Below the pieces are notes generated by a model. It searched no databases and was not told the origin of the DNA. It saw nothing but the letters and a program-made list of their open reading frames with translations. This document shows, piece after piece, positions 1 through 60,405 of a stretch of 60,405 bases of DNA; the stretch's first letter is position 1; each line of letters starts with the position of its first letter. The position numbers and the translations under genes were made by a program. The stretch is from contig JASJAT010000052.1 of the NCBI GenBank assembly GCA_030066885.1, positions 1 to 60,405 of the forward strand, in the 5' to 3' direction. Source of the stretch: Arenicellales bacterium. GTDB taxonomy: Bacteria; Pseudomonadota; Gammaproteobacteria; Arenicellales; JAANXG01.

Positions 1-191
1 CCCGAAAATCCCTGTGTCGGCAGTTCGAAAAATCGGTTTAGTGACAGTTAATTCATGGCGCAAGCACTGCGCATTTATTAAGTATTCCTCAAACCCTCAT
101 GTATGACTTAGCAGTCGAATTCAGATGGTATTGTCAGTAGTTAGAAAGACGACTTTCCAGTCGCTTGCCAGTGACTCACACCCACCTTGGG

Positions 192-220
192 TTGACATCT
201 AACGGCCAACATTGGAAAAT
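192..220 (+). promoter_or_regulatory. Predicted sigma70 promoter of the phasin gene
   Basis: A perfect TTGACA -35 hexamer (192-197) is followed after 17 bp by GAAAAT (215-220), a 4/6 match to the -10 consensus. This places the transcript start near 227, about 35 bp before the phasin start codon. The downstream palindrome at 221-233 would overlap the start site. This is a prediction from sequence only. Confidence 0.5.
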
Positions 221-233
221 GTTGCAGTGCAAC
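221..233. promoter_or_regulatory. TGCA-centred palindrome, candidate PhaR-type operator
   Basis: The sequence GTTGCAGTGCAAC is a near-perfect palindrome directly after the predicted -10 box of the phasin promoter. PhaR-type PHB-responsive repressors are known to bind TGC/GCA palindromes in phasin promoters, and the position over the predicted start site fits repression. A related palindrome lies in the promoter of the dehydrogenase gene at 4688. No phaR gene is in the window, so the regulator is inferred. Confidence 0.4.
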
Positions 234-260
234 AATTATGGTCTTTTACGGAGAAACAAA

Positions 261-731
261 ATGTCTGCAAAAAACCAAAACCCTTTTGATTTTTCAGAGT
301 ATTTTGCCCAGATCGATCCCACGTCAGTACTCAAGGAATGGCAGAAGATGCTTAACGCAAGCGGCCTACCCACGGTAGATCATAGTGCCCTGTTCGAGAC
401 CCAGAGCAAGAATCTGTATGCATTGATTGCCGCTAATCAATCAGTGATGGCCGGTGCCCGTAATCTCATGCAACGTCAAGGTGAGCTTTTGCAGGAGGCT
501 TTTGCGGAAGCGAATCGCACCATCCAGGATATGGGTAAAATCAGCGACCCAGCAGAGGCCGCCGAAAAGCAAGCCGAAATGGTAAAAGCAGCGTGCGACA
601 AGGCGCTGGCGAACTTCACCGAAATCAGTGATATGGTAGCGAAAAACTATCAGGAAGCAGCCGAAACCATCAATCAGCGATTTAGCGAATCTTTGAACGA
701 GATTAAAAACGCTATTACTGAGAACAAGTAG
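261..731 (+). CDS. phaP: Phasin family protein (PHB granule-associated)
   Basis: An approximately 156-residue protein of the phasin_2 type (TIGR01841/PF09361). It begins NPFDFSEYF, then runs as an almost entirely helical, Ala/Glu/Lys-rich amphipathic chain, as expected for a protein coating polyhydroxybutyrate granules and limiting their size. The ORF track extends it upstream to 165, but the ATG at 261 follows a good ribosome site (acggag) and matches the usual phasin N-terminus, so that start is preferred. It is first in a phaP-phaC-phaA cluster, 134 bp before the synthase gene. A short GGGAT/ATCCC hairpin lies just after the stop and might attenuate read-through. The family call is strong; regulation by a PhaR-type repressor is inferred from the promoter palindrome. 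Confidence 0.88.
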   Translation: MSAKNQNPFDFSEYFAQIDPTSVLKEWQKMLNASGLPTVDHSALFETQSKNLYALIAANQSVMAGARNLMQRQGELLQEAFAEANRTIQDMGKISDPAEAAEKQAEMVKAACDKALANFTEISDMVAKNYQEAAETINQRFSESLNEIKNAITENK

Positions 732-865
732 CATCGGGATCATAAATACATCCCTGTTGGCAGACGACGCCTAGGATGGCGATTGAGCGCCGCAACCGAA
801 TGGTGGTCCACGTCTGTCAAAGGGGGTATGACGGGCAAGAGAGAAGCTGAAGACCAACACGAATC

Positions 866-2656
866 ATGACAAATACCCGCGATACAGATTCTCAATCTCC
901 CGACTATAGCGACCTAGTCGGAGAGTTGGCTGCCAATTTTACAGCTTGTCAGAAAGTTATGGCAGATTTCACCGAGGCTTACAAAAACATGGAAGTAGAT
1001 CCGCTCAATCTACGTGGCGCCTACGCCCACTGGTTGGTTGAAACTGCTAAAAACCCACTCCATCTGCTCGGTGCCGGGTTGAACTACTGGCAGGACGCCA
1101 TGAAGCTCTATGGGCAATCGATGTCGAGGTTGGGGAACGTCAAAACCGATCCGGTAATAGAACCGGCGAAAGACGACAGGCGATTCAACGATGAGGCCTG
1201 GCTAGAGAACCCGCTCTATGATTTCGTCAAGCAATCCTATTTGCTGAGCGCTAAGTGGATGCGCGAAGTCGCAAACCACAATAATCCTGCGGATGAAAAA
1301 ATTGCAAAGAAAGTGGCATTCTTTACTGAACGCTACGTAGAAGCGCTGTCACCTACCAACTTCGTGCTGAGCAATCCCGCGGTGCTGGAAAAAACTCTGG
1401 AGACCAAGGGTGCAAATCTGGTCATGGGTCTTAAAAACATGCTGCAGGACCTGGAGCGCGGGAACGGTCAACTCCGCATCCGTATGACTGACGAGGATGC
1501 TTTCGAACTGGGGGTAAACGTGGCTACAACACCCGGTAAAGTGGTGTTTCAGAACCGGATGATGCAGCTCATCCAATATTTACCCTCGACGGAAAAAGTA
1601 TTCAAGCGCCCGCTGTTGGTGGTACCTCCATGGATCAACAAGTTTTACATCATGGACCTACAGCCGAAGAACTCACTAATAAAGTGGCTAATCGATCAGG
1701 GTCACACGGTGTTTGTCATCTCTTGGGTCAATCCCGATGAGAGTTATCGAGATACGCCATTCGATGCTTATCTTTTAGAGGGCACTATTGCCGCCCTGGA
1801 GGCAATCGAGTCGGCGACCGGAGAAAGCACCGTCAATGCCATCGGCTACTGTATCGGCGGCACATTGCTGGCGATGACGCTGGGTTATGAAACTGCCCAC
1901 CGTCGCCCCCGCATCAAGAGCGCCACCTTTTTGACCACTATGCTAGATTTTTCCGATCCCGGTGACCTTGGTGTATTCGTCGACGAAGGTCAGGTGTCGG
2001 CGCTCAACGAAAAGATGGTGGAAAAAGGTTATCTTGACGGCAGTTCAATGGCCACTACCTTCAATCTGCTGCGAGCCAACGATTTAATCTGGTCTTTCTT
2101 CGTCAATAACTATCTGCTAGGCAACGATCCAAAACCCTTCGACTTGTTGTACTGGAATTCGGACTCCACTCGCATGCCAGCCAATATGCACAACTGGTAC
2201 CTGACCAATTTGTACATCAAGAATCTATTGAAGGAACCAGGGGGGGTTGCATTGGATGATACCGCGATCGATCTGACCGAGGTCCAAACACCGGTATGTT
2301 TTGTTTCGACCGTGGATGATCATATTGCACCGTGGCTTTCCACCTATGCAGGTGCTCAGTTGTTTGCGGGGCCGGTCAAGTTTATTTTGGGCGGTTCCGG
2401 GCACATCGCCGGGATAATCAACCCACCGGCAAACAATAAGTACGGTTACCGCTCTACCGACGAACCTCCCACCGACCCTGTCGCTTGGGCAGAAAAGGCG
2501 GACAAACACGAAGGGTCTTGGTGGCCCGAATGGGCACACTGGGCAAAACACCGAGGCGGAGACCAAATACCTGCGCGTATGCCGGGTGACGGCGAACTCG
2601 AGGTTCTGGAAGACGCGCCCGGATCTTACGTCAAGGTCAGATCTTTAGATGTCTGA
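866..2656 (+). CDS. phaC: Class I poly(R)-hydroxyalkanoic acid synthase
   Basis: A 596-residue synthase of normal class I length. It polymerises (R)-3-hydroxybutyryl-CoA into PHB at the granule surface. The N-terminal domain (about 1-200) is followed by an alpha/beta-hydrolase catalytic domain with the lipase-like box GYCIGGT, in which C329 is the nucleophile. D485 (in VDDHIAPW) and H513 (in GSGHIAG) complete the triad, spaced as in the Cupriavidus enzyme. It lies between phasin and thiolase on the same strand, with 35 bp to phaA, so co-transcription is likely. No phaE subunit is nearby, which supports class I over class III. The ribosome site in front of the ATG is weak, but no better start is evident. 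Confidence 0.96.
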   Translation: MTNTRDTDSQSPDYSDLVGELAANFTACQKVMADFTEAYKNMEVDPLNLRGAYAHWLVETAKNPLHLLGAGLNYWQDAMKLYGQSMSRLGNVKTDPVIEPAKDDRRFNDEAWLENPLYDFVKQSYLLSAKWMREVANHNNPADEKIAKKVAFFTERYVEALSPTNFVLSNPAVLEKTLETKGANLVMGLKNMLQDLERGNGQLRIRMTDEDAFELGVNVATTPGKVVFQNRMMQLIQYLPSTEKVFKRPLLVVPPWINKFYIMDLQPKNSLIKWLIDQGHTVFVISWVNPDESYRDTPFDAYLLEGTIAALEAIESATGESTVNAIGYCIGGTLLAMTLGYETAHRRPRIKSATFLTTMLDFSDPGDLGVFVDEGQVSALNEKMVEKGYLDGSSMATTFNLLRANDLIWSFFVNNYLLGNDPKPFDLLYWNSDSTRMPANMHNWYLTNLYIKNLLKEPGGVALDDTAIDLTEVQTPVCFVSTVDDHIAPWLSTYAGAQLFAGPVKFILGGSGHIAGIINPPANNKYGYRSTDEPPTDPVAWAEKADKHEGSWWPEWAHWAKHRGGDQIPARMPGDGELEVLEDAPGSYVKVRSLDV

Positions 2657-2691
2657 CCCCCTAACAACACATTTTAAACGAGGAGCAAAAA

Positions 2692-3879
2692 ATGACAGGC
2701 GAACGTGAAGTAGTTGTATTGAGTGGCGTGCGTACTGCGATTGGTGATTACGGTGGGGCACTGAAAGACCAGAGCCCGATCCAGCTGGCTGCAGAGGTGA
2801 TCCGTGAAGCCGTATCCCGGGCCAAGGTAGATGCAGGCGACATTGGGGCGTGTGTGATGGGTAACGTGATTCATACCGAGCCCCGAGATATGTATCTCTC
2901 CCGCGTCGCGGCCCTCGAAGGGGGTTTGTCACAGGACAGCCAAGCATTCACTCTCAACCGACTTTGCGGTAGCGGGATGCAGGCAATTGTATCCGCGGCG
3001 CAGCAGATCCTGCTCGGAGACGTAGATGCAGCCGTCGCTGGCGGTGCGGAATCTATGAGCCGCGGTGGTTATATGATGCCGAGTGCCCGTTGGGGCCAGC
3101 GCATGGGCGACGGCAGCATGGTCGATATGATGGTGGGAGCGCTAACCGATCCTTTCGATACCGTCCATATGGGCATCACTGCCGAAAACATCGCGGAAAA
3201 GTGGGACATCAAGCGTGAAGATCAAGACGCTCTGGCGGTGGAGAGTCACAAGCGGGCCGCTAGCGCCGCTGAACAAGGATACTTCAAAGAGCAGATACTG
3301 CCTTACGAAATCAAGACGCGCAAAGGCACCAACGTTTTCGACGCTGATGAACACATACGTGCTGACGCGAGCGTTGAAGGCATGGCCAAACTGCGGGCGG
3401 TATTCAAGAAGGATGGCAGCGTCACTGCCGGCAACGCCTCCGGGATCAATGACGCTGCTGCAGCGATTGTGCTGATGGAACGCAGCGTAGCGGAACAAAA
3501 GGGTTTGCAGCCCGCGATGCGTTTAGTCGGCTATGCGCTGGCTGGAGTTGACCCCAAGTACATGGGCATTGGTCCAGTACCGGCGATCAACAATGTACTG
3601 AATCGTACCGGGTTGTCCGTTTCAGATATGGACGTGATCGAACTCAATGAAGCGTTTGCCGCGCAGGCGCTGGCGGTATGTAGAGACCTGGATCTGCCGT
3701 CGGATAGAACAAATCCCAACGGCAGCGGCATATCGCTCGGACATCCTATCGGAGCCACCGGCACGATTTTGACCGTGAAAACCCTGTATGAACTACAGCG
3801 AACCGGCGGCAGATACGGCTTGGTCAGCATGTGCATTGGTGGCGGTCAGGGGATCGCCGCGGTTTTTGAACGCATCTAG
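2692..3879 (+). CDS. phaA: Acetyl-CoA C-acetyltransferase (beta-ketothiolase)
   Basis: A 395-residue biosynthetic-type thiolase that condenses two acetyl-CoA to acetoacetyl-CoA, the first step of PHB synthesis. The acyl-accepting cysteine C92 sits in LCGSGMQA, the catalytic histidine H351 in GHPIGATG, and the second cysteine C381 in CIGGGQG near the C-terminus. All three hallmark motifs are intact and the length is typical. A clear ribosome site (gaggagc) precedes the ATG by 6 bp, and the gene follows phaC by 35 bp. In most organisms phaB follows; here only a decayed fragment of it remains, so the acetoacetyl-CoA reductase must come from elsewhere. Confidence 0.95.
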   Translation: MTGEREVVVLSGVRTAIGDYGGALKDQSPIQLAAEVIREAVSRAKVDAGDIGACVMGNVIHTEPRDMYLSRVAALEGGLSQDSQAFTLNRLCGSGMQAIVSAAQQILLGDVDAAVAGGAESMSRGGYMMPSARWGQRMGDGSMVDMMVGALTDPFDTVHMGITAENIAEKWDIKREDQDALAVESHKRAASAAEQGYFKEQILPYEIKTRKGTNVFDADEHIRADASVEGMAKLRAVFKKDGSVTAGNASGINDAAAAIVLMERSVAEQKGLQPAMRLVGYALAGVDPKYMGIGPVPAINNVLNRTGLSVSDMDVIELNEAFAAQALAVCRDLDLPSDRTNPNGSGISLGHPIGATGTILTVKTLYELQRTGGRYGLVSMCIGGGQGIAAVFERI

Positions 3880-3900
3880 CCAGATTTTTAAATCGAGTTG

Positions 3901-4059
3901 CAGTGGCACGGAGGAACCCGGGGAATAGGTGAGGCTATTTCTATAGCTTCGGAAGACGCTGGCTATAAAGCCGCGAACTCCCGAGGAAACGAAGAACGCG
4001 CCAAGGAACTCAGTGACAGAACCGGGATTCCGCTGTGTCCCTGCAGGCTGATCTGCTAG
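3901..4059 (+). pseudogene. phaB: Decayed fragment of acetoacetyl-CoA reductase phaB
   Basis: In the frame read through 3910-4059 the translation contains GGTRGIGEAISIA, then EDAGYKAANSRGNEERAKEL, then TGIP. This matches the first roughly 45 residues after the nucleotide-binding motif of PhaB-type reductases (typically GGTRGIG.AIS..L..AGYKVAA.YAGN...A..F..ETGI). There is no start codon in frame after the upstream stop, homology ends near 4035, and a TAG follows at 4057. The Rossmann core and catalytic Tyr/Lys are gone, so the product cannot be active. It lies exactly where phaB is expected after phaA. The fragment was identified by eye and is too short for the ORF track. Confidence 0.8.
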
Positions 4060-4083
4060 ATAACTATCCGCGATTGGACGAAG

Positions 4084-4371
4084 CTAAGCTTCAGCCGTAC
4101 TCAGCGACTTCGGGCCTTCGGGGTGGGTGGCGATGAAGTGTTTCAACACCTTCCGGAGCCGCTCTACTTCTTTGTCGTTGCCGTGAGATCTGGCCTCCTC
4201 GATATCGTCGAGGATGATTCTGCGCAGGTGAGGCACACCATTTTCACAGTGAATAAGATACTCCCCGAGTTCGGCAGCAATGATTTCCGGCACGTGTTCG
4301 TGCTGCGCGATCGCTTTGATTTCCTCTTCCGTGAGTTCACACATGCCAATGCAGTCTTGTAGTGTAAGCAT
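4084..4371 (-). CDS. Conserved hypothetical small protein
   Basis: A 95-residue acidic, mostly helical, soluble protein. Residues CELTEEEIKAIAQHEHVPEI are followed by a Cys/His-containing stretch (YLIHCENG) and a charged helix rich in Asp, Glu and Arg. There is no signal peptide or membrane segment. I recall similar short proteins in proteobacteria without known function and cannot name a family with certainty. The gene points away from the downstream dehydrogenase. Its upstream region contains an FNR/Anr-type dyad, suggesting expression under low oxygen. The start codon has no strong ribosome site. Confidence 0.65.
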   Translation of the reverse strand: MLTLQDCIGMCELTEEEIKAIAQHEHVPEIIAAELGEYLIHCENGVPHLRRIILDDIEEARSHGNDKEVERLRKVLKHFIATHPEGPKSLSTAEA

Positions 4372-4435
4372 AACGTCTGGTTCGATTCGTTTTTCTTAGA
4401 ATAATACCCCGCGCCGAAATTTGCGTTGACTTGGA

Positions 4436-4449
4436 TCAAAGGTAGCCGA
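4436..4449 (-). promoter_or_regulatory. FNR/Anr-like binding site
   Basis: TTGACTTGGATCAA differs from the FNR/Anr consensus TTGAT-N4-ATCAA at one position. It lies about 65 bp upstream of the minus-strand hypothetical gene. A TATTAT hexamer on the minus strand (4406-4401) could serve as -10, putting the dyad near -48, slightly further upstream than the usual -41.5 activating position. This is a prediction only. Confidence 0.45.
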
Positions 4450-4606
4450 CCATCCGGATGTGGGGTCATTTTTCACTCAACAACCAGCCCCATCGCTGAT
4501 GGCCCCAAGTTGAGTGACTCAAAATTACCCTTGAGGTGATCTTCACACCTGGGCATCACGGCGCATCTGACAAAGAGAGGATTTTAGGCCCAAAACTGAT
4601 CCAAAT

Positions 4607-4637
4607 TGCTGCAATGCAGCATAAATGGGTATATAAT
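4607..4637 (+). promoter_or_regulatory. Promoter with TGCTGCA/TGCAGCA palindrome upstream of the SDR gene
   Basis: A perfect TATAAT (4632-4637) lies about 50 bp before the dehydrogenase start. Immediately upstream is TGCTGCAATGCAGCA (4607-4621), a perfect 7-bp inverted repeat around one base. It contains CTGC-N3-GCAG, the form described for PhaR operators in alphaproteobacteria. Position between the -35 and -10 regions fits repression. No good -35 hexamer is seen at 17 bp spacing. Confidence 0.45.
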
Positions 4638-4687
4638 TATTGGGGGCGAAACCTTGTATTTCCTGACCTACTAGAGAGGAAATCGAA

Positions 4688-5506
4688 ATGATAATCAACG
4701 ATAAGGTTGCGGTGGTAACCGGCGCCGCGAGTGGAATAGGGCTGGCTTTGTGTGAAGAACTGATTGCACGCGGGGTATTGGCCGTTGCCCTGGTTGACAT
4801 GAGCGATACCGTCTTCGAAGCAGCCGAAAAACTAAACCAGGGTGCGCCTAAAAAACCCGCCAGACCATATCAAGGAGACGTCACCGATCACGATTTTCGT
4901 AAACAGGTGTTCGACGATTTGTGTGACAATTTCGACACGGTGAACATCTGCGTCCCGGCTGCGGGAATTTTCCGTGACCGGATGGCTGTGAAGATAGACA
5001 AGGCAACAGGTGAACCCGACATATATCCGCTGGACACCTTTTACAAAGTCTTGGACGTTAACTTAATACACCCGATCTACTGGTCTATGGAGATGGTGGC
5101 GCGGGTGGCACAGCACCGCTATCGCAACGGTCTTAAAAAGTGGCATCCGAACGAGCTAATTCAGGGTTCCATAGTTTTCATTGGCTCCGTTGCATCCCAA
5201 GGAAACAAAGGACAGATATCCTACGCGACGACCAAGGCGGGCCTGGAAGGTGCGGCAACCACATTGATGAAGGAGTCAATGTATCACGGCGTACGCACCG
5301 CGGTTATTCATCCAGGCTTTGTAGATACTCCAATACTACAGGGTATGCCGGAAGGTTATATCGATAATTACATCTTACCCGACACGCAGCTTGGGCGATT
5401 GATCAAACCGGAAGAAATCGCCGACGCGATCTGCTTTCTCATCTCTAATTCTGCAGTGAGTGGTGAACTTTGGGCTGACGCCGGTTGGCATCCACCGGCC
5501 AACTAG
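4688..5506 (+). CDS. Short-chain dehydrogenase/reductase (SDR), possible PHB-linked reductase
   Basis: A 272-residue classical SDR. The cofactor motif TGAASGIG (residues 11-18) is followed by an acidic D at the end of beta-2 (LVDMSD), which favours NAD over NADP. The catalytic Ser is in IGSVAS and the Tyr/Lys pair in YATTKAG. A strong ribosome site (gagagg) precedes the ATG. Overall it resembles the 15-hydroxyprostaglandin or 3-hydroxyacyl dehydrogenase type more than PhaB. The TGCA palindrome in its promoter and position next to the PHB genes suggest a role in 3-hydroxybutyrate or acetoacetyl-CoA turnover. Whether it replaces the dead phaB is conjecture; the substrate is unproven. A good terminator follows. 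Confidence 0.8.
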   Translation: MIINDKVAVVTGAASGIGLALCEELIARGVLAVALVDMSDTVFEAAEKLNQGAPKKPARPYQGDVTDHDFRKQVFDDLCDNFDTVNICVPAAGIFRDRMAVKIDKATGEPDIYPLDTFYKVLDVNLIHPIYWSMEMVARVAQHRYRNGLKKWHPNELIQGSIVFIGSVASQGNKGQISYATTKAGLEGAATTLMKESMYHGVRTAVIHPGFVDTPILQGMPEGYIDNYILPDTQLGRLIKPEEIADAICFLISNSAVSGELWADAGWHPPAN

Positions 5507-5512
5507 CCTGCG

Positions 5513-5546
5513 GGACCAGGCGGGTTAAGGTCACCTGGTCCTGTTT
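5513..5546 (+). terminator. Intrinsic terminator after the SDR gene
   Basis: A perfect 8-bp stem GGACCAGG/CCTGGTCC with a 13-nt loop is followed by tgttt. It starts 7 bp after the SDR stop codon. Confidence 0.6.
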
Positions 5547-5661
5547 CGGGACTTAAAGCAATCAGCAAGCGTTTTTTCGACGTTGTAGATTCGAACTTTC
5601 ACACCATCTATCTTGTGTGTATCGATACCAGCATAAAAGGCTGACGGTGTACTAAATGTGT

Positions 5662-6726
5662 CTATGCGCCCTTCTGAACCGACAAGACGGTAAATCCCTC
5701 TCCAATGATCGCTCGCCCAATTTCTCCATCGAAACCTGCATTTCGAAGGAGTAATTCTTGCTCCTCGCGGGTGGGGACAACATTGCCCCAGGTCAATTCC
5801 TCAAATCCCGTCTGTACTGGAAATAAAAATTCTTTCATACGTGATTCTTCCAAGGTGCCTGGATAGGTTTCGTCTATGATCAGGAGCCACCCCCCAGGCC
5901 GTAGTGCTCGATGACAGCCATCTACTACTGACTGCCGGAATTGGGGTTCGATTTCGTGCAAAACCTCGATCATAACCACCGCATCTACAGAGTCTGCATC
6001 CACCGCCTCGGCGATGTCTGCCTCAATCAGAGATACTCGATCCGCAACCCCAGCCTTCTCCAAAGCAGTATTTGCAGCTTTCATGCCCGTTGGATCTATA
6101 TCCACACCAATGCACTGCGCTTTTGGAAAAGCTTTGGTGAGTTGGATGAGATGCTGTCCAGTACCACAACCGACTTCGAGAATGGATCCACCTGCGTCTA
6201 AGCGTTCCTGGAGTCCTGGAAGTTCAGGCAATAGCTTTTTTGCACTGAGCACCTGCAGTCCGGCTGTACTCTCCGCTATGACATCAGCAAAGGTTTCGCT
6301 ACGGCCTTGAAATGGGACGATCTCACCAGTTCGAAACGCCTCAAGGCAATAGCGATGATCTTCCGTTGCGAACTCTGTCCCTAATCGGACGTAACCACCC
6401 AGATAGCGTGGATGTTTAGAATTAGCCAATATCTGGTCCATATAAGGAGCGAGCCGAAATGAACGATCTTCATTTCCCTCAAGAAGCCCAAAGGAATAGG
6501 CCGTAGTGCACCAAGTCTCAACATATTGCGTGTGCAGATCCAGCGCCTGTGCGACATCCGACGCTTTAGCATCGGGAGTCTCGGCTAGCGCCTTGAACAG
6601 TCCCAATCGAATCCCTAAATCGATCAAGTGCATCGCATTAAATCCACGGCGCCATTCGAAAATCTTGGCAACCTGATCGTCAGCGGTGATGTCTTTGATT
6701 TCTCTAGATGATTTTTCTTTTGACAT
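5662..6726 (-). CDS. Class I SAM-dependent methyltransferase with N-terminal winged-helix dimerisation domain
   Basis: A 354-residue protein. Residues about 20-110 form an O-methyltransferase-type dimerisation/winged-helix domain (LGIRLGLFKALAE...ASDVAQAL). Residues about 185-300 form a Rossmann methyltransferase domain with SAM motif LEVGCGTGQ, an acidic ribose-binding residue in GVDIDP, and a later IEVLHEI segment. The layout is that of plant-type or polyketide O-methyltransferases and of many uncharacterised bacterial SAM-dependent enzymes. The substrate is not evident. It converges with the SDR gene and is divergent from aprM, with a 430-bp gap on that side. It could modify a small molecule rather than protein or RNA. 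Confidence 0.82.
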   Translation of the reverse strand: MSKEKSSREIKDITADDQVAKIFEWRRGFNAMHLIDLGIRLGLFKALAETPDAKASDVAQALDLHTQYVETWCTTAYSFGLLEGNEDRSFRLAPYMDQILANSKHPRYLGGYVRLGTEFATEDHRYCLEAFRTGEIVPFQGRSETFADVIAESTAGLQVLSAKKLLPELPGLQERLDAGGSILEVGCGTGQHLIQLTKAFPKAQCIGVDIDPTGMKAANTALEKAGVADRVSLIEADIAEAVDADSVDAVVMIEVLHEIEPQFRQSVVDGCHRALRPGGWLLIIDETYPGTLEESRMKEFLFPVQTGFEELTWGNVVPTREEQELLLRNAGFDGEIGRAIIGEGFTVLSVQKGA

Positions 6727-7155
6727 GAATCCTCCCTCCCAGGGTCATTAAAAGAGAGTGACGGCGAGCAATACTAGCTAATAACACTAGCGCAAAGCCA
6801 TTATTACGTTTTTAACTCGCTATGGAATCCTAGACAGCAGGAAGTAAAGACTATAGGCAGATCCCAATTCCACAGATTGATCTGGTATGACCTAACCAGA
6901 AGTAGATAATCCACGTATCTCTTTTGTTAGACGTTCATGTCGGCGAAGCAACTGAATGAGCCTGCTAATTCTCAATTAAAATAGAAGGTTATCATTGGTC
7001 ACACGTCTAGGCAGCTCGGGCTTGCGTGTGGAATTTTCAGAAAAATTTTTGTATGGCCCCCTAGAAATTAGTTGCTTGTATCGCAACGGCAGTTCGCCCA
7101 GACTTTCGTCTTGGCAATATAAGCCGAATTTACCTATTGAGGAGCTTGATCGTTT
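6727..7155. other. Intergenic region between the methyltransferase and aprM
   Basis: About 430 bp carrying the divergent promoters of the methyltransferase (minus) and apr operon (plus). It is AT-richer than the flanking genes. A ribosome site (gaggag) precedes aprM. I see no convincing ORF, repeat or known operator in it. Confidence 0.5.
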
Positions 7156-7950
7156 ATGTTGACTTCCAATCCTTTTTCCGAGCTTGCAGTATCAATTTCC
7201 CCGGGGGTTATGCAAGCCTACGTCTTTCTGGCGTTACTGCTGGTGATCGGCGGCACCATTTTTGACGTGATTCACAAAGGGAGCGCCAAGTATTTCTTCG
7301 AGAATATGCAGCGATCCAAGAAGCGAGGGGGACGAACCGTCGAGGGCGGCGAGAAAGTTGCGATCGCCGTCAAGACCATCACCCACGATGTCCTGGCCAC
7401 AAGCGAGTTGGGCAATTCAAATCGTCGCATCGCCCATTTGTTGGGTATGTACGGATTCATCCTGTTTGTCATCAGCACTGTAGTGATGATCTTCTCCTAT
7501 CCCACTGCCGGAGATGCTACGCCGGTGATTTGGCCACTGCTATGGCACCTTGGCGCACTGATGGTCTGCGCCGGTGGCTACTGGTTCTGGTTTGTCATGC
7601 GTGTAGATGTTGCGGCGGAAGGTGCCTCGCCATTCAAGCTGATGAAAGCGGATTTATTTGTCCTCTCGTTGGTGGCGACGACTACGTTCGCCCTGCTGTG
7701 GTCGTTCTTTCAGGCAGTCGGCGCCTCGGGACTGGCCGTATTCTTTTTCGTGCTGTTTGTCATTGCGGCCACGATCCTGTTTGGCGGTATTCCCTGGTCC
7801 AAGTTTGCCCACATGTTTTTCAAGCCAGCGGCAGCTTTCGAAAAACGATTGTCGGAAGCAGACGGTTCCATGAACAATCTACCTCCGCCGGCAGAGGCGC
7901 CCGCGAAGTTTGGTCTGGGAATCGAGCGGGAGCCGGCGAGCCACTACTGA
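7156..7950 (+). CDS. aprM: Adenylylsulfate reductase membrane anchor AprM
   Basis: A 264-residue integral membrane protein with about six hydrophobic segments and a charged loop after the first helix (RSKKRGGRTVEGG). The layout resembles the membrane subunit of respiratory iron-sulfur complexes. The call rests on similarity to AprM of sulfur oxidisers and on its place directly before aprB and aprA. In that family AprM is thought to pass electrons from APS formation to the quinone pool, standing in for the QmoABC complex of other lineages. The predicted proline-rich C-terminal tail is cytoplasmic. A 115-bp gap before aprB contains an imperfect direct repeat (atcaactgacag/atcaattgacag). Confidence 0.85.
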   Translation: MLTSNPFSELAVSISPGVMQAYVFLALLLVIGGTIFDVIHKGSAKYFFENMQRSKKRGGRTVEGGEKVAIAVKTITHDVLATSELGNSNRRIAHLLGMYGFILFVISTVVMIFSYPTAGDATPVIWPLLWHLGALMVCAGGYWFWFVMRVDVAAEGASPFKLMKADLFVLSLVATTTFALLWSFFQAVGASGLAVFFFVLFVIAATILFGGIPWSKFAHMFFKPAAAFEKRLSEADGSMNNLPPPAEAPAKFGLGIEREPASHY

Positions 7951-8065
7951 TCTGTGATGGGTATGAACCAACTAGCGTCACAACAACGACTTCGAAACGA
8001 TTTATCAACTGACAGGGATCACCATACCGTCGGTTTATTCATCAATTGACAGAGTAAAAGTAACA

Positions 8066-8536
8066 ATGCCTACATTCGTATACATGACCCGCTGCGATGG
8101 CTGCGGACACTGCGTGGATATCTGCCCCTCCGATATCATGCATATCGACAAGACTTATCGGCGGGCAGTTAACATTGAACCCAACATGTGCTGGGAGTGC
8201 TATTCCTGTGTAAAGGCCTGCCCGCAGCACGCCATCGACGCCCGGGGCTACGCCGACTTTGCGCCGTTGGGCCACAGCGTAAGGGTTCGCCGAGAGGAGG
8301 AGAAGGGAATGATCTCCTGGAAAATCAAATTCCGCGACGGGCGTGAGAAAGACTTTGTTTCGCCGATCACCACTCAACCCTGGGGCGAGAAGATCCCGAA
8401 GCTCGCGGAAACCGAAGCACCTGACGACGACACCGTGAAGTCCCAGAATCTCTACTATGAGCCGCACGGCCTTGAAATCGATGGAGGGCTTCCAACGGTG
8501 CCGAAAGATAAGTTCAAACAGGGAGTGTACTACTAA
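8066..8536 (+). CDS. aprB: Adenylylsulfate reductase beta subunit
   Basis: A 156-residue ferredoxin-like subunit. Eight cysteines for two [4Fe-4S] clusters are present: C10, C13, C16 and C20 in CDGCGHCVDICP, and C42, C45, C48 and C52 in CWECYSCVKACP. The C-terminal tail (PITTQPWGEKIPK onward) is the segment that wraps around the alpha subunit in known structures. It carries electrons between the FAD of AprA and the membrane protein AprM. Its stop codon overlaps the aprA start by one base (taATG), indicating translational coupling. The ribosome site is weak. Confidence 0.96.
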   Translation: MPTFVYMTRCDGCGHCVDICPSDIMHIDKTYRRAVNIEPNMCWECYSCVKACPQHAIDARGYADFAPLGHSVRVRREEEKGMISWKIKFRDGREKDFVSPITTQPWGEKIPKLAETEAPDDDTVKSQNLYYEPHGLEIDGGLPTVPKDKFKQGVYY

Positions 8537-10371
8537 TGGCTAAATTCAAAACGGTATTCGAGGACTGCGATATTCTCGTCGTCGGTGGCGGCATGGGTGG
8601 CACCGGAGCCGCCTACGAGGCGCGCTACTGGGGCCGTGACATGAAGATTGTCGTGGCCGAAAAAGCCAATATCGACCGCAGCGGCGCGGTGGCCCAAGGC
8701 CTCTACGCTATTAACTGCTACATGGGAATGCGCTGGGACGAGAACCAGCCTGAGGATCACGTCCACTATGCGCGCAACGACCTGATGGGGATGGTGCGCG
8801 AAGATCTGGCCTACGACATGGCGCGCCATGTGGATTCCAGTGTACATCAGTTCGACGAGTGGGGGCTGCCCTTCATGAAGGACCCGGAAACCGGGCGCTA
8901 CCAGCGTGAGGGCAAGTGGCAGGTCATGATCCACGGTGAAAGCTACAAGCCCATCGTGGCAGAAGCCGCTAAAAAGTCCGCCGACAAAATCTACAACCGG
9001 ATCATGGTGACCCATCTGCTGATGGACGAAAGCAAGCCCAATCGGGTAGCCGGGGCCGTGGGTTTCAACGTCCGTACTGGGGACTATCATGTTTTCCGGG
9101 CTAAAGCGGTGATCGTGGGCGCTGGCGGCGCATCACACATCTACAAGCCGCGGTCCGTAGGCGAAGGTATGGGCCGTACCTGGTACGCGCCATGGAGCAG
9201 TGCATCCGCATATGCGCTACCCATCCAGGTAGGCGCCAAGATGACCCAGATGGAAAATCGAATCGTGCTGTGTCGGTTCAAGGATGGTTACGGACCTGTA
9301 GGCGCGTATTTCCTCCATCTCAAAACCTACACCCAGAACGCCTACGGCGAGGAGTACGAGTCCAAGTGGTACGACCATACCAAGGAACTGGTGGGTGAGT
9401 ACATCGATCACCATCCGACACCGACCTGTCTGCGTAACCATGCTTTCCTCGAGGAGGTAAAAGCCGGCCGTGGCCCCATCCACATGGTCACGAAGGAGGC
9501 GTTTCAGGACCCTCATAAAGAGATCGTTGGTTGGGAGAATTTTCTCGGGATGACCATAGGGCAGGCCGTGGTTTGGGCCTCTCAGGACATTGACCCGAAA
9601 TACACCAACCCCGAGCTCACCACATCAGAGCCGTACGTCATGGGTTCCCACGCTACCTGTTCCGGCGCCTGGGCGAGCGGGCCCGAGGATCTTTCCCCAG
9701 ACGAGTATCAGTGGGGCTATAACCGGATGATGACCGTTGACGGTTTGTTTGGCGCGGGTGATGCCTTGGGCGGCACCGCCCACGCATTCTCCTCGGGGTC
9801 CTTTACCGAAGGCCGCCTGGCGGCGAAGGCTGCGGTGAAATACGTGCGGGATCTGAAGAACGAGCAGATCCGGGTCACTGAAAAGCAGTACGATGATCTC
9901 AAGGAGACCATCTATAAACCGCTGGAAACCTATAAGGTGGGGCGGAACGAAATCGTGGGTGGAACGGTGTCCCCCAGCTACCTGCTGCCGATTCAAGGTC
10001 TACAACGACTCGAGAAGCTGATGGATGAGTACGCTGGCGGTATCTCAGTCCACTATATGACCAATGAACCGCTGCTCCTGCGTGGCCTTGAGCTCATGAA
10101 AACCTTTCATGAAGACCTAGAGTATCTGGGGGCAGAGGACTTGCATCAGCTTCAACGGGCCTGGGAACTTAAGCACCGTGCCATTGCGTCGGAGTGCGTC
10201 CTTCAGCATACGCTGTTCCGCAAGGAAACCCGCTGGCCCGGGTACTACTATCGTGGCGACTACATGAAGCTAGACGACGAAAACTGGCATGTGCTGACCC
10301 TTTCCCGCTACGATCGGGAGAGTGGTGAGTGGGCGATGGAGAAAGCGCCCGTTTACCACCTCGTCGACTAA
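8536..10371 (+). CDS. aprA: Adenylylsulfate reductase alpha subunit
   Basis: A 611-residue FAD enzyme of the fumarate reductase/succinate dehydrogenase superfamily. In sulfur oxidisers it runs from sulfite plus AMP towards adenosine-5'-phosphosulfate (APS), delivering two electrons; in sulfate reducers it runs the other way. The N-terminal FAD motif is VVGGGMGGTGAA, followed by the segment EKANIDRSGAVAQGL. The capping and helical domains are complete and the C-terminus (YYYRGDYMKLDDENWHVL) is intact. No dsr, sox or sat genes occur in the window, so direction is inferred from the partner aprM and the aerobic setting. A strong terminator closes the operon. Confidence 0.96.
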   Translation: MAKFKTVFEDCDILVVGGGMGGTGAAYEARYWGRDMKIVVAEKANIDRSGAVAQGLYAINCYMGMRWDENQPEDHVHYARNDLMGMVREDLAYDMARHVDSSVHQFDEWGLPFMKDPETGRYQREGKWQVMIHGESYKPIVAEAAKKSADKIYNRIMVTHLLMDESKPNRVAGAVGFNVRTGDYHVFRAKAVIVGAGGASHIYKPRSVGEGMGRTWYAPWSSASAYALPIQVGAKMTQMENRIVLCRFKDGYGPVGAYFLHLKTYTQNAYGEEYESKWYDHTKELVGEYIDHHPTPTCLRNHAFLEEVKAGRGPIHMVTKEAFQDPHKEIVGWENFLGMTIGQAVVWASQDIDPKYTNPELTTSEPYVMGSHATCSGAWASGPEDLSPDEYQWGYNRMMTVDGLFGAGDALGGTAHAFSSGSFTEGRLAAKAAVKYVRDLKNEQIRVTEKQYDDLKETIYKPLETYKVGRNEIVGGTVSPSYLLPIQGLQRLEKLMDEYAGGISVHYMTNEPLLLRGLELMKTFHEDLEYLGAEDLHQLQRAWELKHRAIASECVLQHTLFRKETRWPGYYYRGDYMKLDDENWHVLTLSRYDRESGEWAMEKAPVYHLVD

Positions 10372-10393
10372 ACCAACCTTCGGGTCACCACGG

Positions 10394-10434
10394 AAAGCGT
10401 TTGCGGAGTCCCGCAGGCGCTTTTCGCGTTTTAT
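10394..10434 (+). terminator. Strong intrinsic terminator of the apr operon
   Basis: AAAGCGTTTGCGG and CCGCAGGCGCTTT form a 13-bp stem with two G-U pairs around an agtc loop. The tail is tcgcgtttta. It lies 23 bp after aprA and separates it from the TPR gene. Confidence 0.8.
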
Positions 10435-10462
10435 CCCTCGATGAGATTGGAGGATCAACACA

Positions 10463-12025
10463 TTGACTGAACCCGCATCGGTACGGGGCCGCCCATCATT
10501 ACGGCAGACCCTGCCTGGGCCCGATATTCAGGCCGAGATCGAAGCGGCGATCGTCAACCTGGGTGCTGAACGGCTTGATCTTGAGGCGCTGCTGATCCCC
10601 ATCAAAGATAAGGCCGTCTCGCGGCTGCACTTTAAGGGGCTACTGAAACAAGCCTGGGATCGGCTACAGAATCTGCGGGATTCCCTGCACCGATTCCCAC
10701 TGCAGGAGGTGGTGGATCCTCACGTTATCGATACTGTCAAGGAAGCCGACGCGGCGCTCGTCACCGGCCGTTCGTTTTCGATTGACGATGCGTCGATGGC
10801 CCTCGACGCTGCCTGCAAACGGAGTCGCGAGCCGCGGCAGGCAGCGCATATTGTCGCTGCGATTCAGGGGATGCAAGCGATGGTTGCTATGCTCAGGCAG
10901 GATTACCGCGGCGCGAGTGCGCGCTTTATCGGGGCAGCGGAGACGGCAGAACTAGATGCCGCCCTGCAATGGCACTATCGCCACGAAAGCGTTCTGGCGC
11001 TGGTCGATCTCGGCAGGGAATTCGACGACAGCGCAGCGTTGGAGGAGGCCATTTCACTACTGGAAAACGAAATCATGACGCTCGCCCGGGGAACGGGGCA
11101 TACCAGTCATCTGGCCGCGACCCAGAACTCACTCGGTAACGCTTGTGGCGTTCTGGGTCAACGTCAGCGGGGCACACGGAACCTGGAAAATGCGATCTCG
11201 GCCTACGAGGCCTCCCTCGAAAACCGGATTCGCGAAGAAGAGCCTTTAGACTGGGCGGCCACTCAGAACAATCTCGGTAACGCTCTGGGCATACTGGCGC
11301 ATAGACACAATGACGAGGAAATGTTGAGTAAGGCGGTGGAGGCCTTCAAACTGGCACTTGAGGAGCGAACGCAGAAACTGGCGCCGCAGGGATGGGCAAC
11401 CACAAAGAACAACCTGGCGGCGGTTCTCCAATCTCTGGGACAGCGCAACAAGGATGTCAAAATGCTGAAGCAGGCGGTGGAGGCTTACAAAGCGGTGCTG
11501 CAAATCTGGACGCGTGAACGGGTGCCCCTGGACTGGGCCACGACCATGAACAACCTGGGGACGGCGCTGAGACTGCTCGGTGAACAACGCAAAGGACCAA
11601 GAACGCTGGAACAGTCCGTGGCTGCCTATAACAGCGCCCTGTCGGTAAGGACTCGCAACCATCTACCGCAGGACTGGGCTATGACCCAAAACAATCTGGG
11701 AGCGGCGCTACAGAAACTGGCGGAAAGAGAGGAGAATCCGGAGACGCTGATCCGGGCTGTCGGTGCTTATGAAAGTGCGTTAATGGAGTTGGATCGGGAG
11801 CGGGTGCCCATGACCTGGGCGATGACCATGGGCAATCTCGCCGTCGCCCGTAAGACGCTGGCGGAAGTAACCGGGGACCGTGAATCCGCCGTTCAGGCGG
11901 TTGCAGAACTGGAGGCCGTGTGCGAAGTGTTCCGCGAACTGAGTCACGCCCAGTATTCTGAGCTCAGCATCGATCAGCTGGCCAAGGCGCGCAAATTGGT
12001 TAGTGCGCTCGCCGCAGCCGGGTAA
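10463..12025 (+). CDS. Protein with five exact 47-residue TPR-like repeats
   Basis: A 520-residue protein read from a TTG start 9 bp after a strong GGAGG. Residues 1-210 form a helical N-terminal region without a recognised domain. From about residue 218 the sequence falls into repeats with a strict 47-residue period, each carrying W-A-x-T-x-N-N-L-G and then an A-x-x-A-Y/F block; the conserved position recurs at 221, 268, 315, 362, 409 and 456. This is a tetratricopeptide solenoid, normally a protein-binding scaffold. There is no signal peptide, so it is probably cytoplasmic. It sits 91 bp after aprA behind a terminator, so expression is likely independent. A link to sulfur oxidation is possible but not shown. 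Confidence 0.8.
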   Translation: MTEPASVRGRPSLRQTLPGPDIQAEIEAAIVNLGAERLDLEALLIPIKDKAVSRLHFKGLLKQAWDRLQNLRDSLHRFPLQEVVDPHVIDTVKEADAALVTGRSFSIDDASMALDAACKRSREPRQAAHIVAAIQGMQAMVAMLRQDYRGASARFIGAAETAELDAALQWHYRHESVLALVDLGREFDDSAALEEAISLLENEIMTLARGTGHTSHLAATQNSLGNACGVLGQRQRGTRNLENAISAYEASLENRIREEEPLDWAATQNNLGNALGILAHRHNDEEMLSKAVEAFKLALEERTQKLAPQGWATTKNNLAAVLQSLGQRNKDVKMLKQAVEAYKAVLQIWTRERVPLDWATTMNNLGTALRLLGEQRKGPRTLEQSVAAYNSALSVRTRNHLPQDWAMTQNNLGAALQKLAEREENPETLIRAVGAYESALMELDRERVPMTWAMTMGNLAVARKTLAEVTGDRESAVQAVAELEAVCEVFRELSHAQYSELSIDQLAKARKLVSALAAAG

Positions 12026-12143
12026 CCAGGCTTCACTCTCAACTGACGATTGATGGCAGTCACGCTCCCGTGATTCCATTCGGGCTTGACAAAGAGAACG
12101 ACACAAAACACGCTGCCATGAACCGATATCGGGAGGTGGAGTG

Positions 12144-12788
12144 ATGACAACGACTGCATGGGTACTCAGAGGCACTGAATACGGCAATTGTAATTGTGAC
12201 TATGGGTGCCCTTGTCAATTCAATGGGCGACCTTCTTCACCCGATGGGGACTGTAGATATGCCCTGTTCACTCAGATCGACGAGGGTAATTACGGAAACG
12301 TGAACCTCGATGGACTACGGTTTGTCTGGTTGGGTGGCTGGCCTGGTGCGGTGCACGAAGGCAACGGGACAATTCAACTCATCATCGACGAACGCGCTAA
12401 TGAAGAGCAACGTGAGTCAATCCGCCATATTGTCTATAACGAGGACACTGACGAGCTACTGACTCACTATTCGATATTCTGTGCAATGTGCACGACGATC
12501 CATGATCCGATTGTCGCGCCTATTGAACTGGAGTTCGATATCGAGGCAAGGACAGCCCATGCTGAAATTCCCGGAATTGTTATTTCTGACGCTGAACCGG
12601 TGCGCAATCCGGTTACCGGTGAACCCCATCGTGCACAGATCGTGTTGCCAGAGGGGTTTGCTTCGACACTGCTAGAAACAGCTAGTGGAACAGTCAAAGC
12701 GACCGGGATTGTGTCCTTGGACTTTGCCGACACGTTCGCCAGTTTTTCTAAACTGCATATGACGGATCGGGGTATCGTTAGAGGTTGA
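12144..12788 (+). CDS. DUF1326 domain-containing protein
   Basis: A roughly 214-residue protein opening WVLRGTEYGNCNCDYGCPCQF, with the clustered cysteines typical of DUF1326. The middle contains WLGGWPGAVHEGNG and a C-x-x-C (CAMCTTIHDP), also typical. The family is widespread in proteobacteria without a settled function; the cysteine pattern suggests metal or cofactor binding. The ORF track starts at a GTG three bases earlier, but the ATG at 12144 is better placed relative to GGGAGG. It is a single gene between the TPR and M24 genes with 100-150 bp on each side. Confidence 0.82.
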   Translation: MTTTAWVLRGTEYGNCNCDYGCPCQFNGRPSSPDGDCRYALFTQIDEGNYGNVNLDGLRFVWLGGWPGAVHEGNGTIQLIIDERANEEQRESIRHIVYNEDTDELLTHYSIFCAMCTTIHDPIVAPIELEFDIEARTAHAEIPGIVISDAEPVRNPVTGEPHRAQIVLPEGFASTLLETASGTVKATGIVSLDFADTFASFSKLHMTDRGIVRG

Positions 12789-12934
12789 GTACACGCGCCA
12801 CATACTAGACAACAACTTCTCTAAAGCCGCGAATAACTCCTCCGGGCCGAACAAGAGAAATCACTGGTACTCCGCACCATATCTAATGATGGATGCCTCC
12901 TACCGGGTTGAGCTAACGAGGTTAAAGAATCCAG

Positions 12935-14107
12935 ATGACCGATTGGCACTATCGGGCTTTTTCAAAGGTTGAGCACAACGAGCGTATAACCCGCGCTAGA
13001 ACGCTCATGGCCAGTAAAGGGCTGGCCGGTTGTATATGCACATCTCCAGAGCTGCTTTACTATTTCACCGGTTACGAGGCGCATACGCATCATGCGATCG
13101 GTTCTCAGGCTATGGTAATGGCCGCGGAGCGGGACGAGCCTATTTTGATTTTGCGCGATGGTGATTTGCCACAGGCAGACGAGACCGTAGTAGTCGGCAG
13201 AATACACCCTTTCCGTCTGGGAGCTGTCGAACTGGGAATGTTGATCAAAGCGGCGGTATCCGAGCTGGGGCTGACCGGGAAACCTCTCGGGCTCGACGGA
13301 TCCGGCCCGACTATGAACGGTGAGTTAGCGCAATCATTGGAACAGGCATTGAGCGACAGTGAGTTGCACGACTGCTGGCGCCTGTTGGGGCGACTCCGAA
13401 CAGTACTCTCGGCTCAAGAAATTGTTTATTTGAAAGAAGCAACTGTCTACGCCAACGCGGGGATCGACGCATTTTACGAGACGGCACGCACTGGTATGTC
13501 GGAAATCGAACTGGCTGCGGAGATCGAGTATGCAATGCGCGCAGCTGGCAGTGACTATCCGGCTGTTCCGACCTGGATGGCCTCGGGCCCGCGGGCCTAT
13601 TGCCAACATGCCATGGCGACGCCCCGCAAACTAGAAAAAGGGGATTTGGTACACGCGGAATTTGCCGGCGTTGCCCGTCGTTATCACAGTGTGACAATGG
13701 GTTCTTTGGTAATGGGGGAACCCAACAAAAGAATGGTAGAAATGGCGGATGGCGCCAAGGCAGCCTTTGAAGCAGGTCTGGCTGCAGTATCTATAGGCCG
13801 ACGTATAGGAGATGCCGAGGCGGCATATCGGGAGTGTCTGAATGAAAGGGGTCTAGGTGATTGCTGTCCCATGCGCTTCGGTGTCGGAATCTCCGCCGCC
13901 TATCCTCCAGTATGGGAAAACCAGGTCACGATACAGTACGAAACGGAGGATCGGTTTGAGCTGGGCATGGCGTTTTATATACACGCGTCGATGCAGTCCA
14001 TGAGAGATCGTGAGGGGATGCTACTTGGAGGCTCTTTCCTTATGACCGAGGCAGGCCCAGAACGTTTAGATAAGGCCCGAATGGAACTCGTTACTACTCC
14101 AGTTTGA
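12935..14107 (+). CDS. M24-family (creatinase/ectoine-hydrolase type) protein lacking metal ligands
   Basis: A 390-residue two-domain protein: a creatinase_N domain (about 1-150, with PELLYYFTGYEAHTHH) and a pita-bread M24 domain (about 160-390). The five metal-binding positions of methionine aminopeptidase or prolidase are all changed. The D-x-D/D region reads HAEFAGVARRYHSVTM, HGVG reads FGVG, and the two late Glu positions are replaced. This is what is seen in metal-free members such as creatinase. A histidine in YCQHAM lies where creatinase has its catalytic His. Hydrolysis of a small amidino or N-acyl compound is plausible; the substrate is unknown. It is probably monocistronic, with a weak hairpin after the stop. 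Confidence 0.75.
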   Translation: MTDWHYRAFSKVEHNERITRARTLMASKGLAGCICTSPELLYYFTGYEAHTHHAIGSQAMVMAAERDEPILILRDGDLPQADETVVVGRIHPFRLGAVELGMLIKAAVSELGLTGKPLGLDGSGPTMNGELAQSLEQALSDSELHDCWRLLGRLRTVLSAQEIVYLKEATVYANAGIDAFYETARTGMSEIELAAEIEYAMRAAGSDYPAVPTWMASGPRAYCQHAMATPRKLEKGDLVHAEFAGVARRYHSVTMGSLVMGEPNKRMVEMADGAKAAFEAGLAAVSIGRRIGDAEAAYRECLNERGLGDCCPMRFGVGISAAYPPVWENQVTIQYETEDRFELGMAFYIHASMQSMRDREGMLLGGSFLMTEAGPERLDKARMELVTTPV

Positions 14108-14529
14108 AATCAACCACCCGACCTGACAACCTACGCGGCAATGGTGATGAACACGGTCTAATCCATGGTGATCTACACCTTCTAACCTATCCTAATGCGC
14201 TAAAAGTGGCCTAGCCACTTATTGGCTTCACCAACTGGTAGTTTCTTGCCCCAACCGGCTCTGCATGGGCCCATAGGAAGCATGCACCGAACCTGTATAT
14301 GTGTGATTCATGACAGTGTTGTTCACACTTTTCTATACCCATCACACCTTTTCCATTTCAGGTTTTTTAAAAGTGGACTGAACGATTTCTATTCGAATCA
14401 TTCGTCCTTGAGCCCTTTTAGAAAATATCGCCCACTTTATTTTCCAATTGGCACGGTGTTTGCGTTGTTTCGAATTGCGTTGCTTTTCGAAGGCAAGAGC
14501 ACACCAATAATGGGTGAGGTAGAAATACG
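14108..14529. other. Intergenic region after the M24 gene
   Basis: About 420 bp. It contains the AAGTGGC-cta-GCCACTT hairpin listed separately and otherwise AT-rich sequence leading to the cyclase gene. The ORF-track call here (14222-14533) has no recognisable protein character. Confidence 0.4.
14204..14220 (+). terminator. Short hairpin, possible terminator of the M24 gene
   Basis: AAGTGGC/GCCACTT form a perfect 7-bp stem with a 3-nt loop. The following sequence (attggctt) lacks a strong T run, so termination efficiency is doubtful. Confidence 0.35.
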
Positions 14530-15450
14530 ATGAAATTTGCAGACCACGGTTTGATAGCCAGCCAAACGGACCCGGCTATCAACGTCTTGATAGCGCCACT
14601 CCGCGAGGTCGTGCGAAAACTCTTCGTTAAGCTGGCTTCACCGATGGCGAGTGTGTACCGATGGTATGCCGTGTTTGCGAGACTCTGCACCATTCCTAAA
14701 GAAGATTCACTGTTTACTCGATTCAATCACGACGCGAATACCCATTCGATCTTGAGGGCAATCCAAGTATCACCTGCGGTGGTTTACCAAAATGGAAATC
14801 AATGGGTTGATTCTATAGACGGATCAAAATATCTACTGGATTGTGTTCCTTGTGCGGAATCGAATGAATTACCACCAGGTGATGATTTTTCTTGCCCGGG
14901 CAATCAGCAACGTTTTGCTGCTCAGACGGGAAAACTCTTTGCGAAAACTCGATCGGTGGCTCCATCTGATCGTGTTCTCCTCACGCTACTGATGACGGAT
15001 ATTGTCGGGTCGACCGACAAAGTCACAGAATTGGGAGATGAGAAATGGGGAGAGTTATTGCAACAACATAATCGAATGGTGCGCCGTAACATCGTTGCTT
15101 TCGAAGGGACCGAAGTAAAAACAACTGGGGATGGATTTCAAATCTCCTTTGATCTACCCACCCTAGCGATTCGTTGCGCAGAATCTATCCATCGAGATTT
15201 AGAGCCACTTGGAATGAGTATTCGTGCAGGTGTCCATACAGGTGAATATGTAAGGTGCGGCGATGAACTGAATGGTGTGGCAGTTCATTTGGCGGCCCGC
15301 ATCATGGACATTGGGAAATCAGGCGAAACCATTGTTTCAAGCACAGTGAAAGACCTTGTGGTTGGATCGGGAATCACTTTCTCAACCTTGGGCAACCACA
15401 TACTGAAGGGAATTCAGAATAAGTGGCTGTTATTTAGAGTGGAAGATTAG
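14530..15450 (+). CDS. Class III adenylate/guanylate cyclase
   Basis: A 306-residue protein with an unassigned N-terminal half (about 1-150) and a class III cyclase homology domain (about 155-306). Visible catalytic features are the first metal Asp in MTDIVGST, the second in TTGDGF, a substrate Lys just before it (EVKTTGDG) and the transition-state Arg in LAARIMD. The usual Asn of the N-x3-R motif is His here, as in many bacterial class IIIb enzymes of the VHLAAR type. The C-terminal LKGIQNKWLLFRV is typical. It makes cAMP or cGMP. A cyclic-nucleotide-binding protein is encoded 6 kb away. It converges with the TRAP operon. Confidence 0.85.
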   Translation: MKFADHGLIASQTDPAINVLIAPLREVVRKLFVKLASPMASVYRWYAVFARLCTIPKEDSLFTRFNHDANTHSILRAIQVSPAVVYQNGNQWVDSIDGSKYLLDCVPCAESNELPPGDDFSCPGNQQRFAAQTGKLFAKTRSVAPSDRVLLTLLMTDIVGSTDKVTELGDEKWGELLQQHNRMVRRNIVAFEGTEVKTTGDGFQISFDLPTLAIRCAESIHRDLEPLGMSIRAGVHTGEYVRCGDELNGVAVHLAARIMDIGKSGETIVSSTVKDLVVGSGITFSTLGNHILKGIQNKWLLFRVED

Positions 15451-15472
15451 TTCTGCTGTAAACTGCAAAGAC

Positions 15473-16789
15473 TTATTTGACTAAAACTTCGGCTGGATAC
15501 AATACGATCTCAGGGAAGATCATGAGCAGGATGAGCCCGATGAACTGCAGGCCGCAGAACGGTAGGGCAGCGAGGAAAATATCACCCATGGTTATTTCCT
15601 TCGGCGCGACGGACTTGAGGTAGAACAACGCCGCGCCGACCGGCGGCGAGAGGTAGGCGATCTGCATGTTGACGTCGAACAGCACCCCGAACCAGATGAG
15701 GTCGAATCCCAGATCCTTGACGATGGGGATCACGACCGGCCCGGTGATCAGGAGGATCCCGAGCCAGTCCATAGGCACGCCCATGATGAGGTAGAAGACC
15801 TGGATGGAGATCAGGATCCCCCAGGGACCGAGTGGCAGGTCGAGGATGGTGTTCTCAACCAACTCGCCCCCGCCGGCGAGAGTGAACACGCTGCTGAACG
15901 TCGAGACGGCAAAGAAGATCCATAGAATCATGCAGGTCGAACGGGTGGAACGGAGCAGTGCATCCTTGAGGTTTTGCCAATTCAGCTGCCGGTGGATGGC
16001 GGCGCTGACCAACGCGCCGGCAGCACCGACGCCGGCCGCCTCGGTGGGGGTGGCTGCACCCGTGAAGATCGAGCCCAAAACGAGCAACACGAGGCTAAAC
16101 GGAATGATGATGCCCCTTAGCGCAATCAGCTTGTCACGGAGGGGGATATCACGCTCCTCGGGTGGTGCCTTCGGCGCGAGCTCGGGCTGCAGGGTGCTGC
16201 GGATCACGATGTAGCCGATATAGAGGGCGGATAACATCAGGCCGGCGCCTAGGCCCCCGGCGAACAGCTTGCCGATCGAGACGTTGGCGACCAGGCCGTA
16301 GACGATCAGCATCACCGACGGTGGGATGAGCTGGCCGAGGCCGCCGCCCGCCAGGATGCAGCCGAGCGCCAGGTATTTGTTGTAGCCGCGGTTGAGCATG
16401 GCCGGCAGGGCGATCAACCCCATCAGCACCTCGCCGGCGCCGATGATGCCGACCATGGCCGCGAGCACCATGGTCGCCAGGATCGTGCTGACCGCGAGCG
16501 ACCCGGGTATGCGGCCGGTCCACACGTGTATCGCGCCGAACAGTCGCTCGCCGACGCCGGAGCGCTCCAGCACGTTGGCCATAAAGATGAACAACGGGAT
16601 CGCCGCCAGGCTGAACTCGGTCATCTCGGTCCACACGCGCGAGACGACCAGGTAGAAGGCGTTTGGCCCCAGCACGAGCATGGTCATGATGACCGCCATC
16701 GACCCGCAGACAAAGGCGATCGGCGCCCCGGCGATCAGAAACAGCAGGAGCCCGCCGAACATCACGAGGGTGATTATCTCGACGCTCAT
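15473..16789 (-). CDS. dctM: TRAP transporter large permease subunit
   Basis: A 438-residue polytopic protein with about 12-13 membrane segments, of normal DctM length. Characteristic stretches include GAPIAFVCGS near the start, PLFIFMANVLERSGV, GGLGQLIPPSVMLIVYG and the second-half TEAAGVGAAGAL. It provides the sodium-driven channel through which substrate delivered by DctP crosses the inner membrane. Its start overlaps the dctQ stop by 4 bp, so the two are translationally coupled. The gene is GC-richer than its neighbours, as is the whole TRAP operon. Confidence 0.94.
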   Translation of the reverse strand: MSVEIITLVMFGGLLLFLIAGAPIAFVCGSMAVIMTMLVLGPNAFYLVVSRVWTEMTEFSLAAIPLFIFMANVLERSGVGERLFGAIHVWTGRIPGSLAVSTILATMVLAAMVGIIGAGEVLMGLIALPAMLNRGYNKYLALGCILAGGGLGQLIPPSVMLIVYGLVANVSIGKLFAGGLGAGLMLSALYIGYIVIRSTLQPELAPKAPPEERDIPLRDKLIALRGIIIPFSLVLLVLGSIFTGAATPTEAAGVGAAGALVSAAIHRQLNWQNLKDALLRSTRSTCMILWIFFAVSTFSSVFTLAGGGELVENTILDLPLGPWGILISIQVFYLIMGVPMDWLGILLITGPVVIPIVKDLGFDLIWFGVLFDVNMQIAYLSPPVGAALFYLKSVAPKEITMGDIFLAALPFCGLQFIGLILLMIFPEIVLYPAEVLVK

Positions 16790-17334
16790 ATTTCGGGCTC
16801 GGTCTCGTCGGAGGGGCCAACGCCAAGGTCCTTACCGGTCACCAGCGCTCTGACGTCACGGATAAACTGCGCCAGGCCCTGAAGGAAGACGAGCAGTGCA
16901 CCCAGCGGGACCACGAACTTGTAGGGCCATATGATCGGGTTCCACAGCGATCCGCTGCGCTCGTTCTCGACCATCGAGTCCCAGAAGAATATAGTGCCGG
17001 TCCACAACAGCACGCCGACATAGAGGAAGAACAGGGGAAAATGCACGAACACGCGGGTGGCAGCCTGCCAGCGGGGCGGCAGGTAGCCGTAGACGGTGTC
17101 GACACTGATGTGGCCTCGGAGATAGTGGGTGTAGGCGCCGCCGACGATGAACAGGGTACCGGCGAACATGACGACCATCTCGGTCGACCAGGTCGTCGGC
17201 GCGTTGAACATGTAACGAGCGACGACCTCGAACACCATGACGCCGCAGATCGGCAGCAACAGAAAGGACACCACCTGCCCGGAGCGCAGGCTGAGGGTAT
17301 CGACACCGGCGAGCAGCCGGTCGAGTCGTGACAT
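16786..17334 (-). CDS. dctQ: TRAP transporter small permease subunit
   Basis: A roughly 182-residue four-helix membrane protein of the DctQ family. It contains VVARYMFNAPTTWSTEM and the acidic/His loop GGAYTHYLRGHISVDTV that are typical. It pairs with DctM and is needed for assembly. The ORF track starts at a GTG lying inside the intergenic hairpin; the internal ATG (MSRLDRLLAG) is preferred, although its ribosome site is weak. It overlaps dctM by 4 bp. Confidence 0.92.
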   Translation of the reverse strand: MSRLDRLLAGVDTLSLRSGQVVSFLLLPICGVMVFEVVARYMFNAPTTWSTEMVVMFAGTLFIVGGAYTHYLRGHISVDTVYGYLPPRWQAATRVFVHFPLFFLYVGVLLWTGTIFFWDSMVENERSGSLWNPIIWPYKFVVPLGALLVFLQGLAQFIRDVRALVTGKDLGVGPSDETEPEI

Positions 17335-17363
17335 CGCTTTTAAGCTAATAGCAGCGGGAAAGC

Positions 17364-17390
17364 AGGGCGGCACCGCACGGTAGCCGCCCT
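17364..17390 (-). terminator. Intercistronic hairpin between dctP and dctQ
   Basis: AGGGCGGC and GCCGCCCT form a perfect 8-bp GC-rich stem 11 bp after the dctP stop. No T run follows. Such hairpins commonly sit after the binding-protein gene and stabilise its message relative to the permease genes. Confidence 0.5.
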
Positions 17391-17400
17391 GCTGGTCCGG

Positions 17401-18432
17401 CTACAACAGCCCGATCTTCTTCATGAAGGCTATTTGAGACTCGTAGACCTTTCTGGCGAGGTCAGATTCGCCGCCCCACTTCGCCCAGGCATCCTTGGCC
17501 ATGGTGCGGACGTCGATCATGTCCTGCTCGGCCCAAATCATGTGCTCGTCTCCTGCATCCTTGAACGCCTTCAATGCGTCGACATCGGCGACCGTCATGC
17601 TCTCCCACTGGTACCGCGACCAGTCGGCAACCGCGGTGTCGAAGACCGCTTTCAAGTCGTCGGGCAATGCGTCCCAGGCCTCCTGATCGACGAACACGTC
17701 GTCGACGCCGACCGGGCTGTGGAAGGAGGGATAGAGGAACGCGTCGGTCACCTCGTGGAAACCGACAGAGTAGTTGTCGGCAAGGCCGGTCCATTCACCG
17801 ACGTCGATGGTGCCCTTGTCCAGGGCCGAATAGACCTCGGACCCGGAGATGAACACCGGTGAACCACCCATGGCGGCGAATACGTCGGCCGGGATGCCCT
17901 CGATGGTGCGCACCTTGGGCCCCGCGTCGCGGAACTCGGCAAGCGAACGAAGCGGTTCCTTGAAGTGGAGAGACTCGCCGGGGCGAAGCGTGACGTTGAC
18001 GAAGTGGACGCCCTGTGTCGCGTAGACCTCCCGCGCGATCTCCATACCGCCGCCCTGCCTCAGCCAAGCGTCGTACTGCCAGCCCTGGTCGAAGCCGGCC
18101 GAGGCGTTACGGATGAAGACGAAGGCCGCGTTCTTGCCGGTCCAGTAGGCCGGCGACAGCTGGGCCGCCTCGAACGTTCCCGCGGCAACCGCGTCAAGCC
18201 CTTCTTTACTCTTGACGATGGAGTCGTTGGCAAACGGCTTGATGACCAGGCGCCCTCCGCTCATCTTCTCCACCTTGGGCACGAAGTAGTCCCGGAAAAT
18301 CTCGAACCCGGGGGTACCGGCCGGATGCAGGGACTGCATCTTCCATTCGATGGTTTCAGCTGCTGCGGGGCCCGACGCCATCATCGACAGGCCCAGCGCG
18401 ACGGTCGAAAACAGAATTGTCGGCATTTTCAT
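17401..18432 (-). CDS. dctP: TRAP transporter solute-binding protein (TakP-like)
   Basis: A 343-residue periplasmic binding protein. The start at MKMPTILF is chosen because AAGGAGG lies just before it; the longer track ORF has no such site. A signal peptide (to about AAAETIEW) precedes the mature part. Motifs KVRTIEGIPADVF, SGSEVYSALDKGTIDVGEW and YPSFHSPVG place it in the DctP group that includes the 2-oxoacid-binding TakP, where the Arg and Glu/Trp residues contact a carboxylate. It is first in dctPQM. The substrate is probably an organic anion, but cannot be fixed from sequence. Confidence 0.92.
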   Translation of the reverse strand: MKMPTILFSTVALGLSMMASGPAAAETIEWKMQSLHPAGTPGFEIFRDYFVPKVEKMSGGRLVIKPFANDSIVKSKEGLDAVAAGTFEAAQLSPAYWTGKNAAFVFIRNASAGFDQGWQYDAWLRQGGGMEIAREVYATQGVHFVNVTLRPGESLHFKEPLRSLAEFRDAGPKVRTIEGIPADVFAAMGGSPVFISGSEVYSALDKGTIDVGEWTGLADNYSVGFHEVTDAFLYPSFHSPVGVDDVFVDQEAWDALPDDLKAVFDTAVADWSRYQWESMTVADVDALKAFKDAGDEHMIWAEQDMIDVRTMAKDAWAKWGGESDLARKVYESQIAFMKKIGLL

Positions 18433-18590
18433 CGCTTTTCCTCCTTTGATGTGATTATTGATTAGCCACAACTACGCCTACACTATGTCGCGTTCCTGCT
18501 GCAATATCAACCTCTGGCCTGAAATGCCTTGTACCAATATTTTTTGATCAAGACTGCCCTTAGTCTTTTTAGGATTGCTAACAGATAAGC

Positions 18591-18613
18591 AAACCCGGTA
18601 CGAGACCGGGTTT
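18591..18613. terminator. Perfect hairpin, likely terminator relic
   Basis: AAACCCGGT/ACCGGGTTT form a perfect 9-bp stem with a 5-nt loop. It lies 25 bp beyond the end of the DUF3604 pseudogene on its downstream side, so it may be that gene's former terminator. T-runs on either side are modest. Confidence 0.45.
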
Positions 18614-18637
18614 CTACTCATTCATTTTTAAAAGAGT

Positions 18638-18901
18638 TTAAGGCGTGTACCAAATCGGTGAGGTGTATGCACGTTCCTAGTGCTGCAATGGAATTTCGGG
18701 TCTCGTCTCAATGCCATAATGTGCGGCGTCTATGGCCTGCCGGGAAGGGGTTGGAATCTCCAACACACGTGCGTAGTAGACAGCGGGTAGCGCAGGATCG
18801 AAACTGGAGTCAGTCCAAGTCGCCCGTAACTCAGCATCTCCGATATTGTTGAGATAGGTGGCATTGGCCTCATCGACCATGCTGCCGATTGGCCATCGCA
18901 C
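18638..18901 (-). pseudogene. C-terminal remnant of a DUF3604 protein with an in-frame amber stop
   Basis: The minus strand encodes VDEANATYLNNIGDAELRA, then TWTDSSFDPALPAVYYARVL and EIPTPSRQAID, the recognisable C-terminal portion of DUF3604 proteins. Reading continues as EIPLQH, then a TAG, then ERAYTSPIWYTP and TAA. That last stretch is the conserved extreme C-terminus of the family (usually ..QERAYTSPIWYTP). So the TAG is a point nonsense mutation inside the gene, and everything upstream of about residue 70 from the end is missing. Intact family members are around 600 residues. This is a gene remnant, not a functional gene. Confidence 0.85.
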
Positions 18902-19254
18902 TTACCATTATTGAGGCCTCGATCGGCCTACGTCATAAACCTTCTCTTTACGATTTCCGTCGGCATCAACCCGACCCTTGATGATCTGGATTCGATCTTA
19001 CTTGGCCTTTGAGTATTACCGTTTGTCATAAAAGACCGATATTGAAGTAGGTCAGTATGGTGCGGTAAACCACTGTGAAGTAAGGCTATAGGGGAAAGCC
19101 GCCAATTGCCGTGACTACCTTCTGTCAGATTTAACCTCTTGTCAGAAGTTACCGTTGATCGGAATTTGCATTCAGTCGACTCTTTTAGACTGAACATCGA
19201 AACTAGAAAGAATGCTTGATCGATCAGACCATACTTAGGAGTAGGTGTCTTGAA

Positions 19255-20331
19255 ATGATTAAGCGTGCAATACCCTTCATCTTATTAACAGTATCTAGCG
19301 CGAGTGGCGCACATTTCTTTGATGGCAAAGACCAAAGAATTGACTTTACCGATGAAGGTTATCCCTATAGAGCCATTGGAAAACTCGTCCACAAAATTTC
19401 CAACGGGAATTTGTTTGCTTGCACGGCTTTTCTTACTGGCCCGAGTGAAATCACCACAGCTCGCCATTGTCTTGTTGACAAAGCTACTGGCAGATATGTG
19501 AAAGAAGTCTTCTTTGTGCTTCCTGATTCAAGCTTTACAGGTAGGCGCAATGGAAAATATTACAAATTTAGAGCTCAAGTCCCTCAGAATGGGAAAAGAT
19601 GGAAATTTGAGGAGGAGGGCGCAGTTTCGCTAAACCTCGACCTGGATTCAAGTAATGGAACTAACCTAGGCGACTTAATGGGATACTTTGGAGTATCTGG
19701 ATTACACGTCAGAAGGGATGGATACGTGGGTACCTTACCCAACTCTTACTCCTCCAGGCTAAAAAAGAATTTCTGTAGGCAGGGGACGTCTGCATCCCGA
19801 CCGCTGGAATGGTTCAATCAAATAAACACGACGCAACCCAATAAAGGAGAGGAATGGACGGCGACTCCAGAACAACAAAAAACAATAGTCAGGATGTGCT
19901 CAGCGGGTTTTCCCAGCGACGTTTCAATATCCCAACGCAAGTTAATGGTTGAAAATAAATGTGGTTTAGGTGGTGCACTTTTTGATGGGGTGCGAACCAC
20001 TTGCTGGACTTGTGGTGGCTCATCTGGTGGCCCATTGTTCTATTACGAAGATGGGCAGTATTACGCTATTGCAGTTCACTCATTGAGTTACCCAACAGTA
20101 CGAAACGCCAACGGTATTGAAAAGAGCTCAGATGGTAAATTCCTTATAGGCGAGCCTTTTGGCTCTGACTTTTTTAATTTCGCCGCTCTAATTATTCCCG
20201 ACGTTTACAGGCGGGTTCACAAGCTTAGCCAGAAAGGCTTCTATTCCATAAGTAATGGAGCGCTGCGTCGTGCTAGAACCAGACACTCGACTTTGGGTGT
20301 CGCAGCAAGTCACCGTCCAAAGAATAAGTGA
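19255..20331 (+). CDS. Secreted trypsin-like serine protease
   Basis: A 358-residue protein with a signal peptide (MIKRAIPFILLTVSSASGA). The catalytic His is in TTARHC and the nucleophilic Ser in CGGSSGGPLF, both with the flanking pattern of chymotrypsin-fold proteases. The Asp may be in the LNLDLDSS region. There are several cysteines (RHC, NFC, RMC, NKC, TTC, WTC), consistent with disulfides in the periplasm or outside the cell. The track start is a TTG; the ATG after AGGAG is preferred. The gene is AT-rich compared with the TRAP operon, suggesting a different origin. The target is unknown. Confidence 0.78.
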   Translation: MIKRAIPFILLTVSSASGAHFFDGKDQRIDFTDEGYPYRAIGKLVHKISNGNLFACTAFLTGPSEITTARHCLVDKATGRYVKEVFFVLPDSSFTGRRNGKYYKFRAQVPQNGKRWKFEEEGAVSLNLDLDSSNGTNLGDLMGYFGVSGLHVRRDGYVGTLPNSYSSRLKKNFCRQGTSASRPLEWFNQINTTQPNKGEEWTATPEQQKTIVRMCSAGFPSDVSISQRKLMVENKCGLGGALFDGVRTTCWTCGGSSGGPLFYYEDGQYYAIAVHSLSYPTVRNANGIEKSSDGKFLIGEPFGSDFFNFAALIIPDVYRRVHKLSQKGFYSISNGALRRARTRHSTLGVAASHRPKNK

Positions 20332-20571
20332 ACTATGAAAACTTTAGTCAAGTTACGAACATTCAAGCTGACTAGAAATGTTGACCTGGGACACAAGTTA
20401 CGCCTGCTCCCTTTTATTTTGGCTGTTTTACAGTTACTCACGTGGCGGCATCAGCAAAAAGTAACGTTAAAAGGCTGGTGCGATCGAGTCTTTGTGCCGG
20501 GCGTTTTACCAAAGTTCGCGCCACTCACTTTAAAGGCCACTTTTTCGTAGCGTTGTGACTAGGCAGAGATT

Positions 20572-20958
20572 ATGTTCGTAAACGGGGTCACCGTGGTTTT
20601 ATGCGGCGATGAGCAGAGTTTCCAAGGTGCTACCATCGCTTGGCCAACAAAGATTGAGAAAAATCACGTAATGGTATCCTTACCTTCAAAAGCGCTCGTT
20701 ACAAAGACCATTCTCGCCAAAAAGGTTTTCTCTATCAGCGTCCTTAGTGACGGTCAGTCTGATATTGCGAAGCAGTTTGATGGTAGCAAGCAAACTCAGT
20801 CTCTCCCCCAGAATATTGGGAGCTTGGATTTTGAACTGTGGGAGGTTCCGGTGGTGAAGAATTGCCGAGCACATCTGCTGTGCAATACAATCCAAGACAT
20901 CTCAGTAAAAGAGCAAACCGTCGTTATCGCTTCAGTAACTGAGGTCGGCTTTTGCTGA
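20572..20958 (+). CDS. Flavin reductase-like (FMN-binding split-barrel) domain protein
   Basis: A 128-residue protein resembling the flavin-reductase-like family. It has GVTVVLCGDE, ATIAWPTKIEKNHVMVSLP, KKVFSISVLSDGQSDIAKQF and a final VVIASVTEV strand, in the family order. It is shorter than usual (150-180 residues) and may be a minimal or slightly truncated version. The usual role is NAD(P)H-dependent FMN reduction for a partner monooxygenase, or FMN binding in electron transfer. No partner monooxygenase is adjacent. The ribosome site is weak, and the 240 bp before it hold no clear gene. Confidence 0.65.
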   Translation: MFVNGVTVVLCGDEQSFQGATIAWPTKIEKNHVMVSLPSKALVTKTILAKKVFSISVLSDGQSDIAKQFDGSKQTQSLPQNIGSLDFELWEVPVVKNCRAHLLCNTIQDISVKEQTVVIASVTEVGFC

Positions 20959-21285
20959 GAGCAGAGCTCCGCTCGATGTGGCCACTATGCGTACTTTGGT
21001 TAATAGCGGCACCAGCCAGCAGTGGTATAGATAATCTGGATAGCAGCCAAATGAGGCAACTTCCGCTTTCAGGTTAAGAGCAGCCTGTCTTTTCCTCAAA
21101 TCCTTGTTTATTGTCGAGCGGTAGTCCGCGGAAATGTTCCGATATACCTATCAGTGTTTCTAAAAGGCTACGTGGGCCAGGTTCTTTGCGGCCTGAGGTA
21201 ATTAATCTGTAGTGGACTGCCTGGCTATCTTGTGCGTTAGTCCACAATGAGGACAATTTATACAATCTGAGTTGAGGCCAATAAT
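20959..21285. other. Intergenic region before the cyclic-nucleotide-binding gene
   Basis: About 330 bp with no clear gene. A minus-strand ORF (21074-21265, 63 aa) has a somewhat protein-like composition (HYRLITSGRKEPGPRSLLE) but no start signal or known family. It could be a decayed regulator. I see nothing firm. Confidence 0.3.
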
Positions 21286-21753
21286 ATGATTAAGCTGTTA
21301 GATAATTTGTATCTGTTCAGGGGGCTTCCGGATAGCGATCTATCACGGATTGCAGAAATCGCAGAACTGAAATCGTACGCCCGAGGTGAGCAGGTTTTTC
21401 GACAAGGCGACAGTGCTGATTCGTTTTTTGTGATTCAGTATGGCACTGTAAACATAGAGCTCGACGACGAGGATGGCAAGGGCGAGCGTATCGAAGTAGC
21501 CACACTTGGTACGGGCAGTCATTTCGGAGAAATGTCTTTTCTAGATAACGAACCCAGATCTGCTAACGCTTCTGTTGCGACAGACTCAGACATTATCAAG
21601 ATAAGTTATGCCTCGATGAGGGAGCTGCTTGAATCCGATTCGAAAATCTCAATTCACGTGTACAGGGAGTTAGCTAAATTTCTTTGTAGTCGATTGCGAC
21701 TGACTACACTCGACCTAAGCTATGAACGTAGTAAGAACCTTGGATATTTGTAA
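21286..21753 (+). CDS. Stand-alone cyclic nucleotide-binding domain protein
   Basis: A 155-residue protein made almost only of a cNMP-binding beta-barrel: LFRGLPDSDLSRIAEIAE, then FRQGDSADSFFVIQYGTV, and the phosphate-binding cassette FGEMSFLDNEPRSANASV with the key Glu and Arg. After the C-helix there is no helix-turn-helix, so it is not a CRP-type transcription factor. The C-terminal helix (YRELAKFLCSRLRLT) suggests dimerisation. Such proteins are presumed to relay cAMP or cGMP to a partner. The class III cyclase at 14530 is the only nucleotide cyclase in view; the link is inferred. Confidence 0.82.
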   Translation: MIKLLDNLYLFRGLPDSDLSRIAEIAELKSYARGEQVFRQGDSADSFFVIQYGTVNIELDDEDGKGERIEVATLGTGSHFGEMSFLDNEPRSANASVATDSDIIKISYASMRELLESDSKISIHVYRELAKFLCSRLRLTTLDLSYERSKNLGYL

Positions 21754-21800
21754 ACCTTTTGGGTTTTACAGCTTAATGCGGATACAGTAGAAGTAGGATC

Positions 21801-22235
21801 TTAAGAGATCTTCTCGATGCTACCGTCAAGGTCCATGAGCAGGAGCTCCACCTTCAAATTAGGATGTTTTTGGTGAATTTGTTGACTCAAATCCTTAAGG
21901 CTCTCGGCGTGAATCGCTGTTTCTCTCTCACGGTCCTCAACAAAGTCCTCGCCTAGAATGAGTTTGTATGCACCACAGTCTCGGTGGTCCATCACTATAA
22001 CCTCGTTAATTTGGGACAGCTTAACGGCCAAATCCACGTGTTCCCAGAATGTTTCACTCCAGGCTGGCTGTTGGTCCGTAATCACCCCGAGAGAAGCGCC
22101 AGCAAGGATTATATGGTAATACTTATTCCGCAGCCCTCTACCCGTCATATAACGCTGTATTTGATCAATAAGACGGTAGTCCATACAACTGAGAAGTAGT
22201 ATTACTTTGTCTGGAGTATCTGAATCGTTTTTCAC
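21801..22235 (-). CDS. Beta-carbonic anhydrase-related protein
   Basis: A 144-residue protein carrying the beta-class zinc-binding signature: Cys-x-Asp-x-Arg in LSCMDYRL and His-x-x-Cys in DHRDCGAY. This gives the usual Cys2His site and the Asp-Arg pair. It is shorter than typical beta-carbonic anhydrases (about 200 residues) and lacks much of the C-terminal part, so it may be a divergent subfamily. Interconversion of CO2 and bicarbonate is plausible. It converges with the cNMP-binding gene, with 47 bp between the stop codons. Confidence 0.7.
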   Translation of the reverse strand: MKNDSDTPDKVILLLSCMDYRLIDQIQRYMTGRGLRNKYYHIILAGASLGVITDQQPAWSETFWEHVDLAVKLSQINEVIVMDHRDCGAYKLILGEDFVEDRERETAIHAESLKDLSQQIHQKHPNLKVELLLMDLDGSIEKIS

Positions 22236-22372
22236 ACCTTCCCTCCATACACAATGTCTATCTTGTATGCTGAGTACTCATACTCACATATGCACAACGG
22301 AATTCGGATGCACATCGCCGAAGTAAGCAGTGGACCAGTCGATATCTCTGTCATGGTTGGCTGGCACTACAA

Positions 22373-24247
22373 CTAAGGCACTTGCGAGGCAACCATAGGT
22401 ACTGCCTTCGCGCTACCGAAGGGACGAATGGCCGCCTCATCTATTATCAAGCCTGCTGTTGTCGCGTACTGCTGAGCGACGGTCAAATCCCCCACAAACA
22501 CCAAGTCTGCGCCTTTGTCATTTAAACGCTGTACAAACGATTGACTTGGAAAACCATCGTTGTCTCGGCCACCTGGCATGGGCGTGTGGATCCAACTTCC
22601 AGATACTACGGTGCAATCAGAGACAACCGGCACGTAGCTCACTAATCGATAGCCATGGGCGTATCGATCGGCGATGGGTAGACCTTGTGTAGCAACGTAG
22701 CAAGGCGCCTTTTCGCTAAAAGCCGCGAGTGTTGACGTGGCTTCTTTGATCTCTTGACGCGAGATGTGACTGGCCTTTACCAGCAATCGAACTTGGCGAG
22801 CATCATCCCATACATAGGGGATTCGGGTGCTTAAAACACCAAGCGCCACGATACCGACCATAGCTGCCAGTCGCCGATTTTTACCCTGCCAAGCCTTGAT
22901 CGTTACGATGCACACTGCCAGCACTACAATCGAAAAAACAATAAACTGGGGAACGAAAGAAAACCATCGTGCATAGTCAAGACTTACTTGCGCGGAAGAG
23001 ACCAGCCCACTCCCCAGCATGGCGCCAAGTACGACTGCTACTCCTCCGCCCAGCGCCAGCCAAGCACATTGTTTGAGAAGGCGCTTGGTCTTCGAAGACA
23101 TGGCCCACAAAGCGACAACCAGCGCGATAGCCCCGAGTAGCACCCATCCTTTGTTGGGCCAATGCGACAACCGAGCCACATCGTGGAAAATGAACAGAAA
23201 ATGACTCCGATAGCCCAGTAGAGCATCGCCGAACAGCTCGAAAAAGGGGATGTCCTGTTGCGCTTGTTGCTCAATGCCTGCAGCCTTGGCGAACAACGCC
23301 ATCGGCACAAATAAAACTGCGCTGCATATTGCCGCCACGGCACCCAACGTAAATCGAGCTCGGCGTTTGGCATGCGGTTGCCACATTGCAAGACATAAAA
23401 AAGGGATGAATATGAACAGCAAATGGATGGCTGAGTAGTGAATGAGCACAAGGCCTAAGATGCTTACCACAGCCAAAGTAAAAGAACCGATTGACCGATA
23501 AGCTTGAGATACGCTCCATAAACAAAAAGGCAACAACGCCCCCGTAACAATGAGTGCATATTTACCCGCAAACGAAGGAGCCAGCAGCAGTGTTCTTTCC
23601 AGAAGAAAAACACCGACGACGAACGCGATATGAATAAGAATGAGAGGAATACGCAGGCGAAACAGCCGTTGACAGTAGCACGCCCAGATGAGAGGTATTG
23701 TGGCGATCACCAGCAGCAAGGCCCATTTAAATATCGATAAGACGTTCACGGTAGAAAGGCCCGAGAATAACAGTGATAGAAGGATCGGCAATCCAGGCGG
23801 ATAGGCAGCCCAAGTGGCTTCAGACGCAAAGGGGATCTGCAAAATGGCTTGATTGGCTGCGATGCGTCGCCCAAACGCGAGAATGGCAACCGCGTCATGA
23901 GATGGAAATACGCAGCCGCCCCAATACAAAAGCCCCACCATTAAAGTCACCAAACCCCACAACATCAGCGACCAATGTTGGTGTGCAGACGTTGCCACAG
24001 ACTCGGCCACAAATATTCGGTCAGCTTTCCACCTGCGTGCCATGATTACCCCCGCCCCCGCTACGGTTGCAGAGAAAAACCATGGCCCTACGATACCAGG
24101 TAATAGGCCAAATGGCGTCAAAACGATATCTAGAAGATAAACCGTGGCGACGTAAAGCAATGGCGCGAATAGAAAACGGTCATACCAGCGCATCATGGCT
24201 GGCCACAGCGTAGCCAAAATGCAAACACCCAGCCCCAGGAAAATCAT
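22373..24247 (-). CDS. Multi-spanning membrane protein, likely glycosyltransferase of the GT-C type
   Basis: A 624-residue protein with about 12 membrane segments in the first 450 residues and a soluble C-terminal domain (about 490-624, RQEIKEATSTLAAF onward). An early loop with Asp residues (WGGCVFPSHDAVAILAFGRR) stands where GT-C transferases keep catalytic acidic residues. It is third in an operon after a dolichol-phosphate-sugar-synthase-like GT2 and a DUF2304 protein, overlapping the latter by 4 bp. A lipid-linked sugar made by the GT2 could be its donor. The acceptor is unknown; the GT-C call is inference from topology and context. Confidence 0.68.
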   Translation of the reverse strand: MIFLGLGVCILATLWPAMMRWYDRFLFAPLLYVATVYLLDIVLTPFGLLPGIVGPWFFSATVAGAGVIMARRWKADRIFVAESVATSAHQHWSLMLWGLVTLMVGLLYWGGCVFPSHDAVAILAFGRRIAANQAILQIPFASEATWAAYPPGLPILLSLLFSGLSTVNVLSIFKWALLLVIATIPLIWACYCQRLFRLRIPLILIHIAFVVGVFLLERTLLLAPSFAGKYALIVTGALLPFCLWSVSQAYRSIGSFTLAVVSILGLVLIHYSAIHLLFIFIPFLCLAMWQPHAKRRARFTLGAVAAICSAVLFVPMALFAKAAGIEQQAQQDIPFFELFGDALLGYRSHFLFIFHDVARLSHWPNKGWVLLGAIALVVALWAMSSKTKRLLKQCAWLALGGGVAVVLGAMLGSGLVSSAQVSLDYARWFSFVPQFIVFSIVVLAVCIVTIKAWQGKNRRLAAMVGIVALGVLSTRIPYVWDDARQVRLLVKASHISRQEIKEATSTLAAFSEKAPCYVATQGLPIADRYAHGYRLVSYVPVVSDCTVVSGSWIHTPMPGGRDNDGFPSQSFVQRLNDKGADLVFVGDLTVAQQYATTAGLIIDEAAIRPFGSAKAVPMVASQVP

Positions 24248-24600
24248 GGGGGGTTGGTTTGGTTTTGCGTTTTAGATGTGGACAGATGCGTGGCTGAGTC
24301 GATGGAAATCGCACGCACTAATTCGGTAAGCTGTTCTTCTGTTTTGGCCTGACGGGCGCGCGATAGAAACATTTCTCGAGCAAGAATGGCTGTGGCGGTG
24401 TAAACGAGAATATCCACAGGGCGCCCAATGCCCAAAAAGTGCGCCAAGCTCCGCCATGCATCGGTAAACAACACCATGGTCGCAGCGACAGAAAACGTCA
24501 GAACCATCATCAGCCAGGCGCGTCGTACAGACCGTGGGAGAAACACAAAATCTACAAGCAGCAAAAAGAGCAGAAAACATAAGAAAAGGATAGGAAACAT
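24244..24600 (-). CDS. DUF2304 family membrane protein
   Basis: A 118-residue protein with two to three hydrophobic segments and the family stretch HFLGIGRPVDILVYT, followed by a cytoplasmic helical tail (SRARQAKTEEQLTELVRAI) and a Ser/Thr/Asn-rich end. DUF2304 proteins are almost always found beside GT2 enzymes that charge polyprenyl phosphate, and are thought to assist them or flip the product. It lies 14 bp after the GT2 gene and overlaps the next gene by 4 bp. Confidence 0.8.
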   Translation of the reverse strand: MFPILFLCFLLFLLLVDFVFLPRSVRRAWLMMVLTFSVAATMVLFTDAWRSLAHFLGIGRPVDILVYTATAILAREMFLSRARQAKTEEQLTELVRAISIDSATHLSTSKTQNQTNPP

Positions 24601-24614
24601 GGGTTCAATTACCC

Positions 24615-25334
24615 TCAGTCACTAGAATTAAATAAATATACGCGCAACAGGTCTTTAACGACCACAAGACCGTCGACATTGCTCTGTCCCTTGCGAAGGC
24701 TGTCTTGAGTGTACGTGATGTGTATGGGGGCTTCGCCATATTGCAGTTTGTGGCGCGCAACGATCTGCTTAAATTCTGTAGCGTGCGCCATGCGATTTTG
24801 TCGCAGGTGAACTGCATCGGCACACCGTCGATTAAAGCACCTAAATCCATTGTGAGCATCGGCGACCTTGACCCCTGTGATTAAACGCTCAAACCAGATC
24901 GCAGCCGTTAACAATGCTTTGCGCATTGTTGGAACTTTGCCGTGGTCCATGGTTAAAAATCGATTCCCAAAAACAATATCGAGATGATCGTCGACAAGCT
25001 TGGTTATCATGACTGGAATATCGTAGGGGTCGTGCTGTCCGTCGCCATCCATAGTCACAAACACGTCAGAATCGAGATGCAACCGTGCGTAGCTAATACC
25101 GGTTTGCAGTGCGGCACCCTGCCCCAGATTCACGCGATGTCGAAGCAAATAAAAATCGATATCGCTCGCGTTTAGCACATTGAAATGAATGGGCTTTGCT
25201 GACCCATCATCCACCACGACAACCGATATCGACCACGATGTCTTGTTGGTTGCGTACCACTCAACAAGACGCTGAAGAAAAACGTCGAAACGTGACCCTT
25301 CGTTATATGTGGGAATAACAACTGCGACTTTCAC
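24615..25334 (-). CDS. Family 2 glycosyltransferase (polyprenyl-phosphate sugar synthase type)
   Basis: A 239-residue GT-A enzyme. The N-terminal VVIPTYNEGSRFD is followed by VVVDDGS, then RHRVNLGQGAALQTG and the metal-binding VTMDGDGQHDP. This pattern is that of dolichyl-phosphate mannose/glucose synthase relatives. There are no C-terminal membrane helices, so DUF2304 may provide the anchor. It is first in a three-gene operon and presumably transfers a sugar from a nucleotide donor to a lipid phosphate. Confidence 0.85.
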   Translation of the reverse strand: MKVAVVIPTYNEGSRFDVFLQRLVEWYATNKTSWSISVVVVDDGSAKPIHFNVLNASDIDFYLLRHRVNLGQGAALQTGISYARLHLDSDVFVTMDGDGQHDPYDIPVMITKLVDDHLDIVFGNRFLTMDHGKVPTMRKALLTAAIWFERLITGVKVADAHNGFRCFNRRCADAVHLRQNRMAHATEFKQIVARHKLQYGEAPIHITYTQDSLRKGQSNVDGLVVVKDLLRVYLFNSSD

Positions 25335-25865
25335 AGTTTGCTCCCCCGCTCAACATCTAGTTGTATCGAAACTCGGCGTTATTGAAGTGTAAAGGTGACC
25401 GCAGATATCCCGCAAACTGCTAGTTTCGCCACTAAAGCACCTGTATTGAAAAGCTTCTTGGATATTCACGGTATCCTTGTAAGTCACAGTCTTCGTCGTA
25501 TGGGAAAAGCACTGAAGACATTTGTAGATTCGGAACACATACATCGTGCCGATTGAGTATTATCAGTATGAATCCACGCAGTGTCTGTTGCAGCAACTTT
25601 CTCTCCAACGACCGACATGTGTCAATACGTTTCGTTAACCAACGCGAGCTTGTTCGTTTTTATCATCGCAATGATGGTTCCATCGAAAACGGAGGGCTTA
25701 ATTGGATGGGTTACGACGCGAGTGCTTAAATTTAACACGTTCAGGCGTCTCGGGCCGGGAAACCATCATATTCTAAGCTATTACACGAAAACCAAAGGCA
25801 TATACGGCAGCGGCGGGCCACTGAGTTTCGATCACCAGATTGGTAGATTCTCCTCTGTTTGTAAC
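25335..25865. other. Intergenic region with no supported gene
   Basis: About 530 bp between the GT2 start and the lipoprotein gene end. The ORF track offers a 107-aa plus-strand frame (25581-25904) and a 64-aa minus-strand frame, but neither has a ribosome site or family features, and the first runs antisense into the lipoprotein gene. It is AT-rich and may be decayed sequence. Confidence 0.4.
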
Positions 25866-26405
25866 CTATTTAGTTACAACGACAAGCTTGGCCAAATCAC
25901 CTAGCGCAGACTGCATCTGATCAATAGTCAGATAACCTTCAATGGCCGTAGTTCCCCATATTGCACATCTCAGATCGCGCACTTCCGGTTGTTGATCTGA
26001 AGACAACTCCATAATTGTTGTCGGATATCTAGTTGGATCTCCAGCAAACTCCATGGCAGCGAGCTGCACGCCATCATAAGCTTGCCGCTGATAAGTTCTT
26101 TTAACTGTAAATGTACCCGGTTGCACGACTACAGGATCACGCATTTCTTCACTCGTACGATAGAGAAAAAACTGGCAATGTGGGTCCTGCCATGAGATTT
26201 CCGCGCGTGGCATCACTCGTCCATATTGCATAGTCACTCGAGAACCACTAACCGCATTCAACTCTTGCTCAACTTGAACCTTAGAGCCCGCCGGCAACAT
26301 ACGGGTGGGTGAAGCATCTATAGATGCACAGCCACTTAATGAAACTAGAACAATCAAGGTGACGATACACCTCGAAACCCGATCATTCACAAGATACTTA
26401 CTCAT
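25866..26405 (-). CDS. Predicted outer-membrane or periplasmic lipoprotein of unknown function
   Basis: A roughly 179-residue protein starting MSKYLVNDRVSR, preceded by a good gaggag site; the track ORF starts ten codons earlier without one. A signal sequence ends in a lipobox, VSLSGCAS, so the Cys is lipidated. The mature part has mixed beta-type sequence with two conserved-looking Cys (DPHCQFF and LRCAIWG). No family is recognised. It is divergent from the Sel1 gene. Confidence 0.75.
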   Translation of the reverse strand: MSKYLVNDRVSRCIVTLIVLVSLSGCASIDASPTRMLPAGSKVQVEQELNAVSGSRVTMQYGRVMPRAEISWQDPHCQFFLYRTSEEMRDPVVVQPGTFTVKRTYQRQAYDGVQLAAMEFAGDPTRYPTTIMELSSDQQPEVRDLRCAIWGTTAIEGYLTIDQMQSALGDLAKLVVVTK

Positions 26406-26649
26406 ACTCGGTGTCTCCTCTGTAAAGAGCCGCACTGCCCGGAGGTTCTGCTCTTTCTAAAACTTTGGGGGATCGGCAGTGGATAACTTTTTTATTTATA
26501 GGCTATCGCTTGTGAATTTTCTGTGAACGAAATCCGCGAACCACGGGGAGGTAGGCCTCCGATACCGGAAGACTATGTCGCGATCGACCTGTGCAGTTCG
26601 GGCCAAAATCAATCATGTATTTTTTAGGAATGTGGCTATCCTTTAATAT

Positions 26650-27228
26650 ATGAAAACGCTTGTTTTTGTCCTGTGCCTCGGCCTATTTCAGGCCACCCAT
26701 GCGGATGCTCTTGATGACGCGAGAGCAGCACTTGAAAAAGGCGACTATGAGGCTGCAATTGAGTTGCTCAAACCAATAGCAGAACAGGGAAACACTGAAG
26801 CGCAACACAACATGGGATTTATGTATGACCAAGGGCTGGGTGTCCAACGCGATTACCATAAAGCAATTGAATGGTATCGCAAAGCTGCTGAGCAAGGGTA
26901 CGCGGAAGCCCAATACAACCTGGGTGGTATGTACTTAAATGGTCTGGGGGTATCGCAGGATTTCAAGGAAGCGGTGAAATGGTTTCGCAAAGTAGCAGAA
27001 CAAGGCTTTCCATATGCGCAAAACAATTTGGGGGTTATGTACGCCAATGGACAGGGGGTCCCAAAAAACTTTGTTCAGGCATATGCTTGGTTTGATCTTG
27101 CGGCGTCGCAGGGTGATGATGGTGGTGCTGAGAATCGTGATATGGTTGCCAAACAAATGACGCCCAACGAAATCGCGGATGCGAAAGAGTTAGCACGCGC
27201 GTATGCTGATAGATATTACCAAGAATAA
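26650..27228 (+). CDS. Exported Sel1-like repeat protein
   Basis: A 192-residue protein with a signal peptide (MKTLVFVLCLGLFQATHADA) followed by three to four Sel1/TPR-like repeats of 36 residues, each with A-E-x-Q-x-N-L/M-G-x-M-Y and a Y/A-W-x-x-K-A-A-E-Q-G hinge. It ends with the NEIADAKELA segment commonly seen at the end of such proteins. Periplasmic Sel1 proteins act as protein-interaction scaffolds, often in envelope or signalling functions. No partner is indicated by the neighbours. Confidence 0.85.
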   Translation: MKTLVFVLCLGLFQATHADALDDARAALEKGDYEAAIELLKPIAEQGNTEAQHNMGFMYDQGLGVQRDYHKAIEWYRKAAEQGYAEAQYNLGGMYLNGLGVSQDFKEAVKWFRKVAEQGFPYAQNNLGVMYANGQGVPKNFVQAYAWFDLAASQGDDGGAENRDMVAKQMTPNEIADAKELARAYADRYYQE

Positions 27229-27391
27229 TAAAGGACGGCTTTTGACTGCGAAGCGGAAGCAGAATCCTTAGTCGTACCGCATCCGGATCCCAGGGATACT
27301 CAGAAGAAAACCCAACTAACGAGCGCCGCCGTTAAGCCTGATATAACCGAACTAGCGGGCCATCTAGGATTGCAGGTTGTTAGTCAAACCA

Positions 27392-28960
27392 CTAGAAGAA
27401 GAATTCTCTAGCGTCTAGCCCATATTGTTCAGGACTCACGACCTGGGTGATCTTCCAAGGGGTGGAATCGTCCCCAATCTGCTGCCTGGCCAGATCGAGG
27501 GATTCGGGTGTCTCCAGCCTATTGCCCTCGCTGTTTACTACGATCATCACCCGCGGTTTGAGTTGCTCGATGCGATTAGGGCTGATGACTACGGCAATGT
27601 CTCCGGTGTTGAGCATAACGAAAGTTCCAACTGGAAATGGACCCACACACTGAATGAGATGTTCTACCATAGCCTGAGGAAACCACTCATCGCCCAACTT
27701 ATACATTTTAGTCAGTGCATCCAACGAGGTCATAGCTGGACGGTAAGGTCGATGACTAGTCAATGCTTGGAACGTATCAGACATGGCTGCGATTGTAGTC
27801 GCTGGAGTGATCAAATCCCCATGAAGGCCTTTTGGGTAGCCGCTGCCGTCGTGCCTCTCATGGTGTGAACGCACAATTTCTATTGTGTCGGAAGAAAATT
27901 CATGTTGGCAGTCAAGCATCTTGATCCCCATCTCCACATGTTTGCGCAAGACCTGGCGTTCGGCTGATGTGAGTTTCTCTTTTTTATCCAATAAGCCTTT
28001 TGGTATATGAATTTTCCCGATGTCTTGGAGTAATGTTCCGATTCCCATGGAATTGAGATCACTTTCCGGGAGCCCGAGATGCCGACCCACAGTTAGGGAC
28101 ATCACACACACCGCCATTGAATGATAGTAGGTGTAATCGTCCTGTTGTTTCAGCTTCATCAGCCAATTCAGTGCATCTGGATTGCGGATGACACTTTGCA
28201 CCAGCTCTTCGACTGTGCTTTTGACTGCTTCGGTGTTAGGTATGCGTCCAGCCTGCACGTCATGTACAAGGTTTTCGCATACTTTCACTGTATCGGTCAC
28301 AATATCGCGTGCGATCACAATTTCGTCTTCAATCGGCCGCTGGATAGGATAGACGGGTGTGTGTGTCTCGCTGGCAACAAATATGAGTTTCGGTTTATCT
28401 GAGGCTTTAGATGTATCGATTCGCTTTTGCTCAACGTCATCCACATACCGTATTCTCTGTCTGCCAGGCTTGTACTCACCTTGGTATTTGCGTCGATGAG
28501 ATCCGGGTCGTTTACTGGAATCCCACCACTTCTCTTGGGTAGAAGTTATTGCACTTTGGGCAGTGTTTTTCTTTGAGGTACGGTAATCCTCTGTCGTTCT
28601 GGAGATTTTTACAGCAGATGTCAAAGCGGGCGCTAGCTTGTTACGTTCTGAGTATTTGTTTAACGAAACATAACGTACATTTCGTAGTGCACCGGGTGCC
28701 TCGATGAATTCAGTGACGACGCGCGGTTTATTGACAGCCAAGTCATCCGTACTAACGGTTTCCTCAGGAATATCAACATAGACATATTGGCAGTACTTTT
28801 TAATCTGGTTGAGATCTGTCTCGGACGAGACAATGAAGCCCTGTATCTCGAAAGGCGGTTCGAAGGGCACCGCACTCCATGGGCGATCGAGCTCGGAAAC
28901 GTACATCCCTAGTTGGACTTTGTCGACGGCGGTTTTTTGTTTCACGTAACGATCAACCAA
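27392..28960 (-). CDS. HD-GYP domain protein with N-terminal DUF3391
   Basis: A 522-residue cytoplasmic protein. Residues about 10-160 form DUF3391 (LGMYVSELDRPW, FIVSSETDLNQI, YVYVDI). After a variable charged linker, an HD-GYP domain spans about 250-470. The GYP motif is intact (HHERHDGSGYPKGL), but the HD pair reads QD in LLQDIGKIHIP, so one metal ligand is substituted. HD-GYP enzymes hydrolyse cyclic di-GMP; the Gln may lower activity or alter the metal site, as in other divergent DUF3391 members. The track start is a TTG without a clear ribosome site, so the start is uncertain. Confidence 0.85.
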   Translation of the reverse strand: MVDRYVKQKTAVDKVQLGMYVSELDRPWSAVPFEPPFEIQGFIVSSETDLNQIKKYCQYVYVDIPEETVSTDDLAVNKPRVVTEFIEAPGALRNVRYVSLNKYSERNKLAPALTSAVKISRTTEDYRTSKKNTAQSAITSTQEKWWDSSKRPGSHRRKYQGEYKPGRQRIRYVDDVEQKRIDTSKASDKPKLIFVASETHTPVYPIQRPIEDEIVIARDIVTDTVKVCENLVHDVQAGRIPNTEAVKSTVEELVQSVIRNPDALNWLMKLKQQDDYTYYHSMAVCVMSLTVGRHLGLPESDLNSMGIGTLLQDIGKIHIPKGLLDKKEKLTSAERQVLRKHVEMGIKMLDCQHEFSSDTIEIVRSHHERHDGSGYPKGLHGDLITPATTIAAMSDTFQALTSHRPYRPAMTSLDALTKMYKLGDEWFPQAMVEHLIQCVGPFPVGTFVMLNTGDIAVVISPNRIEQLKPRVMIVVNSEGNRLETPESLDLARQQIGDDSTPWKITQVVSPEQYGLDAREFFF

Positions 28961-29133
28961 ATAATCACGTCAGGTAGTCTTGTTAGTGTGCAACTTGCCT
29001 GAAAGTTGAATCCGGATTTCCCGAAAGCTTAAAACAAGTTTATCTGTGATTTATTCAGTATAGTTTACGTATCCGGCAAGGTAGTGCTCATAAACTCAAT
29101 GACGCAATGAAGCGACCTTAAAAGTACTAGAAT

Positions 29134-29505
29134 TTACTTGCCCACGCTCCATAGACCTGCTCCCCGTGCCGCGATAAACAAAAAGATGAAACAGTAAAGT
29201 GCTGCAATTTCACCCCCGTTGGCAATAGGGAAAAAGCTCTTAGTGCCATGAGCCATCCAATAAGCCACCGCCATCGTGCCACTACAGATAAAGGCTGCTG
29301 ACCGCGTAAATAGACCAATCATAATGAGCGTACCACCAACCAACTCAATTGCACCCGCAGCGCCCGCTATGGGATTAAGAGAGCCAAACGGGTACTCGAC
29401 TGGGAAATTGAAAAATTTCTGGGTGCCATGCCATATAAACAAAAACCCACTGACTATTCTTAACAATGCATAAGTATGGTCTTTGTAATTGTCTAACCAT
29501 TTCAT
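29134..29505 (-). CDS. DoxX family membrane protein
   Basis: A 123-residue protein with four membrane helices. LLRIVSGFLFIWHGTQKFF, then GAIELVGGTLIMIGLFTR and AYWMAHG mark it as DoxX. A ribosome site (aggagc) lies 9 bp before the ATG. The family is loosely tied to oxidative-stress and thiol/sulfur oxidation membrane complexes; here there are no partner genes, so a specific role cannot be given. Confidence 0.88.
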   Translation of the reverse strand: MKWLDNYKDHTYALLRIVSGFLFIWHGTQKFFNFPVEYPFGSLNPIAGAAGAIELVGGTLIMIGLFTRSAAFICSGTMAVAYWMAHGTKSFFPIANGGEIAALYCFIFLFIAARGAGLWSVGK

Positions 29506-29777
29506 TAGATCTTGCTCCTGTTTTTGAGAAATATGACAAGTTTACACGCCTTGATCGCGGTTTCTTGGCGCGGATTTCCTGTGGGCTCTCGAGTTTATGT
29601 CACTCCAGGACCGAAGTTTTTTACTTCTCTTCTTTAGTCAGAATTAAACTTCGCTCCGACCTCAATGGCTGATGGGTGGAGGTTAATTGTTGCCACCAAG
29701 TGTGGCGAACACCACATATTTATCAGCATCGGTTTGCGAAAATATCAAACATCATGAGAGACAGTTAGGTGACCGCC

Positions 29778-29897
29778 ATGCAAACCGCTCACGATACATA
29801 CGATCTAACAGAACACAGAGCCACTGGTAAAGACGTTAAAAGTGGTTGGATATTAGTTGCCTTAATAAATCTTGGCCTAGTGGTCCTAACGCTTTAA
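29778..29897 (+). CDS. Small membrane protein (39 aa), paralogue of the 33-aa ORF at 46345
   Basis: A 39-codon ORF below the ORF-track cutoff. The N-terminal half is polar (MQTAHDTYDLTEHRATGK), and the C-terminal 21 residues start DVKSGWIL and end LVVLTL directly at the stop, forming one short hydrophobic helix. The same C-terminal block recurs in the small ORF at 46345 with 15 of 21 identities, while the DNA differs at many third positions. That indicates selection on protein sequence. A possible ribosome site (ttaggtga) precedes the ATG. It stands alone between DoxX (divergent) and the VOC gene. No function is known to me. Confidence 0.7.
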   Translation: MQTAHDTYDLTEHRATGKDVKSGWILVALINLGLVVLTL

Positions 29898-30141
29898 GGC
29901 AATACAATTTAGATTCACAAACTGACCCAACCGCAGCGGGTTGGATGAGTGCAACCATCTTCAAAAAGGTCCTCGTCCAGGCTTTCCATCGAATATGTTC
30001 TCCTAGGTTGAATCCCAACGATGGATCGTCGTGGTAAATCTATAAGTTTTTTTCCGGTGAATAGTTGTATATTGTGACGTGCGCCGTTTACTTCATCGAT
30101 TGCAGACCAGAAGGTTGAACTCAGTATGAGAGGATTCACAC

Positions 30142-30528
30142 ATGCATAAAAGTCGGCTTGGCACGCTTATCATAGATTGCCTCACAGACGACCTTCAAAG
30201 AGAGGTGGCATTTTGGAGTGCTGCCTTAGGCTGTACTGAACAACCCTACGACGAGCCGGAAAGTCAGAACTACATAAAGCTTCAAACCGACTCGACTCAG
30301 CCCACGATCGAAGTTCAGAAGGTAGATCATCCAAGCAGGGTTCATCTAGACATCGAGACAGATAACATCCAAGCAGAGGTTGAGCGTCTTGAAAAACTAG
30401 GAGCTAAGAAGGTGGCAAAGGTACGGGATTGGTGGGTAATGGAGGCGCCGAGCGGTCACCGGTTCTGTGTCGTAAGACCTCAGCGTCCCGATTTTGAGGA
30501 AGGGGCAAACGTGTGGGATGACGATTAA
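30142..30528 (+). CDS. VOC family (glyoxalase/bleomycin-resistance fold) protein
   Basis: A 128-residue protein with the paired beta-alpha-beta-beta-beta modules of the vicinal-oxygen-chelate fold: GTLIIDCLTDDLQREVAFWSA, then VHLDIETDNIQAEVERLEKLGA and the end PSGHRFCVVRPQ. A ribosome site (gagg) precedes the ATG. Members of this subgroup are usually annotated as glyoxalase-like or VOC proteins of unknown substrate. It ends 58 bp from the converging FAD enzyme gene. Confidence 0.85.
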   Translation: MHKSRLGTLIIDCLTDDLQREVAFWSAALGCTEQPYDEPESQNYIKLQTDSTQPTIEVQKVDHPSRVHLDIETDNIQAEVERLEKLGAKKVAKVRDWWVMEAPSGHRFCVVRPQRPDFEEGANVWDDD

Positions 30529-30585
30529 TATGTCATCTGCCATAAAAGCATGATCAGGCGTTTTGTTGTGCGCTGAACAACAGGG

Positions 30586-33150
30586 TCAGGTTTTGGGTAA
30601 CTCGTTGGCCGGATCGTACAACCCTTTGCAGCCTACGGCTTCAACCTTCATCGGAAACGATTCCTCGAAATATTCCATCCTCAATTCCCTGCCTTCATTA
30701 GCGTAATCTCGCGGCAGGTACGCCAAGGCGATATTCTTGCCGACAGAGGGACCGTAGGCGATGCTGGTGATATAGGAACGTCTGCCCAACTCATCCACCA
30801 ATACCTCATTGGATTCGGGATCAAGCACCGGCCACTGACCAACCGGGTAACGGGCGATGCCCTTTGCGTCCACGTTATCCGTCATCGTCATCGTGCACAG
30901 GTACGCTGGCTGATGTTCGCGCTCCCGCTGTGCGACATAGGCAGCCTTGCCATGAAAGTCCGCCTGCTTGACCTTGGGCCTCGCAAGACCTGCCTCGTAC
31001 AGGTTGTACTCGGTTAAAAGATCTGCGTTTTGCAGTCGAAGGCTTTTCTCCAGGCGCCGGCTGTTGGCATAGGTCTCCACGCCGACCGGCGTCGGACCCT
31101 GCTCATATACTATGTCCCACAGCGACAGGCCATAGCTGAACGGAACGTGCAGTTCCCAGCCCTGTTCACCCACATAGGATATACGGAATGCCAGCACTGG
31201 AATGCCCCGCAGGGTAATATTCCGAGTGGTGGCAAAGGGAAAATTATCGGCTTCCAGTTGTTCCGGTTTATCGGCCACAGCCTGCAACACCTTACGCGCA
31301 TTGGGTCCCCACACACCCAAGCAAGCAAGATGATCGCTGCGGTCTTCGATGTATACGTTCCATCCACGGTCTTCCGCCATCCGTTTCATCCAGACATAGT
31401 CCCTATTGCCTGCATCGGCGCCGTCGATCACCCGGAACCTGTCCGATGCGAGTCGAATCACCGTGAGATCAGCGCGTATACCTCCCGCGTGATCTAAAAA
31501 GTGAGTGTATATTCCCTTCCCGACCGCGGTATCACCGCCCACCTTGGCAACACAAAGGTACTCCATCAATGTCTCCGCATCGGCGCCGGCAACATCGTAA
31601 ACCGCGAAGTGGGACAGGTTGATCATCCCGACGTTTTCGGACAGGGCAAGATGTTCAGCGTTGGATACCCGCCAGAAGTGGCGGCTGTCCCATTCGTTTT
31701 CGCGCACCGGTACCCGGTCGCCATACTTCTCCAACAGATGTTCGTTGGAAGCGTATCCATGCGCCCGCTCCCAGCCAGCAAGTTCCATGAAATACCCGCC
31801 CAGTTCTTGCTCTCGCGACCAAAACGGGCTGCGGCGAAGATTGCGCCCTTTAGTGTAGGGTTCGCGCGTGTGCACCGCCGGGTTATAGATTTTGAATGCT
31901 GTTTCGTAGCAGCGGTCGTAGATGTAGGAAGGCGTCTTCTGGATTGGGTAATAGCGGGCGACATCGATGCCGTGGACATCCATCTCGGTCACACCGTCGG
32001 TCATCATTTCCGCCAACACTTTTCCGATACCGGGTGCGTCTTTGACCCATACCGACTCGGCGTACCACAGTCCGCGGGTATCGGGTGATTCCCCGATTGA
32101 AGGACCACCATCCGCCGTGACCTGCAACAAACCATTGAAGGAGCGCTTCTCATCCCAGCCCAGTTCACCGAGGATGGGTGTCAACTCCATCGCCCGCTCC
32201 AGGGGCTCCATGATTTGTTCGATTTCGAGGTCGCGCTGAGAGGGCGACAGACGGGCTTCCTCTTTCTCTAGAAGATTCATTGGATGTACCAAGCGCGGAT
32301 CCTTCTCTTCGTAGTAACCCCATTCGATCTGACCGCCTTCTGGTGTGGTGGAGTCACCGGTGTCTCGGAGATATGCCGAGTTACCCTGGTCACGCAGTAG
32401 GGGGTAACCGATATCTTTTCCGGTGCCGTCGAACTCGGTGAAGGGGCCGAAAAAAGACAAAGGATGATCCACCGGCATGATTGGGAGGTCTTCGCCGGCC
32501 ATTTCTGCTATGAGGCGTCCCCATAAACCCGCGCAGACCACCACTGTACTGGTTTCGATGTAACCTCGACTCGTTTGTATACCCTTTATCCTGCCGCTCT
32601 CTATATCGAGACCGGTAGCCGGCGTGTTGGGGAAAGTCTGCAATTTACCGGTTGCCTCGGCCTGCTCAACCAATATACTCACCACAGTCTGGGAACGAGG
32701 TACGACCAGACCGGCGTCTGGATCCCACATTGCACCCTGGATCATGTCTTCTTCCAGTAGCGGGAATTTCTCCTTTGTTTCCTTCGCGCTGATCATCCGA
32801 ACATTGGTGCCGAACGCTTTTCCCGAGCCAACTTTACGCTTGAGTTCTTCCATGCGTTCATCATCGTCGCGACGCGCTACTTCAAGACCGCCGATCCGAC
32901 TGTAATGCCCCAACTTGTCGTAAAACTCCACACTGTATTTGGTGGTGTAACAAGTCATGTTGTCATGGGCCGTTAGATAGCAGAAATCAGACGCGTGGGA
33001 AGTGGAACCGATGTCGGTAGGAATCGAGGACTTGTCGATGCCGACAATATCCTGCCAACCTTTTTCAATCAGGTGATGCACGACCGAGGCACCGACAATT
33101 CCACCTTGGCCGATGATGACAACATTTGCACGAGTAGGAAAGCTCGCCAT
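30586..33150 (-). CDS. FAD-dependent oxidoreductase fused to a GcvT-like domain (dimethylglycine dehydrogenase family)
   Basis: An 854-residue enzyme. Residues 1-400 form a DAO-type FAD domain with a GxGxxG-like motif (IIGQGGIVGAS) and GSTSHAS, in which the His sits where DMGDH/sarcosine dehydrogenases attach FAD covalently. Residues about 430-840 form an aminomethyltransferase (GcvT/GCV_T_C) domain (YVGEQGWELHVP, VGVETYANSRRLEKSLRL) that binds tetrahydrofolate and captures the one-carbon unit. It likely demethylates a methylated amine such as dimethylglycine or sarcosine, or a related compound, feeding one-carbon metabolism. A run after the His (SDFCYL) differs from the usual AAG, so substrate preference may be shifted. 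It is monocistronic. Confidence 0.88.
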   Translation of the reverse strand: MASFPTRANVVIIGQGGIVGASVVHHLIEKGWQDIVGIDKSSIPTDIGSTSHASDFCYLTAHDNMTCYTTKYSVEFYDKLGHYSRIGGLEVARRDDDERMEELKRKVGSGKAFGTNVRMISAKETKEKFPLLEEDMIQGAMWDPDAGLVVPRSQTVVSILVEQAEATGKLQTFPNTPATGLDIESGRIKGIQTSRGYIETSTVVVCAGLWGRLIAEMAGEDLPIMPVDHPLSFFGPFTEFDGTGKDIGYPLLRDQGNSAYLRDTGDSTTPEGGQIEWGYYEEKDPRLVHPMNLLEKEEARLSPSQRDLEIEQIMEPLERAMELTPILGELGWDEKRSFNGLLQVTADGGPSIGESPDTRGLWYAESVWVKDAPGIGKVLAEMMTDGVTEMDVHGIDVARYYPIQKTPSYIYDRCYETAFKIYNPAVHTREPYTKGRNLRRSPFWSREQELGGYFMELAGWERAHGYASNEHLLEKYGDRVPVRENEWDSRHFWRVSNAEHLALSENVGMINLSHFAVYDVAGADAETLMEYLCVAKVGGDTAVGKGIYTHFLDHAGGIRADLTVIRLASDRFRVIDGADAGNRDYVWMKRMAEDRGWNVYIEDRSDHLACLGVWGPNARKVLQAVADKPEQLEADNFPFATTRNITLRGIPVLAFRISYVGEQGWELHVPFSYGLSLWDIVYEQGPTPVGVETYANSRRLEKSLRLQNADLLTEYNLYEAGLARPKVKQADFHGKAAYVAQREREHQPAYLCTMTMTDNVDAKGIARYPVGQWPVLDPESNEVLVDELGRRSYITSIAYGPSVGKNIALAYLPRDYANEGRELRMEYFEESFPMKVEAVGCKGLYDPANELPKT

Positions 33151-33588
33151 GGACTACGTCTCCGTGTGTATTTTTTTCGACTGGTTTGAGATATGCATAA
33201 CGGCTGGATCAAGTAGACAAATCGAGTCAGACATTGTGACCTACACGCTGCATCTCAAAGTTGTGAGTGGTTAGATTATAAGCAGGTTTATTCTGACAGA
33301 TAAGCGCGTAGCCGACTTCTAGTTTCCACACAGCGGATGGATGGGAGTGGCAATGGAACCAGTTTACGGTCTAAGGCGCATTGTCTGCTGCGACCTCAAT
33401 CAAATATCACTTCGAATAATTCTTACTTTTTATTCCTATAAATCGACTTATCGGAATAGTTGTCTGCGCCTAATATAGCAACCAGATCCAGTTACAAGTC
33501 ACAGCAGGGATCCACCCGGCAAACTGGCACAAACGATAACTGGTTGATTTCAACCCGACTTACCAAAGTCAACTAAGGAGAATAGCTA
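33151..33588. other. Intergenic region before the small-ORF/DUF533 cluster
   Basis: About 440 bp. It holds the palindrome at 33432-33457 and the promoter-like sequence after it (GCCTAATATAG); the remainder shows no ORF or repeat I can support. Confidence 0.4.
33432..33457. promoter_or_regulatory. Palindromic element shared with 46274-46293
   Basis: ATTCCTATAA-ATCGAC-TTATCGGAAT is an inverted repeat (9 of 10 pairs). Its last 20 bases are identical to a stretch upstream of the 33-aa ORF at 46345. In both places similarity continues downstream to a CCTA..AT block about 35 bp on, which could be a -10 region. The palindrome fits a regulator operator; the GGAAT part also resembles an ECF-type -35. 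It lies about 130 bp before the small ORF at 33589. Confidence 0.55.
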
Positions 33589-33672
33589 ATGTACCTGATA
33601 GCGAAGATTTGCAAGACCAAACCGGTAGTACGAAAACGGCCTACAAGGGCTGGAGGTGCGGACAATGAATAG
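33589..33672 (+). CDS. Predicted 27-aa basic small protein or leader peptide
   Basis: A short ORF with a strong ribosome site (AAGGAG, 8 bp before ATG). The product is basic (MYLIAKICKTKPVVRKRP...). Its end overlaps the next ORF start by 8 bp, and the next gene's ribosome site lies inside it, so translation may be coupled. It could be a leader peptide controlling the downstream genes. No homologue is recognised. Confidence 0.45.
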   Translation: MYLIAKICKTKPVVRKRPTRAGGADNE

Positions 33673-33868
33673 CTTCGTGGACCTTTGGCCGACAACCGAG
33701 TCGTTTCACATGCCCTGCGTACCACTCACCGATGCGCAGACTAAAGACTACCGGGACTTGATGACCAGAGCTGAGGCACTTCAAGCGTTGGGCCGATACC
33801 AAGAGTCCAGGCGCATAAAACAGGTCGCTTCAGACATTCTTCGGACCGGTGCACCGAATTTGGATTGA
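33665..33868 (+). CDS. Small protein of unknown function (67 aa)
   Basis: A 67-residue ORF with a GGAGGT ribosome site 7 bp before the ATG; the track start three codons earlier is a GTG inside the leader ORF. The sequence is a helical segment (QTKDYRDLMTRAEALQALG, ESRRIKQVASDIL) after an aromatic N-terminus. There is no signal peptide or membrane helix. It lies between the 27-aa ORF and the DUF533 gene, with 82 bp to the latter, so the three may form one transcript. Confidence 0.55.
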   Translation: MNSFVDLWPTTESFHMPCVPLTDAQTKDYRDLMTRAEALQALGRYQESRRIKQVASDILRTGAPNLD

Positions 33869-33950
33869 CACCGATGATCGATACCGGGAGTCCGGAACCC
33901 TAATCAACGTGAGCCCAGTTTCACTTGAGCTAACTACAGGAGAACACAAT

Positions 33951-34604
33951 ATGTTTGATGCAAAACGATTACTCGATCAACTCGTCGGTAGCGGTGTAGC
34001 CGGCGGTTTCGCAGGAGGACTAGCCGGTGGGGCGCTGGCCAAAACCCTGACGGGGAAGAAGGCCAGAAAATTCGCCGGTTCAGCATTACAGCTGGGTGGC
34101 CTAGCCCTGGTTGGCGGGCTCGCTTATAAAGCATGGCAGAACTACCAGCGCGGTTCAGCCCCTGCATCGCCGAGCGGTGGCGGGGTTGCCACTCTACCCT
34201 CCCGCAGTGCTTTTCTTCCCGACAGCAGTGACCGCGCCGGCACCAATGCCCTCAGCCTGCTGCTTGCACGTGCGATCATTTCGGCTGCCAAAGCGGACGG
34301 AAAGATCGATGCAGAAGAGAGCCAAGCGATTTTGCATCAGATCAACGGACTCGACCTGCCAGCGGAAGACAAGGGGTTTCTGTTTGAGGAGTACGGTCGG
34401 CCACTGGACTTACAAGGCCTGGTGTCGGCTGTTGATTCCCCGGAACATGCCGCCGAGGTATACGCGGCATCTGTGTTGACAGTCGCTCCGCCGTCTCCGC
34501 CGGAGAAAATCTATCTTGATTCCCTTGCTAAAACGCTAGGTCTGGAATCGGGCCTGGTAAATGAGATCCACAACACAGTGCAGGCCAATCGAGCGGCGGC
34601 CTAA
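33951..34604 (+). CDS. DUF533 / TerB-like protein
   Basis: A 217-residue protein starting MFDAKRLLDQLVGSG after an excellent aggaga site; the track ORF extends upstream without support. A Gly/Ala-rich segment (GVAGGFAGGLAGGAL) and a membrane-prone helix (LGGLALVGGLAYKAW) are followed by a TerB-like all-helical domain (about 100-217) with ARAIISAAKADGKIDAEE, the usual acidic metal-binding motif. This is the DUF533 (YebE-type) layout of an inner-membrane-associated, stress-linked protein. In several bacteria such genes are under envelope-stress sigma factors, which would fit the element upstream of this cluster. Confidence 0.85.
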   Translation: MFDAKRLLDQLVGSGVAGGFAGGLAGGALAKTLTGKKARKFAGSALQLGGLALVGGLAYKAWQNYQRGSAPASPSGGGVATLPSRSAFLPDSSDRAGTNALSLLLARAIISAAKADGKIDAEESQAILHQINGLDLPAEDKGFLFEEYGRPLDLQGLVSAVDSPEHAAEVYAASVLTVAPPSPPEKIYLDSLAKTLGLESGLVNEIHNTVQANRAAA

Positions 34605-34617
34605 CAACCATAGAAGC

Positions 34618-34671
34618 CTGGCGGTATAGATTTAAGGGGCGAAAATGTTGGCATCGTCATACTACCGCCAG
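34618..34671. repeat. Inverted repeat after the DUF533 gene
   Basis: CTGGCGGTA (34618-34626) and TACCGCCAG (34663-34671) are exact inverted copies separated by 36 bp. It follows the DUF533 stop by 13 bp and is followed by catttctt, so it might act as a long-loop terminator. Confidence 0.35.
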
Positions 34672-34744
34672 CATTTCTTCCCAAGGTGGCACTTCCTCAA
34701 CTGCCTTTTCTTGGTTTAAGCGGCATAGAAAATAACCTCCTTCC

Positions 34745-35713
34745 ATGATTCTGCCGCTCCTCTCTTTCCTCTTTGGAATCATCGTCCTTGTCTGGAGCGC
34801 AGATCGCTTCGTGGCGGGATCCGCCTCTACGGCAAGCCACTTCGGTATGCCGCGGCTGTTGGTCGGCATGTTGGTGATCGGTTTCGGGACGTCGGCACCG
34901 GAGATGGTCGTATCCGCCCTCGCCGCGTCCTCGGGCAATACCGAGATCGGTTTGGGCAATGCTTATGGATCCAACATTGCCAATATCGCGCTCATTCTCG
35001 GTTTGACTGCCCTGATTCATCCGATCGCCGTGCACTCCGGAGTGCTGCGCAAGGAGCTGCCCATTTTAGCTGTTGTGACGGCGCTCGCTGCATACCAGGT
35101 GTGGGACGGCCGACTTACCCGTCTCGAGGCGATCTTACTACTCGTGGCATTTGCGGGCCTTCTGGCGTGGTCCATACACAAGGGCCTGCGGCATCGCGCC
35201 GATGCCCCACCAGGCCACACGGAACGGGAGCTTGGCGCGGGGGGAATGCCCATCGCGCGTGCGTTGTTCTGGCTTGCCTTAGGTCTGATACTGCTCGTTG
35301 CCAGTTCTCGCGTACTGGTTTGGAGCGCTGTGGAGATTGCAAAGTTACTCGAGGTAAGCGACCTGGTCATCGGTTTGACGATCGTGGCCCTCGGGACATC
35401 GCTGCCGGAGCTGGCGTCTACAGTTGTCGCGGTTCGCAGAGGCGAGCATGATATTGCCGTAGGTAATGTCCTCGGCTCAAACCTGTTCAACACATTGCTC
35501 GTCGTTGGAATCGCAGTGGCAATTGAGCCGACCGTAGTCCCACCGGAGATCTTCTCCCGCGATATGGTTGTGATGGGTGCTCTTACCCTGGCGCTGTTTG
35601 TCGTGTGTTTCGGATTTCAAGGTCCGGGCCGGGTGCAGCGGTTCGAGGGTGCGGCTCTGCTGTCGGTTTTCTTAGTTTATAACACCTACTTGGTGAGTGG
35701 CGCTGTCAGTTGA
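34745..35713 (+). CDS. Calcium/sodium exchanger of the CaCA family (YrbG type)
   Basis: A 322-residue inner-membrane antiporter with about ten helices in two inverted halves. The alpha repeats are GFGTSAPEMVVSA...GNAYGSNIAN and ALGTSLPELASTVVA...GNVLGSNLFN, each with the ion-binding Glu and Asn/Ser residues. Its 3' end overlaps the converging Mrp operon by 28 bp, so the two genes may interfere or share a terminator region. The ribosome site before the ATG is poor. Confidence 0.92.
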   Translation: MILPLLSFLFGIIVLVWSADRFVAGSASTASHFGMPRLLVGMLVIGFGTSAPEMVVSALAASSGNTEIGLGNAYGSNIANIALILGLTALIHPIAVHSGVLRKELPILAVVTALAAYQVWDGRLTRLEAILLLVAFAGLLAWSIHKGLRHRADAPPGHTERELGAGGMPIARALFWLALGLILLVASSRVLVWSAVEIAKLLEVSDLVIGLTIVALGTSLPELASTVVAVRRGEHDIAVGNVLGSNLFNTLLVVGIAVAIEPTVVPPEIFSRDMVVMGALTLALFVVCFGFQGPGRVQRFEGAALLSVFLVYNTYLVSGAVS

Positions 35714-37188
35714 AGCCCTGCGCCTCGGATGTAGCGCAGGATCCATTCGAAGATGTCGCCTGGAGGTACTCGGCCGACCCAGGTGACACCCCGCGTCGGT
35801 GAATAAAACCAAATCACCGCTGCAATGGCGATGCCCGCAATGACAATGGCGGTGTTCATTGCTGACGGCGGACCACCGTTGACGACAAGCGGGAAAGCCA
35901 ACACCAATACCAGCAATCCCAACCAGGGCAGTGCCAAGCCAGCTCCGTGACTCGACGGGTCAGTGGTATAAGGCCGAACTAGATTCAGGAAGCGGGCCAT
36001 CAACAAGGTGGCACCGAACGTTGAAACAAACAACAACCCGACAAACATTTGAATCCAACCGCTGTATCCCGTGTCGAGGGCGATTTTCAATATGTCCTTG
36101 GCGGCAGCACCCGATGTCAGTGGCGCACCTGCCAGGGCGAGGGCCGGAATGAACAACAAGTAAAACACCCATGACGCACCGGTGTCTTTGGCAATACCCA
36201 CGCCAAGAAACAATGCACCTTTAGCCAGACCATGATGCGCGGCGTAGATGGCCAGCGCTGAAATTACCGCCGGCGCTAGACGTGGATCCATCGCTATCAG
36301 GCCTATGGCAGCGCTCATGATGCCCATCTTGCCGATGCTCGAGTAGGCCAGAACAGCCTTGGGTTCCTTCTGCATCAGTCCAACCGGAATCGCGCTCAGG
36401 GTCGTCATCGCTCCAACCGCCAAAAGCAAACCCCCAAACTCGGGCAACGCCGATTCACCGAGTGGGAGATAACGCATCCATCCAATCAGCGCTGCCTTGA
36501 TCATAGTCCCGCTTAAAACGGCGCTGGCTGGCACCGGGGCTGCGGGGTGGGCGAGCGGCAACCAGAAATGAACACCGATCAGCCCTGCCTTGATGGCAAA
36601 GGCCAATCCCAGAAATGTGAGCTCTATGTTGCCCGCCCCGATAATCGCGCCCACATCGGGTGTCAGGTCGCCGGTGCGCTGATACAGCAACAGTAGCCCT
36701 ATCAGCAATGCGAATTCAGCAGCCAGCGTCATCACAAGGTAAACCCGGCCTGCATGGCGAACCGATTCGGTCCCGTCGTGCACAACCAATCCATAGGCGG
36801 CGAGCCCCATTAGCGCGAATCCCAGATAGAAACTCGACAGGTCCTGACCGATGATCAAACCGAAATTTCCACCCATGGCCAGCATAAAAACGACTCGAAA
36901 ACGGCCGGCACGCGAATCGTCGGACATTTGCAGCGTGGCTTGGGCCCCTGCGACAAGCCACAGAACGGCAGTGAACAAAAGAAAAATGCGGGACGTGTCA
37001 TCCAGCCCCAGCTGAACACCGAGCAACAACCAGGGGATCTCGACCGATTCATTTGATGGGACCAGGGCAGCGGCTGCCAGCGCCGGCAGGGTGGCCAGTG
37101 CCGGCAGCAAACGACCCTTTCGACTGTATGCGAGTAGTGCCAGCACCAGAGGCGACAGCCAGGTGAACACGAGTAGGGCAGCATTCAT
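35686..37188 (-). CDS. Mrp antiporter MrpD-like subunit, third copy (D3)
   Basis: A 500-residue protein with about 14 membrane helices of the NuoL/M/N-MrpA/D superfamily. Lysines of the proton channel are present (AFAIKAGLIGVHFWLP; MQKEPKAVLAYSSIG). The conserved helix-5 glutamate, present as FYELLTLATYP in the neighbouring D2, is replaced by Ala here (GFALMGLAAYG). It is last in an eight-gene operon and overlaps D2 by 4 bp. The missing Glu suggests it does not pump like a canonical subunit. The name mrpD is not given because assignment among three paralogues is uncertain. Confidence 0.85.
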   Translation of the reverse strand: MNAALLVFTWLSPLVLALLAYSRKGRLLPALATLPALAAAALVPSNESVEIPWLLLGVQLGLDDTSRIFLLFTAVLWLVAGAQATLQMSDDSRAGRFRVVFMLAMGGNFGLIIGQDLSSFYLGFALMGLAAYGLVVHDGTESVRHAGRVYLVMTLAAEFALLIGLLLLYQRTGDLTPDVGAIIGAGNIELTFLGLAFAIKAGLIGVHFWLPLAHPAAPVPASAVLSGTMIKAALIGWMRYLPLGESALPEFGGLLLAVGAMTTLSAIPVGLMQKEPKAVLAYSSIGKMGIMSAAIGLIAMDPRLAPAVISALAIYAAHHGLAKGALFLGVGIAKDTGASWVFYLLFIPALALAGAPLTSGAAAKDILKIALDTGYSGWIQMFVGLLFVSTFGATLLMARFLNLVRPYTTDPSSHGAGLALPWLGLLVLVLAFPLVVNGGPPSAMNTAIVIAGIAIAAVIWFYSPTRGVTWVGRVPPGDIFEWILRYIRGAGLQLTAPLTK

Positions 37189-38687
37189 CGCAGGTACTCC
37201 CGCTCCGCGATCAGCTCAGCCCACTCAAGAGGACTGTACGGGGCAGCCGCGAACAGCCCTGCCGCGAGTGCCAGCACCGCCGTGGCTACAGGGGGCCAGA
37301 ACAGGGCACCGGTCGTCTCAAACCAGCCCGTCCTTGGGTGCTCGTTTGGCCAGTCAACCGGCGCCTCAAGGAACCAAGCACGGTATAAAACCGGGAGGAA
37401 GTAAGCCGCGTTGAGTAAACTGCTGATGATCAGAACCGGTAGCACCCAGGCAGCCGCGCCGGCCTCCAAGGCACCCAAACCAAGATACCACTTGGTGACG
37501 TAGCCGGCTACCGGGGGTATGCCGATCATCCCCAACGCTCCCACGGTAAACGCAAGTGTTGTGCCCGGCATACGACGGCCGATTCCATTCATTTCACTGA
37601 CTTTATGCACACCCAACGTCTCGGCGTAGTTGCCGGCGGCGAAAAACAATGTGATCTTCATCACCCCCTGGTGCACAAGGTGTACTACACCACCGATGGT
37701 CGCTATCGGCCCGAGTGTCGCCGTACCGAGGGCGATGTAGGAGACCTGACTGACAGTGGAATAAGCCAAGCGTTTTTTAAGGTTGTCCTGAGACAGAGCC
37801 TTTATGGAACCGTAAATGATTGTGACAGCCGCCATGACACCGAGGGGGAGCAACAAATTAAGGTCCGCCGCGAATTCAACACCATACACGTCGTACACCA
37901 CTCGAACGATACCGAATGCGCCGGCTTTGACTACGGCGACCGCATGAAGCAGGGCGCTGACCGGTGCCGGAGCTACCATCGCCTGCGGTAACCAGCCGTG
38001 TAGCGGAACAAGTGCAGCTTTGACACCCAGTCCAAGCACCAGCAGCACAAAGATCCATTTGAGCTGGCTGTATGTCTGCTCGGGTAGACGCGACAACACA
38101 CCTCCCTCCACAAAAGTGACCGGACCGGCGACGGCGTGCAACCACACAGCGCCCAATAGCAATGCGAGACCACCGCCCAGGGTATAAACCAGATAGATTC
38201 GCGCCCCGCGAATCGCCTCGGTGTTACCCCTATGCGCCACCAGCGGATAGGTGGCCAGCGTCAGCAGCTCGTAAAAGATCACGAATGTGAACAGATTAGC
38301 AGCCAATGCAAGTCCAACAGTCGCCGATACGCATAGGCTAAAAAATCCGAAGAAGCGACTCCGTTTTGGCGAGTGCTCCAGATAACCGATCGCGTAGAGA
38401 GTGGTGACGAACCACAGTATCGTGGACAGGGTAACGAACAGAACCGACAGTGCGTCGGCGTGCAGTGCCAGTTCAAGTCCAGGCGCCAGGGTCCAGCGGG
38501 TGGCATAGACCTTTTCGTGGAACACACCCCAGATCATGATACCGACGAGCACCAGCTTGGCGAAGGCACCACCAAGGTTCAGCAGTGTGCGGGTAAATTG
38601 GCTACCCTCGCGTAGAAAAAAAATGACCAGGCCCGGAAGCAGCGAGGAGGCGACGATCAGGCCGGGCAGCGTAGACGATAGGTTCAT
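37185..38687 (-). CDS. mrpD: Mrp antiporter MrpD-like subunit, second copy (D2)
   Basis: A 500-residue NuoL/M-like membrane protein. It has the helix-5 Glu (FYELLTLATYPLVAH), the helix-7 Lys in VKAALVPLHGWLP and a Lys pair in NLKKRLAYSTVSQ, so the proton path looks complete. HAVAVVKAGAFG is the expected discontinuous-helix segment. It overlaps genes on both sides by 4 bp. It lies between D1 and D3 and works in the same complex, exchanging cytoplasmic Na+ or K+ for external protons. Confidence 0.9.
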   Translation of the reverse strand: MNLSSTLPGLIVASSLLPGLVIFFLREGSQFTRTLLNLGGAFAKLVLVGIMIWGVFHEKVYATRWTLAPGLELALHADALSVLFVTLSTILWFVTTLYAIGYLEHSPKRSRFFGFFSLCVSATVGLALAANLFTFVIFYELLTLATYPLVAHRGNTEAIRGARIYLVYTLGGGLALLLGAVWLHAVAGPVTFVEGGVLSRLPEQTYSQLKWIFVLLVLGLGVKAALVPLHGWLPQAMVAPAPVSALLHAVAVVKAGAFGIVRVVYDVYGVEFAADLNLLLPLGVMAAVTIIYGSIKALSQDNLKKRLAYSTVSQVSYIALGTATLGPIATIGGVVHLVHQGVMKITLFFAAGNYAETLGVHKVSEMNGIGRRMPGTTLAFTVGALGMIGIPPVAGYVTKWYLGLGALEAGAAAWVLPVLIISSLLNAAYFLPVLYRAWFLEAPVDWPNEHPRTGWFETTGALFWPPVATAVLALAAGLFAAAPYSPLEWAELIAEREYLR

Positions 38688-40123
38688 ATGTCATTCCCGA
38701 GCAGCGGCCACAGCCAACCACTGCCGACGCCGAGAAGCACCGCTGCGATGGCACTCAGCAGTAGCGCGGGCCACTCCTCTCTCGCGATGGCGACCGGGGC
38801 ATCGGGCTGGGAACTTCCAGCGAAAGCCCGCTCCAGTACTCGAAAAACGTAGGCGGCGGCTAACATCGACCCCGTGGCCACGACAATCACCCACAGCCAC
38901 TGACCAAGCCCGAGGGCGCTGGACAGGAGCTGCCACTTGCCCAAAAAGGCGCCGCTGGGGGGCAGGCCGATCAGCGCGACCCCGGCCAGTGCAATCGTGA
39001 AAGTGGTTACAGGCATTCGCTGTGCCATTCCGCCCAGGTTAGAAATCTGGTCATTCCCCGAGCGCTTTTGCACCATCCCGGCAGCAAGAAACAAACCGGC
39101 CTTGGCAAACCCATGGGTCAGGGCCATCAGCACGATGCCCCCGAACAGAACGTCACGCGTCGGCCCCGGTGCAAGCTGGAACAGTAACGCCAGACCGAGA
39201 AAAAGATAGCCCAATTGGGCGACGGTGGAGTAAGCGGCCAACAGCTTAAGCCGTTCCGCCTTGAAGGCCTGCCACGAACCCCAAAGCACCGCAGCCGCGC
39301 CAGGGATCCCGAGCAGCAGACCAGTAGAAGGTGTCAGCAGAGCCGGGAACAGGTCTATCCACAGCCGCATAACCAGGTAGAAACCGGCCTTCACCACCAA
39401 TGCAGACAACACAGCACTGACCGGAGCCGGTGCATTGGCATGCGCCGGCGGCAACCAGAAGTGCAACGGAAACAAGGCTGTCTTCAACAAGAGGCCACCG
39501 GTCATCAGGCACAGCGCCAGCCACGCAATCGGTTCCGATTCGATCTGGGTCGCGATGGCCGGGAGGTCAAGGGTGCCATAGCCGAGGTAGAGGAGCGCCA
39601 CCCCGGCGAGGTAGACCATGGACCCCAGCAACCCAACCAACAGGTAGCGCAGCGCCGCGTCGATCGCGGCACGTTGGCCGCTCAGTGCAGCGAGAGAAAC
39701 CGCGGTCAGTCCAAGGAGCTCTAGGGTCACATATACATTGAACAAGTCGCTGGAGAGCACCAGGGCATTCAGAGCAGCCAGCAGCAACAGCCACATCGGC
39801 CAGAAATGTGCCTTCTCCCGGGGTTGTCCGAAATACCCGGTTGCGTAGACGCTGCTGGCCAAAACCACCAACCCGACGAGCACTAAAAAGACAGCGGAAA
39901 GGATATCGACGCGGAGGGCAATACCCAGCCCTGGCGTCCAGCCACCCATCTCGTGTTGGAGCGCACCGACGACGAGAACTTGGACCAGCGTCAAAACCGC
40001 CGCGACGCTGACAGCGAAGGCTGTCAACATGCCAACGACCTCGCAACGTCGAGGCCACGCGACAGCGATCAGCGCCCCGCAGAGCGGCAGGGCCACAGAA
40101 AGGACCAGCACGTCAACTTCCAT
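38684..40123 (-). CDS. mrpD: Mrp antiporter MrpD-like subunit, first copy (D1)
   Basis: A roughly 479-residue NuoL/M-like antiporter subunit with helix-5 Glu (TLELLGLTAVS), Lys in LLLKTALFPLHFWLPPAHA and in AERLKLLAAYSTVAQ. The start at MEVDVLVLS is preferred over the longer track ORF, since it overlaps mrpC by 11 bp and has a Shine-Dalgarno-like aggga just upstream. The C-terminal part (ASGPLW-like GVGSGWLWPLLG) ends in a membrane helix. It directly follows MrpC, as in classical mrpCD order. Confidence 0.9.
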   Translation of the reverse strand: MEVDVLVLSVALPLCGALIAVAWPRRCEVVGMLTAFAVSVAAVLTLVQVLVVGALQHEMGGWTPGLGIALRVDILSAVFLVLVGLVVLASSVYATGYFGQPREKAHFWPMWLLLLAALNALVLSSDLFNVYVTLELLGLTAVSLAALSGQRAAIDAALRYLLVGLLGSMVYLAGVALLYLGYGTLDLPAIATQIESEPIAWLALCLMTGGLLLKTALFPLHFWLPPAHANAPAPVSAVLSALVVKAGFYLVMRLWIDLFPALLTPSTGLLLGIPGAAAVLWGSWQAFKAERLKLLAAYSTVAQLGYLFLGLALLFQLAPGPTRDVLFGGIVLMALTHGFAKAGLFLAAGMVQKRSGNDQISNLGGMAQRMPVTTFTIALAGVALIGLPPSGAFLGKWQLLSSALGLGQWLWVIVVATGSMLAAAYVFRVLERAFAGSSQPDAPVAIAREEWPALLLSAIAAVLLGVGSGWLWPLLGNDI

Positions 40124-40397
40124 CTTTGTCCCTGCGGCGGCGTTCAAGGGCAAGTCCGAGCGCAGTAGCACTTACCGCCACGACAATCCCGGTCAGAACC
40201 AATGCATGCAGTACAGGGTCGGCGGCGGTGTCCGGACCGGTATACGCGGTCGCTATCATCAGCAGGAAGATACCGACCCCCATGATGTTAATGGCAAGAA
40301 GTTTGCGTATGACCTCGGGCTCCAGCAGCGTTGCGCGAAATCCCATTGCCGCCAGAGCGACCCCCGTTAATCCATACAGTACGCCGGTGTCGATCAT
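40113..40397 (-). CDS. mrpC: Mrp antiporter subunit C (NuoK-like)
   Basis: A 94-residue three-helix protein homologous to NuoK/MnhC. Typical parts are LYGLTGVALAAMGFRATLL, the middle helix INIMGVGIFLLMIA, and HALVLTGIVVAVSATALGLAL. It begins within the mrpB stop region (4-bp overlap) and ends overlapping D1. Part of the minus-strand Mrp-type operon. Confidence 0.88.
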   Translation of the reverse strand: MIDTGVLYGLTGVALAAMGFRATLLEPEVIRKLLAINIMGVGIFLLMIATAYTGPDTAADPVLHALVLTGIVVAVSATALGLALERRRRDKDGS

Positions 40398-41362
40398 GGT
40401 TTGGATCCCGCTGGAGTAATGCGCCTCCGTTCCGGCTCACTTCCGAGATAGCAAAGAATCAACGTTACGGCGATTGCCAAGGTGGCGAACAGCTCGATCA
40501 ACAGAATCAATTCGCCGGCCCATCGCTGCGGATAAGCGAGAAAACCCCGGCCTCCCAGGAACGTCCATAGACCCATCGTCATGAAAATGCCGATGCCGCT
40601 CACCATAAGTACTCGCAAGACCGCTCCGACGGGTAAACCAGCGTGCGCTCTTCCGGCAAGATGCTGAACCACCCCGGCGGCCGCCAGCAAAGCTCCAGCC
40701 TGGAAAGCCCCACCCGGTGCGTGGGCGCCCACCCATAACTGGTAGCCGGCCGTCAGGATCAGCAATGGCACCAGCCAACCCCTCAGGCTGGTGGCGATTG
40801 GATCTACGGTACAATGTGTGGCGCGACCCCCACCGAGTGACAGAATACCTAGCAGCGCCGCAAGCAACACAGCCAGTTCAAGCAAGGTGTCGTAGGCTCG
40901 GAAGTTGAGGAGCACTGCGGTCACCGGGTTGCTGACACCACTAAGCTCGAGTGCGCTTCCGACCTGACCGGCCAGCCGTCCGCTTTGAGTGTCGTTCATG
41001 CCGTAAAGTACAGCCCAGCCGATACCCAATGCCACTAAGGATACGGACACCGTGATTGCAACATTACCCCAGCGCCCTCCCCATCGCATTCCGTTGTTGG
41101 AGACAAGCCTGCTCTCCTCCGATGGTCTGTTACGTAGTGCGGTGAGCAGCAGGGCGCCGGTGAGCCCGGCACCGATTGCGGCTTCGGCCAGTGCAACGTC
41201 GGGCGCTCTCAGTCTAGCCCAGACCAGAGCCGTGACCAGACCGAAAGCGATAAAGAGGATTATTGACTGGCGTAGGCTGCGGGCACGGAGTGCTGCGCCT
41301 GCCAATAGCACAAGGGCAATAACCAATAGGATGTCGAGGAACGACCACGAGAGGGTATTCAT
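40394..41362 (-). CDS. mrpB: Fusion of MrpA C-terminal (MbhD/DUF4040-like) and MrpB domains
   Basis: A roughly 322-residue membrane protein. The first about 90 residues (ALVWARLRAPDVALAEAAIG) correspond to the MbhD/DUF4040 part at the C-terminal end of MrpA. The rest contains the MnhB signature (LILTAGYQLWVGAHAPGGAFQAG). In canonical operons the MbhD/MbhE parts are attached to the large NuoL-like MrpA; here they are joined to MrpB and no MrpA-size protein exists. The start at MNTLSWSF is chosen because it leaves a 13-bp gap after mrpG and has a ribosome-like aggatcc region. Confidence 0.85.
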   Translation of the reverse strand: MNTLSWSFLDILLVIALVLLAGAALRARSLRQSIILFIAFGLVTALVWARLRAPDVALAEAAIGAGLTGALLLTALRNRPSEESRLVSNNGMRWGGRWGNVAITVSVSLVALGIGWAVLYGMNDTQSGRLAGQVGSALELSGVSNPVTAVLLNFRAYDTLLELAVLLAALLGILSLGGGRATHCTVDPIATSLRGWLVPLLILTAGYQLWVGAHAPGGAFQAGALLAAAGVVQHLAGRAHAGLPVGAVLRVLMVSGIGIFMTMGLWTFLGGRGFLAYPQRWAGELILLIELFATLAIAVTLILCYLGSEPERRRITPAGSKP

Positions 41363-41375
41363 GTCAGGGATCCTG

Positions 41376-41648
41376 TTAAGAGCGCCCGGAATACTGGGCA
41401 ATCAACTGGCTAGCAGCGGCGCTGGCGGTCAGCACCAGGATCCAGATCAAGAGCAGTTTAAGCGCTGTTAAAAGGTCATCCGATCGAAGCATAAGGCCTA
41501 GGATTAGCAACCCATGGCCGAGGTTATCCGATTTGGTCAAGGCATGCAGACGGCAGTATAAATCGGGCAGGCGTAACAATCCGATGGTGCCGGAAACGAA
41601 AAAGGCAACGCCCGCCAGGATTAGAAAAGTAGAGATCCAATCAAGCAC
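41376..41648 (-). CDS. mrpG: Mrp antiporter subunit G
   Basis: A roughly 90-residue protein with three hydrophobic segments and the MnhG pattern GTIGLLRLPDLYCRLHALTKSDNLGHG. A GTG start (VLDWISTF) is preferred because GGAGG lies about 8 bp ahead of it on the minus strand; the track ORF begins 33 bp earlier inside mrpF. It overlaps the mrpF end by 8 bp. Confidence 0.88.
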   Translation of the reverse strand: MLDWISTFLILAGVAFFVSGTIGLLRLPDLYCRLHALTKSDNLGHGLLILGLMLRSDDLLTALKLLLIWILVLTASAAASQLIAQYSGRS

Positions 41649-41904
41649 GTTCGCTGCCTCCGCTCCGCCGGGTAAACGCAACCACAGCGATTACCGCTAG
41701 CAGAGCAAGCACCAGGGCAACGTCGACAAGCGCGGGCATATCGAGTATTTGCGCGAGCAACAGGATCAACCCGACGCCATTGGTCCCGAGCAACTGAGCG
41801 GTCAACATCCGCTCAACAGAGCTGGTGGATCGGACCATGGGCACCAATCCGACGACCAACGTCGCCGCCATGACCACGCAGGCGAGCATGAGCACGTCAG
41901 GCAT
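41641..41904 (-). CDS. mrpF: Mrp antiporter subunit F
   Basis: An 87-residue three-helix protein of the MnhF type: VVGLVPMVRSTSSVERMLTAQ is the typical first loop, then GVGLILLLAQ and a final helix ending in a basic tail (AFTRRSGG). It overlaps mrpE by 8 bp and mrpG as described there. Confidence 0.87.
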   Translation of the reverse strand: MPDVLMLACVVMAATLVVGLVPMVRSTSSVERMLTAQLLGTNGVGLILLLAQILDMPALVDVALVLALLAVIAVVAFTRRSGGSERA

Positions 41905-42400
41905 GCTGCGGATCCCCTTCCAGCACGAAAACAGCCGCTATAGCTTCCTCGAGTCTCTGAAGTTCCAGTTCAGACTGCGCGTCTGTGTCCAGCACGTGTA
42001 CCGTCAGAACGTCGTCCTGAAACTCCGCTGTTAGCGTACCCGGTAACAGGCTTACGCAGTTTGCAAACAAGATCCTGGGACCTCCGGCGGGTAAACGGCA
42101 GGTATACGTCAGGAAGCCGGGTTGTATTTTAAGTACTGGTGTAAGGGTGCGGCGCGCCACGTCTAGCCCGCCGCGCAACGACTCAAACAGGAAAAAACTG
42201 ACAAAGCCAAGCGCACCTAACAAGGAAACCTTGCGGTTTTCTCTCGGGCCGAGTTCTGTACTCGCCCAGGCCGCCACGACCACGGCCGGCACCCCAATAA
42301 GCCATGAGCTGGTGTCGCCGTCGGAGATGACCACCCAAAGTCCGGCCAATACGAAGCATCGCAGGGCCCAAGACGGCCACAGTTTCAAAGTGGATTTCAT
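41897..42400 (-). CDS. mrpE: Mrp antiporter subunit E
   Basis: A roughly 167-residue protein with an N-terminal hydrophobic pair and a C-terminal cytoplasmic domain (LPAGGPRILFANCVSLLPGTLTAEF) typical of MnhE. The internal ATG (MKSTLKLW) after an agaag site is preferred; the track ORF start overlaps the katG stop. It is the first gene of the operon order E-F-G-B-C-D1-D2-D3. The operon follows katG by only 16 bp, so read-through from katG is possible. Confidence 0.88.
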   Translation of the reverse strand: MKSTLKLWPSWALRCFVLAGLWVVISDGDTSSWLIGVPAVVVAAWASTELGPRENRKVSLLGALGFVSFFLFESLRGGLDVARRTLTPVLKIQPGFLTYTCRLPAGGPRILFANCVSLLPGTLTAEFQDDVLTVHVLDTDAQSELELQRLEEAIAAVFVLEGDPQHA

Positions 42401-42416
42401 TCTTCTAATACGATTG

Positions 42417-44642
<2,226 letters not shown>

Positions 44643-45060
44643 TCAAGTTGCTCGATTTAAAGTTGTTGACCACCATTAATATTGTTATTACTGCCGTGAA
44701 CGTTCTGTGAACAACTTGGGTGTTTCAATTATGGCTACAAGGATCGTGGATCAGTCCATCCCGATCCTTTGAGGTTCTGCAGTAAGTACGTTGCGGCTGT
44801 TCAGGCTCTAGAGACGTATGACTTGGGTTGGCCGATCCCAAAACAGACTAACCAAACATTTGACGTCGATCACACGCCTTAATAAGAAAAAACCTTTAAA
44901 AATATCCTGTCGCCTTACAAGTTCTTGGTATGACTACCTTCGTTCTTATTTCTCGAAAGTTGTTTTTGCTAGTGTTGAGCGGACTGGTACATTGTTGTAT
45001 TTCAAATTAGGCTCGTACAGTAGACGTTTCAATTTGGTTTGTTAGAGGATAGTTACACAA
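44643..45060. other. Intergenic region between katG and nhaR
   Basis: About 420 bp, AT-rich, carrying divergent promoters of katG (minus) and nhaR (plus). A direct repeat GTGAAC-N5-GTGAAC lies about 50 bp before katG (near 44696-44712). No OxyR-type site is obvious and I see no gene. Confidence 0.45.
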
Positions 45061-45960
45061 ATGAATAACCTGAATCTCAAGCACCTCCGCTATTTCTGGG
45101 TTGTGGCCAGTCGGGGATCGATCACCAGCGCCAGCGAAGTCCTGCATCTGACGCCACAAACGATCAGCGGCCAGCTACGCGTGCTCGAGGAGAGTATAGG
45201 TGCCAAGGTGTTCGAGAAATCGGGGCGTAACCTTGTACTCACCGATACCGGACGCACGGTGTTTTCCTATGCAGACGAAATATTCCGGCTGACCGGTGAA
45301 CTCCAGGATCTCCTCGAGGGCCGCCCGGCCAACAGAGGACTGGTGCTTGATGTTGGAATATCCAATATTGTGCCGAAACTGCTGGCCTATCGTGTTCTCG
45401 AACCGGTGATGCACATGGAGGAGAAGGTCCGGCTGATTTGCCATGAGGCACCGCTCGTTGACTTACTGGCCGATCTCTCGGTGCACAAGCTTGATCTCGT
45501 ACTGGCCGACAGCCCGGTCAGCCCCGTATTCAACGTCAAAGCGTATAACCACGTGTTAGGTGAATCCGGTACCAGTTTTTTTGTAAGTGGCCGAAACGCG
45601 GCGCGTTACAGCAAAGGATTTCCGGGGTCTCTCGACGGCGCGCCTATGCTGATGCCGACCAGTGGCAGCAGCTTTCGGCGGACGCTGGACCAATGGCTCG
45701 AGCGTGAAGGCATTCAACCCCTGATCGTTGCTGAATTCGAAGACAGGGCTCTGATGAAGGCATTCGGTGAGGCCGGTGCGGGTGTGTTCACGTCACCCAC
45801 AGCCGTTGAAGAGGACGTCAAGGCTAAATATAGTGTACACGTGATCGCCCGGGTTGAAGATCTACACGAGAGGTTCTATGCCATCTCCACCGAGCGCCGT
45901 ATTAAACATCCAGCAGTAGCAACGATCACGACCGCCGCTAGGAAGGATTTGTTCAAATAG
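45061..45960 (+). CDS. nhaR: LysR-type regulator, NhaR family
   Basis: A 299-residue LTTR. The N-terminal winged helix (MNNLNLKHLRYFWVVASRGSI...ASEVLHLTPQTISGQL) matches NhaR, as do LVLTDTGRTVFSYADEIF and the inducer domain (HKLDLVLADSPVSP, GAPMLMPTSGSS). E. coli NhaR senses Na+ and activates sodium/proton antiport. It sits upstream of katG and the Mrp operon on the opposite strand, so control of cation export is a natural guess. The palindrome at 46274 lies just downstream; whether NhaR binds it is unknown. Confidence 0.9.
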   Translation: MNNLNLKHLRYFWVVASRGSITSASEVLHLTPQTISGQLRVLEESIGAKVFEKSGRNLVLTDTGRTVFSYADEIFRLTGELQDLLEGRPANRGLVLDVGISNIVPKLLAYRVLEPVMHMEEKVRLICHEAPLVDLLADLSVHKLDLVLADSPVSPVFNVKAYNHVLGESGTSFFVSGRNAARYSKGFPGSLDGAPMLMPTSGSSFRRTLDQWLEREGIQPLIVAEFEDRALMKAFGEAGAGVFTSPTAVEEDVKAKYSVHVIARVEDLHERFYAISTERRIKHPAVATITTAARKDLFK

Positions 45961-46344
45961 CCGAAAACCTATAATCGAAAATTAGCCTATTCATTTCGAA
46001 TAGTATAGTGGCCACGACATATACCGGTGGACAGGGATGCTCGAAAGCCTCAGAACCGCAGCAGGTTAGATCTTGAAAAGAGTTCCAAAAGCCTTTAGTG
46101 ACTTTTTAAAACACGACATGGCGGCGTTTCATCCTATCTCGTTAAACTAAAAATGAACGAAAGCTATATAAACGGCGAAACCAAGTTTACGGAGAGAAAT
46201 TCGTTACTCGATTTGAAGTTTTGCCCCTGAGGTATCGGTGTAGTACTTCGAAATTTTCTTAATATCAGTATACATAAATCGACTTATCGGAATGGTGGTT
46301 CACCCCTACAATGGAGCCTATCTAAATCAAACTCGGAGTTAAAA
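45961..46344. other. Intergenic region after nhaR
   Basis: About 380 bp. A CTATTC/GAATAG hairpin lies 27 bp after nhaR but lacks a T run. The shared palindromic element at 46274 is inside. No other gene is supported. Confidence 0.4.
46274..46293. promoter_or_regulatory. 20-bp element identical to 33438-33457
   Basis: ATAAATCGACTTATCGGAAT occurs here and at 33438-33457 with 20/20 identity, and weaker similarity follows (GT.GT....C.CCTA..AT.G). The core ATAA-N6-TTAT is palindromic. It stands 52 bp before the 33-aa small ORF. It may be an operator or sigma-factor site. Confidence 0.55.
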
Positions 46345-46446
46345 ATGAACTACTTGGAAGATCGCAGAATTGACCGTAACGATGTTAAGAGTGGCTGGAT
46401 CTTATTAGCCATGGTAAAACTGGGTTTCGTGGCACTGACACTTTAA
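46345..46446 (+). CDS. Small membrane protein (33 aa), paralogue of the 39-aa ORF at 29778
   Basis: A 33-codon ORF with a ribosome site (GGAG, about 6 bp before ATG). A charged N-terminus (MNYLEDRRIDRN) is followed by DVKSGWILLAMVKLGFVALTL-like sequence running to the stop, a single short hydrophobic helix. The last 21 residues share 15 with the ORF at 29778. It is preceded by the shared palindromic element and followed by the converging TGS GTPase gene. No known family comes to mind; a small inner-membrane regulator is plausible. Confidence 0.72.
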   Translation: MNYLEDRRIDRNDVKSGWILLAMVKLGFVALTL

Positions 46447-46481
46447 GTACCGAACCGAAATTCCGTGATATAAGCCTTGAC

Positions 46482-47528
46482 TCACGTAGCTGACGAGTGT
46501 AGCTCGACGATATCGCCGTCGGCCACCGGATGGTCAGGGCCGACCTGTTGGCCTTCGAACTGACCACTCTCGCCCCACACCCGGGCAAATCGAAGCGTGG
46601 CGGCGATGTCCTTGTGCACGAGTTTGGCGACGTCGATGACGGTGTCACCGCGACGTACAGTGAACGGTCGTTCGGTGTCGGCAGACTTGCCAGGTATTTT
46701 ACTGTAGACACGCACAATACCTAGTCCCTTGAACAGGAGCTCAATCAACTCCTCCAGTCCTTGTCCAGTTTTGACGGACGTGGCAATCGCCGGGTAGTCC
46801 ACACCGAGCAATTCCTCGAGTGCGTCCAGTTCCCCGGGGTGGGGGTCGAGATCGCACTTGGAGGCCACCAGTACAGTCGGCAGCCGAATCAGGAATGGAT
46901 CGTCGAGGATCTCGTCCTCCTCCGCCGGTGCCGAGGCTACGATTCCGCCCTCGAGCCATGGCCAGTGCTCTTCCAGGACGATCTGACGCTCGGCAAGCCG
47001 CTCGCGAACGGCCGCCACGTGATCCACACACTCCGGTTCGTTCAAGTCCACCACCAGCAACGCGGCGTCAGCAGGCTGTAGTGTGTTGACAATCCATGGC
47101 TCCATGAAATCACGGGAGACGGGCGGTAGGTCCACGAGCTGTAGATTGATGTCGTGGCAAGGGATCATCCCTGGTACTGGCAACTTGGTGGTATAGGGAT
47201 ACGGACCGACATCGGTGTGGGAACCCGTCAACTTCGTGTGCAGACTCGATTTGCCAGCATTGGGCGGGCCAAGCATGGCAATCTGTGCGGCACCCTCGGG
47301 GCGCACCGTGTAGCTTGGCCCTTTGCGCCCACCCTTCTTGGGAGCCGCCAGTTCCTCGTTGAGTTGTTTGATGCGGGTCTTGATTTCAGCCTGGAGATGC
47401 TCCGTGCCTTTGTGTTTGGGGATGGTACGCAGCATTTCTCGCAGGCAATCGAGACGTTCGCGATTACTTCGTGCCTCGCGAAATGCCTGTTCGGCTTTCT
47501 TATAGTCGGCGGTAACGTTTGTCGGCAA
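46482..47528 (-). CDS. TGS-domain GTPase (DRG/Obg-like)
   Basis: A 348-residue protein. An N-terminal helical segment (about 1-75) is followed by a G domain with P-loop LGPPNAGKSS, G3 LVDLPP and G4 ASKCDLDP, then a C-terminal TGS domain (about 265-348, PFTVRRGDTVIDVAKLVHKDIA). This matches the eukaryotic/archaeal DRG-like GTPases that occur sporadically in bacteria. The G3 has Pro where classical GTPases have Gly (DLPP), as in other members. A ribosome-associated role is likely but unproven. It converges with the 33-aa ORF. Confidence 0.85.
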   Translation of the reverse strand: MPTNVTADYKKAEQAFREARSNRERLDCLREMLRTIPKHKGTEHLQAEIKTRIKQLNEELAAPKKGGRKGPSYTVRPEGAAQIAMLGPPNAGKSSLHTKLTGSHTDVGPYPYTTKLPVPGMIPCHDINLQLVDLPPVSRDFMEPWIVNTLQPADAALLVVDLNEPECVDHVAAVRERLAERQIVLEEHWPWLEGGIVASAPAEEDEILDDPFLIRLPTVLVASKCDLDPHPGELDALEELLGVDYPAIATSVKTGQGLEELIELLFKGLGIVRVYSKIPGKSADTERPFTVRRGDTVIDVAKLVHKDIAATLRFARVWGESGQFEGQQVGPDHPVADGDIVELHSSAT

Positions 47529-47613
47529 GGGATATCGTTCCTAACCGCACCACTAGAAATTAAACTTGATGAGCATGGATTACAAATGGTCTGCCTTCAC
47601 CGTTAGATTCTCA

Positions 47614-47817
47614 TCAAACCCCCGAGAACACAATGTTTTCGACCGCTTTAACCGAAGGTCTTGCGTAAAGGCTAGCGCCGACCGAACCGTCAAATGTGCG
47701 GAGCGTATCGAATACAGCATCACCATAGACAAAACCTCTATCGTGTATGCTGATCACTGCACGGCTTTCCGGAACAATTTCGCCGTTAACGTAGGCCTTG
47801 CGTTCGATGGTGGCCAT
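47614..47817 (-). pseudogene. 5' remnant of an aminotransferase class IV gene
   Basis: The first 44 codons give AYVNGEIVPESRAVISIHDR and GFVYGDAVFDTLRTFDG, the unmistakable N-terminus of fold-type IV PLP enzymes (branched-chain or D-amino-acid aminotransferase, ADC lyase). A good ribosome site (gagg) still precedes the ATG. After TFDG the sequence departs from the family and stops, whereas intact members are 270-310 residues and carry the PLP Lys later. The lost part points to a deletion rather than a frameshift, since no continuation is seen downstream. Confidence 0.8.
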
Positions 47818-47961
47818 GCGTACCTCAAGAGTCTCGGTTTGAATAACTTAACTCAGGTATTTTCAATCTAATAAAACACGAACGACATCACGGAGTATTG
47901 AACCTATAATAACTGTGGGAAGCCTTCACACCATGGCCCACACTCTAATGAAACCAAACGC

Positions 47962-48633
47962 ATGAGCCAGATCGATTATCAACAACTTCGACACATCATG
48001 TTGGAGATTATAAAAGCATATGCCGAGGCATCGTGCGATGTAACCGGACGCGACAGTGTCGATGCCGAAGTTATGCGGATTATGGGCGAAGTCCCCCGCC
48101 ACGAGTTTGTCCTGGAGGAATTTAAGAACTTCGGATATGCAGACGATCCATTGCCAATCGGATACGAGAAAACCACCTCCCAACCTTTCATCGTCGCTTT
48201 AATGCTCGACCTGCTAAACGTGAAGGCCGACGACACTGTACTGGAAATAGGTACGGGTTTAGGTTACCAGGCAGGGATCTTGAGCCAGCTTGCCTCACAT
48301 GTGTACTCGATGGAAATTATTGAAGAGCTAGCAAGCGACGCAATTGAACGTCTAGACCGGTTCGGCTATGCAAATGTCGACGTTCGAATAGGAAACGGTT
48401 TCTATGGGTGGTCTGAACACGCGCCGTTCGACAAGATCGTGGTTGCGGCGGCACCAGAACAAATACCACCACCACTGATCGAACAACTCAAACCCGGGGG
48501 CCGCATGGTGATGCCTTTAGGTCCTGCCGGTGAGAAACAACAGCTCGTGCTGATCAACAAGGATTTATACGGCGAAGTGAGTGTAGAAAACAAGCTTCCT
48601 GTAGAGTTCGCACCAATGGTGATAGCACACTAA
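47962..48633 (+). CDS. pcm: Protein-L-isoaspartate O-methyltransferase
   Basis: A 223-residue protein. SAM motif VLEIGTGLGYQAGILSQL and the preceding LPIGYEKTTSQPFIVALML are the Pcm hallmarks; the usual PIGxGQTIS is slightly altered (EKTTS). Later FDKIVVAAAPEQIPPPLIEQLKPGGRMVMPLG is also typical. It repairs isoaspartyl residues in aged proteins. It is divergent from the aminotransferase remnant and converges with the next SDR, with only 6 bp between stop codons. The common partner surE is not nearby. Confidence 0.88.
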   Translation: MSQIDYQQLRHIMLEIIKAYAEASCDVTGRDSVDAEVMRIMGEVPRHEFVLEEFKNFGYADDPLPIGYEKTTSQPFIVALMLDLLNVKADDTVLEIGTGLGYQAGILSQLASHVYSMEIIEELASDAIERLDRFGYANVDVRIGNGFYGWSEHAPFDKIVVAAAPEQIPPPLIEQLKPGGRMVMPLGPAGEKQQLVLINKDLYGEVSVENKLPVEFAPMVIAH

Positions 48634-48639
48634 CGGGGA

Positions 48640-49395
48640 TTAACTCGCCTGCTGCGTTGGTCGGATCAGGATGTCGTGGATCTGCATATGTGCGGGTGCT
48701 TCGAGCAGGTAACAGACCGCGTCCGCAATATCCTCGGGGTTAAGCACCTGAAAAGCGGTATAGATTTCCTTTGCCTTGTCTTCACTGCCGTGGAACAGAC
48801 TTGCAAACTCGGTTTCGACCAAACCCGGGCTGACCGATCCGATCCGGATCATGGAATTCTGCTCGCGTAACTCCATGCGAAGTGACTCCGTCAGCGCTCT
48901 GACCGCGTGCTTGCTGGCCGAGTACATGCCGGTGCTGTGTGGAACCCGGTGCCCCGCCATCGAGGAGACATGGACGATGTGCCCGCTGCGAGAAGCCTTT
49001 GTCATCTGCATGACGGCTTCGCGAGTGGCGATACACAACGCCAGAACATTGACTTCCAGCATTTCACGCCACAGATTCGTGTCCCCCGAGGACAACGGTG
49101 ACTTGTAGCCCAGCCCGGCATTGTTCACTAACACGTCCAACGGACCAAGTGCTGACTGGATCCGGGCGAAAGCATCAACGATTTCGGTTTCCTTTCGCAT
49201 GTCAACAACCAGTGGCAGGCAGGGATTCTGCAACTGGTCAGCAAGTCTTCTTAGCCGGTCCTCGCGCCGGGCGCAAAACGCCACATGTGCTCCACGTGCA
49301 TCGAGCTCCCTGACGATCGCGGCGCCGATTCCTGATGATCCTCCGGTTACAAATGCAGTTTTACCGGAAAGGCTGCTGTTTTCCCGGACATTCAT
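48640..49395 (-). CDS. Short-chain dehydrogenase/reductase
   Basis: A 251-residue classical SDR with TGGSSGIG (about 17-24), the Arg pair CARRED after beta-2 that favours NADP, NNAG in NNAGLGYKS, Ser in VSSMAGH and Tyr/Lys in YSASKHA. It belongs to the broad YdfG/clavulanate-dehydrogenase type group. The substrate is unknown. It is probably monocistronic, 247 bp from the DddP-like gene. Confidence 0.82.
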   Translation of the reverse strand: MNVRENSSLSGKTAFVTGGSSGIGAAIVRELDARGAHVAFCARREDRLRRLADQLQNPCLPLVVDMRKETEIVDAFARIQSALGPLDVLVNNAGLGYKSPLSSGDTNLWREMLEVNVLALCIATREAVMQMTKASRSGHIVHVSSMAGHRVPHSTGMYSASKHAVRALTESLRMELREQNSMIRIGSVSPGLVETEFASLFHGSEDKAKEIYTAFQVLNPEDIADAVCYLLEAPAHMQIHDILIRPTQQAS

Positions 49396-49642
49396 CAGCT
49401 AGGTTCGAACGCAAAGACCATATCGATTTACCTTCCAATATCAGTAAGACGGGGTTCGTTTCGGTGAGGTATTTCAGTTCACCAAATACCTAAACCGCAT
49501 CAGTGGATTGTGTATTGTAGCCAGGCTCGTGCGCCAAGAGAAAGGCGCTCTATACCACACATACCGTAACAGAGTTTGTTCAGGACCTTCTCGATTCTTG
49601 CGGAAGCGAATTCAGAGTAGTCCTCCTCCAGTACGGTGAATC

Positions 49643-50899
49643 TTATCGAAGCAAATCCTCTTCAAAAGGAAACCGTGACAATAATTCCGTGCCATGTTCC
49701 GTGATGAGTACCTGTTCCTCCAATTTTACGCCTTCGTGACCACCTTCTTCACCGATGTAACTTTCCACACAAATAGTCATACCCGGGAGAATAACTCCAT
49801 CATAACCCGCATCTGCGAAGTCCGCGCGATGGTATAAATAAGGATACTCGCCGGTCATACCGACACCATGAGACGAGAGATAGTAGCGGTTAGCAAAGTA
49901 CTTCCCGGGGATATCCCACGCCTTGTCCGCGTATTCGCGAAAACTCAACCCCGGCCCCAAAATACCAATATTGTGGTGCACCTGCTCGTGGGCAACTTTA
50001 TACAGGGTCTTTTGCAACTCTGTTGGTTTCGCGGGACCCACGTGAAACGTGCGCGAGAAATCCGAATAATATCCATGGCAACCGACAACATCAGTGTCTA
50101 GTGCAATCAGTTCATTCTCACCGATGATTTTATTCGCCGACTCCTGAAACCAGGGGTTCGTACGTTCTCCAGAATTTAGCAATCGAGTTTCACAATAATC
50201 CCCATTAAGTGCAATAACCGACTGGTGCAATACAGACCACAATTCATTCTCAGTTATGCCCGGACGAATAGCCTGGCGTAATTTACTTACCCCAGCCTCT
50301 GTGGCTCGCAGTGAGGCAATTACGCATTTAATCTCTTCATCCGACTTGATGCAGCGTGCCATTTCTATCGGTTCTTGGGCGTCGACCAATTTCGAACCCA
50401 GCTCCGCCAAAGCCAATGCCGCACCCGCATTCATGCGTTCAATCCCAACGATTGTTTTTGCCCCAACCAACTCTGTAATAGTCGATAAGATTTCTTTAGC
50501 CCAATTGCGCTCTCGTGCAGAAATACCTGGGCCCGCGGCCACAAAGCTCGCCGTCTTTGCCGGCCGCACCTCGTCTACAGTTTCGAAACCCTCCGCCAAA
50601 TGAAGACAGCCTGTGAATTCGTACAGGATTGTCCGAGCATCAGTGACTAATAAGTAGCGAGACGGCGTATTACGCGAAGAAAATATTTGCATATTACGCG
50701 TGCCAGTGGTGTATCGAATATTCACCGGGTCCGAAACGATAAGCGCGCCGATGTCTCGCTTCTTCATCTCCTCCCGGACACGGCTCAGACGGTAAAGCCT
50801 TACCGCTCGCATATCGATGCCTTTGCTTTCCGGTGCACTATCAAGCAATGCTATCCCGGATAGGTTGGATCGGCCCGAATGCCAGTCAAGTTCTGTCAT
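49643..50899 (-). CDS. DddP-like M24 metalloenzyme lacking the DMSP-lyase catalytic Asp
   Basis: A 418-residue protein strongly resembling DMSP lyase DddP: ETRLLNSGERTNPWFQE, ALDTDVVGCHGYYSDFSRTF, SSHGVGMTGEYPYLY and CVESYIGEEGG...VKLEEQVLIT align without gaps to DddP as I recall it. All six iron ligands are kept: D268, D270, D280, H344, E379 and E394 (DddP 295, 297, 307, 371, 406 and 421, a constant shift of 27), and Tyr366 (Y339) too. The catalytic base Asp377 is Gly350. So it likely binds the metal pair but may not cleave DMSP; a peptidase-like or other activity is possible. It follows the 2OG-oxygenase gene by 27 bp as an apparent two-gene operon. Confidence 0.85.
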   Translation of the reverse strand: MTELDWHSGRSNLSGIALLDSAPESKGIDMRAVRLYRLSRVREEMKKRDIGALIVSDPVNIRYTTGTRNMQIFSSRNTPSRYLLVTDARTILYEFTGCLHLAEGFETVDEVRPAKTASFVAAGPGISARERNWAKEILSTITELVGAKTIVGIERMNAGAALALAELGSKLVDAQEPIEMARCIKSDEEIKCVIASLRATEAGVSKLRQAIRPGITENELWSVLHQSVIALNGDYCETRLLNSGERTNPWFQESANKIIGENELIALDTDVVGCHGYYSDFSRTFHVGPAKPTELQKTLYKVAHEQVHHNIGILGPGLSFREYADKAWDIPGKYFANRYYLSSHGVGMTGEYPYLYHRADFADAGYDGVILPGMTICVESYIGEEGGHEGVKLEEQVLITEHGTELLSRFPFEEDLLR

Positions 50900-50926
50900 A
50901 AGGTTTTCCCAAGTTTTTTAATCGCA

Positions 50927-51910
50927 CTACTGATCGGTGGAAGCGATTCGCTTCTTAATGGAACGCCGCAGTCTGCGTATTGATCGGCGATACCACGGCG
51001 GTCGTGGCTTTTGCGGCTGCTCAAACAATCCCTCTGGTATCGATCGGTCGACTTCACCTATGATGTTCACAAGACGCCGTGTGTACGGGTTGGGCGGTCT
51101 GTATGAAACGGCGTGCAGTGCCTCGTCCGAGTTGATGAATCCGACGAGGACGTTTGGGCGGTAATCGATCGTACGCAGGTACTCCGCATCCTGCTCGTCG
51201 ACCTCACTGCCGCGAAAACGTCGATTTCCGGTAATCCAGCGATAGATCTCGAGGTCTCCTCCTTTAACAGCGTCGTCGGTACCGCGGAAATAGAGCAACA
51301 TTGCGAACAACTCGACCGGTGCATCCGTGTGGACACGGCGCACGCTCGATGAGACCTCAACAGGCGTATTGATCCCGACCTGACAGTCCAAAGAGATGTC
51401 GACGGACGCCTCGAATCGGCGCCCGACCGTGCAGGCATCAAGGGATTTACCCAATCTCCGCTCGAGGTTGGGATGCGTCGCGCGTATGTGGTTACCGAGG
51501 AGTGATACAACCTCACGATAGAATTCTGAGGAAGTGTGGTAGTCGATGAATTCGCGCCAAACTTGGGCCAGCTCGCAATCGGTGCCAAGGGCTTCGCTGG
51601 CCGAGATCTGATAGCGGGTGTTCTGCTTGCGTACATTACACATACGGTCAAGCGCTATGATGTATTCATCAGCAGGATAACTTTCTTCGAGCTGGTGATA
51701 GTAGGCTTCGGACAACGGACGCTGGACTGCGAAGTGCACATAAGGATCGACGACAACGTCGGGCGGCGTGGCTCGGCTAAGGATACTCTCGACCATCGGC
51801 CGAGAATTATAGCGTGACGGGAAAGTGGTGTGATTGACGAATAGGGCCTTGATGCATATGCGGGCCAACTTGATTACGTCGGGGAAAACTAACAGTATTG
51901 ACTGATCCAT
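50927..51910 (-). CDS. 2OG-Fe(II) oxygenase superfamily protein
   Basis: A protein of about 327 residues with the jelly-roll iron motif: His-x-Asp in RRVHTDAP, the distal His in EALHAVSYR, and the 2-oxoglutarate-binding Arg in TRRLVN. GGDLEIYR is the usual strand between. The N-terminal 90 residues are less distinctive and the C-terminus is very basic (YRRSIRRLRRSIKKRI). The track start reaches back into the divergent SDR gene; I take the internal ATG at MDQSI, but the ribosome site is weak and MVESI at 51796 is also possible. It probably hydroxylates a substrate related to that of its DddP-like neighbour. Confidence 0.75.
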   Translation of the reverse strand: MDQSILLVFPDVIKLARICIKALFVNHTTFPSRYNSRPMVESILSRATPPDVVVDPYVHFAVQRPLSEAYYHQLEESYPADEYIIALDRMCNVRKQNTRYQISASEALGTDCELAQVWREFIDYHTSSEFYREVVSLLGNHIRATHPNLERRLGKSLDACTVGRRFEASVDISLDCQVGINTPVEVSSSVRRVHTDAPVELFAMLLYFRGTDDAVKGGDLEIYRWITGNRRFRGSEVDEQDAEYLRTIDYRPNVLVGFINSDEALHAVSYRPPNPYTRRLVNIIGEVDRSIPEGLFEQPQKPRPPWYRRSIRRLRRSIKKRIASTDQ

Positions 51911-51968
51911 TAAAAACAACGAACGAAGACTAATATTCACACACATTCGTAACTTACTAACAGGGCAC

Positions 51969-52724
51969 GTGCGCGTATTCATAACAGGCGTTTCATCCGG
52001 CATCGGTAGAGCCTTAGTTCGGCAGCTCATTGCGGCTGGTCACGAGGTATGGGGAATAGCCCGCCGGGAAGATCAACTGGAAGAACTCAACAAGGAGCTG
52101 AATAGTTCAAAATTTCGGTATACCGTTTGCGACGTTAAAAACGAGAATGAGGTTCGAAACGTCCGGCAAGAGATGGTGACCAGTAGTTATTTTCCAGACA
52201 CATTTATTCTCAACGCTGCCGTTGATATTGAGGAACCGTTACCCCACCTGTCCGCAGAAGTATCCCGTGAAACCCTCCGAACCAATCTGGAAGGCGCCCT
52301 TATCTGGGTCAACTTGTTTATCGATCACTACCTGGGCAAAGAACATTGTCAGTTTATCGCCATATCATCTTTGTTCGCCCATTGGCCGGATACTTCGAGC
52401 GTGGCGTACGCAGCGAGTAAAGCAGGACTGGCTATGGCCTTTCGCAGCCTTTGGCTGCGCTACCGCGAGTACGGCATTCGTTTCAAGGTGGTTTATTTTG
52501 GCCCAGTCGACACTGGAATTAATCCGCGTTTTGTAAATCAAGCCGGGGAGAAAGTGCCGCGTTGGGTGACGTCCCCCGAAAACGCATCCCGTTTTATTAT
52601 CAAGTCCGCTTCAAGTTCTGGACACGTGTTTTATCATCCCTGGTACGTTTCTGTCCTGATCAAGCTGTTTGGCTGGCTCCCGGATAGTTTCTTTGAAACT
52701 GTAACGGGCTCATTTAAGCGATAG
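51969..52724 (+). CDS. Short-chain dehydrogenase/reductase
   Basis: A 251-residue SDR from a GTG start. FITGVSSGIGRAL is the cofactor motif and ARREDQ suggests NADP use; Ser is in AISSLFAHWPD and the catalytic pair in YAASKAG. It is co-transcribed with the glycosyltransferase that starts 4 bp after its stop, which suggests a role in surface glycan or sugar modification rather than lipid metabolism. Divergent from the 2OG oxygenase. Confidence 0.8.
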   Translation: MRVFITGVSSGIGRALVRQLIAAGHEVWGIARREDQLEELNKELNSSKFRYTVCDVKNENEVRNVRQEMVTSSYFPDTFILNAAVDIEEPLPHLSAEVSRETLRTNLEGALIWVNLFIDHYLGKEHCQFIAISSLFAHWPDTSSVAYAASKAGLAMAFRSLWLRYREYGIRFKVVYFGPVDTGINPRFVNQAGEKVPRWVTSPENASRFIIKSASSSGHVFYHPWYVSVLIKLFGWLPDSFFETVTGSFKR

Positions 52725-52728
52725 CCGG

Positions 52729-53472
52729 GTGACAACCGACCCAAAACGAAACTCCTCCGGCTCTCCACCGGAACTTTCTGTTGTCGTGCTTTGTTATCGA
52801 GCCGGGGAGTACGCACGCCAATTCGTCGGTCAGCTTTCCGACGAGTTACAGACGTCCGGTATTGATTACGAGCTGGTTCTAGTCGGAAATTTCCTACCGG
52901 GCTCAAACGACAAGACGCCGGAGATAATCAACGAGATCGCGCGCAGTAACCCACGGTGTCACGCCGTCGCCAGAGAAAAAAAAGGGATGATGGGATGGGA
53001 TATGCGATCCGGTCTAGAGGCTGCAACCGGTCGGCACCTGGCGGTGATTGACGGTGACGGTCAAATGCCAACCAGCGATATTGTAAAGGTTTACCGTATG
53101 CTTCAAGTCGGCCATTACGATCTTGTAAAGACCTTTCGAGCGCAGCGTTTTGATGGTTTATACCGAAAAACCTTATCTAGCTTTTACAACCTGCTGTTTC
53201 GAATCCTTTTCCCTTCGGCGTCAATGTTACGGGACATAAATTCCAAACCAAAGGTTATGACCCGCGAGTCCTACGAAAAGATGAAGCTCATATCGAACGA
53301 TTGGTTTACCGATGCTGAAATCATGATTGAGGCACTTCGAAACGAAGAACATATTGGCGAAGTCTCGACGATATTTTATGAAAACCAGCGCAGGAGCTCC
53401 TTTGTTCCGGTCTCCGCAATATTCGAGTTTTTAGGGAATCTCTTGTATTACCGCTTTTTCAGAAAATGGTAA
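52729..53472 (+). CDS. Family 2 glycosyltransferase
   Basis: A 247-residue GT2 enzyme with LSVVVLCYRAGEYARQF, ELVLVGN and the metal-binding AVIDGDGQMP. Instead of the usual DDxS it has VLVGNFLPGSND, and the acceptor-site region (ISNDWFTDAEIMIEAL) is like that of polyprenyl-phosphate sugar synthases. The start is GTG, 4 bp after the SDR stop, so coupling is likely. No C-terminal membrane helices are present. Confidence 0.83.
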   Translation: MTTDPKRNSSGSPPELSVVVLCYRAGEYARQFVGQLSDELQTSGIDYELVLVGNFLPGSNDKTPEIINEIARSNPRCHAVAREKKGMMGWDMRSGLEAATGRHLAVIDGDGQMPTSDIVKVYRMLQVGHYDLVKTFRAQRFDGLYRKTLSSFYNLLFRILFPSASMLRDINSKPKVMTRESYEKMKLISNDWFTDAEIMIEALRNEEHIGEVSTIFYENQRRSSFVPVSAIFEFLGNLLYYRFFRKW

Positions 53473-53726
53473 CCCGCATTTTGCACCAAGGCCGCCATGT
53501 GCTGTGTATAAATTTTATTTAAATGAAAAGGACACTTGTCGAAGGATCTTATGACGAGCTCAGCTTGTTTCCGCGGTTGGTCAAACCGCGTCCCGGCCGT
53601 TCCCGGGGAAGGGCATTTAAAACGTCATTGCAGGGCCGCATCGGCTCGTCATATCGGCCGAAACGTACCGGATCAAGTCTTCCACTCGTTACTTGGGGCT
53701 AGGGACTCGCTACTGCCCTTGGAACA

Positions 53727-55112
53727 CTATTGAAGCATCACTGATTTCAGTCCATGCGCGCGGGCATAACATCCGTTGGTCCATTCGCTGGGCTCTGTGC
53801 CTATATCTCGCCCAAACAGACGGCCGTAGTTCACATCTCCTTTGCCGGTATTCCATTGCGGCCCATATCTGAGTGGTGGTAACTCCACTGTTGTTTCCCC
53901 ACGCTCTCGAGCAGCCGATATCAATACTTCACGTTGCGCTTCTTGTTTCGAAACCCAACGATATACATTGAATGTGCCTTTCATGTCGTTGACCAGCAAT
54001 ACGGTGAGCGCCAAGCAGACCAGCAAGACCCCGATTCGGAGGGTACCGGTGGACTTGGTCCAAGGTGGGGCAAAGACCTCGTGGGGGAACATGGCGACAA
54101 CCGCCAAGATCAGAAAGTACTCCGTCGCAAAAGCCGTTCGTCCGACCAGTAATAATACCGGGACCACTACGGTTGTATAGGCAGAAAGCAAAGCGACTCC
54201 GCCAAATGCCGCGGCTGCGAACAATCGCCGGCGCAGATCGTGGGCTTGAGACAAAATGGAAACAAACAGGAATCCAACCAGAAGATATAGCAGGGCAAGA
54301 CTAGGGATTCCGGGCAACCTGCGGGTAACGTGTACGATACGGTCCCAAACAGAAAGTTCTGCAGCTACCAGCTCGAAGCGTTCGTAGTTGCCCGGAGCCG
54401 CAATCAATACCGCGGCGCCAGCGACCCAACACACTAGCCCAATGATTAATTCTTGGGGTATGGGTTTTTGACCACGCAAAAAAGCTGACAACAGCAACGT
54501 GAACCAGACCGCAGCCACCGCCGGCACAAGGTTTTCCAGCCAGGCGCCTCCCAAGAACGCCAGCACAGCATACAGTGGCCTTACGGCGGGCGGCAGAACT
54601 GTTTCGTCATCCCAAACGGCAAAGCGAACGACCGGAACAAGACAAGCAGTGGCGACGACCATGCCCCAAAAGTATTGGATGGCTCCTGTTTTCCATAGCG
54701 CGACTTCACCAAACACACTGGGCATGAACCATAACAAGAATACGAAACATACGATCAAGCAGGCTCGGCACCAGAAAGACTTTGCACAACCACTTGTGAC
54801 AACCACAAGATAGCAAGCGACCCCCAAGAAGACAGCGCTGAGGATATCGTGCAGAACAATACCAATGTTTCCAGCTGATAAAAATGAATAACTCAGAAAC
54901 ATAACCGGAAATCGACCGGTCCAGCCCAGGTATTCGCTGACAGTAGACGACCATACGTGATGAAAGCTAAATCCATCATGCCATCGACAGAAATCGTCGG
55001 CGAACAGTGGAACGTGTCGATTGAGCAAGAAAAAGTAGGCGGCAAAGAAACACACAAGGAACGCCGTTCCCCATGTGACTAGTTGGGAATGCCTATCGTG
55101 ACTCAGCTGCAT
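53727..55112 (-). CDS. Multi-spanning membrane protein of the DUF6056 type
   Basis: A 461-residue protein with about 11 membrane segments. FADDFCRWHDGF near the start and YLGWTGRFPVMFLSY, GAIQYFWGMV, NLVPAVAAVW and IAAPGNYERFE are the stretches typical of DUF6056, a GT-C-like family next to glycosyltransferases. The DD pair in the first periplasmic loop may be catalytic. It converges with the GT2 gene. It likely transfers a lipid-linked sugar, by inference. Confidence 0.72.
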   Translation of the reverse strand: MQLSHDRHSQLVTWGTAFLVCFFAAYFFLLNRHVPLFADDFCRWHDGFSFHHVWSSTVSEYLGWTGRFPVMFLSYSFLSAGNIGIVLHDILSAVFLGVACYLVVVTSGCAKSFWCRACLIVCFVFLLWFMPSVFGEVALWKTGAIQYFWGMVVATACLVPVVRFAVWDDETVLPPAVRPLYAVLAFLGGAWLENLVPAVAAVWFTLLLSAFLRGQKPIPQELIIGLVCWVAGAAVLIAAPGNYERFELVAAELSVWDRIVHVTRRLPGIPSLALLYLLVGFLFVSILSQAHDLRRRLFAAAAFGGVALLSAYTTVVVPVLLLVGRTAFATEYFLILAVVAMFPHEVFAPPWTKSTGTLRIGVLLVCLALTVLLVNDMKGTFNVYRWVSKQEAQREVLISAARERGETTVELPPLRYGPQWNTGKGDVNYGRLFGRDIGTEPSEWTNGCYARAHGLKSVMLQ

Positions 55113-55277
55113 TGAGCACCTTACTTAAAACGGAGTGCGGAGGATATCTGACATCTATCAATAGATGAACACATTGCGTTAAGGTGGCTACACAACGGTT
55201 GCTGGTAGCTAGTATCTAGTCACTGCTAAAAACGGCGAGCCATTGCGGTAGATATAAGCTACTCGCCACTGTTGTTC

Positions 55278-55310
55278 ATGGATTCCCGCTAAAGACCTGT
55301 GGGAATGACA
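55278..55310. repeat. ATTCCC/GGGAAT dyad repeat, copy 1
   Basis: ATGGATTCCCGCT...GTGGGAATGACA: ATTCCC pairs with GGGAAT across a 13-nt spacer. The TGGATTCCxGC...GGAATGAC pattern is a common intergenic dyad of proteobacteria resembling REP or dRS3-type elements. Copy 2 is about 100 bp away. Confidence 0.6.
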
Positions 55311-55402
55311 GCTGGTTGATTCCAAAGCCGCTGACACAGCCATAGCTCGTAAAACAACGAAGACCACCCTCGATACTCAGGACTAGACTGCCAGCTACTT
55401 CT

Positions 55403-55449
55403 ATGGATTCCGGCTCTGCGCCCACTGCGCGCTCTGACCGGAATGACGG
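55403..55449. repeat. ATTCCGG/CCGGAAT dyad repeat, copy 2
   Basis: ATGGATTCCGGCTCTGCGCC...GACCGGAATGACG: a 7-bp perfect stem (ATTCCGG/CCGGAAT) with the same ATGGATTCC and GGAATGAC ends as copy 1, and a longer 24-nt centre. Confidence 0.6.
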
Positions 55450-55481
55450 CCTGTAGGAGGTCTATGCAGCTTGGATGATTT

Positions 55482-56771
55482 TCAGACAGTACGGATGTAA
55501 CGATCTCGCTCCCAGTCGCTGACGGCTCTTTGCCAGGCCTTCAGCTCCCAATTGCGCGAGATCTCGTAGTACTTGCTGAAGTCCTCACCAAGTGCGTCGC
55601 GCAGCCCGGTATCGGCACGGAACGCCGTCAGTGCGTTTTCCAGTGAGTTGGGTAAAGCGATGAGATCGGATCGTTCTGACACATCACCTTCGAGCGGCGT
55701 CGGCGGTGCCATCTCGTTACGGATTCCGTCCGCCGCTGAAGCAACCAGTGTAGCCAGCGCGAGGTATGGATTGGCATCGGCGCCCGGCCGGCGGCACTCG
55801 ATTCGAGATCTCTCCGTACGTTTGGAGTGAATTGCACGGACCGAAGCTGAGCGATTCTCGTAGCCCCAACTGACATTGACTGGGGCAAAGTAGCCGGGCA
55901 CAAGGCGCTTGTAGGAATTGACTGTAGGATTGAGTAGCAGAGAAGCCGCCGGCAGATGATCGAGCACACCTGCGATTGCCGCAGTCGCTACCGCTGTCGC
56001 ATCGTCGGTAGGATCAGCCGGGGCGAAGGCGTTTGTTCCCTCATTCCACAAAGACAAATGCACGTGCCCGCTCGAGCCCTCTTCCAGCGGCATTGTCTTA
56101 GCAAGGAAACTTGCACGCAGCCCAAGCGTAGCGGCTAAGTCTTTGACTGCGAATTTAACGTAGGCGGCATCGTCGGCTGCACGCAAACCATGCCGCGCAG
56201 CAATATTGAGTTCCAGCAAACCGGGCCCCGCCTCGGTATGGACTGCCTCGAGCTCGACGCCAAGTCCATCGAGCGCAGGGACGAGGTTTGAGAGCAAGGT
56301 ATTGAAGTGTCCAATCTCGTTCAAGTGATAGCTGAGTCCACTCGACAGGGGTGCCGCTTCCTGATCAAAGATGCGCACTTCGTATTCAAACGCCGCCAAC
56401 ACTTCGTAGCCGAGCGCCGCCATGCCGTCCAAAGACTCTCGCAATACCTCACGTGACGCGAGTTGGCAGCGACGACCGTCACGCCAACTGGGTGTGGCGA
56501 GGCAAATTTGCCAGCCTGATCGCCAGGTGAGTTCTCGTAAAGTATCGGAATCGGGTTCGATCAACAGGTCAGGCGCACCGGTACGAATGCCGTAGTTCTC
56601 ATAGTCTGCAATGGGTGCATCTACCGGATCCAGGCCGAGCCAGAGGTCGGTCATCACCGCTCCGTTCTTAACTGCTGATTGAAACGCCGAGGGCCGCAGT
56701 GCCTTGCCGCGGATCGAGCCGTGTACGTCAGGCATCCCAAGCAGAACAAACTCTTTGCTGGCGTCCGTCAT
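55482..56771 (-). CDS. Glutamine synthetase family ligase (gamma-glutamylamine synthetase type)
   Basis: A 429-residue protein of the GS-I superfamily. Metal and substrate residues are seen in FEYEVRIF, GPGLLELNI and GHVHLSLW, with the NSYKRLVPGYFAPVNVSWG and RIECRRPGADANPYLAL segments of the PuuA/GlnA3-like group. The tyrosine adenylylation loop of GlnA is absent. Such enzymes gamma-glutamylate amines or polyamines with ATP. It is last in a four-gene coupled operon, overlapping the previous gene by 4 bp. The exact amine is unknown. Confidence 0.85.
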   Translation of the reverse strand: MTDASKEFVLLGMPDVHGSIRGKALRPSAFQSAVKNGAVMTDLWLGLDPVDAPIADYENYGIRTGAPDLLIEPDSDTLRELTWRSGWQICLATPSWRDGRRCQLASREVLRESLDGMAALGYEVLAAFEYEVRIFDQEAAPLSSGLSYHLNEIGHFNTLLSNLVPALDGLGVELEAVHTEAGPGLLELNIAARHGLRAADDAAYVKFAVKDLAATLGLRASFLAKTMPLEEGSSGHVHLSLWNEGTNAFAPADPTDDATAVATAAIAGVLDHLPAASLLLNPTVNSYKRLVPGYFAPVNVSWGYENRSASVRAIHSKRTERSRIECRRPGADANPYLALATLVASAADGIRNEMAPPTPLEGDVSERSDLIALPNSLENALTAFRADTGLRDALGEDFSKYYEISRNWELKAWQRAVSDWERDRYIRTV

Positions 56772-58126
56772 GATTGATTGGTACGGCCAAGTGCCGCCTT
56801 TATCTCGTGTTCGACCTTCTCTAGCGTCTTTACGAAGCGATTGATCATCTCAGCGAGTTCCTCGTCTTTACTGGTATATGCAGGGGCCAACAGGGTCTGA
56901 TCCCCGGTAAAGCCGTCCCGAGTCGAATGAGTAGAGGTGACCAATAAACCCTGCTCGAGTGCCTTGTCGTCGATGAGCGTTGCTGCGTCGAGACTATCCG
57001 GCAGCAAAGATTGACCGTCGCGTGGATCGACGTAATCTACGCCAAGCAGGAAACCGTGTCCCCGTACCTCCCCAACTATGTCACAGCCGGCAAGCGCCGA
57101 TTCCAACTCATCGCGAAACGATGGACCTCGTGCGGCAACGCGATCGAGCAGCTTGTTATTAATCATAAAGTCGAGCACAGCCAGGCCGACCGCACAGGGC
57201 AGGGGGGCACCGTCCCAAGTATGCCCAAGATCAAAAGCGCGCGACCCGTTGGCGAGAACCTCATACACATGCTCCCGGCATAACGTTCCCGCCAACGGAG
57301 CATACCCCGCACCAAGGGTTTTACCCGCAGTGACGATGTCGGGCTCGATAGGTAAGCCTTGCCCGGCAAACCAGCGGCCGGTTCGACCAATGCCGGTGAC
57401 GATCTCGTCGAAACAAACTAAGAATCCGTGACGCTCCCGGCGCTCCGCCAAGCCTTCCCAAAAGCGAGTCGGCGGCGAATAAGCCGGTAACGCCGCCGCA
57501 CTAACCGGCTCACAGAAAAACGCTGCCACGGTCTCAGGTCCAGCCTCTTCAAGGACTTGGTCCAGTGCGTCCAGGGCGCCTTCACCGGTTGGATCGAAAC
57601 GCTTGGTACTGGGTGGGATATGTAAATGCTTGGCCATGTATGGGTCGAACGGCGTCTGTAATCCCGTACGACCCGATAAGGCCAACGTCGCCATTGTCGC
57701 ACCGTGATAAGACTGGGCCGGCGAGATCACTCGCCAACGTCCGGTATCTCCCCGGTCGACGTGATAAGTTCTTGCCAGCCGTAGTGCCGTTTCGTTAGCC
57801 TCAGCACCCCCACTGACGAAGCGTGCGCGTGCCATTTCCGGCGCTGCCACGTCTAAAAGGCGCTGGGCCAGCTGTTCTTGTGGCTGGTTGGTAAAAAATT
57901 GGTTGTACATATAGGCGATGTCACCGGCACTCTCCCAGGTGGCTTCGACTATCTCATCACGGCCGTGACCGAGGCTCGCTACCATGGCGCCGCCGGAGCA
58001 GGCATCGAGTATTTCGTCACCTTCAGCGGTGTAGAGCCACACACCCTCACCCCTTTCTATACTGGGATAGCTCCGACTAAGGTAACGTGGAAAGACGCTG
58101 GTCGCGTCGGAATTGATTCCGATCAT
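56768..58126 (-). CDS. Class III aminotransferase (second in operon)
   Basis: A 452-residue PLP enzyme. GGAEANETALRLAR binds phosphate, FDEIVTGIGRTGRW precedes the Lys in TAGKTLGAGY, and HTWDGAPLPCAV is seen in the second half. It belongs to the omega-amino acid/GABA/putrescine transaminase group. It is a close paralogue of the other aminotransferase of the operon: shared runs include PPTRFWEGLAERRERHGFL-like and GHGFLLGVDYVDPRDGQS sequence. It overlaps both neighbours by 4 bp (ATGA type). Confidence 0.9.
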   Translation of the reverse strand: MIGINSDATSVFPRYLSRSYPSIERGEGVWLYTAEGDEILDACSGGAMVASLGHGRDEIVEATWESAGDIAYMYNQFFTNQPQEQLAQRLLDVAAPEMARARFVSGGAEANETALRLARTYHVDRGDTGRWRVISPAQSYHGATMATLALSGRTGLQTPFDPYMAKHLHIPPSTKRFDPTGEGALDALDQVLEEAGPETVAAFFCEPVSAAALPAYSPPTRFWEGLAERRERHGFLVCFDEIVTGIGRTGRWFAGQGLPIEPDIVTAGKTLGAGYAPLAGTLCREHVYEVLANGSRAFDLGHTWDGAPLPCAVGLAVLDFMINNKLLDRVAARGPSFRDELESALAGCDIVGEVRGHGFLLGVDYVDPRDGQSLLPDSLDAATLIDDKALEQGLLVTSTHSTRDGFTGDQTLLAPAYTSKDEELAEMINRFVKTLEKVEHEIKAALGRTNQS

Positions 58127-58857
58127 GGTGCTTCGTCCTTGACAAGAATGCTGTCTGTGGCCAGTGGTCGAAGCCCCGCTACGTCCTCGATGAATCGCTC
58201 GAAGAGTTGCAATGCGATCTGCCGAGAGTTCGCAGCGATACGGTGGGTCTCCGCCATCAACTCATCAGGGTCAACACCGACGGCGGCCAGCTCATGGGGA
58301 TATGCCTTTACCCAATAGTCCATAATCTCGGGGGTCACCTCTGGATGAAACTGCAACCCAAGACTTCGCCCAGCTACAAAGACCTGCGGACCTGCTGGAC
58401 TGTCGGCAACCAGTTTGGCCTCCTTCGGCAGAGTAAAGGTATCGAAATGCCATTGGAACCACGGCCCCTCTGCCACCAGCTCTAGATCGAGGCTTCTAAC
58501 CGGTAACCAACCCACCTCCGACAGTTCTCCACGAAAACACTCGCCACCAAGAATTCGCGCCAGTAACTGGCCACCAAAGCACAAACCGAGTATTGGAACA
58601 TCGGCCTCGGTAGCCTCCACGAACAATTCTTTTTCGCGGTCTATCCATGGCAACGAATCGTCGAATGCGGCGTACTGGGAACCAAGGGAAGCGATGAGGT
58701 CATAGTCTCGGGGTTTGATCTGTCGCTCATCGATATCAATCCTGAAAATGTCAATCCGTGCGCCCAAGTCAGTAAGCCATTCAGCGAGCACACCCGGTGG
58801 CGTGGGCTCTTCGTGTTGGATAATCAGTGCTCGAAAATCACTATTGGTTCCGTTCAT
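58123..58857 (-). CDS. Class I glutamine amidotransferase-like protein
   Basis: A 244-residue protein with a single class I GATase domain. The nucleophile elbow is PILGLCFGGQLLA (Cys), with the His/Glu in LQFHPEVTPE. Family members include GMP-synthase-like stand-alone amidases that could hydrolyse gamma-glutamyl amides. In this operon a role comparable to PuuD, releasing glutamate from a gamma-glutamylated product, is plausible, although PuuD itself is of another (C26) subgroup. It overlaps the aminotransferases on both sides by 4 bp. Confidence 0.85.
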   Translation of the reverse strand: MNGTNSDFRALIIQHEEPTPPGVLAEWLTDLGARIDIFRIDIDERQIKPRDYDLIASLGSQYAAFDDSLPWIDREKELFVEATEADVPILGLCFGGQLLARILGGECFRGELSEVGWLPVRSLDLELVAEGPWFQWHFDTFTLPKEAKLVADSPAGPQVFVAGRSLGLQFHPEVTPEIMDYWVKAYPHELAAVGVDPDELMAETHRIAANSRQIALQLFERFIEDVAGLRPLATDSILVKDEAP

Positions 58858-60245
58858 CGAATATCTCCCTGAGCCTCGGCGGCTGTTGGTTGTTTGTGAT
58901 TAACGAGCTCGCGCTCAACCTGCTCAGCCACTTCCGATATCGACGCCGCAAAGCGACGTACCATCTCTGCCAGCTCTTCTTCGGTGGTAACAAAAGGCGG
59001 GGCAAATAGGCTTTGGTCTCCCGCATACCCGTCTCCGGTGGGTTGTGTAGACAGCACGATGAGTCCATTCTTACCCGCGGTCTTGTCGATTCGGCCGGCA
59101 ACACCCAGTTCACGAGGCAGAAAAGACTGCCCGTCTCGAGGATCGACATAGTCAACACCCAGTAAAAAACCGTGTCCCCGTACTTCACCAACGAGATTGA
59201 TCCCAGCCAGCGCCGCTTCGAGCTCCTCCCGCAGTACAGGACCACGTGAAGCAACCCTTTCTACCAAGCTTTCAGAACGTAACGCGTTAATCACGGCCAC
59301 GCCCACCGCACAGGACAAGGGAGCCCCATCCCAGGTGTGACCCAGCGAAAAAACTTGGGAGCCTTGGGCAAACGCGTTGTAGACAGACTCCTGACATAAA
59401 ACTGCTCCGATCGCAGTGTAGCCCGCACCCAGACCTTTCGCAGTTGCGATGATGTCAGGCAGCAGGGGCAAACCTTCGGCTGCAAACCAGCGACCGGTTC
59501 GGCCGATACCAGTGACGATCTCGTCGAAACAAACCAGGAATCCATGACGCTCCCGTCGCTCTGCCAAACCCTCCCAGAAGCGGCTCGGAGGTGAATAAGC
59601 CGGCAACGCCGCTGCACTGATCGGTTCGCAGTAAAACGCCGATACTGTCTCAGGCCCAGCCTCTTCCAGCGCCTGATCCAGCGCCTGCAAAGCAGCTTCC
59701 CCGGTAGGGTCGAAGCGCTTTGTGCACGGTGGGATGTGCAAATGCCGGCTGAGATAAGGCCCGAATGGTCCTTGCAGACCCGGCCGCCCCGTCAAAGCCA
59801 ATGTTGCCATGGTCGGTCCATGATATGCCTGTGCCGGCGATATGACCTGCCATCGCTGTGTCTCTCCGCGTTCGACGTGATACGCTCGAGCCATCCTTAG
59901 CGCAGTCTCATTTGCTTCGGCACCACCGGTAACGAAACGCACCCGGCTAAATCCCTCTGGTGCGACCTCAACCAACTCCTGGGCCAGCCGTTCCTGCCAC
60001 GGGTTGGTAAGCCGTTCATTATGGACATAGCTGAGCTGTTGTGCCTGCTGGCGCGCCGCGTCGATCAGATCGCGCCGCCCGTGGCCTAGTGTTGCCGCCA
60101 TCGAACCACCGCTCATGGCATCGAGGTAACGTTGCCCCGTTGAATCCTCTACCCATGCACCTTCGCCCCGCACGACGACAGGGTATGGATGGCTCAGGTC
60201 CAACGGAAGAACAGACGTGTGTGCGCTGTCAACCACTGATGTCAT
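58854..60245 (-). CDS. Class III aminotransferase (first in operon)
   Basis: A 463-residue PLP enzyme. GGAEANETALRMAR, FDEIVTGIGRTGRWFA, the PLP-Lys in TAKGLGAGYTAIGAV and GHTWDGAPLSCAVGV mark the class III fold. It is about as long as its paralogue two genes later, and the two share long identical runs, indicating a tandem duplication with the amidotransferase between. It is the first gene of a four-gene operon; its start is preceded on the minus strand by a ggagcc site. Confidence 0.9.
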   Translation of the reverse strand: MTSVVDSAHTSVLPLDLSHPYPVVVRGEGAWVEDSTGQRYLDAMSGGSMAATLGHGRRDLIDAARQQAQQLSYVHNERLTNPWQERLAQELVEVAPEGFSRVRFVTGGAEANETALRMARAYHVERGETQRWQVISPAQAYHGPTMATLALTGRPGLQGPFGPYLSRHLHIPPCTKRFDPTGEAALQALDQALEEAGPETVSAFYCEPISAAALPAYSPPSRFWEGLAERRERHGFLVCFDEIVTGIGRTGRWFAAEGLPLLPDIIATAKGLGAGYTAIGAVLCQESVYNAFAQGSQVFSLGHTWDGAPLSCAVGVAVINALRSESLVERVASRGPVLREELEAALAGINLVGEVRGHGFLLGVDYVDPRDGQSFLPRELGVAGRIDKTAGKNGLIVLSTQPTGDGYAGDQSLFAPPFVTTEEELAEMVRRFAASISEVAEQVERELVNHKQPTAAEAQGDIR

Positions 60246-60405
60246 TGAAAATGGCTCCTTTAATACTTACAGAATCTCTGAATTATTCGTCTATTTCGAA
60301 CAAATGTGAAACGATCTAACTGAGCTAAAAGTACAAAGTGGAAAGTATAAAGTGAAATAACTAAACCTAAAGTCCTTATTGAAAACTGGGTTCTTTAGAC
60401 TTTTA

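Follow-up and report, generated by a model that had tools for sequence, protein, structure and literature searches.

A DddP-like branch of M24 proteins with glycine at the catalytic aspartate position and, in many relatives, betaine-type neighbor genes

Among the DMSP lyases counted in ocean surveys, DddP is one of the most abundant. Asp377 is its favored catalytic base and Tyr366, proposed in RdDddP, is an alternative candidate; both residues are invariant among the characterized DddP proteins (PMC4108388), and a conserved Trp has been reported as sulfonium-binding (PMC5395565). An earlier note on a stretch of DNA from an Arenicellales bacterium (60,405 nucleotides of contig JASJAT010000052.1, assembly GCA_030066885.1, here called the window) pointed to a gene whose product carries all the metal ligands of DddP and has Gly in place of the catalytic Asp. 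Is this protein a DMSP lyase with an altered base, or does it belong to another family with another substrate or mechanism?

At the level of fold the 418-residue protein is a member of the M24 metallopeptidase superfamily, possessing a Peptidase_M24 domain (Pfam; residues 195-401, 106 bits), a Creatinase_N domain (residues 37-184, 42.5 bits), the pita-bread fold and the full set of dinuclear-site ligands. Phmmer matched it to RlDddP (4rzy, E 6.9e-65) and RdDddP (4b28, E 2.3e-65), and its identity to DddP is about 31%. Structure prediction, suggested in the earlier note as a check, gave an AlphaFold2 model (pLDDT 88.6, pTM 0.87) with the DddP fold, whose top PDB match in Foldseek was RlDddP (TM 0.90, 1.7 Å). 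Residues 232-416 align to 4rzy at a constant shift of 27 with no gap, and all six metal ligands are kept (Table 1), exactly as first read. The retention of Tyr366 and the replacement of Asp377 were likewise borne out, the first by the alignment to 4rzy and the second by that alignment and the codon itself. The motif around Gly350 is SSHGVGMTGEYP, as against LMHGVGLCDEWP in RlDddP, and Glu378 of DddP is also present. Two further replacements, which the note had not mentioned, place Phe73 at the position of Trp95 and Arg76 at that of His98; we take 95 to be the number of the sulfonium-binding Trp of DddP, and hence the Trp position to be the one occupied by Phe73. The RlDddP mutants D377N and Y366A are both present in the PDB.

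Table 1. Window positions of the M24 gene, its active-site codons and other genes discussed in the text
Feature	Positions	Strand	Basis
DddP-like M24 enzyme CDS, 418 aa, ATG start	49643..50899	-	ORF call
Gly350 codon GGC, site of DddP catalytic Asp377	49850..49852	-	codon read and alignment
Phe73 codon, site of RlDddP Trp95 (probable sulfonium-binding Trp)	50681..50683	-	alignment
Arg76 codon, site of RlDddP His98	50672..50674	-	alignment
Tyr339 codon, DddP Tyr366, kept	49883..49885	-	alignment
Metal ligands Asp268, Asp270, Asp280 (RlDddP D295, D297, D307)	50060..50098	-	alignment
Metal ligand His344 (RlDddP H371)	49868..49870	-	alignment
Metal ligand Glu379 (RlDddP E406)	49763..49765	-	alignment
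Metal ligand Glu394 (RlDddP E421)	49718..49720	-	alignment
ORF 27 bases upstream of the M24 gene, 367 aa; possible operon partner	50927..52030	-	
Short-chain dehydrogenase, 247 bases downstream of the M24 gene; possible operon partner	48640..49395	-	
Second M24 protein, 390 aa	12935..14107	+	
DUF1326 gene	12141..12788		
AprA-like adenylylsulfate reductase subunit A	8536..10371	+	
Glutamine-synthetase-like, GATase and two class-III aminotransferase-like genes	55482..60245	-	
FAD oxidase with GCV_T domains	30586..33150	-	

The two Pfam domains would also fit an ordinary Xaa-Pro peptidase or prolidase of the M24 kind, in which case the betaine-type neighbors described below would reflect shared osmotic or nutrient regulation. 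The protein has the pita-bread fold and dinuclear ligands of the M24B Xaa-Pro dipeptidases and aminopeptidases P, prolidases were among the next structural matches (TM ~0.7), and in PGAP annotation related proteins carry the name 'Xaa-Pro peptidase family protein' or 'aminopeptidase P family protein'. We nevertheless consider a peptidase quite unlikely, for the match to the DddP structures is far closer (TM 0.90) and identity to the M24B enzymes is only about 20%. When the prolidase motif HGVGLEIHEWP is compared with HGVGMTGEYP, Gly350 falls at the conserved His preceding Glu; judged from the motifs, the protein would therefore lack both the DddP base and the peptidase His.

Ectoine hydrolase DoeA and creatinase, which followed in the same group of structural matches, share the M24 fold and act on small zwitterionic compounds (osmolyte or N-methyl substrates). 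Creatinase works without metal, and the sarcosine that it produces is passed on to demethylation genes of the kind considered below. Ectoine-hydrolase and creatinase-like readings were both dropped, since similarity in fold and sequence is low (TM ~0.7, ~20% identity), and the Gly-bearing protein lies in the DddP-like branch. The window encodes a second M24 protein, next to a DUF1326 gene, in which several metal ligands of Pyrococcus prolidase are replaced (VHAEF for VVIDL, HSVTM for NSDIT) and which is therefore probably metal-free, as in creatinase.

The distribution of the Gly was examined by scanning a single genome for each species, which gave 214 relatives. The best 80 of the 214 (69-76% identical) came mostly from Alpha-, Gamma- and Betaproteobacteria, plus one record each from Spirochaetota, Actinomycetota and Latescibacterota, and 77 of the 80 named species are Pseudomonadota; four genomes within the same order or class contain orthologues with 65-69% identity. 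The resulting orthologue set comprised 85 rows (65-76% identical) within an alignment of 125 proteins. Gly350, Phe73 and Arg76 are each present in 85 of 85 rows, and among the Asp- and Val-type rows His98 is kept in 38 of 38 and Trp95 in 33 of 38. The positions of Trp95 and His98, which both lie in the N-terminal domain, have thus changed in step with that of Asp377, and the Gly/Arg/Phe signature is co-fixed. Three more distant relatives on plasmids (L130, L131 and L133; 53% identity in Caballeronia, 45% in Sinorhizobium and Shinella) carry Gly and Arg, with Tyr at the Trp95 position. The Gly is therefore not an isolated mutation, and its being a private change or sequencing oddity of one genome, to which we assign virtually no weight, is refuted by its presence in the orthologues of separate genomes. 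The six ligands, the surrounding motif and Tyr366 are kept in all of 87 rows that span several classes and phyla. Two rows (L074_69 and L084_57) had been considered as exceptions to the Gly; they are Asp-bearing paralogues from the same loci, which branch with the Asp rows in the trees. Loss of the proposed base of the nearest characterized relative might also mark a non-catalytic protein, either a sensor or a decaying copy; with the ligands and motif preserved so widely, an intact reading frame and a confidently predicted fold, this is very unlikely.

Does the protein then belong with DddP? In a careful maximum-likelihood tree of 55 proteins, in which the DddP clade consisted of RlDddP, RdDddP and the rows above the NCBIfam cut-off, the Gly/Arg branch stood apart with support of 100/98, and a forced union of the two was 140.6 log-likelihood units worse and was rejected (p-AU 3.4e-60). 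The NCBIfam DddP model NF043017 gives the window protein 301.1 bits against an equivalog cut-off of 600 bits, whereas the rows that pass it reach 665-882 bits. One genome (G100) contains both a true DddP (L045, 753 bits) and a Gly orthologue (L037). Given the identity of about 31%, the separate clade, the coexistence in one genome and the rejected union, the protein is a member of a distinct, apparently uncharacterized subfamily, and the description of it as a close DddP relative had to be abandoned; the expectation that the Gly would prove fixed in a clade was borne out. In the open-access PMC literature, searched for DddP homologues without activity, for M24 proteins with betaine, stachydrine or creatinase genes and for the S. 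meliloti SMa146x tags, no characterized member of the Gly/Arg branch was found.

The same results bear on the prediction that automatic annotation would name the protein a DMSP lyase. The sub-threshold NCBIfam score and the PGAP names speak against such a label, but a survey relying on E-value only would catch the protein (E 1.2e-89). One published survey, which reports 'dddP' from Cobetia and Marinobacterium without printing the sequences, keeps matches of 40% identity or more (PMC9327192), and this filter would remove it.

The window genome has three further DddP-like paralogues (L002, L003 and L004), each of which has Asp and scores under the cut-off, and in a further DddP-like branch, the Val type (L013, L023 and L036) Val occupies the Asp377 position (HGCGLGVEYP), so that it too is without the proposed base, while His98 is kept. 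These Asp- and Val-type paralogues are mostly 36-45% identical and have the six ligands; they differ from the Gly enzyme in having His at position 76 and Asp or Val at 350. In a quick tree the Val clade came out as sister to the Gly clade (81%), a grouping that the careful 55-protein tree did not recover; as the two trees disagree, we make no claim on it.

At the window locus itself the betaine-type neighbors BCCT, OpuAC and MTTB are absent from around the M24 gene, and function must therefore be read from the relatives. The 367-residue upstream ORF matched nothing in Pfam, and nothing in the PDB at a significant level. Three other genomes of the same genus have only relatives 36-43% identical, which suggests that the gene was gained by transfer or lost in the sisters. 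Elsewhere in the window, the AprA-like gene (653 bits to a solved AprA) suggests dissimilatory sulfur metabolism, and a row of genes for a glutamine-synthetase-like protein, a GATase and two similar class-III aminotransferase-like proteins, the last read from sequence, resembles a gamma-glutamyl amine pathway. The FAD oxidase with GCV_T domains, of the dimethylglycine/sarcosine dehydrogenase type, lies about 16.5 kb from the M24 gene.

In the relatives, genes within 1.5 kb of the Gly enzyme at 84 loci were compared with those in the 1.5-10 kb flanks as an internal control, using Pfam names and clusters built from ranked ORFs. BCCT transporters were found 8 times within 1.5 kb and 0 times in the flanks, OpuAC glycine-betaine/choline-type binding proteins 9 times and once, MTTB methyltransferases 5 times and twice, BetA-like GMC proteins 6 times and once, and GCV_T-type FAD oxidases 3 times and twice. 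A second control of 39 Asp/Val-type paralogue loci (618 kb), drawn from other taxa than the Gly loci, contained neither BCCT nor OpuAC, and MTTB was never adjacent there. Taken together these three genes mark 22 of 84 Gly loci as against 0 of 39 (Fisher p ~1e-4, for loci that are not phylogenetically independent and sets that differ in taxa). Three Asp-type loci adjoin FAD/GCV_T (DMGDH-type) oxidases, and part of the context thus belongs to the wider family. By a loose count a recognized betaine gene lies within 10 kb at 36 of the 84 Gly loci, leaving over half without; linkage to betaine uptake or demethylation genes is clear in about a third of relatives.

These linkages arise with different partner genes in different families. 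All 8 BCCT cases are gammaproteobacterial (Oceanospirillaceae, Halomonadaceae and Aeromonadaceae), the OpuAC cases come from Burkholderiaceae (6 of 9), Pseudomonadaceae and Spirochaetaceae, and the MTTB cases from Phyllobacteriaceae, Rhizobiaceae and Roseobacteraceae and one gammaproteobacterium. The adjacent transporters, being of betaine/choline type, argue further against a peptidase, though family-5 binding proteins also occur at some Gly loci. A divergent LysR gene clustered in 47 loci, and the one scanned, at a Marinobacterium locus, is of GcvA type. In Sinorhizobium and Shinella the order of PGAP-named genes is FAD oxidoreductase, LysR, trimethylamine methyltransferase family, GlxA regulator, Gly enzyme, isochorismatase-family hydrolase and glycine-betaine ABC transporter. 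At three Phyllobacteriaceae/Rhizobiaceae loci (L074, L084 and L100) MTTB, the Gly enzyme and a DMGDH-type oxidase stand in a row, and the first two of these loci hold an Asp-type DddP-like paralogue within the same stretch. DUF1028 and RidA genes lie near the Gly enzyme at three loci of the same order as the window organism (L046, L047 and L049), and two of them (L046 and L049) have deacetylase-like and thiamine-diphosphate enzyme genes as well, named from sequence.

The absent base, the fixation of Gly in a clade, the signature residues of that clade and its gene context make a different substrate or mechanism, raised as a possibility in the earlier note, likely. The protein might still act as a lyase that eliminates an amine or sulfide from a betaine, be it trimethylamine from a nitrogen analogue of DMSP or DMS from DMSP itself, the base being Tyr339 or some other group. 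The metal centre is intact, Tyr366, the alternative base, is retained in every one of the 87 rows, and BCCT proteins carry betaines and DMSP. Such a lyase is nonetheless unlikely: Asp377 is the favored and invariant base of characterized DddP (PMC4108388), the whole clade has lost it together with Trp95 and His98, and among the clade-specific alignment columns no new acid appears near the motif.

We consider it moderately likely that the protein is a DddP-like M24 dinuclear metal enzyme serving betaine-type catabolism, with a betaine or a betaine derivative as its substrate, rather than DMSP cleavage by the DddP mechanism. Betaines are common protectants against salt stress. This explanation builds on the ligand set, the predicted fold, the Gly/Arg/Phe signature, the separate clade and the gene context of the relatives. 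The two metals, Phe73 and Tyr339 would hold the carboxylate and onium group of the substrate much as DddP holds DMSP, Phe73 probably being supplied by the partner subunit, although the single-chain model cannot place Phe73 or Arg76 at the site of a partner. With Asp377 gone, a metal-bound hydroxide may attack the substrate, as in M24 hydrolases, and cleave an amide-like C-N bond; this hydrolase step is the least certain part of the proposal. Gly350 would leave room for a larger substrate, and Arg76 would bring a new charge in place of His98. In those relatives with the genes adjacent, the product would pass to demethylation by the MTTB methyltransferase and DMGDH/sarcosine-type oxidases.

The branch is widespread, a single scan with 214 relatives having placed it in at least 80 species, and so large a related group, with the metal site and without the base, can raise the number of DMS producers where these are counted by E-value. 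The betaine uptake and demethylation enzymes of marine bacteria are only now being described, as with the MtgB-type system (PMC12478193). We tentatively raise the possibility that the Gly/Arg branch represents a betaine-cleaving metalloenzyme not yet described, which in marine and soil Pseudomonadota would be the missing step between the uptake of some common osmolyte or a compound derived from it (by BCCT or ABC transporters) and B12-dependent demethylation by MTTB; DddP would in that case be a specialized offshoot of a larger family acting on onium zwitterions. Identifying the substrate of the branch would add a step to the cycling of osmolyte carbon and nitrogen, and would also show the origin of DddP lyase chemistry.
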